Positions 1 to 41,896 of a stretch of 41,896 bases of DNA are shown piece after piece (the stretch's first letter is position 1; each line of letters begins with the position of its first letter). The position numbers were made by a program, and so were the translations under genes. Source of the DNA: an uncultured Methylococcaceae bacterium (GTDB taxonomy: Bacteria > Pseudomonadota > Gammaproteobacteria > Methylococcales > Methylomonadaceae); NCBI GenBank assembly GCA_903908165.1, contig CAIVQX010000023.1, forward strand, positions 1-41,896, read 5' to 3'. The notes beneath the pieces are model-generated. The model searched no databases, was not told where the DNA came from, and saw only the letters and a program-made list of their open reading frames with translations.

Positions 1-543
1 AACACGGATAACAGGGGAGGGCACACGTAATAAAGGATTAGCTTCAAGTTCGTAAAGGCTTTTGGTAGACATGTCACGAGTTTTTGGGGCGTATACCCAA
101 AATGTCGGCTGTATCCCAGGCGAGATATCAAAAGTAGTGGTGGGGTCTTTCATGTCTGGCGAATGGCCATTTAACTCAACAACTTCAAGTTTAATGACTA
201 TCTTATCAGGATCACCATCGCCATCGAGATCATCTGATAACGTCACTGCATCAGCTGCAAGTTGCGTTGACATCAAGGTATCCATTGAAACGCCATTTGT
301 ACCTTTAACAAAAGCGGCGATGTCGGCAGGATTATCCGGATTACATAGTTTCGATTCTTGTATGGTTACACCATCAATCACCTGTGCTTTACGCCATGCT
401 GGATCAGTAAATTCAGAACAGACTTCTTCAACCGGACCTGGATCAACCTTGGCCGATGCTGGTAAGTCAGTGGCTGCGTCTACCCATGAATGCATAAGAA
501 GCAGTAATGCTCCCCCAGTGATGGTAATAAGTTTTTTACGCAT
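1..543 (-). CDS. Secreted multicopper-oxidase-like protein, N-terminal part (cut by window edge)
   Basis: An open frame of 181 codons runs from an ATG at the right to the window edge without a stop, so only the N-terminus is seen. It begins with a Sec signal peptide: MRKK, a hydrophobic stretch GGALLLLMHSW, and a likely cleavage after VDA. The mature part has two cysteines (SEFTDPAW and ESKLCNPDN contexts), an acidic DLDGDGDPD stretch, EVVELNGHSPD, and ends in ANPLLRVPSPVIRV. That last stretch resembles the start of the first cupredoxin domain of large multicopper oxidases. The copper ligands would lie beyond the edge and cannot be checked. An opposite-strand frame over the same bases has no recognisable content. 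The family call rests on pattern memory; the coding strand and signal peptide are clear. Confidence 0.6.
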   Translation of the reverse strand, partial: MRKKLITITGGALLLLMHSWVDAATDLPASAKVDPGPVEEVCSEFTDPAWRKAQVIDGVTIQESKLCNPDNPADIAAFVKGTNGVSMDTLMSTQLAADAVTLSDDLDGDGDPDKIVIKLEVVELNGHSPDMKDPTTTFDISPGIQPTFWVYAPKTRDMSTKSLYELEANPLLRVPSPVIRV

Positions 544-704
544 ATCTAAGAACCTATGAAAAACATATGATTACAAAACTAAACACCGCTAAAAGACGGT
601 AGATTTATTATTGGTTCATTTTAACTCAATAGTTGGATTAAGTCTTATATGACCGCCTATTTTATTTAATAGAGGCAACTAAAGTCTTAAAAACAAATGA
701 ATTA

Positions 705-783
705 TTAGTAGTAACAAAAATATTTAGTAGATAATGACTTTTTAACTACTAATGAAGTAAAGTAATTAAGTAAATACTACTAA
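705..783. repeat. Cluster of four TTAGTAG/CTACTAA heptamers
   Basis: TTAGTAG occurs at 705-711 and 724-730. Its complement CTACTAA occurs at 746-752 and 777-783. The outer pair extends to the 9-bp inverted repeat ATTAGTAGT (704-712) / ACTACTAAT (745-753). Two sites per strand inside 80 bp of a divergent promoter region suggests a regulator-binding array, but the motif is AT-rich and no known regulator is assigned. Confidence 0.35.
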
Positions 784-938
784 CGATTTTTTGATTACCA
801 GAACATTTTTATCTATTAGACATTAAATCATCATACAACAATAAAGCAATTAGAAAGGATTTATTCTTTTTAAATTTTTTGCACTAAAAAACGCCAAAAA
901 ATATATCACGTTAATAGGTGACTAAACTCTTACAGGCG

Positions 939-967
939 TTGAATTACAATTAGCTATTTACTATCAA
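939..967 (+). promoter_or_regulatory. Candidate sigma-70 promoter of the Hsp70-family gene
   Basis: TTGAAT at 939-944 and TATCAA at 962-967 are separated by 17 bases and lie just upstream of the GTG start at 989. Each hexamer matches the consensus only partly, and such matches are common in AT-rich DNA, so this is a candidate only. Confidence 0.25.
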
Positions 968-988
968 TAATTTATAAATACTCGTAAC

Positions 989-3775
989 GTGAAAAGTCAA
1001 TCAATATCATATTTGGTCGGTATCGACTTAGGAACAACACACACTGTTGTTGCCTATGCTAACGTGGAAAAAAAACGACAGGACATTCAGTTATTTGAGA
1101 TTGAACAATTAATTGCACCTGGGCAGGTTGCTGCACGAAATCTATTACCATCAGTGCGTTACCATCCGGCTCTAGGTGAATTATCTGCCGATGAAATTGC
1201 TTTTCCAATTTTTTTCAAAACACCTCATTCCCCAGATGAAGCGCCAATACTCGGAGAAGCTGCAAGAGTATTAGGTGCAAAATCCAAGGGTCGTCTTGTA
1301 ACCAGTGCCAAAAGCTGGTTATCTCATCCATCTGTTGATCCTAGTGCGACAATTTTGCCTTGGGGAAGTAATGATGACATTAATAAAGTTTCACCCATAG
1401 ATGCCAGTGCCAGTTATTTAGCGCATATCCGAACGGTATGGGATCATAAGTTCCCCCATTCACCTTTGGCTCAACAGGATATTGTCATAACGGTTCCGGC
1501 TTCGTTTGATGAGATAGCTCGATCTTTAACTATAGAAGCAGCAACTAAGGCAGGGTTAAAAAAAGTAAAATTACTTGAAGAGCCTCAAGCTGTTTGTTAT
1601 GACTGGTTGCATTTTAATAGCGATACGATTAAACAAGACTTGGTCAGAGTACATTTATTGCTGGTGTGTGACGTCGGTGGTGGTACTACTGATTTGACAT
1701 TGATTAAAGTAGAGCAGGGGGTTACAGAGCCTAAATTAACCCGTATAGGTGTTGGCGATCATCTTATGTTAGGTGGGGACAACATTGACTTGGCTTTAGC
1801 TCATTTAGCAGAAAGTCGTATGAATACATTAACTGGATCAGAGAAACGCTTTTCGGCGTCTGACTTGTCGCAACTAATTGAGCAATGCCGAATTGTCAAA
1901 GAACTCTTATTAGCCAAAGATGCCCCAGAGCAGGCCTCTATTACTTTATTGGGAGGGGGCTCCAAGTTAATTGGTGGCTCTAGATCTATTGTATTTACCC
2001 GTGATGAAGTTAAAACACTTGCTTTAGACGGTTTTTTCCCTTTATCCAAACAAGATGATTTACCTGAAAAAAAACGCAGTGGCGTCGTAGAATTTGGTCT
2101 GCCTTACTCTTCAGAACCTGCTATTAGCAAACATATTGCCGCTTTTTTAAAATTACACTCTACGTTCTGTAGGGAGGCTTTAAAAGGTGAAGGGAGTGTT
2201 CCTGACGCACTTTTACTGAATGGTGGTGTATTTCGTAGTCAACTTATTACCCAAAGATTGGTCAACTTGCTTGCTTCATGGGGTAGTAAGCCTCCCGTTT
2301 TGCTGGAAAATAGGCGCCCTGAGTTATCCGTTGCTTATGGAGCTGTTAGTTATGGACTAGCTCGTCTTGATAAAAAGATCAAAATAGGCGGGGGTTCAGC
2401 CCGTAGTTATTTCCTTGTGATAGATACCGATAAGCTTACTGTACAGAAAGGCATCTGTATTTTACCCAGAGGAAGTGAAGAGGGGGATGAACTTGTTCTA
2501 AAGAATCATCAATTCGCGTTAAGATTAGGTGAGCCTGTTCGTTTTCACTTAGCAACAATTACCGGTGATGTGGAATATAAACTTGGTGACTTAGTGTCAA
2601 TTAAAGATTCATTTCATTCTTTACCACCTTTAGCGGTTGCTTTTGAAAGTGATACAGAGAGAACAAAAACTGAGGTGGTTGTTGAATTGGCAGTCACTCA
2701 AACTGAAGTAGGCACACTCAAAATACAATGTGTTTCAATTGAAAATAAAGAGCAACGATGGAATGTGGAATTCCAAATCAGAAAGGGTGAGACTGGATCA
2801 TTATCAGATGACGCATTGCCCGCGCAATTTAATGCGGCTGCCGATAAGATCAAAAATATCTTTGGCTCCAAATCTAAAGATATTGATCCCAAAGCGGTTA
2901 AAAATCTACGTGCCGAACTGGAGAAGCAGTTAGGCTGCGCACGTACTGAATGGCAAGTGCCTCTATTAAGAGCTTTATTTGCTACTTTTTTAGAAGGCAG
3001 TAAATATAATCGTCGCTCAGAGAACCATGAAAGAGTCTGGCTAAGTCTGACAGGCTTTTGTTTGCGCCCAGGCTTTGGTGCTCAACTTGATGATTGGCGC
3101 GTGGAACAACTGTGGAAATATTATCCACACGGCATCCAGTTTGTTAATGAAACGCAGAATTGGTCAGAATGGTGGACACTTTGGCGTCGTATAGCAGGCG
3201 GCTTATCCGTTAATGCACAAGAGCGCATTTTTTCAGATATTGCAAAATACCTTAACCCAGCTGCAGCAAGACAAGCCGGTGTTGCCAAACAAATAAAAAC
3301 CCGTGGCTATGATGATATGGTTCGTCTTGCAGCCGTTCTGGAACGATTATCGGTCGATAAAAAAATTCAGCTTGGTGATTGGTTATTAAAGCGGTTGGAA
3401 AAAGCCAATGAGCCCAGTCAGACTTGGTGGGCTGTCGGTCGTATTGGTTCACGATTACCATTTCATGGTAGTCGTCATCAGGTAGTTTCCACAGAAGTGG
3501 CTTGTCGCTGGTTAACCCAAATCTTGGCTGAAGACTGGAAAAAAACGCCCCAAGCCGGATTTGCGGCAACACTGATCGCACGCATGAGTGGTGATCGTGC
3601 GTGTGATATTAATGTAGAAATGCGTCAGCAAGTCATCGGTAAACTTAAACTCATCAAAGCCCCCAGCTCTTGGATAGACATGGTTGAACACTTTAAAGAG
3701 CTGGATAAAAAAGAAGAAAGTCAGATGTTTGGTGAGGCGTTGCCGCCAGGGTTAACCTTAATCAATAACAAATGA
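989..3775 (+). CDS. Large Hsp70/DnaK-family protein with long C-terminal extension
   Basis: This is a 928-residue actin-fold ATPase of the Hsp70 superfamily starting at GTG. The nucleotide-binding half has the phosphate-1 motif VGIDLGTTHTVVAY near residue 10, the connect motif LLEEPQAVCYDW and the phosphate-2 motif CDVGGGTTD near residue 230. It ends around residue 460 with LLNGGVFRS and AVSYGLA. A beta-rich segment follows, then about 300 helical residues rich in Trp (GFCLRPGFGAQLDDWR, WALWRR-like repeats). DnaK is about 640 residues, so this belongs to the longer Hsp70-like group in Proteobacteria whose C-terminal domain (DUF3731 type) replaces the usual substrate lid. No DnaJ or GrpE partner is nearby. 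It probably acts as a cytoplasmic chaperone-like ATPase; clients are unknown. Confidence 0.85.
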   Translation: MKSQSISYLVGIDLGTTHTVVAYANVEKKRQDIQLFEIEQLIAPGQVAARNLLPSVRYHPALGELSADEIAFPIFFKTPHSPDEAPILGEAARVLGAKSKGRLVTSAKSWLSHPSVDPSATILPWGSNDDINKVSPIDASASYLAHIRTVWDHKFPHSPLAQQDIVITVPASFDEIARSLTIEAATKAGLKKVKLLEEPQAVCYDWLHFNSDTIKQDLVRVHLLLVCDVGGGTTDLTLIKVEQGVTEPKLTRIGVGDHLMLGGDNIDLALAHLAESRMNTLTGSEKRFSASDLSQLIEQCRIVKELLLAKDAPEQASITLLGGGSKLIGGSRSIVFTRDEVKTLALDGFFPLSKQDDLPEKKRSGVVEFGLPYSSEPAISKHIAAFLKLHSTFCREALKGEGSVPDALLLNGGVFRSQLITQRLVNLLASWGSKPPVLLENRRPELSVAYGAVSYGLARLDKKIKIGGGSARSYFLVIDTDKLTVQKGICILPRGSEEGDELVLKNHQFALRLGEPVRFHLATITGDVEYKLGDLVSIKDSFHSLPPLAVAFESDTERTKTEVVVELAVTQTEVGTLKIQCVSIENKEQRWNVEFQIRKGETGSLSDDALPAQFNAAADKIKNIFGSKSKDIDPKAVKNLRAELEKQLGCARTEWQVPLLRALFATFLEGSKYNRRSENHERVWLSLTGFCLRPGFGAQLDDWRVEQLWKYYPHGIQFVNETQNWSEWWTLWRRIAGGLSVNAQERIFSDIAKYLNPAAARQAGVAKQIKTRGYDDMVRLAAVLERLSVDKKIQLGDWLLKRLEKANEPSQTWWAVGRIGSRLPFHGSRHQVVSTEVACRWLTQILAEDWKKTPQAGFAATLIARMSGDRACDINVEMRQQVIGKLKLIKAPSSWIDMVEHFKELDKKEESQMFGEALPPGLTLINNK

Positions 3776-3897
3776 ACTCAGACTTCAATGTATGAAACGG
3801 TTTAGATCATTAGGTGTTTAAAATTAACTGTCGATATGCTTATTTTACTGGTGTTGGTGGATTCTCGCTATTTGTTGCCAACTAACTAGAAAGCAAG

Positions 3898-5085
3898 ATG
3901 GCTACTATTTACCTCTATTACCGTAATCTCACTATTGTGCTTGGTGCCATACTATTGACAGGTTTTATCTATTCTGCCAGAGCAGACGACACCAATCCAA
4001 AGGGACTAATACAGGCGCTCGTTGATAAAGATAACTCCAAGTGGAACACCTTTGAGCCGTCTGGAATTGAGATAGGTGGCTGGGTCACATTCGGCAGCTA
4101 CTATAACCCAAGACATACAAGTAATAATAGTAATACGCCAGTGTCTATGACGGATCGAAGTGGACAACTTGATTTATACCAAATAGATTTATTTATCGAG
4201 AAGCGTCTTAAAAAGTCTTCGAACTGGCAAATAGGCGGCCGATTTGATGCTATGTTTGGATCTGATGCGCGTTATACTCAAGCTAGAGGGAATTGGGATA
4301 GTCATTTATTAAATAAGAGTAACTACAATAATATTGCCTTGCCCCAAGCTTATACTGAAATCTATGCGCCTATTGGTGAAGGTCTCAGTACAAAAATAGG
4401 ACATTTTTATACTAATATGGACTATGAAGCGGTGCAGTCAGGTTTAAATTTCTATTCATCCCATTCTTATAGTTTTAGAGCCTCTCCATTAACCACAACA
4501 GGGGTTTTGTTTAACTATGAAATAGGCGAGGAATGGGGCATGCATTTAGGTGCTGTCACCGGGCCAGATAATTTTAATCAAGACTTGGGCGCCTGGTTTG
4601 AATTGAGCGGTATTCATTGGAAAAATGCTAAATCTGGAACAGAGCTCTCTATTTCTACAAAGGGAGGCAATTATTTTAGTTATCAGAGCTCTAACTTATT
4701 TTATTACACAGCCATAGCCAAACAACGGCTGGGTAAATGGAACTTGATATTAGAGCAGGTTTTAGCTAATCAAAATAACGCTAATAATTTGGGTCCGAAT
4801 GCAAGGTGGTACTCTTTAGTGCCCTATCTTAGTTATCAAACAACCGAGCAGTTAAAGTTAGGCTTGCGGGGAGAGTGGTTTAGAGATGCCAATGGATATA
4901 AATACGATAATGGAGCAGCAAATTACTATGCCATAACTGCAGGGATAAATTGGACGCCCAAAAAATGGTTAATGATTCGTCCTGAAGTACGCTATGACTG
5001 GAGTCAGGCACAAATTAATCCATTTGACGGTGGGCAACAAACCAACCAGATATTGCTGGGTTTTGATACCGTTATTCAGTTTTAA
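3898..5085 (+). CDS. BBP2/OmpL-like outer-membrane beta-barrel porin
   Basis: A 395-residue protein with a Sec signal peptide (hydrophobic LTIVLGAILLTGFIY, cleavage after SARA). The mature part is a run of amphipathic strands alternating aromatic and polar residues, ending in the outer-membrane signature GFDTVIQF with a terminal Phe. The central segment (LPQAYTEIYAPIGEGLSTKIGHF, then NFYSSHSYSF and TTTGVLFNYEIG) matches the putative beta-barrel porin-2 family. The role is probably diffusion of small solutes across the outer membrane; the substrate is unknown. It lies 122 bp after the Hsp70 gene and 81 bp before a small membrane-protein gene. Confidence 0.8.
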   Translation: MATIYLYYRNLTIVLGAILLTGFIYSARADDTNPKGLIQALVDKDNSKWNTFEPSGIEIGGWVTFGSYYNPRHTSNNSNTPVSMTDRSGQLDLYQIDLFIEKRLKKSSNWQIGGRFDAMFGSDARYTQARGNWDSHLLNKSNYNNIALPQAYTEIYAPIGEGLSTKIGHFYTNMDYEAVQSGLNFYSSHSYSFRASPLTTTGVLFNYEIGEEWGMHLGAVTGPDNFNQDLGAWFELSGIHWKNAKSGTELSISTKGGNYFSYQSSNLFYYTAIAKQRLGKWNLILEQVLANQNNANNLGPNARWYSLVPYLSYQTTEQLKLGLRGEWFRDANGYKYDNGAANYYAITAGINWTPKKWLMIRPEVRYDWSQAQINPFDGGQQTNQILLGFDTVIQF

Positions 5086-5110
5086 TAACGCGCTATTTTA
5101 TTTGTATAAT
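5082..5110 (+). promoter_or_regulatory. Candidate promoter for the small membrane-protein gene
   Basis: A perfect TATAAT at 5105-5110 is preceded, 17 bases upstream, by TTAATA (4 of 6 to the -35 consensus) overlapping the porin stop codon. The gene start is 57 bases downstream. This suggests the small gene has its own promoter. Confidence 0.35.
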
Positions 5111-5166
5111 GGGTATTCACATTAAAAGACACATTACTTTAGCCATTAAATAAAGACGGGAAATAC

Positions 5167-5523
5167 ATGATGAAATGGGTAACAATAGTTTTAATTGCAG
5201 GATTTATAGTGCTCTATTTTATGGATGCTGCATTTAAGATAGAAATTTTAAATCTGGAAATTTTGATTCATAGCGCGCTTAGATTCTTTACCGGCTTTGT
5301 GTTGATTGGTATTGGTGTATTTTATGCGCATAAAATCAGATTAAAAAATGCCATCTATTTTGTACTTCTCTTAGTTTTAACAGATGACCTAATGGATTAT
5401 TTTCGGCACGTTAATAATTTCAGTCTTGAGTTCACGCTTCATGGCATGTATATGTTGGTTTGGGGCTCATTACTGGGCTATGTGGTCATGAAGTATTCAA
5501 AAAATAATACAAACACGCCATAA
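5167..5523 (+). CDS. Small hydrophobic membrane protein of unknown function
   Basis: 118 residues, starting at the first of two tandem ATGs (GGGA lies 5 bases upstream). Four hydrophobic segments can be seen: TIVLIAGFIVLYFMDAA, ALRFFTGFVLIGIGVFYA, AIYFVLLLVLTDDLMDYF and GMYMLVWGSLLGYVVM. A short basic HKIRLKN loop lies between segments 2 and 3, and the tail is polar. Segment 3 carries acidic TDDLMD, which is unusual inside a membrane span and might be functional. I do not recognise the family. No neighbour gives a clear job: a porin lies upstream and ssb downstream. Confidence 0.65.
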   Translation: MMKWVTIVLIAGFIVLYFMDAAFKIEILNLEILIHSALRFFTGFVLIGIGVFYAHKIRLKNAIYFVLLLVLTDDLMDYFRHVNNFSLEFTLHGMYMLVWGSLLGYVVMKYSKNNTNTP

Positions 5524-5535
5524 CTCACACTGGTT

Positions 5536-5550
5536 TCCTATGCCATAGGA
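5536..5550. repeat. Perfect 15-bp palindrome TCCTATGCCATAGGA
   Basis: Two 7-base arms flank a single central C, 13 bases after the stop codon of the small membrane-protein gene. The arms are too close for a stable full hairpin loop, so it fits a dimeric-protein site as well as a short terminator stem. Confidence 0.4.
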
Positions 5551-5571
5551 GATAAAATTAGAATTAACGAT

Positions 5572-5593
5572 AATCAGTGTACACTGATTTTTT
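5572..5593 (+). terminator. 18-bp palindrome followed by a T-tract: terminator or operator
   Basis: AATCAGTGTACACTGATT is a perfect palindrome, followed directly by TTTT. Read as RNA it would form a 6-7 bp stem with a small loop and U-tail, a short intrinsic terminator for the upstream gene. Read as DNA it is a symmetric operator about 70 bases before ssb. It does not match the enterobacterial LexA box (CTG-N10-CAG). Confidence 0.4.
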
Positions 5594-5658
5594 ATTGGAA
5601 AGAAATGGAAAGCAACCGATAATGATCGAATAATTTAATAAACTATGAGAAAAATACG

Positions 5659-6099
5659 ATGAGTAATGTGTTTAGTTTTACCGGCACTGTGGGCAGAGAT
5701 GCTGAAGTCAGATATGCGCCGTCAGGCGTTGCTGTTTTAAATGTGACTGTAGCCAATAATATCGGCTTTGGTGATAAACAACAAACCTTATGGATACGGG
5801 TGGTTTTGTTTGGCAAACGTGCTGAAGGACAGTTACAAAATTACCTTAAGAAAGGTCAGCAAGTATTTGTTTCTGGTGAATTAACTCAAAGTGAATACAA
5901 GGGTAATGATGGCACAACCAAGACAAGTCTTGAACTCAACGCGAATATTATTGATTTAATAGGAAGAAAAAATGAGTCAAGTCAGTCACAACAAACCAAT
6001 CAATCGACTGGATATGGTGAGCGTGAGCAATTATCAGCTAGGTCAGCAACCAGTAACCCAAACATTGATGCCCCCTATGATGATGATATTCCCTTCTAG
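5659..6099 (+). CDS. ssb: Single-stranded DNA-binding protein
   Basis: 146 residues. The N-terminal OB fold (about residues 1-110) shows the SSB signatures VFSFTGTVGRDAEVRYAPSG, QTLWIRVVLFGKRAEGQLQNYLKKGQQVFVSGEL and SEYKGNDG. A short Gln/Ser-rich linker follows, then the acidic tail DAPYDDDIPF, whose DDIPF end recruits repair and replication proteins in this family. The length is a little shorter than E. coli SSB (178) because of the linker. A housekeeping SSB would often neighbour uvrA; here it does not, so it could be the main or an accessory copy. Confidence 0.93.
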   Translation: MSNVFSFTGTVGRDAEVRYAPSGVAVLNVTVANNIGFGDKQQTLWIRVVLFGKRAEGQLQNYLKKGQQVFVSGELTQSEYKGNDGTTKTSLELNANIIDLIGRKNESSQSQQTNQSTGYGEREQLSARSATSNPNIDAPYDDDIPF

Positions 6100-6123
6100 A
6101 TCAATATACTTCAGGTTGTTTAT

Positions 6124-6291
6124 ATGAGCCACTATGAGAGTAGTAAAAAGCCAAGGCGTATTGCTTCGATCTTTTATCTTTTAATAATGGTTTTTATTTT
6201 TGGTGGCACTTATTTGTCGAATAAACAGAAAGAATCATCAAAAGCCTTAGAAGCTTCGGCTGTTTTATCAGGTACTACGAGTCAGAATTAA
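6124..6291 (+). CDS. 55-residue single-span membrane peptide after ssb
   Basis: A short frame begins 24 bases after the ssb stop. A basic N-terminus (KKPRR) precedes one transmembrane helix (IASIFYLLIMVFIFGGTYL), followed by a polar Ser/Ala-rich tail. The positive-inside arrangement predicts a cytoplasmic N-terminus. It reads in the same direction as ssb and ends 13 bases before the convergent fimV stop. Composition and fit in the gap favour a real gene, but no homologue is recognised and the ribosome-binding site is weak. Confidence 0.5.
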   Translation: MSHYESSKKPRRIASIFYLLIMVFIFGGTYLSNKQKESSKALEASAVLSGTTSQN

Positions 6292-6304
6292 GATCAATTA
6301 ACAG

Positions 6305-8446
6305 TTATAGCTTTAAATCCTGCAATAGATTTTTAGCTATTAATTGTTGCTGTTCAGTACCTTTCATAATAACTTCAGCAATCATTTCCTTGGCCGAACC
6401 TAAATCACTCATATCAATATAGGCTTTGGCCAAGTCTAATTTAGTTTCCATTTCATCCATATCGGTAAGATCAAAATGGGTCATCTGTTCATTATTTATT
6501 TGACTACCAATAGGTGTTCCATAAAAATTTCGTTGCAATGGATTAGTGGTGTTACTGTTATTTAATGAGGACGCTTCATCATTTTGATTAATAACTGAAG
6601 TGTTACCTATTTCATCTTCATTTTGTTTTAAAACAGGAGAACTTATATCGAACTCTACGCTGTTACTTTGATTTTGATCATGATTAATCACACTATTATC
6701 AGATAGAATATTGGAAACAGGAGTAACCATTGGCAGATAGTCGCCATGAGTAATTGGGATATCTCTGATTTCATGAGGTATATTTTCTATTGGAAACTGG
6801 TGGTTAAATAGCACAGAGTCTTTACAAATTTCCGAACCCATTTGAGTAACTGTTCGCCAGAACTCTACATCTTTTTTTCTACCCGCACTCGCCAACTTAG
6901 CCGCAAAGGCTTCAAATGCCTCCATTTTATTAGCTAAGTAGTATATTTCAAGCAACTTCAATAGCAATTCATCATTATCAGGATTATCTTTAATTTCATC
7001 ACGAATTAGCTCTTCAGCTTGTTCATAACGACCATAAGCAAGATAAATATCAGCTATAGCAAGAGGATTTATTTCATTTTGATCTTTATCAGCTTTATCA
7101 GTAGCATCAATAGTTGTTTCATCAAAGAATGGTGGTATTTTCTCACTATCAGTTTGTGTCGTATTACTAACATCAAATATTACATTTGAAGAAGCGGAAA
7201 TATCAGACTTAGTCGATTGCTTCATATGTTTTCGCCACAACAACCAACCTGTTAAAGCAAGTGTTATGGCACTAAAGACTATGAAGATAACTAATGTATT
7301 GTCAGATTTTTTTTGCCCTGACTCAGTTTGGGTTATCGGAAAATTATTTGGTAATGGTAGTGATTTTTTAACTTCCCCGAAAGGAGGACTCGCTTTAACT
7401 TGCAATTGCGCTTGTAAAGCAACTAACTGCTGATCTTTTGATGCTAGCATTTGTTGCATATCACTTAATTGTTTTTCAAGTGTTAATATTCGTATTTTTA
7501 ATTCGTTATCTAAAAAGGCATCAGTTCTTACGATCTCTTTTACAAGATTAGTAGTCTGAATTTCATCTTTGTTTTGGTCGGCAATTTTTTCGCTTTGAGA
7601 TGTAATAACTTCAGTATCAAGAGCCTCTTCTTGTGAAGGTGCGGTCAGGGTTAATTGCTTATCCGGCAGATTTTGAGTGGATAATGGAGGGTCGTTAGAA
7701 AGAGGTGCTTGTAAGTTTTTCCAAGCCGCTGTTTGCAGATAATACTCTTCTAACGCTCGTTTTCGAGAGATTTTAAGAGCTATCTCTCTTTCCGGAATCT
7801 TTAACTTTATTCCTGCCAAAAGGGCATGGATATTTTCTTTGTAAAAGGCTCGAGGATTGGCAGCATAGATGGCTAACATCATTTGTTCTACAGAGACATT
7901 AGCTTGAAGACTGGTTTGTTCAGCAATTCTCCATAGTGTATCATTTTTATTGGTGGGACCATAGACACTCGTATCCAATTCTGGTGACTGTATAAGGCTA
8001 GTGTAGTTAGAAATCAACTGATCTGAAGCGGAAGATACCGGTTGTGGATTATAAGAGGCTGGTGGGTCTATTAAAACAGTAAATTCTCGATATAAAGAAC
8101 CGTTTTGCCATAATACTTGTAGTAAAAAATTCAAATAAGGTTCTTTTACAGCTTCATTTGAAGTCAGCTTAATGATGGTAGAATTATTTGCTCCCGTAAT
8201 AGTTTCGAATTTAATTTTTGGCAAGAAAGGCGTCCAAGTCACACCAGCTTCAGTGAATTTTTCAGGAGGTGCTAATTTGACAATTAAATTAGATATTTTT
8301 TCTCCAGGAGCGATAATTAATGGAATTTTAGCCTCTAGATTTTGGTTAAGTTGAGAAGATAATGTAATTTCACCAATACCTAAAGCAGATACACTGGTCG
8401 TTATTAACAATAAGACCAGTGCCATTATTTTAGGACCATTTAGCAT
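6305..8446 (-). CDS. fimV: FimV-like polar hub protein
   Basis: The preferred start is the ATG at 8446, preceded by AGGG at proper spacing; a TTG five codons upstream is less likely. That gives 713 residues. Order: signal peptide (IMALVLLLITTSVSALG), the FimV N-terminal domain (IGEITLSSQLNQNLEAKIPL), a LysM-like peptidoglycan-binding segment (NKNDTLWRIAEQT ... IKLKIP), a coiled coil (ILTLEKQLSDMQQMLASKDQQL), a transmembrane helix (LVIFIVFSAITLALTGWLLW), an acidic linker with TPR-like repeats (ADIYLAYGRYEQAEELI), and the C-terminal FimV motif (TKLDLAKAYIDMSDLGSAKEMI). In Pseudomonas, FimV organises the cell pole for type IV pilus assembly and twitching. It follows asd, the usual gammaproteobacterial order. 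Confidence 0.9.
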   Translation of the reverse strand: MLNGPKIMALVLLLITTSVSALGIGEITLSSQLNQNLEAKIPLIIAPGEKISNLIVKLAPPEKFTEAGVTWTPFLPKIKFETITGANNSTIIKLTSNEAVKEPYLNFLLQVLWQNGSLYREFTVLIDPPASYNPQPVSSASDQLISNYTSLIQSPELDTSVYGPTNKNDTLWRIAEQTSLQANVSVEQMMLAIYAANPRAFYKENIHALLAGIKLKIPEREIALKISRKRALEEYYLQTAAWKNLQAPLSNDPPLSTQNLPDKQLTLTAPSQEEALDTEVITSQSEKIADQNKDEIQTTNLVKEIVRTDAFLDNELKIRILTLEKQLSDMQQMLASKDQQLVALQAQLQVKASPPFGEVKKSLPLPNNFPITQTESGQKKSDNTLVIFIVFSAITLALTGWLLWRKHMKQSTKSDISASSNVIFDVSNTTQTDSEKIPPFFDETTIDATDKADKDQNEINPLAIADIYLAYGRYEQAEELIRDEIKDNPDNDELLLKLLEIYYLANKMEAFEAFAAKLASAGRKKDVEFWRTVTQMGSEICKDSVLFNHQFPIENIPHEIRDIPITHGDYLPMVTPVSNILSDNSVINHDQNQSNSVEFDISSPVLKQNEDEIGNTSVINQNDEASSLNNSNTTNPLQRNFYGTPIGSQINNEQMTHFDLTDMDEMETKLDLAKAYIDMSDLGSAKEMIAEVIMKGTEQQQLIAKNLLQDLKL

Positions 8447-8517
8447 GCTGATACCCTGCAATCTACATAAGACGGTCTCATATATCTCTCTGTTTTTATT
8501 TCAAAAGTAACACTAGC

Positions 8518-9540
8518 CTAGATATAATTTTTTATTAATAGCTCCGCTATTTGAACACTATTTAATGCGGCACCTTTTCTAATGTTATCTCCAACGATCC
8601 ATAAATCAATACCTAACGGATGTGATATGTCTTCTCTGATACGCCCAACGAAGACATCATCATTTCCTGATGAGTCAGTTACTGCAGTGGGATAGCCACC
8701 GTCCTTACGCTCATCGACAACAGTTACCCCAGGAGCTTTTTTCAATAGTGCTCTTACTTCTTCTGATGATATTTTTGATCGGGTTTCAATGTGTACAGCT
8801 TCAGAATGTCCATAAAAAACGGGAACTCTTACTGCGGTTGCATTTACCATAACAGTTGTATCACCCAATATCTTTTGAGTTTCCCAAACCATTTTCATTT
8901 CTTCCTTGGTATAACCGTTATCCATAAAAACATCAATTTGAGGCAGCACATTGAAGGCAATTTGTTTGGGATAAACGTTAGTATTGATCGCCTGCATGTT
9001 GAGAAGACTTAGAGTTTGTTTACCTAATTCTTCTATTGCTTCTTTACCAGTACCAGAAACAGCCTGATACGTACAAACATTAATTCTAGAAATCCCAGCC
9101 GCATCATAAATAGGTTTTAAGGCTACTAACATCTGGATTGTTGAACAATTGGGGTTGGCGATGATGCCTCGATTTTTATAATCAACAATTTTATTTGGAT
9201 TCACTTCAGGTACTACAAGTGGAATATCATCCTCATAGCGAAACTGTGAGGTATTATCAATCACGATACAACCTGCAGCCGCCGCTTTGGGTGCATATAT
9301 TTCAGAAATACTGGCACCAGGAGAAAATAAACCAATTTGAGCTTTAGAAAAATCGAAGTTCGCTAAATCTTCAACTCTTAACGAGCCTTCTTTAAATGGA
9401 ATGCGCTTGCCGACTGAATTACTACTGGCTAAGGCGTAAACCTCTCCAACAGGAAACTGACGTTCTTCTAAAATAGAAAGCATGGCTTCGCCCACTGCGC
9501 CCGTCGCACCAACAACTGCAACGTTATAAACTTTACTCAT
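8518..9540 (-). CDS. asd: Aspartate-semialdehyde dehydrogenase
   Basis: 340 residues. It reduces aspartyl phosphate to aspartate semialdehyde with NADPH, the branch point to lysine/diaminopimelate, threonine and methionine. The N-terminal Rossmann motif VAVVGATGAVGEAML and the catalytic cysteine in NPNCSTIQM are clear. The His-containing GHSEAVHIET and the end GIDLWIVGDNIRKGAA are also family features. AAGG precedes the ATG by 8 bases. It lies between adk and fimV on the same strand, 71 bases before fimV. Confidence 0.96.
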   Translation of the reverse strand: MSKVYNVAVVGATGAVGEAMLSILEERQFPVGEVYALASSNSVGKRIPFKEGSLRVEDLANFDFSKAQIGLFSPGASISEIYAPKAAAAGCIVIDNTSQFRYEDDIPLVVPEVNPNKIVDYKNRGIIANPNCSTIQMLVALKPIYDAAGISRINVCTYQAVSGTGKEAIEELGKQTLSLLNMQAINTNVYPKQIAFNVLPQIDVFMDNGYTKEEMKMVWETQKILGDTTVMVNATAVRVPVFYGHSEAVHIETRSKISSEEVRALLKKAPGVTVVDERKDGGYPTAVTDSSGNDDVFVGRIREDISHPLGIDLWIVGDNIRKGAALNSVQIAELLIKNYI

Positions 9541-9646
9541 TTATGAATACCTTAATAGAGGTTTAAAACATATAAATCTTATAGATATATATGTGACTTA
9601 AAAATTTGCTTATGAAATGATTTATATCAAGAAGTTTAATCTCGAT

Positions 9647-10609
<963 letters not shown>

Positions 10610-13438
10610 ATGAGTGACCTACTTAAACTTTTTCAAGACTCATCTTCATTCCAAGGTAGTAATGCCAGTTTTATTGAAAATTTATATGAACGTTTTTTAG
10701 AAAACCCCGACTCTATCGAGTTGAGTTGGCAAAAAGAATTTAAGGCGCTTCAAAATGGATCGGCTTACGAAACTCCACATAGCCCAGTTGTAGCCCGTTT
10801 TGCAGAACTTTCTGCTAAATCTCAAGGTAGGTTAGCTCAGTTACAAGGTTTTACTGAAGAAAGTGTAAAAAAACAAGCTTCTGTTTCGCGCCTTATTAAC
10901 CATTATCGAGTGCGTGGTCATCAAATTGCTTACTGTAATCCGCTTGGAAAATTCGCTGCTAAACCAGCCGATATGGATCCAGCTTATTATGGTCTTTCAG
11001 TGCCAGATATGGATACACTATTTGATACAGGTGCTTTATTTGGTGAAGTTGATAGATTACCTCTGCGTGATATCATTCAAAACTTGAAAAACCTATACGG
11101 AGGTAGTATTGGTTATGAATACATGCACATTGTTGATACACAAATCAGACGTTGGTTAATAGGTCGTATAGAAAGCTCTAAAAATAAATTAGTTCTTAAT
11201 GCTGAGAATAAAAAAAGTATCTTAAAATTATTAACTGCCGCAGAAAGTATTGAGAGTTATCTCCATCATCGCTTTGTCGGTCAAAAACGTTTTTCACTGG
11301 AAGGTGGTGAATCTCTCATTGTAATTCTTGATGAATTAATACAGAGTTCTGGCAACAATGGCGTTAAAGAGATAGTCATCGGTATGGCGCATAGAGGTCG
11401 CTTGAATGTATTGGTTAACATTTTAGGGAAAAGTCCTGCCAGTTTGTTTAATGAATTCGAAGGGACCTCAGCTTTATCACCCGGTGTAAATTCTGGTGAT
11501 GTTAAATATCACATGGGTTTTTCATCTGACATTACAACTCCTGGAGGCGCAGTCCATCTGACCTTGGCATTTAATCCATCCCATTTAGAAATTATCAATC
11601 CGGTTGTTGAAGGTTCAGTAAAAGCAAGGCAGGATAGAGCCGGAATCGATGGGATAAATACGGTAATTCCGATTTTAATACATGGAGATGCTGCTTTTTC
11701 AGGCCAAGGAATTGTTATGGAAACCCTCAATATGTCACAAACTAGGGCTTTTTATACGGGGGGGACTGTTCACATTGTTATTAATAACCAAATCGGTTTC
11801 ACTACTAGTAATCCAGTTGATGCACGGTCAACTTTATACTGTACTGACGTGGCCAGTATGATTCAAGCGCCTGTTTTTCATGTTAATGGTGATGATCCCG
11901 AGGCAGTTATGTTTGTGACTAAACTCGCTCTTGATTATCGAATGACTTTCAATAAAGATGTGGTTATTGATCTTATTTGTTATCGTCGACTTGGTCATAA
12001 TGAAGCTGACGAACCAGCTACTACCCAACCCATGATGTATAGGAAGATACGCCAGCATCCAACTACACGACATATATATGCACAAGAACTGATTAGAGAA
12101 GACATCCTCAGCTTGGCGCAATCTAAAAAAATGGAGGATGATTACTTAAAGTTACTGGAGTCTGGGCAAGTAGTATCAAGACCAATATCATCAAACGCGA
12201 ATTATTCATATACAAATCAATGGAATAACTTTCTTAACATGGGCTGGGAAACACCATGTAAAACAGCTATTTCCATGGAACATTTACGCTTCTGTAATGA
12301 TCGTATGCAACGATTACCAAGTGGTTTTGAGCTTCATCCCCGTGTTGCCAAAGTGATGGAAAACCGCTCTAAAATGGCTGCTGGGTCACTACCGCTGGAT
12401 TGGGGCTTTGCTGAGAATATTGCTTATGCCAGTTTACTGTTAGAAAAATATAATATTCGGTTAACAGGTCAGGATGTTGGCAGAGGGACTTTTGTCCATC
12501 GTCATGCTGTATTTCATAACCAATTGAATAATAAAACATATACTCCAATTAAACATCTTGATAAAAATCAGGGTAATGCACAAATTTTTGATTCTTTATT
12601 ATCAGAAGCTGGAGTCTTGGGTTTTGAATATGGCTATAGTACAACAATGCCTAATACTTTGGTTATTTGGGAAGCGCAATTTGGAGACTTCGCTAATGGA
12701 GCTCAAGTTGTCATTGATCAGTTTATCAGTTCTGGTGAAACTAAATGGGGACGTTTTTGTGGCTTAGTTATGTTGTTGCCACATGGTTTTGAAGGGCAGG
12801 GACCAGAACATTCTTCAGCAAGATTGGAACGCTATTTACAACTTTGTGCCGAACATAATATTCAAGTTTGTTACCCTACGACACCTGCTCAAATATTCCA
12901 TTTGTTACGTCGTCAACTATTACGGCCTTATCGGAAACCTCTTATTATTATGAGCCCAAAAAGTTTATTGCGTCATAAACTTGCGGTGTCAACGCTTGAA
13001 GATATAACTAATGGCGCTTTCCAGCCAGTAATTGGCGAACAGGATAGTATTAATCCAGATGAGGTAACTCGGTTTATATTATGCACCGGTAAGGTTTATT
13101 ACGATTTACTGGAAGCTCGTCGTAAAGACAACCTTAAACATGTTGTTATTGCACGACTTGAGCAAATTTATCCCTTTCCTGATAAATTACTAAAACATGA
13201 GTTGGCAAAATATCCTCAGTTAAAAGATTTTATTTGGTGTCAAGAAGAGCCTAAGAATCAAGGCGCTTGGTATCAATCTAAACATCATTTTTCCGACAAT
13301 ATTTCAAATCAAATTAACATATCTTATGCTGGACGTGATCCGTCTGCAGCACCCGCTGTTGGGAACTTTCATGTTCATATAGAACAACAAAAAGCTGTCG
13401 TTCAATCAGCCTTATACGGCAATTTTTCAGGAAAATAA
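10610..13438 (+). CDS. sucA: 2-oxoglutarate dehydrogenase E1 component
   Basis: 942 residues, normal length for E1o. It is a thiamine-diphosphate enzyme that decarboxylates 2-oxoglutarate and passes succinyl to the lipoyl group of SucB. The N-terminal segment [22 protein letters not shown] is the E2-binding region of the family. [18 protein letters not shown] and [17 protein letters not shown] are E1o signatures. [19 protein letters not shown] followed by [12 protein letters not shown] is the ThDP-binding motif. The C-terminal half has [23 protein letters not shown] and [12 protein letters not shown]. It is the first gene of a tight sucA-sucB-E3-like operon; the sucB ATG begins 1 base after the stop. 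Confidence 0.97.
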
Positions 13439-13439
13439 A

Positions 13440-14666
13440 ATGAGTATTGAAGTTTTAGTTCCAAATTTACCCGAATCGATATCAGATGCAACTCTCATAA
13501 ACTGGCACAAACACAAAGGTGATTTTGTCAACAAAAATGAAAATCTTGTAGATCTTGAAACAGATAAAGTTGTTCTCGAAGTAACGGCGCCAGAATCTGG
13601 CGTACTAACTCAAATATTTAAAGATAATGGAGCTATCGTAACTAGTGGTGAAATACTTGCTCTATTGGATTTGGAAAATACGCAAGATATTCAAATTTCT
13701 TCTTCTGAAAAAAAATCTAGTGATGCTCTCATGCAAATTAACGAGGACATCCCTTTAAGTCCATCAGTCCGTCGATTAATTCATGAAAATGCTTTGGATC
13801 CATCAATAATCAAAGGATCGGGTAAAAGTGGACGCCTCACAAAAACGGACGTGATTGAACACTTAAGCAAGCAACAATTAAGCAATGGAAATATACAAAT
13901 TACGACTCAAGTAAAAACCACAGAACCGACTATTTCGACTGAAACAACTCCACTTGCAACTAACATACGTCCTGAACAACGCGTGGCAATGACTCGATTG
14001 AGGGTTAAAGTTGCAGAACGCTTATTACAGGCTCAACAAAATGCTGCAATGTTAACAACGTTTAACGAAGTTAATATGCAAAACGTTATAGATTTACGAA
14101 ATCAATACAAATCTCGGTTTGAACAAAAACATCAGGTCAAACTTGGTTTTATGTCATTTTTTGTTAAAGCATCAATAGAAGCTTTAAAACGCTTTCCCGC
14201 AATTAATGCCTCAATTGATGGAACTGATATTATTTATCATGGTTATTATGACATGGGGATTGCAGTTAGTACTCCGCGTGGTCTCATAGTACCAGTCTTA
14301 CATGATGCCGATCAGTTGGATTTTGCAGGTATCGAGAAAAGTATTAGCAATTTTGGAGAAAAAACCAAGACCGGAACGCTTACCTATGAAGACTTAAAAG
14401 GAGGTACATTTACCATAACAAATGGTGGAGTGTTCGGATCTATGTTATCCACGCCAATTCTTAATCCACCTCAATGTGCTATTTTAGGTATGCATGCTAT
14501 AAAAGATCGACCCGTTGTAGAAAATGGTCAAATTGTCATTAGGCCTATTATGTATCTGGCCTTATCATACGACCATCGCTTGGTTGATGGTCGAGAGGCA
14601 GTACAATTCTTGGTGACTATCAAAGAATGTTTAGAATCACCTGCTCATCTTTTACTTAATATTTAA
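13440..14666 (+). CDS. sucB: Dihydrolipoyllysine succinyltransferase (OGDH E2)
   Basis: 408 residues. It moves the succinyl group from its lipoyl arm to CoA. Domains in order: one lipoyl domain with the lipoylated Lys in [11 protein letters not shown] (near residue 42), a peripheral-subunit-binding domain ([21 protein letters not shown]), and the catalytic acyltransferase domain. The last has [19 protein letters not shown] and the active-site [12 protein letters not shown], where His and Asp are present. The subunit-binding domain is the docking site for E1/E3, so E3 docking appears intact even though the adjacent E3-like gene is abnormal. Confidence 0.97.
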
Positions 14667-14670
14667 AGGT

Positions 14671-16077
14671 ATGCATAAAAAAAATGCACATTTTGATGTA
14701 ATAGTTATTGGTGCAGGGCAAGATGGTTTCGCTAGTGCTATTCGCAGTGCTCAGCTTGGCTTTAAGACGGCTTGCATTGATACATGGAACCATAACAAAT
14801 CGCAGTATAAATTAAGTGATTCACATCTGAATACTGGGAGCCTAGCCTCAATGTGTTTATTTGAATCTGCAAAGATATATCAGCAAATCAATTCAACTAT
14901 TTCACAGCATGGCATTTATGCTGAAAATATTTCAGTTGATGTAAAGTCAATGATTCATCGTAAAGATAAAACAATCGAAAAAATAAGTCGAAATATGTCT
15001 GATTTATTTATTCAACACAATATAACTCACATAAAAGCAAAAGCTCAGCTGGTAAATGACCAGAAAATTGAAATTTCCGATTACGACACACAAGTTACAT
15101 CAATAATAAAAGCGAAACACATTATTCTAGCTACTGGCTCAATCCCAATTACTTTATCTGGTATTCCAATTGATAATAAATACATTATTGATACTATAAC
15201 GGCGTTAAATTTAGATTCAGTGCCAAAAAAAATGGCCATAATTGGTGCTGGGGTGGCTGGTCTTGAAATAGCTAGTATTTGGAATAGATTGGGCTCCGAA
15301 ATTATCTTACTTGAGGCTCAAGAAAACTTCTTATCGTTGGTCGACCAACAAATCTCATGTGAGGCTTTCCGCATTTTTCAAAACCAAGGATTGGATTTGC
15401 GTCTGGGTGCTCGTGTTATTTCTGCAAAAAAGAGTAACCATAAAGTATGTATTGAGTATCAAGATCAGGATGGTGTGCACCTACTTAATGTAGATAAATT
15501 AATCGTTGCATGCGGTAGAAAACCAAATACTGGAGAATTAGCAGCACCTGAAGCAAATTTATTACTTGATGATAATGGCTATGTTTATGCTGATGATTAT
15601 AATAGAACAAATCTGCCAGGTATTTACGCCATTGGTGACCTAACGTTACTCGGTCCTGCTGTATCTCACAAGGGTATAGAAGAGGGTGTTTTAGTTGCTC
15701 AACGGATAGCTGGCATCCATAAGTCACTTGATTATAAAAATATTCCTTGTGTGGTCTATACAGAACCTGAAATTGCATGGGTGGGTCAAAATGAGCAAGT
15801 ATTGCGCGCAAATGGTGAAAATATAAAAATCAGTGTGCGTACTTTTAATTCAAATTTTCGGGCACTAGCAATGGGCAAAAATGAGGGTATTGTTAAAATA
15901 ATTGCTAACTCAATTACTGATAAAATACTTGGTGTGCACATAATTGCAACACAAGCTTCCGAGTTAATTGCTGAAGCAGTTTTAGCAATGGAGTTCTCAG
16001 CTAGTACCGAAGATTTATTAAGCACTATACATGCTAATAATACTCTCTCTGAAATTTTACATGATGTGCTTAAATAA
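14671..16077 (+). CDS. E3-like flavoprotein without the redox disulfide (degenerate dihydrolipoyl dehydrogenase)
   Basis: 468 residues, the normal E3 length, starting 4 bases after sucB (AAAGGT as ribosome site). The fold is kept: FAD motif VIVIGAGQDGFASAIRSAQLG (G14xG16xxG19), NAD motif IIGAGVAGLEIASIWNRLG, ACGRKPNTG, YAIGDLTLLGPAVSHKGIEEG, and a C-terminal dimerisation domain. The catalytic residues are not. The family motif GGTCLNVGCIPSK aligns with SDSHLNTGSLASM, so the two redox cysteines are His52 and Ser57 and the following Lys is Met61. The catalytic HPTLSE aligns with NNTLSE, with His replaced by Asn456 and Glu461 kept. The frame is intact. Position says E3 of the OGDH complex; chemistry says it cannot reoxidise dihydrolipoamide by the known mechanism. 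A structural or new flavoenzyme role is possible. Confidence 0.85.
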   Translation: MHKKNAHFDVIVIGAGQDGFASAIRSAQLGFKTACIDTWNHNKSQYKLSDSHLNTGSLASMCLFESAKIYQQINSTISQHGIYAENISVDVKSMIHRKDKTIEKISRNMSDLFIQHNITHIKAKAQLVNDQKIEISDYDTQVTSIIKAKHIILATGSIPITLSGIPIDNKYIIDTITALNLDSVPKKMAIIGAGVAGLEIASIWNRLGSEIILLEAQENFLSLVDQQISCEAFRIFQNQGLDLRLGARVISAKKSNHKVCIEYQDQDGVHLLNVDKLIVACGRKPNTGELAAPEANLLLDDNGYVYADDYNRTNLPGIYAIGDLTLLGPAVSHKGIEEGVLVAQRIAGIHKSLDYKNIPCVVYTEPEIAWVGQNEQVLRANGENIKISVRTFNSNFRALAMGKNEGIVKIIANSITDKILGVHIIATQASELIAEAVLAMEFSASTEDLLSTIHANNTLSEILHDVLK

Positions 16078-16107
16078 CCTATAAAAAATAATATGTATCT
16101 ATAGGTT
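16076..16107 (+). terminator. Possible stem-loop after the sucAB operon
   Basis: AACCTATA (16076-16083, overlapping the stop codon) pairs with TATAGGTT (16100-16107) over a 16-base loop. No real T-tract follows, so it is at best a weak terminator or mRNA end-stabilising stem. Confidence 0.25.
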
Positions 16108-16398
16108 TAAAAGCCTGTCTCTTTGTGTAATATTTTAATTAATATAACAATACCTTTTTAATCTTAAAATAGCTAAAATTCTTAGCTCTTCTATCTATAA
16201 AAATACTTGCTAAACCATAAGCAATAACAACCTCCCCCCAACAACTATTTGCCAAGTATTGAACTACAATTATCAAGGTAAATAATTGATGCGTTTCCTG
16301 ATGCGTTCAACTATCTAATTAACAGGCGATATACTGTCAATTTCAATATTGATACCTTTTTCTTATTGCCACATTTTTTTAATAGACTCGTTCATAAT
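16078..16398. other. Intergenic region before the polysaccharide cluster, about 320 bp
   Basis: Apart from the stem-loop at its left end I see no gene here. It should hold the promoter of the polysaccharide block. No convincing sigma-54 site (TGGCAC-N5-TTGC) was found by eye, although such promoters are expected for XrtA systems controlled by PrsK/PrsR. Confidence 0.4.
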
Positions 16399-18840
16399 AT
16401 GTTTATTTCCTGCAATTATCGAAACAACATTAAGAAAATAACAATCTACATCTTTTTTTTGGGATTGAGTTTACTTGTTAGCTGTAATAAGAACAAAGAA
16501 AATGATTCGAATAGCCATTTACAAAAAGGTATCGAATACATAAACAAAGGTGAGCTTACGAAAGCTAAGTTAGAAATAAAATCATCAAGCCAATCTGGCA
16601 AAGAAACAGCAGAAACATATTACTATATGGCCTTGCTAGACGAGAAAAACCAGCACTTTAAAGGCATGAAGGAAAATTTATTAAAAACGGTTGAGTTAGC
16701 TCCTGATTATATTGATGCAAGAATAAAGTTAGGGAAAGTTCAAGTTTTATTTGGAGAAACAGATAATGCAATGAGCCAAGCTGAATTTATTTTAAAAAAA
16801 ACAGGCCAAAATGTAGAAGCCTTAGAGTTAAAAGCTTCAGTACTCATAAAACAAAAAAAAACAGCCGAGGCGTTGGATATTATCGACCACATTTTAATAG
16901 ATAATCCACACAATACGGATGCATTATCATTAAAAGCTCTAATTTATATGGATAAGGAGAACTATAGTCAAGCGTTAGCTTTAATTGAAGACGCAAAGAA
17001 ATCAGATCCAACCAATATTGGTTTAGACTTTTTTAAAATTCAGCTAGATGCAAAAACTAAAAACATTGATGCTGTTATGGCTGATTATGAGAAATTAGTT
17101 TCTTTACATCCAGAAAATAGTGAATATAAAATAACTTTGGCTAAGATTTATGTCCAAGCAGCTAAAATAAAAGAAGCTGAAAAGTTATTATTCAGTTTAA
17201 TTGAATCAGAACCAAACAACGTAAAATCAAAACTATTGGTTCTTGATTTTTTAAGTGCAACAGCTTTAGATAGGGTTGATAAACAGTTCAAACTATTTCT
17301 TGATTTTCATAAGGATCAACCGAGAACATTGCTTGAATTGGCAAAGTGGATGATTGCAAGAAGAAACTTCGAAGCAGCAACGCCAGCACTTCAGCGAGTT
17401 ATAGAACTGGAAGAAGACTCATCAGTTGGATTGTCAGCAAAAATTATTTTTGCAAAGATGGAGTTTGATAATAAAAATTTCGATGCCACATCCAAAATTG
17501 TAAATGAAATTTTAGATGCTAATCCAAATTATGATGATGCTAAAGTTTTAGAAGCAAGAATATTCCTAATAAAAGAAAATTATGATGCCGCTATATCTTT
17601 ATTAAATAGGGTAATTTGGAGCAAAGAAGGTGCTGAAGAAGCTAATCTTTTGTTGGGGCAGATTTTCATAATAAAAGGTGATCTAAAAAAAGCTGATCAA
17701 TATTTCTCTAATGCATTGGAAAGTAATCCAGCTAACATCCAAGCATTAAATTATCTTTATGATAAAGCTATGTCAACGAATGACATTAAAGCCGGAAAAG
17801 CCATCATTGAAAAAGCCTTAGTCATAAGACCTAACAGCATTGTTTTTCTTGAAAAGATGGCTAATATTAATTTATTAGAACATGATTGGGAGAAAGCAAA
17901 GGCAATAATTCAAAAAATTGCAACCTCACCAGATCCATTAGCAAACAATGTTGCAAGCTATTTACTGGCACAAGTGCTTCAAGGTCAAGGAAGTTATCAA
18001 AAAGCGATAGACATTTATAAAACATTACTGAAAGTCTTTCCTGAAAACAGTGATGCTCTAGGAAATATGGCTCGTTGCTATGAAAAGTTAAATAAGCGAT
18101 CAGACATGATCAACTATTTGAACGAATTACTGGCAATAAATCCTCAAAATATTCCAGCTGGTATTCTACAAGTTGATTTGTTGTTATTAAACAAGGAATT
18201 TGACAAAAGCGAATTATTACTAACAAATTTAATTAAGACGAATGTAAAAGTTCCTCAATTATATGTTTCATTGGCAAGTATATACTTCAATAAGAAAGAT
18301 GTTGATCATGCAATTTCAGTTTATGAAGATGGGTTAATTAAAAATCCTGGCGATATCAAGCTAGCTTTATCATTGGCAAATTTATATGAACATCAAGGAA
18401 AATATGATGAAGCTATCTCAATTTACGAGACACTATTAAAAACCAATCCTAGTCTTGATATTGCTGCTAATAATTTGGCAGCAATATTGAGCGAGCATTA
18501 TGTTGATGAAAATAGCCTGAAAAAAGCCGTCCAACTAGCTGATAAATTTAAACACTCGAATAAACCTTTTTATAAAGATACCTACGCTTGGTCCTTAATT
18601 AAAACAGGAAATATAAACGAAGGATTAAAGACATTGACTGAGATTGTTACTGCTTCACCCAAGATACCCGTATTCAGGTATCATTTAGGTGTGGCTTATT
18701 ATATGAATGGCAACAATAGTTTGGCAATGAATGAAATCAATCAAGCAATTGAACTTGATAATAAGGTAGGTTTTTTTCAAGATAGAAAAAATGCTGAAAA
18801 ATTACTTAATGAAATTATACATAAGATAAAAGGGAGTTGA
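16399..18840 (+). CDS. prsT: PEP-CTERM/XrtA-system TPR-repeat lipoprotein PrsT
   Basis: 813 residues from the first ATG at 16399; an upstream in-frame TTG at 16366 is less likely. A basic N-terminus leads to a hydrophobic helix (ITIYIFFLGLSLLV) and a lipobox LVSC, giving a lipid-modified Cys29. The rest is about twenty tetratricopeptide repeats (for example YYYMALLDEKNQHFKGMKENLLKTVELAPD and LSLANLYEHQGKYDEAISIYETLL). Length, lipobox and continuous TPRs fit the PrsT family found beside exosortase-A polysaccharide loci. By analogy with other TPR lipoproteins of exopolysaccharide systems it may scaffold export or modification proteins in the periplasm. It starts the co-directional block. Confidence 0.88.
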   Translation: MFISCNYRNNIKKITIYIFFLGLSLLVSCNKNKENDSNSHLQKGIEYINKGELTKAKLEIKSSSQSGKETAETYYYMALLDEKNQHFKGMKENLLKTVELAPDYIDARIKLGKVQVLFGETDNAMSQAEFILKKTGQNVEALELKASVLIKQKKTAEALDIIDHILIDNPHNTDALSLKALIYMDKENYSQALALIEDAKKSDPTNIGLDFFKIQLDAKTKNIDAVMADYEKLVSLHPENSEYKITLAKIYVQAAKIKEAEKLLFSLIESEPNNVKSKLLVLDFLSATALDRVDKQFKLFLDFHKDQPRTLLELAKWMIARRNFEAATPALQRVIELEEDSSVGLSAKIIFAKMEFDNKNFDATSKIVNEILDANPNYDDAKVLEARIFLIKENYDAAISLLNRVIWSKEGAEEANLLLGQIFIIKGDLKKADQYFSNALESNPANIQALNYLYDKAMSTNDIKAGKAIIEKALVIRPNSIVFLEKMANINLLEHDWEKAKAIIQKIATSPDPLANNVASYLLAQVLQGQGSYQKAIDIYKTLLKVFPENSDALGNMARCYEKLNKRSDMINYLNELLAINPQNIPAGILQVDLLLLNKEFDKSELLLTNLIKTNVKVPQLYVSLASIYFNKKDVDHAISVYEDGLIKNPGDIKLALSLANLYEHQGKYDEAISIYETLLKTNPSLDIAANNLAAILSEHYVDENSLKKAVQLADKFKHSNKPFYKDTYAWSLIKTGNINEGLKTLTEIVTASPKIPVFRYHLGVAYYMNGNNSLAMNEINQAIELDNKVGFFQDRKNAEKLLNEIIHKIKGS

Positions 18841-18888
18841 TCCTTACATAATTATGTATTTAGTCTATTATTGTTTTGGGAGTAAATT

Positions 18889-19899
18889 TTGAAGATATTG
18901 GTAACAGGAGCAGCTGGTTTTATTGGTGCGGCACTCACATTAAGACTGCTGAAACGAGGTGATGAGGTCATAGGGATAGACAATTTAAATGATTATTATG
19001 ATACCAATTTAAAACTGGCGAGATTGGAAACTATTTTACATTATGCCAACTTTAAATTTATAAAGATTGATATTTCAGATAAAACGAAGATAGAAGCACT
19101 TTTTGAAAATGAAAAATTTGATAACGTTATGCATCTGGCTGCACAAGCTGGTGTCAGATACTCTATATCAAATCCACATGCATATATTGACTCCAATATT
19201 GTTGGTTTTTTGAATATATTAGAGGGTTGTAGAAACAATAAAATAAAGCACTTTGTCTACGCTTCATCAAGTTCAGTATATGGTGCTAATACAAAAATGC
19301 CTTTTTCTGTTCATGATAACGTAGACCACCCCGTTTCATTATATGCTGCTAGTAAAAAAACAAATGAATTAATGGCTCATACATACAGCCATCTTTATGG
19401 ACTCGCAACAACCGGATTACGTTTTTTTACGGTTTATGGCCCTTGGGGAAGACCAGATATGTCATTATTTAAATTTACTCAAAATATCCTTGAAGGGAAG
19501 CCAATAGATGTTTTTAACTACGGCAACCATCGTCGTGATTTTACATATATTGACGATATTGTCGAAGGTGTTATGAGAGTAATAGATAACCCGGCTCAGA
19601 AAAATAATCATTGGGATGGTAATTGTCCAGATCCTGGTACTAGTTTGGCGCCTTACAGAATATACAATATTGGCAATAACAATCCTGTTTCACTATTAAA
19701 CTTCATTGAAACTCTCGAAAAATGTTTAGGTAAGGAAGCAAAAAAAACCTTGCTTCCTATGCAGCAAGGTGATGTTCCTGATACTTATGCTGATGTAAGT
19801 GATTTTATTTCAGATTTTGATTATAAGCCGGACACAATTTTAGAGATTGGAGTTCGTAACTTTGTTGAATGGTATAAAAATTTCTATAGGAAGACTTGA
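18889..19899 (+). CDS. UDP-glucuronate 4-epimerase-type NAD-dependent epimerase
   Basis: 336 residues. The start is a TTG with GGGAG 6 bases upstream, in register with the family start [21 protein letters not shown]. It is a short-chain extended epimerase: NAD motif TGAAGFIG, catalytic [11 protein letters not shown] (Tyr-x3-Lys), [11 protein letters not shown], and [22 protein letters not shown]. The [15 protein letters not shown] segment is typical of UDP-glucuronate 4-epimerases rather than GalE. It probably interconverts UDP-glucuronate and UDP-galacturonate, or their N-acetyl forms made by the next gene. Its stop codon overlaps the next start (TGATG), implying translational coupling. Confidence 0.88.
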
Positions 19900-21191
19900 T
19901 GACACCTCATGGTAGGAAAATATCAGTTGTTGGCTTAGGCTATGTCGGCTTACCTGTGGCGGTAGAGTTTGGCAAATATCAGCACGTTATTGGATTTGAC
20001 ATAAGTACTACCAGAATTGAAGATTTACAAAAAGGTATAGAAAAAACTAACGAAGTTGATGCTATGGATTTGGCTGCGACAGATGTTTTATATACGAACG
20101 ATGCTGCTGATATAAGAAAAGCTGATTTTCACATCATAGCCGTGCCAACACCAGTTAATGAATCGAAACAACCTGATTTTTTACCTCTTATTAGCGCAAC
20201 AAAAACCGTAGGACAACAACTTAAAAAAGGTGATATCGTTGTTTTTGAATCTACGGTTTATCCTGGAGCTACTGAAGAGATATGCATCCCTGTTCTTGAA
20301 AAGGAATCAAATCTTATTTGGCAAACAGATTTCAACGTTGGCTATTCCCCAGAACGAATAAATCCTGGTGATAAGTTACATGCTTTTAAATCAATCACGA
20401 AAGTTGTATCAGGTGACTCAGTCAGCACATTAAATATTGTCGCTACTGTTTATGGTTCAGTTGTTGATGCAGGAGTATATAAAGCGGCATCAATGAAAGT
20501 GGCTGAGGCTGCTAAAGTTATAGAAAATACTCAGCGAGATTTAAACATTTCATTGATGAATGAATTGGCACTGATTTTCAATAAAATGAATATAGATACT
20601 TCAGATGTTTTGGCCGCAGCTTCTTCCAAATGGAATTTTTTACCCTTTGAGCCTGGTTTAGTAGGAGGCCATTGTATTGGCGTAGATCCTTATTACTTAA
20701 CATACAAATCAATCATATCTGGATATATTCCTCAAGTTATTCTTTCTGGTAGAAGAATAAATGATGGAATGGGTGGTTTTATAGCTTCCCAAGCAATAAA
20801 AGAACTGATTAAACTTGGTGCCTGTATTAAAGACAGTATTGTAACTATTTTAGGCTTTACCTTTAAAGAAAATATTCCAGACATTAGAAATACACGTGTT
20901 ATTGATATAGTTAGAGAGTTACAAGAGTATGGTGTCATTGTTCAAGTTTTTGATCCGTTGTCATCGCCAGATGAGATTCAAAAAGCCTACAATATAACGG
21001 TTTCAAATAATGAGTCACTAATGCAAACTGCACAAGCAGTAATACTTGCTGTTCCACACAAATATTTCCTAGAAAAGAATTGGGAATACATTTCAAATCT
21101 TTTAAATAAAAAAACAGGTGTTGTAATTGATGTTAAAGGCAAGCTTGATAGGAATAAAATTCCCGAGAACATAACCCTATGGAGACTTTAG
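19899..21191 (+). CDS. UDP-N-acetylhexosamine 6-dehydrogenase (TviB/WbpO-like)
   Basis: 430 residues from the ATG that overlaps the epimerase stop by one base; a TTG one codon earlier is not needed. It is a nucleotide-sugar dehydrogenase of the UDP-Glc/ManNAc/GalNAc family: NAD motif VGLGYVGLP, FESTVYPGATEE, VGYSPERINPGD, VIENTQRDLNISLMNELA, and the catalytic Cys in GGHCIGVDPYYL. The C-terminal domain has FTFKENIPDIRNTRV. The details resemble the Vi-antigen TviB/WbpO group, which oxidise UDP-GlcNAc or UDP-GalNAc to uronic acids. Coupled to the epimerase, it points to an aminohexuronic acid in the polysaccharide; the exact sugar is inference. Confidence 0.88.
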   Translation: MTPHGRKISVVGLGYVGLPVAVEFGKYQHVIGFDISTTRIEDLQKGIEKTNEVDAMDLAATDVLYTNDAADIRKADFHIIAVPTPVNESKQPDFLPLISATKTVGQQLKKGDIVVFESTVYPGATEEICIPVLEKESNLIWQTDFNVGYSPERINPGDKLHAFKSITKVVSGDSVSTLNIVATVYGSVVDAGVYKAASMKVAEAAKVIENTQRDLNISLMNELALIFNKMNIDTSDVLAAASSKWNFLPFEPGLVGGHCIGVDPYYLTYKSIISGYIPQVILSGRRINDGMGGFIASQAIKELIKLGACIKDSIVTILGFTFKENIPDIRNTRVIDIVRELQEYGVIVQVFDPLSSPDEIQKAYNITVSNNESLMQTAQAVILAVPHKYFLEKNWEYISNLLNKKTGVVIDVKGKLDRNKIPENITLWRL

Positions 21192-21243
21192 CTAAAAAGG
21201 TTAGAGGCCTGTTACTATAAAAAATCTAAACAGGAAAGATAGT

Positions 21244-21891
21244 ATGTGTTTTACAACAAAAATGAAAAGTATATTTTGTATCATTATTTTACTAGCATCT
21301 GGATGTGGATATGCGCCTTTAAGCCAAGATGAAGATGCAGTAATTCCTTCTGATTACACATATATTATCGGCCCTGGTGATAGTGTAAATATATTTGTTT
21401 GGGGAAACCCAGATATATCGACTACTGCTACAGTGCGACCAGATGGGAAAATCACAATTCCATTAGCTGAAGATTTATTGGCGAGTGGTAAAACGCCCTC
21501 TCAATTAGCTAGAGTAATGGAAAAAGCGCTCTCTAAATATGTTAGAGACCCTCAGGTAGTTATCATGGTCGGAGGGTTTCAAGGTGTATATAGCCAACAA
21601 GTAAGAATTATAGGGCAATTAAGTGGCGGTGGCGGTGGAGGGGGCTCAGCACATTATTCAGCCAAAAGTTTTCCTTATAAAAAAGATATGACTTTACTCG
21701 ACTTAGTCATCCAAATAGGTGGTATGGGTCAATATGCCGATGGCAATAGAGCTAGCATTATCAGAAACATAGATGGAGAACCTCAGCACTTTGGAATTAG
21801 AATTGACGATTTGGTTGATAACTCGGATTTAACAGCTAATATCAAGATCTTACCTGGTGATATTATCATAATTCCCGAATCATTTTTTTGA
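21244..21891 (+). CDS. XrtA-associated polysaccharide export lipoprotein (Wza/EpsA type)
   Basis: 215 residues. AGGA lies about 8 bases before the ATG. The signal peptide ends in ILLASGC, giving lipid-modified Cys21. A poly_export (PES) domain follows: YTYIIGPGDSVNIFVWGNPDISTTATVRPDGKI, ending with a SLBB-like segment (KKDMTLLDLVIQIGGMGQYADGNRA) and ILPGDIIIIPESFF. It is the outer-membrane export component working with the chain-length protein and kinase downstream, and is much shorter than E. coli Wza (about 380), as usual in XrtA loci. An odd run of seven glycines (residues 128-134) followed by SAHYSAK sits where the family normally has a short loop after the first domain. Confidence 0.9.
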   Translation: MCFTTKMKSIFCIIILLASGCGYAPLSQDEDAVIPSDYTYIIGPGDSVNIFVWGNPDISTTATVRPDGKITIPLAEDLLASGKTPSQLARVMEKALSKYVRDPQVVIMVGGFQGVYSQQVRIIGQLSGGGGGGGSAHYSAKSFPYKKDMTLLDLVIQIGGMGQYADGNRASIIRNIDGEPQHFGIRIDDLVDNSDLTANIKILPGDIIIIPESFF

Positions 21892-21950
21892 TAACCTTTA
21901 GTTATTTATAGCTATAAACTTATCATTTTACAAAAGGTTATTCGATTAAG

Positions 21951-23519
21951 ATGCAAGAACAGTTATATGAAGTTATTTCTTATTTGAAAGGTGCTTTTAA
22001 ATATAAATGGGTAACTGCGATTATTGCGTGGGTATTATGTATCGCAGGATGGTTATATGTATCAGCAATGCCTAATAAATATACCTCTACAGCTAAAGTT
22101 CATGTTGAAACAAGAACTATGTTAAGACCTTTATTGTCAGGGATGACTATAGACTCTGATGTCAGAGGTTTGCTTCGAGTTATGCAGCAATTAATGTTTA
22201 CAAAAAACAATCTTGAACAGATTATTAAATTATCTGAATTGAGTTCAATTACAAATACAGCAAAAGCGCAAGAAAATCTTATAGAATCATTAAAGAAAGA
22301 TATACATATTAATGGTGGAGTTGACGATTTGTTTGTAATTCAATATGAAGGAAAAACCCCTTTTGAGGCAAAAAAAGTAGTACAAGCGGTCTTAACCGTT
22401 TTTTCTGAACAAACTCAATTATCAACACTCGGAAATGTAGATAGCGCGCAGCGTTTTATAGATGACCAAATTCAAGAATATGAAATGCGTTTACGTAATG
22501 GGGAAAAAGCCAGAGAAAATTTTAAACGGGCAAATATAGGGTTATTGCCTGGACAAGGGGGGGATCAAATTAATCAAATCCAGCAAATGACGACTGCATT
22601 GGAAGAAGGTAAATTAGCATTAAAAGAAGCAATATCCAAAAAAGATGCTTTGAAAACACAATTAACGGAAGCATTAACTGCCGATAATAATGGACTAACA
22701 GAGGTTTCAGGGAGCCTTTCTAATCCTGATGATCCACAATTAAATGAACTTAAACAAAAAAGAGATGAATTATTAATTCGATATACTAAAAATCATCCTT
22801 CAGTTCTATACATTGAAAAGACTATAAAAGAACTTAAGAAACACCTTTTAGAAAAACAAACAAAAATGGCCAAAGATGGAGGATTAGATGTTGCAGTAAT
22901 GACAAATCCTTATATTCAATCTATTCAAATTGCAATCAATCAAGTAGATGCAGAAATTGCATCAATTAATTCACGTGTTGATATATTTAGCAAGCGATTA
23001 CAAAAAGCACAGGATGAATTGAATACTAGACTATCGATTGAAACTGAAATAGAGAACCTTAATAGAGACTATGATGCTATAAAAGCAAATTATCAACGAT
23101 TATTGGCTAGTAAAGAACAAGCAGCAATGTCAGAAAAAGTAGACAATCAAGCTGAATCTTTAAAATTTAAGATTGCTGACGCACCTAATGTTCCATTACA
23201 ACCATCTTCGCCAAAAAGAAAAATATTATACACGGGTGTTTTATTGCTTGGCGCAGTATTTGGGCTATTTGTAGCTTCATTACTGTATTTTATAAGACCT
23301 ACAATAATGTCTGTAACACAACTTAAACAACTAACAGGCTTACCGGTTTTAGGTAGTGTTTCCATGAAGATTGGTGTATTCGAAGGGAAAAAAAATAATA
23401 CAGATATACTCAAATTTAGTTCCTCGATATTGGGTTTATTATTAATTTACATAAGTTTTATAACAATTGATATTCTAGAAATAAAGATTGATGTGCTTTC
23501 TAAGTTATTGCAATTATGA
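21951..23519 (+). CDS. XrtA-system polysaccharide chain-length determinant (Wzz/GNVR type)
   Basis: 522 residues. An N-terminal transmembrane helix (WVTAIIAWVLCIAGWLYVSAMP) is followed by the Wzz motif YTSTAKVHVETRTMLRPLLSG. A long periplasmic coiled-coil region comes next, with NREYDAIKANYQRLLASKE-like GNVR signatures. Then PNVPLQPSSPKRKILYTGVLLLGAVFGLFVASLLYF and a second C-terminal helix (SILGLLLIYISFITIDIL). It is an inner-membrane polysaccharide co-polymerase setting chain length and linking the synthesis complex to the exporter. The cytoplasmic kinase domain is a separate protein encoded 24 bases downstream, the split arrangement common in XrtA clusters. Confidence 0.9.
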   Translation: MQEQLYEVISYLKGAFKYKWVTAIIAWVLCIAGWLYVSAMPNKYTSTAKVHVETRTMLRPLLSGMTIDSDVRGLLRVMQQLMFTKNNLEQIIKLSELSSITNTAKAQENLIESLKKDIHINGGVDDLFVIQYEGKTPFEAKKVVQAVLTVFSEQTQLSTLGNVDSAQRFIDDQIQEYEMRLRNGEKARENFKRANIGLLPGQGGDQINQIQQMTTALEEGKLALKEAISKKDALKTQLTEALTADNNGLTEVSGSLSNPDDPQLNELKQKRDELLIRYTKNHPSVLYIEKTIKELKKHLLEKQTKMAKDGGLDVAVMTNPYIQSIQIAINQVDAEIASINSRVDIFSKRLQKAQDELNTRLSIETEIENLNRDYDAIKANYQRLLASKEQAAMSEKVDNQAESLKFKIADAPNVPLQPSSPKRKILYTGVLLLGAVFGLFVASLLYFIRPTIMSVTQLKQLTGLPVLGSVSMKIGVFEGKKNNTDILKFSSSILGLLLIYISFITIDILEIKIDVLSKLLQL

Positions 23520-23543
23520 CAACAATATCTCTAAGAGGCATCA

Positions 23544-24461
23544 ATGAGCATCATTGAAAGTGCTTTAAATAAAGCAAACAAAGTAGAACATGATTCGAAT
23601 GTTCATCTTAATACCCAATCAGAGCTAAAAGTAAATTCAGATAACCCCCGACTAATTTATAATAATTCTGACTGTAAAATTAACTCTATTATCGATCAAC
23701 AAACAAATAAAGAAATTGTCGAAATTGACTTTACTCGTTTAACTTCATTAGGTTTTGTTGATCCTAATGATTCAAATACACAAGCAATAGAAGAATATAG
23801 AAATATAAAAAGACCTATAGTAAACAACGCATTTGGAAAGGGGAGTGTAGGTATAAATAGAGCTAACCTGATTTTAATAACGAGTAGTTTACCAGGTGAG
23901 GGTAAAACCTTCACTGCAATTAACTTGGCTTTGAGTATTGCCAATGAACGCGATAAAAAAGTGCTATTGATCGATGCTGATGTTGCGAGGCCTTCCATTT
24001 CAAAAGTACTAGGGATTGAACCCAGACTTGGCTTAATAGAATATCTAGATAATGAAGGGATTTTATTTTCTGATATTTTAGTCGACACCAATATCGCGGG
24101 ATTACGCATTGTGCCTGCTGGTAAGACTCATAAACATTCTACTGAATTGTTATCGAGCAATAAAATGGCTTTATTAGTTGAGGAATTGAGTAGTAGATAC
24201 CCAGATAGAATTATCATCTTTGATTCACCCCCATTACTAGCAGCAACACAAGGGGAAATTTTAGCAAAATTAGTCGGGCAAATTGTTTTAGTAGTAGAAG
24301 CCGAGAAAACTTTACAAAGTATGGTTATGGAATCCGTAAACAAACTATCAACCTGTGATGTCGTTCTAGCTGTATTCAATAAATCTAAAGGAAATACTGG
24401 TGGAGCTTTTTATGGCTATGGTTATGGTTATGGTTATGGTTATGGAAATTATGCTAATTAA
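23544..24461 (+). CDS. XrtA-associated tyrosine autokinase (BY-kinase)
   Basis: 305 residues. A bacterial tyrosine kinase with P-loop SSLPGEGKT (residues 114-122), Walker A' VLLIDADVARP (140-150) and Walker B RIIIFDSPPLLA. The C-terminus is a Tyr-Gly tail of six YG units ending GNYAN, the expected cluster of autophosphorylated tyrosines. It probably cycles phosphorylation with the chain-length protein upstream to control polymerisation. No phosphatase is seen in the window. Family proteins have an N-terminal adaptor segment like the roughly 90 residues before EEYRNIKRPI here. A 245-bp gap follows, the largest inside the block. Confidence 0.92.
   Translation: MSIIESALNKANKVEHDSNVHLNTQSELKVNSDNPRLIYNNSDCKINSIIDQQTNKEIVEIDFTRLTSLGFVDPNDSNTQAIEEYRNIKRPIVNNAFGKGSVGINRANLILITSSLPGEGKTFTAINLALSIANERDKKVLLIDADVARPSISKVLGIEPRLGLIEYLDNEGILFSDILVDTNIAGLRIVPAGKTHKHSTELLSSNKMALLVEELSSRYPDRIIIFDSPPLLAATQGEILAKLVGQIVLVVEAEKTLQSMVMESVNKLSTCDVVLAVFNKSKGNTGGAFYGYGYGYGYGYGNYAN
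24411..24446 (+). repeat. In-frame 6-bp tandem repeat (TATGGY)6 encoding Tyr-Gly
   Basis: Six perfect or near-perfect hexamers encode the Tyr-Gly tail of the tyrosine kinase. Because the unit is two codons, slippage would change the number of tyrosines without breaking the frame. Confidence 0.85.
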
Positions 24462-24550
24462 AGAATAATTTCAATGCGTATGAAGCTTTAACATTGAACT
24501 TTCCTTATTGCAGAATAGTAATGAAAGTATTGATCAAAAATAAATATGAA

Positions 24551-24672
24551 TTTTTCCTAGTAAATTTACAGATTTTTCCTATTATATTTATTAAATTTAC
24601 AATTAAAGTGTAATTATCCATTTATAAAAATTGAATGAACTCAATTTGTAATATTGGTTTATGAATTTACAG
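24551..24672 (+). repeat. Imperfect direct repeats upstream of the outer-membrane barrel gene
   Basis: TTTTTCCTA and TAAATTTACA occur as a pair twice (24551-24570 and 24573-24601). They are 1 base apart in the first copy and 10 apart in the second. A third GAATTTACAGA lies at 24663-24673. The gap also carries the only plausible internal promoter region of the block. Function is unknown; low-complexity AT drift could explain it. Confidence 0.35.
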
Positions 24673-24706
24673 AACTTTTTAAACTTATGGATTTATAGTA
24701 ATCGCA

Positions 24707-26422
24707 ATGGATCCAATATTATTAATCTCAGATTATAACGATAAGAAAGATTCGCAACCCAAGGTTATTTTTTTTCTATTTGTCTTAATAGTAACTATTT
24801 ATCTTTTACTTCATTGTCAACAATCTGTTGCAATCAGTTGGACAATAACACCTACTGTACAAACACAAGAAATTTATTCAGATAATATCAACTTAGCTTC
24901 ATCCGGTAATGAAAAGGCTGCTTTTGTTACCTCTGTTAATCCTGGTTTTTCAATTAAAGGGCAATCAACGCGATCAACAATGACTTTTAATTATAGAATG
25001 CAAAGTTTATATAATGCAGGGGGTAACAACGGGCTTAGTATTTATAATCAATTACAATCAAATTCCAATAACGTATTAATTCCAAATAAATTTTTTATAG
25101 ATTCAAACTCATCTATCAGTCAGCAAAATATAAATAATAATTTGATAGGTACCAGTAATATAAACGGTTCCAACAATAACACGACTGTCTATAACATTGG
25201 TGTCTCCCCATATTGGACTCCACGTTTTGCAAACTACGCAAGTGGTATTGCCAGAATGAATTTCAATACTATTTCAACAGGGGGAGGGAATGTATCTAAT
25301 AATACAGATGCGATATCAGATTCTGTTAATCTTGCTGAAACCATAAATCTACAAAGTGGTACTTACTTTCAGCGAATTAATTGGAATTTTTCTTTTAACA
25401 ATAACGAAAATTATAGAATTGATAGTCCTACTATAAGCTTTCAAAACACAAATGGAAGGTTGGGAGTTCCCATAAATGCCTATTTTAATGTTTTTACCCA
25501 AGGAGGCTATAGTAGTAATAACTATCAATCTACTTCTGTTAATACTACTGGAAATACTGATTCAGGCGCATATTACACAGTTGGCGGTCAGTGGAGACCT
25601 AGTCAACGGTTCAATATAACTGCAGGCGCCGGTAATAATAGCTTTGTGACAGTATTCTTCTCTCCGATGTCACGTCTAACCACAACTTCGACTTATAGCA
25701 ATAATGCCGTAGGAACGAATTTTGGTCAATATTCACCAGGAAATGCTGGAGTAAATACTGGACAAAATTCACCGGCAGTTGGTGGACAGAACACACCAGC
25801 AACTGGTGGAGGAAACTCTGGACAAAACTGGACTATGGCTTGGAATTACCAAGCCAAGCGATCTAAATGGACTTTAACTCATAATAATACTACCACTACA
25901 TCGCAACAAATCTTAGGTCAAAATCAGATTTTCCCAGCGGAGAATGTAGCAAATAATCAGATAGGCAATTCTGATCTTAATCAACGTATCATAAATAATC
26001 CAACTTTAACCAATCAAGTAATCGTAACAAAAACCTGGAATTTTTCGAGCAGTTTTACTCCGGGAAAAAGTACATTCAGTGCGAATGTTTATTCTGATGA
26101 TTATACTTACCAAACTGTGGGAAATAATCAAAATATAATCGGAGCAAGTGGCACATGGAACTGGCCTTTTGCAAGTAAAACAAGTGCTTATCTAAGACCC
26201 CAGTGGCAGCATATCGATAATCAAGGGTCAACTGATAACAGCCAATATTATACGGTTGCAATAGGTATAAACCGAAACTTTACCAGTCGACTAAATGGTG
26301 TACTAGAATTTCGTCATATGAATCAAACATCGAACGGCAATGAAAATAACGATCTACCAGGCGGACTTACAAATGATTATCAAGAAAATCGTGTAACAGC
26401 TAGTATATTTATGAGATTTTAA
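24707..26422 (+). CDS. PEP-CTERM/XrtA-associated outer-membrane beta-barrel protein
   Basis: 571 residues. After a polar N-terminus of about 20 residues comes a hydrophobic helix (VIFFLFVLIVTIYLLLHC) acting as a long signal sequence. Then ISWTITPTVQTQEIYSDNINLA, the family's opening strand, is followed by alternating-residue beta strands rich in Asn, Ser and Thr, ending ENRVTASIFMRF with terminal Phe. This matches the TIGR03016-type barrel found in XrtA loci, probably the outer-membrane pore for the polysaccharide or a channel partner of the export lipoprotein. A low-complexity GQxSP/GQN-rich insert (about residues 340-375) is unusual inside a barrel and is probably a surface loop. Confidence 0.85.
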   Translation: MDPILLISDYNDKKDSQPKVIFFLFVLIVTIYLLLHCQQSVAISWTITPTVQTQEIYSDNINLASSGNEKAAFVTSVNPGFSIKGQSTRSTMTFNYRMQSLYNAGGNNGLSIYNQLQSNSNNVLIPNKFFIDSNSSISQQNINNNLIGTSNINGSNNNTTVYNIGVSPYWTPRFANYASGIARMNFNTISTGGGNVSNNTDAISDSVNLAETINLQSGTYFQRINWNFSFNNNENYRIDSPTISFQNTNGRLGVPINAYFNVFTQGGYSSNNYQSTSVNTTGNTDSGAYYTVGGQWRPSQRFNITAGAGNNSFVTVFFSPMSRLTTTSTYSNNAVGTNFGQYSPGNAGVNTGQNSPAVGGQNTPATGGGNSGQNWTMAWNYQAKRSKWTLTHNNTTTTSQQILGQNQIFPAENVANNQIGNSDLNQRIINNPTLTNQVIVTKTWNFSSSFTPGKSTFSANVYSDDYTYQTVGNNQNIIGASGTWNWPFASKTSAYLRPQWQHIDNQGSTDNSQYYTVAIGINRNFTSRLNGVLEFRHMNQTSNGNENNDLPGGLTNDYQENRVTASIFMRF

Positions 26423-26424
26423 TT

Positions 26425-27438
26425 ATGTATGACGGCTTTTATAACTTAATTAAAAAACCCTTTCAGTTAAGTGCTGATACTGATTTTTTTTTTAATAGTG
26501 CAGTTCATAAACGAGCTTTAGCATATATGCGCTATGGTTTGACGCAGGGGGAAGGTTTCGTAGTCATAATAGGCAAACCAGGTACTGGTAAAACTATGTT
26601 GGTTAAAGAACTGGTTAATAACTTAAATAATGACAATATAACCATTGGGATAATGGTTTCCTCACAAGTAAGTGCAGATGATCTTTTAAAGATCATATCT
26701 GCTACTTTCGGATTACCCTACGATGGAGAGGATAAGTCTACTTTACTAACTAGAATTGAACGCTTTTTTATTAATCAATCTATGGAAGGTAAAAGAGTTC
26801 TAATGATTGTTGATGAGGCCCAAAATTTACCTAAGGATGCCTTAGAAGAATTAAGAATGTTGTCTAACTTTGAAATGGCTGGTAAATCTCTTTTCCAGAT
26901 ATTTTTAATTGGTCAACAACAATTAGGTGAACGATTAGCCTTGCCTGAAATGGAACAGTTACGGCAACGTGTAGTAGCTACTTATCAATTAAAACCGTTG
27001 AATATTGAAGAAACAAAAGAATATATTTTATTTCGCCTAAAGAAAGCAGGATGGAATAACTCTCCGCAATTTGACGATGAAGTATTTTGTAAAATATGTG
27101 ACTACACCAATGGAATACCTCGCTTAATTAATACTCTATGCGATCGATTACTCTTGTTTGGATATCTTGATGAATTAACGACAATTAATTCATTTGCCGT
27201 AAAAAAAGTTATCGAGGATATTGAAGATGAATCATCCTTAATTACTGAGGAATTTCATGATAGGGCTCCAACTACAATGTTAAATATCGATAGCAATGGT
27301 TCCTACGAGGATCGTATATCCTTATTAGAAAAAATGGTAATCCATTTACAAGATAGTTTAAATAAAGAACGTGCCTTACTTCGTAAAGCGATTTTATTAC
27401 AATTAGACATGGATACTGTATACAACGACAATCATTAA
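26425..27438 (+). CDS. XrtA-associated AAA ATPase (ExeA-like)
   Basis: 337 residues, 2 bases after the barrel gene. Starts MYDGFYNLIKKPFQLSADTDFFF, the ExeA/TIGR03015 opening. P-loop GKPGTGKT at 50-57, Walker B VLMIVDEAQNL and a sensor region (QIFLIGQQQLGERLALPEMEQLRQRV) followed by the winged-helix-like lid. The C-terminus has a short coiled coil (ISLLEKMVIHLQDSLNKERALLRKA). General secretion-pathway ExeA ATPases act at the cell envelope in secretin assembly; the XrtA form always sits in polysaccharide loci. A role in assembling the barrel or exporter is inference. Confidence 0.9.
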   Translation: MYDGFYNLIKKPFQLSADTDFFFNSAVHKRALAYMRYGLTQGEGFVVIIGKPGTGKTMLVKELVNNLNNDNITIGIMVSSQVSADDLLKIISATFGLPYDGEDKSTLLTRIERFFINQSMEGKRVLMIVDEAQNLPKDALEELRMLSNFEMAGKSLFQIFLIGQQQLGERLALPEMEQLRQRVVATYQLKPLNIEETKEYILFRLKKAGWNNSPQFDDEVFCKICDYTNGIPRLINTLCDRLLLFGYLDELTTINSFAVKKVIEDIEDESSLITEEFHDRAPTTMLNIDSNGSYEDRISLLEKMVIHLQDSLNKERALLRKAILLQLDMDTVYNDNH

Positions 27439-27509
27439 CTAAACTTACTGTATTTAAAGTTGGGGTAATGAATATATATAACTGTTATAAGTACAAGCTA
27501 ATTACAAAT

Positions 27510-28343
27510 ATGAAAATAAATGCCATGACTGTAGATGTGGAAGATTATTTCCAAGTATCAGCTTTTGAGCCCTATATTGACAGAGATAATTGGGACATTT
27601 TGCCGCACAGAGTCGAGCATAATACCCACAAAATACTTGATTTTTTTGATAAAAAAAATATAAAGGCTACATTTTTTACATTAGGTTGGGTGGCTGAGCG
27701 CTATCCAAGCTTGATTAGACGCATAGTGCGGGATAAGCACGAACTGGCAAGCCATGGTTTTAATCATATCCGAGTAAATAAACAGACACTAGAGCAATTT
27801 CGTAGCGATGTTTCAACGAGTAAAAAATTACTTGAAGATATAAGTGGAATAATTGTTAATGGTTATCGAGCAGCAAGTTATTCGATTGGTGTAACTAATC
27901 AATGGGCATTATCCGTACTACAGGAAGAGGAGTATAAATATAGTTCAAGTATTTACCCAGTAAAACATGATCTTTACGGAATCCCGAACGCACCAAGATA
28001 TGTATACCATCCAATAGAAAATAATAGTTTCAAAGAAATACCCATTAGTACAATTCGACTTGGCGAAAAAAACTATCCGTGCGGGGGAGGTGGTTTTTTC
28101 AGATTTTATCCATATTGTTTATCAAAATGGGCATTACATCAAATAAATAATATAGAAAAAAAATCTGCTATTTTTTATTTTCATCCTTGGGAAATAGATC
28201 CAGATCAACCTCGACAAAAAGGTTTGGATTATAAAACGCAATTCAGACATTATCTCAATCTTAATAAAATGGAAAGTAGAGTAAACAAACTCTTAATTGA
28301 TTTTCAGTGGGACACCATGGCCAAAGTTTTCGAGATTAACTAA
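27510..28343 (+). CDS. XrtA-system polysaccharide deacetylase (DUF3473 type)
   Basis: 277 residues if started at the ATG of MKINAMTVDVEDYFQ, the family's usual start. An ATG 42 bases upstream (27468) would give 291 residues; GGGG stands only 2 bases before it, too close for a normal ribosome site. It is a NodB-fold carbohydrate esterase: TVDVEDYFQ supplies the metal Asp, FFTLGWVAERYPSLIRRI and ELASHGFNHIRV give the His metal ligands, and YRAASYSIG is the next motif. The C-terminal DUF3473 part has PCGGGGFFRFYP and FYFHPWEIDPDQP. It probably removes N-acetyl groups from the polymer. No signal peptide is seen, so it would act in the cytoplasm or need another export route. Confidence 0.9.
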   Translation: MKINAMTVDVEDYFQVSAFEPYIDRDNWDILPHRVEHNTHKILDFFDKKNIKATFFTLGWVAERYPSLIRRIVRDKHELASHGFNHIRVNKQTLEQFRSDVSTSKKLLEDISGIIVNGYRAASYSIGVTNQWALSVLQEEEYKYSSSIYPVKHDLYGIPNAPRYVYHPIENNSFKEIPISTIRLGEKNYPCGGGGFFRFYPYCLSKWALHQINNIEKKSAIFYFHPWEIDPDQPRQKGLDYKTQFRHYLNLNKMESRVNKLLIDFQWDTMAKVFEIN

Positions 28344-28354
28344 AGTTAAAGTAC

Positions 28355-29374
28355 ATGATTAAAATACTAGATGAAAGTAACTACTCTAGATGGGACAGGT
28401 TTGTTCAAGAAAATAACGATGCAACCTTTTTTCATCAAGCCGGATGGAAAGTTGTTATTGAAAAAGGATTTGGCCATAAAACCTTTTTTTTATATATTGA
28501 AAAGGAAGGAACAATTACCGGCATACTACCTTTAGTCCATATCAATAGCCTAATATTCGGTAATACCCTTGTTTCCATTGCTCCTGGTGTTTATGGGGGA
28601 ATTGTTGCCAGTGATGATCAGTCTTATTCGGCGCTGGATAAAAAAGCGTGCCACTTAGCTAATAAGTTAGGTGTGGATAGTCTAGAAATAAGAAATAAAG
28701 TACAAAAACACCAAGATAGACCCTACAAAGAACTCTATGTATACTTCCGAAAGGAATTAGATCCTGATATAGACAAAAATTTCTTGGCTATTCCCAGAAA
28801 GCAGCGGGCAATGGTAAGAAAAGCTATTGATGCGGGGCTCACTAGCGTCATTGATACTCACATTAACAATATATATCAAGCTTATTCAGAAAGTGTTAGA
28901 AATTTAGGAACACCTGTTTTCTCAAAAAAATATTTTCAGATACTTAAAGATGTATTTGGTAAACAATGTGAAGTTTTATCGGTTTTTTATAATGGCCAAT
29001 TAATATCCAGTGTTATGAGCTTTTACTTCAAGGATGAAATATTACCTTACTATGGTGGTGGAACAAATTTAGCACGAGATCTTAAAGGCAATGATTTTAT
29101 GTACTGGGAAGTTATGCGTCGTGCAGTTGAAAAAGATACAAAAGTATTCGATTTTGGACGCAGTAAAATAGGTACCGGTTCATATAGTTTTAAAAAGAAC
29201 TGGGGCTTCGTACCTAAGCAACTGTATTATGAATTTTATTTAGTTAAATCAACATGTATACCTAATGTTAACCCGCTAAACCCCAAATATAAGTTTTTTA
29301 TCGCTACTTGGAAACGGTTACCGTTAAGAGTTAGTCAATTTATTGGTCCATTCTTGTCTAAGAATCTAAGTTAG
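28355..29374 (+). CDS. XrtA-associated FemAB-family protein
   Basis: 339 residues, 11 bases after the deacetylase. Two GNAT-like lobes as in FemAB: NDATFFHQAGWKVVIEKGFGHKTFFLYIE in the first, and SVRNLGTPVFSKKYFQIL, YYGGGTNLARDLKGNDFMYWEVMRRAVE and FDFGRSKIGTGSYSFKKNWGF in the second. FemAB proteins transfer aminoacyl groups from tRNA; the XrtA subgroup (TIGR03019) always lies in exopolysaccharide loci and may acylate the sugar chain, perhaps on amino groups freed by the deacetylase. That last link is inference. Confidence 0.9.
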   Translation: MIKILDESNYSRWDRFVQENNDATFFHQAGWKVVIEKGFGHKTFFLYIEKEGTITGILPLVHINSLIFGNTLVSIAPGVYGGIVASDDQSYSALDKKACHLANKLGVDSLEIRNKVQKHQDRPYKELYVYFRKELDPDIDKNFLAIPRKQRAMVRKAIDAGLTSVIDTHINNIYQAYSESVRNLGTPVFSKKYFQILKDVFGKQCEVLSVFYNGQLISSVMSFYFKDEILPYYGGGTNLARDLKGNDFMYWEVMRRAVEKDTKVFDFGRSKIGTGSYSFKKNWGFVPKQLYYEFYLVKSTCIPNVNPLNPKYKFFIATWKRLPLRVSQFIGPFLSKNLS

Positions 29375-29408
29375 ATATATCCGTTAACTAATTATAACTC
29401 AGGTATTT

Positions 29409-30599
29409 ATGGAAAATATTCTCTTTCTTGCTCATAGAATACCGTACCCACCCAATAAAGGCGATAAGATACGCTCTTATCATTTTTTAAGTTACCTAAC
29501 AGTCACTTATAATGTACATTTAGGTGCCTTTATTGATGACTCTAATGATTGGCAATTTACTAAAAAACTTCATACTATTTGTGCTGAAACTTTTTATTTA
29601 AAAATTAATCCACTTGAAGCTAAGATAAGGAGCTTACGGGGTTTGTTGACAGGTGAAGCCTTGAGCTTACCTTATTATAGAAACCGTGCCATGCAGAATT
29701 GGGTCGACAGTACAATAACAAAAAACTCCATCAATAAGGTATTTGTTTTTTCATCAGTGATGGCTCAATTTATAAAAAGCACGCATGACGTTGAAATGTA
29801 TGTAGATTTTGTAGATGTTGATTCTGATAAATGGCAACAATATGCCGCTAATAAAACGGGTTTATCTGCCCTGATTTATCAGCGAGAATCGAACCATCTT
29901 CACAACTATGAAAAATATATCGCTGCAAAAGCCAAATTCAGTATTTTTGTTTCGGAGCAGGAAGCCAATTTATTTAAACAATTAGCGCCAGATCTCACAA
30001 AAAAAATAGCCTCTATAAATAATGGGGTTGATACTTCTTATTTTTCACCACAACAAATATTTTTTTCGCCTTATGTATTGAATGACGATGTTATTGTATT
30101 TACAGGAGCAATGGATTACTGGCCAAATGTAGATGCTGTAAAGTGGTTTGCCGAAGATATTTTGCCTAATATTTTGATAAAATTTCCATCAATAAAATTT
30201 TACATCGTAGGGTCCAGACCTACAAAGATAGTTAAGGCATTAGCTAATGATTCAGTTGTTGTAACTGGTTCTGTTGAAGATATCCGTCCTTACATCTTAC
30301 ATGCCAAATTAGCAGTTGCTCCCTTAAGAATTGCTAGGGGAATTCAAAATAAAGTATTGGAAGCTATGGCTATGGGGAAATATGTTATTGCTACATCTGC
30401 AGCTATGGAGGGTATTACTTATGATAAATCACTCGATGTTTTCATAGGGGACAACATTGATGATTTTTCTATCTTGTTAAATAATCTTTTACTCAAAAAT
30501 ATAGCTGAGATGGAGTCTACCAATAATAGAAAATACGTCATAGATAATTATAGTTGGAGCAAAAATGCAAATAAGTTGGTCGACTTATTACTGGAGTGA
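29409..30599 (+). CDS. XrtA-system glycosyltransferase (TIGR03087 type)
   Basis: 396 residues. Opens with MENILFLAHRIPYPPNKGDKIRSYH, the hallmark of this GT4-like subfamily, then AETFYLKINPLEAKIRSLRGLLTGEALSLPYYRN. The C-terminal Rossmann half has NNGVDTSYFSPQ, VFTGAMDYWPNVDAVKWFAEDILP and LAVAPLRIARGIQNKVLEAMAMGKYVIATSAAMEGI, the nucleotide-sugar binding region with the E-x7-E-like motif. No transmembrane helix is seen, so it is probably cytoplasmic or peripheral. The donor sugar cannot be told from sequence. Confidence 0.92.
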   Translation: MENILFLAHRIPYPPNKGDKIRSYHFLSYLTVTYNVHLGAFIDDSNDWQFTKKLHTICAETFYLKINPLEAKIRSLRGLLTGEALSLPYYRNRAMQNWVDSTITKNSINKVFVFSSVMAQFIKSTHDVEMYVDFVDVDSDKWQQYAANKTGLSALIYQRESNHLHNYEKYIAAKAKFSIFVSEQEANLFKQLAPDLTKKIASINNGVDTSYFSPQQIFFSPYVLNDDVIVFTGAMDYWPNVDAVKWFAEDILPNILIKFPSIKFYIVGSRPTKIVKALANDSVVVTGSVEDIRPYILHAKLAVAPLRIARGIQNKVLEAMAMGKYVIATSAAMEGITYDKSLDVFIGDNIDDFSILLNNLLLKNIAEMESTNNRKYVIDNYSWSKNANKLVDLLLE

Positions 30600-30665
30600 A
30601 TCTCAAACCAATTAATCAATATTGCAGGGTTGATTTATAAAACCATATTAAAAAAGAGTAAATCT

Positions 30666-32555
30666 ATGTGTGGAATTGTTGGAATCTTTGATATAAAAGA
30701 AAAGCGTGAAATCAATCGGCAGTTACTTTCGCGAATGAATGAAAGTCAATATCACCGCGGACCCGATGAGGGTGACCTTTATATAGAAGCCGGCTTAGGG
30801 CTTGGTCATCGTAGATTATCCATTATTGATCTCACAAGTGGTCAACAACCTATGGTAAGTCTTGACACAAATGCCATTCTGACCTTTAACGGAGAAATAT
30901 ACAATTTCCTTGAATTAAGAAAAGAACTGGAAGTACTAGGATATGTCTTCCAAACTCAATGTGACACTGAGGTTATATTATATGGCTGGCAAGCATGGGG
31001 CGAGTCTTGTGTTGATAGATTGCGAGGTATGTTTGCCTTTGCTGTATGGGATAGAGACCTGCAAACTCTATTTCTTGCGCGTGATAGACTGGGCGTAAAG
31101 CCTCTCTATTATTCTGAATTAGCTAGTGGACATTTTATATTTGGTTCAGAATTAAAATCTCTCAAAGAACATTACGAATTACCAAAAATAATTGATCCAA
31201 CTGCAATTGAAGATTATTTTGGTTTTGGTTACGTACCAGACCCTAAAACCATTTATAAAAATGTTTATAAACTAGAACCAGGATATTGTTTATCTATTAA
31301 GAGAGGTTGTAAATCCTACCAAACTCGTCAATACTGGGAAATAAACTTTACACCTAGGTCATCTATAGATGAAAAAGCCGCCCAGGAAGAACTAATAGAG
31401 CGATTCCGAGAAGCGGTTAAAATAAGAATGTTAGCGGATGTTCCGTTAGGTGCTTTTTTGTCAGGTGGCGTAGACTCAAGTGCAGTAGTTGCGATGATGG
31501 CAGGTTTATCAGATAATCCTGTTAATACTTGTTCTATTTCTTTTGGAAATCCGGCATTTAATGAATCTAAATTTGCGGCACAAGTTGCTGATCGATATCA
31601 TACAAACCATCGTTTAAGCCAAGTTAATCCAATTGATTTTGAACTAATTGACCAATTGGCAGGACTTTATGATGAACCTTTCGCCGATAGTTCTGCATTA
31701 CCCACATATCGGGTATGTGAGCTCGCTAAAAATCAAGTGACTGTTGTATTATCAGGAGACGGTGGGGATGAGAATCTAGCGGGTTATCGCCGCTATCGCT
31801 GGTATACTTACGAAGATAATATGCGCTCATGGCTACCGGATAGCATCAGGAAACCAGTATTTGGATTGCTGGGGCAGATTTATCCAAAAGCAGATTGGGC
31901 GCCAAAAATATTTAGGGCAAAATCCACCTTCGAATCAATAGCTAGAGATTCAATAGAAGGTTATTTCCATAGCATTTCTGTGTTATCTGATGAGTTACGT
32001 GCCAACCTATTTAGTGATCAATTAAAGCATGATTTACAAGGATATAAAGCGGTAGAAGTATTTAGAAAACATATAAATAAAGCACCTACAGAAAGCGCAT
32101 TATCTCTCGTTCAATATTTGGATATAAAAACTTATTTACCAGGTGATATTTTAACAAAGGTTGATAGGGCTAGCATGGCTCACGCTTTAGAAGTAAGAGT
32201 ACCATTACTTGATCATAAATTGGTTGAATGGATGGCTGGACTTCAACCAGATATGAAACTTAGAGGACGTGAGGGTAAGTACATCTTCAAAAAATCGTTA
32301 GAACAATATTTGCCGGATGATATTTTATATCGACCAAAGATGGGTTTTTCAGTGCCATTGGATACTTGGTTTAAAGGTCCATTACAAAATAAAGTGCGTG
32401 AGGCTTTGTTGGGAGTCACTATATCTCAATGCGGTTTTTTTAATAACTCATATATTGAACAAATTGTTAATCAACATCAACATGGCATAAGAGATTACAG
32501 TTCCGTAATCTGGTCACTATTAATGTTTGAAGCTTTTTTAAGAAACAATAGTTAA
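30666..32555 (+). CDS. XrtA-system amidotransferase (asparagine-synthase-like)
   Basis: 629 residues from the ATG at 30666, chosen because the class II glutamine amidotransferase nucleophile must be Cys2 (MCGIVGIFD); an in-frame TTG 36 bases upstream would bury it. The glutaminase domain has YHRGPDEG, GLGHRRLSIIDL and LTFNGEIYN. The synthetase half has the PP-loop ATP site LGAFLSGGVDSSAVVAMMAG and VVLSGDGGDENLAGYRRYRWY, and LDIKTYLPGDILTKVDRASMAH. It probably amidates a uronic-acid carboxyl of the polysaccharide or precursor using Gln and ATP, as proposed for similar genes in XrtA loci. It is the last gene of the block. Confidence 0.92.
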   Translation: MCGIVGIFDIKEKREINRQLLSRMNESQYHRGPDEGDLYIEAGLGLGHRRLSIIDLTSGQQPMVSLDTNAILTFNGEIYNFLELRKELEVLGYVFQTQCDTEVILYGWQAWGESCVDRLRGMFAFAVWDRDLQTLFLARDRLGVKPLYYSELASGHFIFGSELKSLKEHYELPKIIDPTAIEDYFGFGYVPDPKTIYKNVYKLEPGYCLSIKRGCKSYQTRQYWEINFTPRSSIDEKAAQEELIERFREAVKIRMLADVPLGAFLSGGVDSSAVVAMMAGLSDNPVNTCSISFGNPAFNESKFAAQVADRYHTNHRLSQVNPIDFELIDQLAGLYDEPFADSSALPTYRVCELAKNQVTVVLSGDGGDENLAGYRRYRWYTYEDNMRSWLPDSIRKPVFGLLGQIYPKADWAPKIFRAKSTFESIARDSIEGYFHSISVLSDELRANLFSDQLKHDLQGYKAVEVFRKHINKAPTESALSLVQYLDIKTYLPGDILTKVDRASMAHALEVRVPLLDHKLVEWMAGLQPDMKLRGREGKYIFKKSLEQYLPDDILYRPKMGFSVPLDTWFKGPLQNKVREALLGVTISQCGFFNNSYIEQIVNQHQHGIRDYSSVIWSLLMFEAFLRNNS

Positions 32556-32611
32556 GTGAATACATAAAAGGCATTCTATTCTCATAGATGTGTAATATAA
32601 TTTAACATAAT

Positions 32612-32630
32612 ATACATTATACGAAGTTAT
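32612..32630 (+). repeat. 19-base match to a loxP half-site plus spacer
   Basis: ATACATTATACGAAGTTAT equals the complete 13-bp right arm of loxP (32618-32630) plus 6 of the 8 spacer bases. The left arm is not present in recognisable form. The site lies in the 92-bp gap between two convergent genes. A weak AT hairpin (ATTATA/TATAAT) overlaps it and could serve as a poor terminator. Confidence 0.5.
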
Positions 32631-32647
32631 ATAATAGTTTTCACAGC

Positions 32648-33367
32648 TTATGACACATCGATATTTATCAGTCTGATGCTAGCATTTTGTTTATTTGTGA
32701 CTAATGCGCTACAAACATCAAGACCAAGATTAATATCATGCAAATGCCATTCAGAAATACTTCCACAATGTTTTGGAATTCGTAAAAACTCTTCTGGTTT
32801 TTCAGGATTAATTACACAATTATACAACCCTAAAGCAATACCTTGTCCAGTAGCTTTTACAAAAGCCTCCTTACGTGTCCAAAAGCGATAAAATTCAATG
32901 TGTTGTTCAGTATCGGGTAATCCCCTCCAAAAAAATTGTTCTTCTTTAGCAAAACATTTTTTCACTAAGCCCGGTAAGTTGTTTCTTGGTTTGCAAACTT
33001 CTATATCGATTCCCAATCTACACTTTGATCCGACTGAAATTAATAACCTATTATTTGAATGTGCTATATTAAATTCAAAATCAGGAAAATCTTCAAGGTA
33101 AGGTTTTCCAAACTTTGTTTTTTTTATTCTTAATTTTTCAGGTAAATGACCTAGTGTTTCACCCAATAAACTTCTTAGCAGCCCATGTGCTTCAACATAA
33201 CGTTTATGTAGCAATTTTTTTTTTATTTGTCCGGCTTGTCTTTTTTCATTTTCATCAATTATTTGCCAATATTTCTGATAATTTGTATCATTTTCTACCA
33301 AACTTCCGTGCCAAATTATTACTTCATTATTACCTAACAATAGCCCTGCCCTCTCCACGATGATCAC
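32648..33367 (-). CDS. Sfp-type 4'-phosphopantetheinyl transferase
   Basis: 239 residues from a GTG at 33367, which overlaps the end of the gamma-glutamyltransferase gene by 38 bases. A TTG at 33340 downstream of a GGAGAGGGCAGGG stretch is an alternative start. It attaches the CoA phosphopantetheine arm to carrier proteins. Sfp signatures are present: KPYLEDFPDFEFNIAHS, LGIDIEVCKP (Mg-binding Asp/Glu) and FYRFWTRKEAFVKATGQGI (catalytic W-x-x-KEA). No carrier protein or synthase gene is in the window. XrtA loci often include an acyl carrier protein and acyl-CoA ligase elsewhere, which could be its target; this is inference. Confidence 0.9.
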   Translation of the reverse strand: MIIVERAGLLLGNNEVIIWHGSLVENDTNYQKYWQIIDENEKRQAGQIKKKLLHKRYVEAHGLLRSLLGETLGHLPEKLRIKKTKFGKPYLEDFPDFEFNIAHSNNRLLISVGSKCRLGIDIEVCKPRNNLPGLVKKCFAKEEQFFWRGLPDTEQHIEFYRFWTRKEAFVKATGQGIALGLYNCVINPEKPEEFLRIPKHCGSISEWHLHDINLGLDVCSALVTNKQNASIRLINIDVS

Positions 33368-35021
33368 TAGCTGCAGACAAAACTTTAGTTACTTTATTCA
33401 AGAGAACGGCTTGCATATCGCCATAAGAATATTTCACTTGTTTCAATTGATGCCCCATTAGTGAAAGACTTTTAGCTTCAGCCTCTGTTATTGCACCATT
33501 TTCATATTCAATTACATCAGGGATAAATTGATGATGAAATCGTTTAACTTGTGTCCAAGATTGAGGGCCATTGCCTTTAGCGAAATCCAGGGCAGCTAAA
33601 AGGATCATAGTTGTTATGCGACTGCCCCCAGGAGTCCCAATGACAGCAATGTTTGTTTCACTTTCCAAAAAAGTTGGTGTCATACTGGACAACATCCTCT
33701 TCCCAGGTGCGATGGAGTTAGCAACACCACCTACCAAACCATAACCATTAACAGCTCCTGGCAGGCTATCAAAATCATCCATTTCATTATTCAATAAAAC
33801 TCCTGTCCCTGTTGCAACAAATCCAGAACCAAAAGGAAAATTAATGCTGAGTGTTGCAGAAATCCTGTTTCCCTCATCATCTATTATTGAAAAGTGTGAT
33901 GTATTTATACCTTCTGATTGATATTCAGTAATACCAGATAGCTGATGACTGGGTAAGGCTTTATCGAGTCGTATGCTACTCCGAAGACCGGCAGCATAAT
34001 CATCATTCAATAAGCGGTTAACCGGAATTGAAATAAAATCCGGATCACCCAAGTACAAAGAACGATCGTGGTAAGCTCGTTTTAGTGCTTCAATGATAAT
34101 ATGTTTGCGGCTAACCTCATCCAATATAGATAAGTCGTAGCCAGATAATATGTTTAAAGCCTCAATCAAAACGATACCACCAGCTGATGATGGTGGCGCA
34201 CTAGTGATTTTAATACCTTTATAGGTACCAGTTACTGGCTTACGCTCGATGATCTGATAAGAGTTTAAGTCTTCTTTTGTCCAAATCCCCCCAGCATTTT
34301 TAACACTATCTACTAACTTATCTGCAATGGTTCCATTATAAAATCCATCTCGACCTGATCGGCTAATCAAAGTTAATGTTTTTGCAAGGTCTGGTTGTCT
34401 AAGAATTGAGTAAAGCTTCGGTAAAGCTCCATCCGGTAGGAATATTTTGGCCGCTTGAAAGTTTTTTTTAATCACCTCTTTTCTGAATTTTAGTAACTTT
34501 AGATATCTTTGACTGATTGAAAAACCATTCTTAGCGTATCTTATAGCGGGTGTTAAAGTTTCAATTAGTGGCAATTTACCATATTTTTCAGATAAATAAA
34601 CTAATCCTGCAGGCATTCCTGGAATAGCTGAGGCCAATACGCCATCAAGGGAGATTTTTTCAATTACCTTCCCCCCTTTATCAAGATACATTTTACTATC
34701 TGCAGCCAATGGAGCCTTTTCTCTCCCATCTATTACTGTATCTAAATTATCTTTTTGTCTATGTAGTAGCCAATAGCCTCCACCACCCAATCCAGAGCCT
34801 GATGGCTCAACGACTGCTAATGCAGCGCTAATGGCAACAGCAGCGTCAAAAACGTTACCCCCTTTTTCTATGATTTCAAATCCTGCATTGGTTGCTAGAG
34901 AGTTTGCACTTGCAATAGCTACTTTATGACTTTCAGAATGAGCCTGACCAGTTCTGAATAGAACTAGCAAAAAAAATAATAAATAACGAATAATATTTAC
35001 AGGTACTGACCAGCCCATCAT
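33330..35021 (-). CDS. ggt: Gamma-glutamyltransferase, periplasmic
   Basis: 563 residues. A Sec signal peptide (IIRYLLFFLLVLFRTGQAHS) leads to a mature Ntn-hydrolase: KVAIASANSLATNAGFEIIEKGGNVFDAAVA, EPSGSGLGGGGYWL and VIDGREKAP form the large subunit. The catalytic Thr that becomes the small-subunit N-terminus is in GINTSHFSIIDDEGNRIS. GVLLNNEMDDF, GKRMLSSMTPT and IGTPGGSRI are small-subunit motifs. It cleaves gamma-glutamyl bonds such as in glutathione. Tandem ATGs start the gene; the first overlaps the upstream protease stop (ATGA), so the two are translationally coupled. Confidence 0.94.
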   Translation of the reverse strand: MMGWSVPVNIIRYLLFFLLVLFRTGQAHSESHKVAIASANSLATNAGFEIIEKGGNVFDAAVAISAALAVVEPSGSGLGGGGYWLLHRQKDNLDTVIDGREKAPLAADSKMYLDKGGKVIEKISLDGVLASAIPGMPAGLVYLSEKYGKLPLIETLTPAIRYAKNGFSISQRYLKLLKFRKEVIKKNFQAAKIFLPDGALPKLYSILRQPDLAKTLTLISRSGRDGFYNGTIADKLVDSVKNAGGIWTKEDLNSYQIIERKPVTGTYKGIKITSAPPSSAGGIVLIEALNILSGYDLSILDEVSRKHIIIEALKRAYHDRSLYLGDPDFISIPVNRLLNDDYAAGLRSSIRLDKALPSHQLSGITEYQSEGINTSHFSIIDDEGNRISATLSINFPFGSGFVATGTGVLLNNEMDDFDSLPGAVNGYGLVGGVANSIAPGKRMLSSMTPTFLESETNIAVIGTPGGSRITTMILLAALDFAKGNGPQSWTQVKRFHHQFIPDVIEYENGAITEAEAKSLSLMGHQLKQVKYSYGDMQAVLLNKVTKVLSAASDHRGEGRAIVR

Positions 35022-35605
35022 ATATTCTTCCGATACATGCGTATCAAGGCAAGAAATGCTAAAAAATCATAGAGTGAATGAATTATGATAGGAACCAATA
35101 AATTTTTTTCATTTCCATAATCTAAGGATAAACCTAAATATATACCAACTAGACTGGCCAGAAATGCATACAAAGGTGTCACTGCATGGACTAATCCAAA
35201 CATACAATTACTAATAACCAAACCAGCAGTTATACCCCATGATTGTTCTATCCAAAGCTGGATAACACCACGAAATAGAAGTTCTTCTGCAATACCAGCT
35301 ATTAAAGCGAGTATTAGTAAATCAGTCCAATGTCTATCTTGTAATCCTGGGCCAAGAGTATCCATTAGTAATTGCCTGATTTCTCCTACAGAGTTTGCTT
35401 GTATTTGTTCGAATGCTAAAAATATCAATATTAAAGGGATCGTACCCATTAAACCGGTTGCTAAAGCTGTTTCTGTAAAGAAAATATTAGCAAACGGATT
35501 TATACTGCTAATCCATCCTAAAATAATTGCTAGTGGAATTAAAGTAGTTTCAAAAATACAGGCGGAATAAAAAAAATTATCAGTTGTTATTAGTGACCTA
35601 GACAT
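35018..35605 (-). CDS. CPBP-family intramembrane protease
   Basis: 195 residues and about six hydrophobic segments. The glutamic-type intramembrane protease motifs are in order: EELLFR (EExxxR), FGLVHAV (FxxxH) and HSLYDF (HxxxD/N). Family members include Rce1-like CAAX proteases and the MrtJ-type proteases that act on C-terminal sorting tags in some Proteobacteria. It is the first gene of a three-gene overlapping unit with ggt and the phosphopantetheinyl transferase, next to an XrtA polysaccharide block. No candidate substrate with a JDVT-type or other C-terminal tag is seen here. Function is therefore open. Confidence 0.88.
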   Translation of the reverse strand: MSRSLITTDNFFYSACIFETTLIPLAIILGWISSINPFANIFFTETALATGLMGTIPLILIFLAFEQIQANSVGEIRQLLMDTLGPGLQDRHWTDLLILALIAGIAEELLFRGVIQLWIEQSWGITAGLVISNCMFGLVHAVTPLYAFLASLVGIYLGLSLDYGNEKNLLVPIIIHSLYDFLAFLALIRMYRKNI

Positions 35606-35658
35606 TTTCTTGATTTATGAAACTAAGGTAAAATATATTTTTATCAATTTTTAAGTCC

Positions 35659-35901
35659 ATGCATTGTTTTATCTATAAAAGTCTAAAAAAAGAATATCTT
35701 TACTTATACACAATCCATAAAGATAACTTTTCAAAAGTACCGAATGAACTACTAATCAGCTTCGGAAAAATGGAATTTGTTATGGATTTATATCTAACAC
35801 CAGAACGTGCGTTAGCTAGAGAGGATGCGGGCAAAATTATTAAATGCTTAGCTAATGAAGGTTTTTTTGTACAACTACCTAATCAGAAAGAGATAATATA
35901 A
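35659..35901 (+). CDS. ycgL: YcgL-domain protein
   Basis: 80 residues. The sequence CFIYKSLKKEYLYLYTIHKDNFSKVPNELL, followed by FGKMEFVMDLYLTPERALAREDAGKIIKCL and ending GFFVQLP, is the full YcgL (DUF709) domain, a small alpha/beta fold of unknown function found throughout Gammaproteobacteria. It is divergent from the CPBP protease gene (53-bp gap) and convergent with dcd. Confidence 0.93.
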   Translation: MHCFIYKSLKKEYLYLYTIHKDNFSKVPNELLISFGKMEFVMDLYLTPERALAREDAGKIIKCLANEGFFVQLPNQKEII

Positions 35902-35928
35902 CTGCAACCTTCCGCTGGAAATATAACA

Positions 35929-36495
35929 TCAAGCCTTTGGTAAAGTAACTCCTGTCTGCCCCTGATACTTACCGGCCCTATCTTTATAAGATGTTTCACA
36001 CACCTCATCGCTTCCAAAAAAAAGCATTTGAGCGACCCCTTCGTTCGCATAGATTTTTGCCGGCAAGGTGGTCGTATTAGAAAACTCTAGTGTAACATGA
36101 CCTTCCCACTCAGGTTCTAGTGGAGTAACGTTTACGATAATCCCACATCGTGCATAAGTAGACTTACCCAAACATACGGTTAATACATCGCGCGGAATTC
36201 GAAAATACTCAACGGTACGTGCCAATGCAAAAGAATTGGGAGGTATAATGCAAACATCTGATTTAATATCAACGAAACTATTAGAATCAAAATTCTTAGG
36301 GTCAACAATGGCCGAATTTATATTTGTAAAAATTTTGAATTCATCAGAGCAACGGACATCATAACCATAACTTGATGTGCCGTAAGATATAACTTTACCA
36401 TTTTCAGAGTTTCTTATCTGCCCACTTTCAAAAGGTTCTATCATTCCCTGCTGTTCCGCCATCCGACGAATCCATTTATCCGATTTTATACTCAT
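35929..36495 (-). CDS. dcd: dCTP deaminase
   Basis: 188 residues. It deaminates dCTP to dUTP for thymidylate synthesis. Family features: [100 protein letters not shown] (including the catalytic Glu in the EPEWEG/TLEFSN region) and a C-terminal [17 protein letters not shown] that closes over the nucleotide. It is 141 bases downstream of apbC on the same strand, a common gammaproteobacterial order. Confidence 0.97.
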
Positions 36496-36636
36496 GAAAT
36501 ATTAACTACCCTACTTAGTTTTATAAATTAGTTGATTTTCACACAGACTTTAGTAAGATACAAGAACTATAACTACTACTTTTTAGGTCAATTGATATAA
36601 CTGATGATAGAGATTCGATAATAATGAAGATCTTGT

Positions 36637-37728
36637 TTAAGTATTTTGTATAACAATATTAGGAAAGCGCTTGCTAAAGTCTTTTGTTTTTAGTGCTAAT
36701 TTTGCTGTCACTTTACGTCCTATTTCTTTATAAATTTCAGAAGCTTTTCCATTAGGATCGGCAACTACAGAAGGTTTTCCGGAATCTGCATTTTGCCGAA
36801 TTACGCTATCTAACGGCAATGATCCCAATAAATCTACTTTGTTTTTTCTAGAAATCGCTATACCACCACCTTCACCAAAAATAGGATCTATATGGCCGCA
36901 CTCACTACAAACATGTACACTCATATTTTCAATAATGCCCAACACAGGTACATTAACTTTTTCAAACATGCTTAATCCTCTTTGAGCATCAATGAGTGCA
37001 ATATCTTGAGGGGTTGTTACAATTACTGCACCACTTACGGGTATTTGTTGCGCCAAAGTCAACTGAATATCACCGGTACCGGGTGGTAAATCTATAATCA
37101 AATAATCTATCTCAACCCAGTTAGTATCTCTTAATAGCTGCTGCAACGTATTTGTAGCCATGGGGCCGCGCCAGATTAAAGGCTGATCTTCTTTAATCAA
37201 GTAACCAATCGACATGCTTTGCAATCCATAAGCGAGTTTTGGAGTCATTGTTTTATTATTGACACTGTCAGGATATCCCGATAAACCTAGCATGGTCGGA
37301 ATACTTGGACCATAAATATCTGCGTCCAATATGCCAACTTTGGCTCCCTCTGCGATTAGTGCCAGTGCCAGATTTACAGCTGTTGTTGACTTGCCTACCC
37401 CCCCTTTTCCAGAAGCAACAGCAATTATATTTTTAATATTAGGATAAGGTTTTAAAGCTTGTTGAACAGCATGCGACAGAATATTTACAGTCACTTCAAC
37501 ATTCACAACACCCACACCTTTTAGAGTGTTAAGCAGAGCTACTAATGAAGACTTTAAAGCAGTGATCGTACTTTTTGCAGGGTAACCCAATTCAATAAAA
37601 ACATCGATATTACTATCAATGATTGTTATTAGCTTAACTGACTTTGCTGTTACCAAATCGACTCCATGATTGGGATCGATATATGTTCGCAAAAGATTTT
37701 CCACATCAATCTTATCTATTTGTGACAT
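36637..37728 (-). CDS. apbC: Iron-sulfur cluster carrier ATPase (Mrp/ApbC)
   Basis: 363 residues. An N-terminal MIP18-like domain (about 1-95) is followed by the Mrp P-loop NTPase domain: VASGKGGVGKSTTAVNLALAL (deviant Walker A with KGGVGKS), GILDADIYGPSIPTMLG, and the conserved IDYLIIDLPPGTGDIQLTLAQ. The CxxC cluster-binding pair is in VHVCSECGHIDPIFGEGGG. It assembles and transfers [4Fe-4S] clusters in the cytoplasm. It is divergent from metG across 201 bp, as in E. coli. Confidence 0.96.
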   Translation of the reverse strand: MSQIDKIDVENLLRTYIDPNHGVDLVTAKSVKLITIIDSNIDVFIELGYPAKSTITALKSSLVALLNTLKGVGVVNVEVTVNILSHAVQQALKPYPNIKNIIAVASGKGGVGKSTTAVNLALALIAEGAKVGILDADIYGPSIPTMLGLSGYPDSVNNKTMTPKLAYGLQSMSIGYLIKEDQPLIWRGPMATNTLQQLLRDTNWVEIDYLIIDLPPGTGDIQLTLAQQIPVSGAVIVTTPQDIALIDAQRGLSMFEKVNVPVLGIIENMSVHVCSECGHIDPIFGEGGGIAISRKNKVDLLGSLPLDSVIRQNADSGKPSVVADPNGKASEIYKEIGRKVTAKLALKTKDFSKRFPNIVIQNT

Positions 37729-37929
37729 TACCAGCCTATTAAAATGGTTGTAGGAAATAAGTATTATTATTGTGTTTGAAGTAAAACAATTAACAAACTT
37801 TACAATGGTTCATTCTACAGTTTTTTATAAAAAATTAATCATTTTAGATGGGTACCTTGCTCTTCAGATGTTATTGTATGCGATAATGTCCTAAAAATTA
37901 TTCATGCACCTCTATTCATAATTCACATA

Positions 37930-39966
37930 ATGTCAGAAAGAAAAATTCTTGTTACCAGTGCCCTTCCCTATGCAAATGGACCAATACATTTAGGTCACTT
38001 GGTTGAATATATTCAAACAGATATTTGGGTTCGTTTTCAGAAACAACGTGGTAATCAGTGTTATTTTATATGTGCTGATGATACTCATGGCACACCCATA
38101 ATGCTTAAAGCTGATCGGGAAGGAATAACTCCAGAAGAACTGATATCAAAAGTAGGCATTGAACACTTAGCAGACTTTACTGAATTTAATGTAATCTTCG
38201 ATAATTATCACAGTACACATTCCGAGGAAAATAGAGTTTTCTCTTCTCTAATCTATAATCGATTACGAAGTGCAGGTCATATTAACTCCCGAACTATTAC
38301 TCAGGCTTACGATCCAGTCAAATTAATGTTCTTACCGGATCGATTTATAAAGGGGGAGTGCCCAAAATGTGGTGCACTTGATCAATATGGCGATGGCTGT
38401 GAAGCCTGTGGTGCAACTTATTCACCAATCGAATTAAAAAATGCTGTTTCCGCTATATCTGGCAAAAAACCCATTGAGAAAGATTCTGTACATTACTTTT
38501 TCAACTTAGCTGACTTCGCCAGTATGCTAAATGAATGGACTACTGAGGGTCATTTACAACCTGAAGTTTGTAATAAATTAGCAGAATGGTTGAAAAGTGG
38601 GCTGCAGCAGTGGGATATTTCTCGTGATGCACCTTACTTTGGATTCGAAATTCCTGATGCTCCTGGTAAATATTTTTATGTATGGCTAGATGCCCCTATC
38701 GGTTATATGGCCAGTTTCAAAAATTTGTGCGATAAACAAGGCTTGATTTTTGATGAATTCTGGTCAGAAGATAGCACTACTGAACTTTATCATTTTATTG
38801 GAAAAGACATCATTTATTTCCATGCTTTATTCTGGCCTGCAATGCTGAGTGGAGCAAACTTTAGGCTACCGACAGCGATTTTTGCTCATGGATTTTTGAC
38901 AGTAAATGGCGAAAAAATGTCCAAGTCCCGAGGGACTTTCATTACTGCAAGAACTTACTTAAATCACTTAAATCCAGAATATCTTCGCTATTATTTTGCT
39001 GCCAAACTCAACGCAGGTGTTGATGATATTGACCTTAACTTTGACGATTTTAGTCAACGAGTTAACTCTGACTTAGTCGGTAAAGTTGTCAATATAGGCA
39101 GTCGTTGTAGTGGCTTTATTAATAAACGATTTAACAATAAATTATCTTCTAGTTGTTCTGAACCTGCTTTATTTCAGGAATTTATTAACGCTAATACACA
39201 AATAGCTGAATTTTATGACACTCGCGAATATGGCAAAGCAATGCGAGAAATCATGGCGTTAGCGGATAAAGCTAATCAATATATTGATGAAAAGAAACCT
39301 TGGTTAATTGCCAAGCAAGATAATAAAAATTCAGAATTACATGATATTTGCTCTGTAGGTATTAATCTATTTCGCTTGCTAATGGCTTATTTAAAACCTG
39401 TAACGCCATCGTTAGCAACTGAGGCTGAAAAATTTTTAGCTATTGACACACAAGTTTGGCCAAATCGAGCAACCCCACTAATAGATCATACTATCAATAC
39501 ATTTATACCATTAATGATTCGGGTTGAAGCAGATAAAATATCTGCAATTATTGATGATTCCAAAGATAACCTTGAAAAAACGATTGATATATCTATTAAA
39601 GGTTCACAAATGAAAGAACCAACATTTGAACCTATTGCCAATACTATTGAATTTAATGATTTTGCTAAGCTAGATCTACGTATTGCCAAAATAATAAAAG
39701 CAAATCACGTAAAAGACTCTGATAAATTACTTCAACTAACTGTCGATATTGGTGATGAGACTCGCAATATATTTGCAGGCATCAAATCTGCTTATTCACC
39801 AGAAGATTTAGAGGGGAAGTTAACATTAGTTGTCGCAAACCTTGTGCCTAGAAAAATGCGTTTTGGTACATCTGAAGGGATGGTATTAGCAGCAGGTCCA
39901 GGTGATAAAAATATTTGGATTTTAAGTCCAGATCAGGGAGCGGTGGCAGGCATGCGCGTTAAATAG
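37930..39966 (+). CDS. metG: Methionyl-tRNA synthetase
   Basis: 678 residues, full-length class Ia synthetase. The HIGH motif is in [21 protein letters not shown]. Zinc-knuckle cysteines are in [23 protein letters not shown]. The KMSKS loop is in [11 protein letters not shown], and the anticodon-binding helical domain follows. The C-terminal EMAP/Trbp-like domain ([26 protein letters not shown] ... GMVLAAG) is present, so this is the dimeric long form. Confidence 0.98.
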
Positions 39967-40060
39967 GTATAACAAGAATATATCCCTTATTGAGGGTAAA
40001 CTTTCAATTTCACAATCAAAAAAGCATAAATAAAAGTATTAAAATACAGAACCTTAAATA

Positions 40061-41311
40061 TCATTCGGCCACATGGGGTTTAATAATAAAACTTTGTTGC
40101 TTAGAAACCAACTCTTTCAGAGCAATTTTTTTAACTAAAACAGCAATAAAAATTAGATGATAAAGTAAGTCCCAATAAGAAAGACCCAAAAATGCTGTTC
40201 CAACCATATAACAAATCAGAGATGCTCTAATCATAGAGCAATAATTGCTCACCCATTCCATACCTTCAAACTTAGATGTTTTTTTAGGAAGATTTGTCAA
40301 GTTGACCAAAGTTCCCAGTATTAATGAGAGCCAAAGTCCAAATGCAACAAAACCGTGTTCAGAAAACATTTCAACGTAAGAGCTATGCCAATCACGTTGC
40401 GTAACATACATCCATCCTTCAAAACCCGCCCCAACAAAAGGATGTTCAAGGGTATGGTTCCAACCATCAGTCCAAGCCTCTACTCTGCCCATTGCAGAGT
40501 CATCTGTCTGATATGTTTCAATAGTATTCATACGGCCAAACCATTCTTGTGGCAAATAATCTTTAACAAAGAAAGCGCCAAGCACAATTAATGGGATTGC
40601 CAATAATTTATGTTTACTATTCAATATCAAGATTAATGTAAGTATAGCCATAGTAAGTAATGCCCCACGAGACCATGAAGATAGTGATGCAGCATATATA
40701 ATCGGTATAACGAATAAAATTCCTTTTTTAAATAATGGATTGATTGTTTCTCTTTGCCAAATCAATAATAAAGGAATACAAATTAACATCGCCACTGCAA
40801 ATGCATTATTTTCTTCAAATTGAGTGTTTGGTGGCCCATAAACACGGGTAGAGAAACCGTGCAATATTGCAAATAACCCTCCTTTAAAAGCGACAACTCC
40901 AATTGAAGCGGCAATAGTGACTATTAAACAATAAAGCTTAAAACGTGTATTTATAAGAACTAGAGTAAAATAAAAAGGTAAATATATTTTTGTGACAAAC
41001 CAAAATCGTTGCCAAGCTATATCCGGAGAGTAGGCTTGTGTCGAAGTGATTGCAAAATATAGCCAAAGTAATATAAAAACCGTAATTCGCCAATCCTTGG
41101 GAAGTCTATCTTTGTCTTTTGCAGTCAATGTACGAAAACATACAACTAAAAAAAGTACATAATAAACTGGTAGTGAACGCACAAACCCCCAAGCATAGGC
41201 ATGAGGATTCAAGTAACTAAAAACAGCCAGTGATAAAACACCCAGCCATGGTTTTTTAAGTGCTGCGTAAATGCAGCCCACCACAAACACAAGTACTACA
41301 AAATCACGCAT
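40061..41311 (-). CDS. XrtA-associated O-antigen-ligase/Wzy-like membrane protein
   Basis: 416 residues with about ten hydrophobic segments. Starts MRDFVVLVFVVGCIYAALKKPWLGVLSLAVFSYLNPHAYAWGF, the opening of the exosortase-A-associated putative O-glycosylation ligase family. The periplasmic loop carries GRMNTIETYQTDDSAMGRVEAWTDGWNHTLEHPFVGAGFEGW and DWHSSYVEMFSEHGFVAFGLWL, the Wzy_C signature of O-antigen ligases and polymerases. It probably polymerises or transfers the polysaccharide made by the block at 16-32 kb, from which it is split by housekeeping genes. There is no Shine-Dalgarno sequence: the start follows a T-tract and A-run directly. Confidence 0.9.
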   Translation of the reverse strand: MRDFVVLVFVVGCIYAALKKPWLGVLSLAVFSYLNPHAYAWGFVRSLPVYYVLFLVVCFRTLTAKDKDRLPKDWRITVFILLWLYFAITSTQAYSPDIAWQRFWFVTKIYLPFYFTLVLINTRFKLYCLIVTIAASIGVVAFKGGLFAILHGFSTRVYGPPNTQFEENNAFAVAMLICIPLLLIWQRETINPLFKKGILFVIPIIYAASLSSWSRGALLTMAILTLILILNSKHKLLAIPLIVLGAFFVKDYLPQEWFGRMNTIETYQTDDSAMGRVEAWTDGWNHTLEHPFVGAGFEGWMYVTQRDWHSSYVEMFSEHGFVAFGLWLSLILGTLVNLTNLPKKTSKFEGMEWVSNYCSMIRASLICYMVGTAFLGLSYWDLLYHLIFIAVLVKKIALKELVSKQQSFIIKPHVAE

Positions 41312-41315
41312 TTTT

Positions 41316-41358
41316 AAAAAAAAGATGTTTGATAAAAAATAAACATTTCTTTATCAAA
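41316..41358 (-). terminator. Stem-loop with T8 tract just upstream of the ligase start
   Basis: On the minus strand TTTGATAAA (complement of 41350-41358) pairs with TTTATCAAA (complement of 41328-41336) over a 13-base loop, then CATC and eight Ts (41323-41316). It fits an intrinsic terminator for the upstream fragment, or an attenuator-like element in the ligase leader because the ligase ATG is at 41311. Confidence 0.45.
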
Positions 41359-41464
41359 AAGCATATAAAAAAATCTAATCGTTTATAAGTAGTTAAAGGT
41401 TTATTTATTTTTTTGTACATTCATTTGTTTAATTAAATTTAACCATGGTTTTATACCTTTATCA

Positions 41465-41722
41465 TCAGTATACATATTCATTTAATTCATTTCGTCTAAA
41501 TGGGTATAAACCCTGCTCTATTACCTTAATTAAGCCATTAATATATTTGATAAAGTTTTCATTATGATCCACCGGATGTATTGCCCAGCTGTCAGCTTCA
41601 TTCATTGACCATCGCTCTCGCGCCTTTTTATTAGCAGTATAGGTTAGGCTATTCTCCAGTGGTTCTGATCGTTTGCATTGTTCTAAAGGCAACATTTCAT
41701 TTAAGAATCTATTTTTATCCAT
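41465..41722 (-). pseudogene. Orphan reading frame, probable remnant of a gene cut by an IS element
   Basis: 85 residues from ATG at 41722. The same frame continues upstream without a stop (ALKANFISTRYFL) into the end of the IS element at about 41762. Either the IS inserted inside a longer gene, leaving its C-terminal part, or just ahead of a small gene. The protein is hydrophilic (RERWSMNEADSWAIHP, NFIKYINGLIKVIEQGLYPFRRNELNEY). I do not recognise the family. Lack of a ribosome site before the internal ATG favours the remnant view. Confidence 0.45.
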
Positions 41723-41761
41723 TAAAAAATATCGTGTAGATATGAAATTAGCTTTAAGAGC

Positions 41762-41896
41762 TGGCCCCAATTGTTTAAACAGACATTATCAATTTATAAG
41801 TGAATATCTGTCATTGTATTAAGCTGCTTTTTTTAATGGTGACAACAAACCATAATAGGCTTCATCGGGAGTCAGTCTATTCAGATTTGAATGAGG
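41762..41896 (-). mobile_element. End of an IS3-type insertion sequence (continues past the window)
   Basis: The transposase stop codon lies 58 bases inside a plausible terminal inverted repeat, TGGCCCCAATTGTTTAAACA, which starts at 41762 with the TG typical of IS3 ends. The other end and any target duplication are outside the window, so the boundary is a prediction. Confidence 0.55.
41819..41896 (-). CDS. IS3-family transposase (OrfB), C-terminal 25 residues, cut by window edge
   Basis: The frame entering from the right edge reads PHSNLNRLTPDEAYYGLL and ends SPLKKAA with a stop. The motif RPHSxLxxxTPxEAY is the conserved end of the DDE integrase-core transposases of IS3/IS481 type. The catalytic DDE residues lie outside the window, so intactness cannot be judged. 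Confidence 0.8.
   Translation of the reverse strand, partial: PHSNLNRLTPDEAYYGLLSPLKKAA

Follow-up and report, generated by a model that had tools for sequence, protein, structure and literature searches.

A maintained E3-like protein with an incomplete redox centre in the 2-oxoglutarate dehydrogenase operon of a gammaproteobacterial family

The E3-like gene of the 2-oxoglutarate dehydrogenase (OGDH) operon in the family studied here, which we take to be the Methylomonadaceae of GTDB, encodes a maintained protein that has lost its redox relay, and this is confirmed for far more than one genome: the redox centre is incomplete in 142/142 family sequences. An E3 without the CxxxxC pair cannot re-oxidize dihydrolipoamide by the normal route; judged by its sequence, this protein, here called pseudo-E3 (an E3-like protein without the redox centre), has almost certainly lost E3 chemistry.

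The operon and its third gene

The window, by which we mean the whole stretch of 41,896 nucleotides that was analysed, carries on its forward strand sucA (10610-13438), encoding the E1 of OGDH (942 residues; NCBIfam PRK09404.1, 1323.9 bits; TIGR00239, 1234.9 bits), sucB (13440-14666), encoding the E2 succinyltransferase (408 residues; NCBIfam PRK05704.1, 574.8 bits), and, starting 4 bases past the sucB stop, the gene for pseudo-E3 (14671-16077; 468 residues), which, as a preliminary description of this DNA had stated, is one full-length, uninterrupted open frame in third place after sucA and sucB. SucB contains a lysine, Lys43 in the motif DLETDKV (13566; spotted by eye in the sequence), presumably the lipoyl-carrying one, and an E3-binding domain (residues 105-138, 13752-13853; Pfam PF02817, 40.6 bits), which a comparison across groups finds conserved in the window and in the relatives displayed. 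Co-evolution of this domain (VRK to VRR) was considered and set aside, as the signal is too weak to use.

In pseudo-E3, the sites of the first redox cysteine (C1), the second (C2) and the conserved lysine are occupied by His52 (14824-14826), Ser57 (14839-14841) and Met61 (14851-14853), and that of the catalytic histidine by Asn456 (16036-16038); these codons are as first described, and translation, family tally and structure alignment agree on them, the alignment to solved E3 structures pairing H52, S57 and M61 with C, C and K of Pseudomonas aeruginosa LpdG, and N456 with the LpdG histidine, which confirms the register. Glu461 (16051-16053), the partner of the catalytic histidine, is retained by translation and column comparison. 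The cofactor motifs are intact, again as described: in the FAD motif GxGxxG (residues 14-19, 14710-14727), G14 and G16 are invariant and G19 nearly so across 52 sequences, and in the same sequences the glycines G192, G194 and G197 of the NAD motif GxGxxG (GAGVAG; residues 192-197, 15244-15261) and the second FAD motif Gly-Asp (residues 322-323, 15634-15639) are invariant; the FAD loop of the window is unusual, reading GAGQDG where most relatives have GAGPAG. Tested for membership of the pyridine nucleotide-disulphide oxidoreductase superfamily, the protein has the Pyr_redox_2 and Pyr_redox_dim domains (Pfam PF07992 at 166.5 bits and PF02852 at 102.2 bits, both well over their cut-offs) and the predicted fold; of the features of an E3 (EC 1.8.1.4), the FAD and NAD motifs are present, and the CxxxxC, the lysine and a complete His-Glu pair are absent. 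The AlphaFold model has a pLDDT of 88.5 and is weak at residues 1-3 and 40-47, just ahead of the former redox helix; its best match in the PDB is P. aeruginosa LpdG (Foldseek TM 0.96, 40% identity).

The source genome (2.78 Mb in 210 contigs) has a strong gene of the methane/ammonia monooxygenase family (PF02461, 1.5e-128) and is taken as that of a type I methanotroph, its nearest named relatives being uncultured Methylococcaceae and a Methyloprofundus. Downstream of the operon, at 16366-21891, the window encodes a TPR protein, an epimerase, a UDP-glucose/GDP-mannose dehydrogenase and a polysaccharide export protein, in what looks like an exopolysaccharide cluster.

Redox-centre loss across the family and its order

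The residues at the catalytic sites were tallied over 142 aligned E3 orthologues from 141 genomes and 25 genera of the window's own family. By our own reading of the match table, 150 of 201 genomes have an orthologue-level match, one of them (G008) broken; the tally takes 140 rows from 139 of these genomes, together with G285 and G293, and leaves outside two full-length sequences (G114, G123) and seven partial matches (G064, G113, G157, G176, G182, G188, G194). A further sequence outside the 142, that of G093, has Tyr, Cys, Met, His and Glu at the five sites.

Cysteine is found at position 52 (C1) in none of the 142 rows, the site being Tyr in 73, His in 42, Phe in 25 and Asn or Val in one each; position 61 is Met in 59, Ile in 45, Leu in 20, Val in 17 and Phe in one, that is hydrophobic in 142/142 and Lys in none. 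The other three sites are altered less often: position 57 (C2) is Cys in 105 rows, Ser in 18, Gly in 13, Asp in three, Asn in two and Thr in one; position 456 is His in 109, Arg in 23, Tyr in eight and Ser or Asn in one each; position 461 is Glu in 116, Lys in 20, Asp in three and Ser in three, with Lys in all 20 rows of genus g15. His and Glu are jointly retained in 84/142 rows, and C2, His and Glu in 75/142. Two further columns follow the redox centre: Arg at 327 and Gly at 108 occur in 22/22 intact sequences and are gone from nearly all of the 146 altered ones (Arg at 327 persists in about 1%; the window has Leu327, 15649-15651), while many other conserved sites are retained in these 146. 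Arg327 and Lys61 presumably lie near the flavin. The redox region is highly variable in the rows of genus g18 (L172, L175, L199, L200 and others), and G186 has two E3-like copies (L109 and L115), one at a contig end, both with Tyr at C1 and Lys for Glu.

A cysteine at position 52 in 0/142 rows means that the loss is due neither to chance nor to sequencing error, and a strain defect or a misread is thus ruled out as its cause; close relatives with an intact CxxxxC, which the preliminary description had envisaged as evidence against its claim, did not turn up among the 142 rows. The control for the class as a whole comes from 143 gammaproteobacterial genomes, 75 of which have a match at 1e-100, one being the window's own; the other 74 loci, which come from 74 other families and were selected by this similarity, not by adjacency to sucAB, comprise 72 complete C-C-K-H-E sets and two fragments that are intact where covered. 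Within the same order, the E3 is intact in 9/9 sequences of families f7 (seven) and f8 (two), read at loci L240-L246, L248 and L250, and altered in all four sequences read from f2 (one), f5 (one) and f6 (two), of which f6 lacks C1 and still has C2 and Lys. The genomes of f3 and f4, the latter presumably the family of Methylococcus capsulatus, gave no odhL-like match better than 6.8e-94, and the three f3/f4 matches read are intact Lpd of the pyruvate dehydrogenase (PDH) type. Methane oxidation was tried as a marker of E3 loss and rejected, as a Pfam AMO search gave no clean split: AMO-family genes turn up in several f7 genomes and in the two from f8, where the E3 is intact, with E-values of about 1e-85 to 1e-111 that are weaker than those of the other families, and the listed AMO matches do not include G201 (f2) or G204 (f5), whose E3 is altered.

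The order of the losses was read from a FastTree tree of 168 rows with the redox columns removed, in which the position of long-branch rows (g18, g25, f2, f5 and others) is less reliable; L199 and L200 of g18 sit on very long branches and their placement is unsure. This tree requires one change at C1, two at Lys, nine at C2, nine at His and seven at Glu. C1 was probably lost first, because f6, without C1, still has Lys and C2; Lys would have followed. The clade of the window comprises 22 rows of g1 and three of g23; His changed to Arg on the branch leading to all 25, G049 still having C2, and the reconstruction then places a change of C2 to Gly (24 rows), later to Ser or Asp, and last a change of Arg to Asn in the window, and to Asn and then Ser in G172. 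With C1 lost once, and C2, His and Glu lost on several later occasions, the window is a case of late erosion, and the tree rules out the original proposal that all four catalytic positions were lost at once. Of 13 changes inferred at the C1 site after the loss, 10 do not leave the set Tyr/Phe/His, and three lead to Ser in f6, Asn in g25 and Val in one g18 row; an aromatic residue or His thus seems to be wanted there. The family offers a clean natural series in which an active site is lost stepwise while selection continues.

Genuine Lpd and the role of pseudo-E3

The preliminary description had placed the real E3 elsewhere in the genome, and a search for a second lpd bore this out: contig C16 of the same genome has an lpd with GGVCLNVGCIPSK and HPHPTLAE, whose adjoining frames are interpreted as aceE and aceF. 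Its product passes the TIGR01350 model at 509.2 bits and is 31% identical to the pseudo-E3 of the window; all 15 PDH-type Lpd sequences read (this one and L254-L267, the latter typed by similarity) are intact. A 716-residue frame (L002; G000:C115:17257-18612) encodes a relative among the flavoprotein disulfide reductases with an intact GGDCLNTGCVPSK motif and an extra region. A search of the window's own genome with PF01855 for a 2-oxoglutarate:ferredoxin oxidoreductase gave one match, a 1226-residue frame that is NifJ-like by size, and a second, weak one that by eye resembles acetolactate synthase.

TIGR01350 (cut-off 408.8) is itself blind to the missing redox centre, as altered E3s pass it: P0002 scores 466, L024 454.4 and L041 460.3, while L172 (396.4) and the window protein (387.6) fail. 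With three of five altered proteins passing, pseudo-E3 will probably be treated as a working enzyme in annotation and metabolic models.

The best reading of these data, which we regard as fairly probable, is a maintained pseudo-E3 that has retained its predicted fold and cofactor sites, probably docks on SucB, does not carry out normal dihydrolipoamide oxidation and holds back NAD+-linked OGDH; the docking and the braking are the parts that we infer. Taken by itself, docking on SucB is likely; a role as a brake on OGDH is not far short of an even prospect. Pseudo-E3 would be co-produced with SucB, form the usual dimer and dock on the E3-binding domain, occupying sites otherwise open to the genuine Lpd of the PDH operon; NAD+-linked OGDH would stay low, and turnover would be left to whichever genuine Lpd gets in. 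The retained FAD and NAD sites further suggest a reaction with NADH, in which pseudo-E3 might act as a redox sensor or, like yeast Irc15p, hand electrons on to quinone-like acceptors.

The foremost alternative, a serious one although we place it well under even, is that the protein has become an NADH:acceptor oxidoreductase (a diaphorase or quinone reductase), its link to SucB being a relic. This would agree with the near-invariance of the FAD and NAD sites, with the Tyr that replaces C1 in 73/142 rows and with the reduction of quinone-type acceptors by Irc15p and Mycobacterium tuberculosis LpdA, as given in the accessible part of PMC6296175. Gene order cuts both ways. The E3-like gene starts 1-29 bases past sucB in 126 of the 134 loci with a SucB match (starts chosen by script; the remaining eight have larger gaps), and SucB has kept its E3-binding domain, both of which speak against a relic; sucB was not seen at 6/140 E3-like loci. 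In G016 (L170, genus g16) about 1.7 Mb of a single contig separate the gene from sucAB, and in G066 (L171, also g16) it has no adjacent sucB, the altered sequence being conserved in both; a gene kept so far from sucAB in G016 is a poor fit with a role tied to SucB alone and favours the oxidoreductase, for which, however, no acceptor site was identified. At three loci of genus g13 (L205 in G013, L206 in G109, L207 in G096) sucA is solitary and sucB lies elsewhere in the genome.

It is improbable that pseudo-E3 is a working E3 by other chemistry, either in a mixed dimer with genuine Lpd or with the dihydrolipoyl thiol reacting directly at the flavin, aided by C2 and His-Glu. In its favour, each E3 active site is built from both subunits, and C2, His and Glu are jointly retained in 75/142 rows; but C2 and His are gone in the window clade, Glu is replaced by Lys throughout g15, the genuine Lpd is just 31% identical, and Arg at 327 and Lys at 61 have gone as well.

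Neutral decay of a redundant E3 toward loss is less probable still, and the preliminary claim that the gene is under selection despite the lost relay stands. dN/dS was estimated from 199 of 8385 pairs, those with dS of 0.05-1.2 in both genes; the pairs are not independent, and 133 come from g15. The E3-like gene has a median of 0.103 and sucB one of 0.083, and in the 22 pairs with both cysteines lost the figures are 0.076 against 0.083 for SucB; the 15 such pairs within g1 give 0.040-0.095, close to SucB, and the window against its nearest relative, L054 (345 codons), gives 0.1061/1.3114 = 0.081, at a dS above the limit of 1.2 applied to the other pairs. These values, and a C1 site that is Tyr, Phe or His in 140/142 rows, weigh against decay; the gene is with near certainty held by selection for a retained function. 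Decay would in turn account for the many separate losses of C2 and His, for an E3 dN/dS above that of SucB in g15 (0.107 against 0.080) and g29 (0.134 against 0.096), and for the raised ratio of E3 to SucB dN, measured to outgroups, in the window, L031 and five more g1 rows (1.64-1.85, against 1.28-1.51 in the remaining g1 and g23 rows). It would also account for absences: no orthologue-level E3 match was found in any sampled genome of g12, g13 and g21, in all of which except G101 SucA is present, nor in G004, G077, G098, G104, G106, G121, G181 and G193, single genomes of other genera, some of them incomplete. In G008 (g9; L208:5132-6579; a 5-contig assembly) the gene lies in three pieces in different frames and thus looks broken in that lineage; of the frameshifts in sister strains that had been named as a sign of relaxed selection, this is the one case, purifying selection being indicated elsewhere by dN/dS. 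Random decay is ruled out by dN/dS as the main account, though losses in single lineages do occur.

A sequencing, assembly or binning artefact, to which the 210 contigs of the window's genome might point, can be dismissed for practical purposes, as neither C1 nor Lys is present in any of 141 genomes, the two-contig genome of Methylotuvimicrobium alcaliphilum 20Z included.

OGDH in methanotrophs and comparison with known systems

A maintained pseudo-E3 may help to explain why OGDH activity has been elusive in methanotrophs, and it adds a concrete, testable element to the puzzle in M. alcaliphilum 20Z (G037, in two contigs), whose own E3 (P0002) carries Tyr at the C1 site and Met at that of the Lys. 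G037 is identified as 20Z by 15 kb of its 128,415-base contig, which match the equally long 20Z plasmid at 100% identity. According to the accessible passages of PMC5802761, PDH activity in 20Z extracts is 120 nmol/min/mg on methane and 290 nmol/min/mg on methanol, and OGDH with NAD+ is given as 'N.D.', both enzymes being followed in one assay, by NADH formation at 340 nm with CoA and TPP. If 'N.D.' stands for not detected, the extract contained a functional PDH Lpd, yet OGDH went unseen; the entry, whose abbreviation those passages do not explain, could also mean low expression or not determined. The same passages report succinate-semialdehyde dehydrogenase activity, which points to an OGDH bypass, and gene knockouts have already been made in this strain, as stated in the part of PMC10602362 at hand.

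For type I methanotrophs more widely, the parts of PMC517821 and PMC8527097 available describe OGDH genes that are carried and OGDH activity that is not measurable; for M. capsulatus, the former has sucAB (MCA1952, MCA1953) present and OGDH activity absent. Since M. capsulatus is without OGDH activity and no third gene was found in f4, pseudo-E3 can be at most part of the answer. On the other hand, 13C labelling indicates a full TCA cycle in M. buryatense on methane (accessible parts of PMC6456754, PMC10602362 and PMC5652258), and in Methylomonas sp. DH-1 the OGDH genes are highly expressed and the cycle seems to run (PMC6373157, from the portion available); Methylomonas is genus g12 here (G107 is Methylomonas sp. 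UP202), a genus without the operon E3-like gene. A literature search, conducted mostly without subscription papers, found no report of E3 redox-centre loss in methanotrophs.

A broader scenario, which we consider rather unlikely as a whole, would have OGDH rewired in the ancestor of most type I methanotrophs: its own E3 would have turned into a docking subunit that is redox-dead, senses NAD(H) and restricts or diverts the electrons of dihydrolipoyl-SucB, such that OGDH would work in vivo while extracts show little NAD+-linked activity. If true, this would explain part of the old finding of 'no OGDH, incomplete TCA cycle' in type I methanotrophs.

Among known systems, pseudo-E3 shares with the OGDH E3 (odhL, LpdG type) its place in the operon, its length, its predicted fold and the FAD and NAD motifs; it differs in that the window protein is without the CxxxxC, the Lys and the catalytic His, C1 and Lys being missing in all family rows read. 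The PDH E3 (lpd at aceE-aceF) belongs to the same superfamily and could serve OGDH in trans; in contrast to pseudo-E3, it has the full CxxxxC-Lys-His-Glu set. M. tuberculosis LpdA, a flavoprotein disulfide reductase relative that reduces quinones, is also incomplete in its centre, where a single Cys and the His-Glu pair are missing; it is compared here by its description in the available part of PMC6296175. The closest known parallel found, by analogy and on the same partial source, is Irc15p of Saccharomyces cerevisiae, a paralogue of Lpd1 that has Tyr and Ala at the two Cys sites and binds FAD, is reduced by NADH, reduces menadione and DCPIP, and is inert to lipoamide (PMC6296175). Both are E3 homologues whose redox cysteines have gone, Tyr for the first Cys of Irc15p recurring in 73/142 rows; set against Irc15p, the window protein has both redox cysteines replaced (H52, S57) and does not retain His-Glu (N456). 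Irc15p, likened here by description (PMC6296175), retains His-Glu, carries Ala in place of the second Cys and associates with microtubules; and where Irc15p is a paralogue alongside a working Lpd1, pseudo-E3 is the E3 of the OGDH operon itself, throughout a family.
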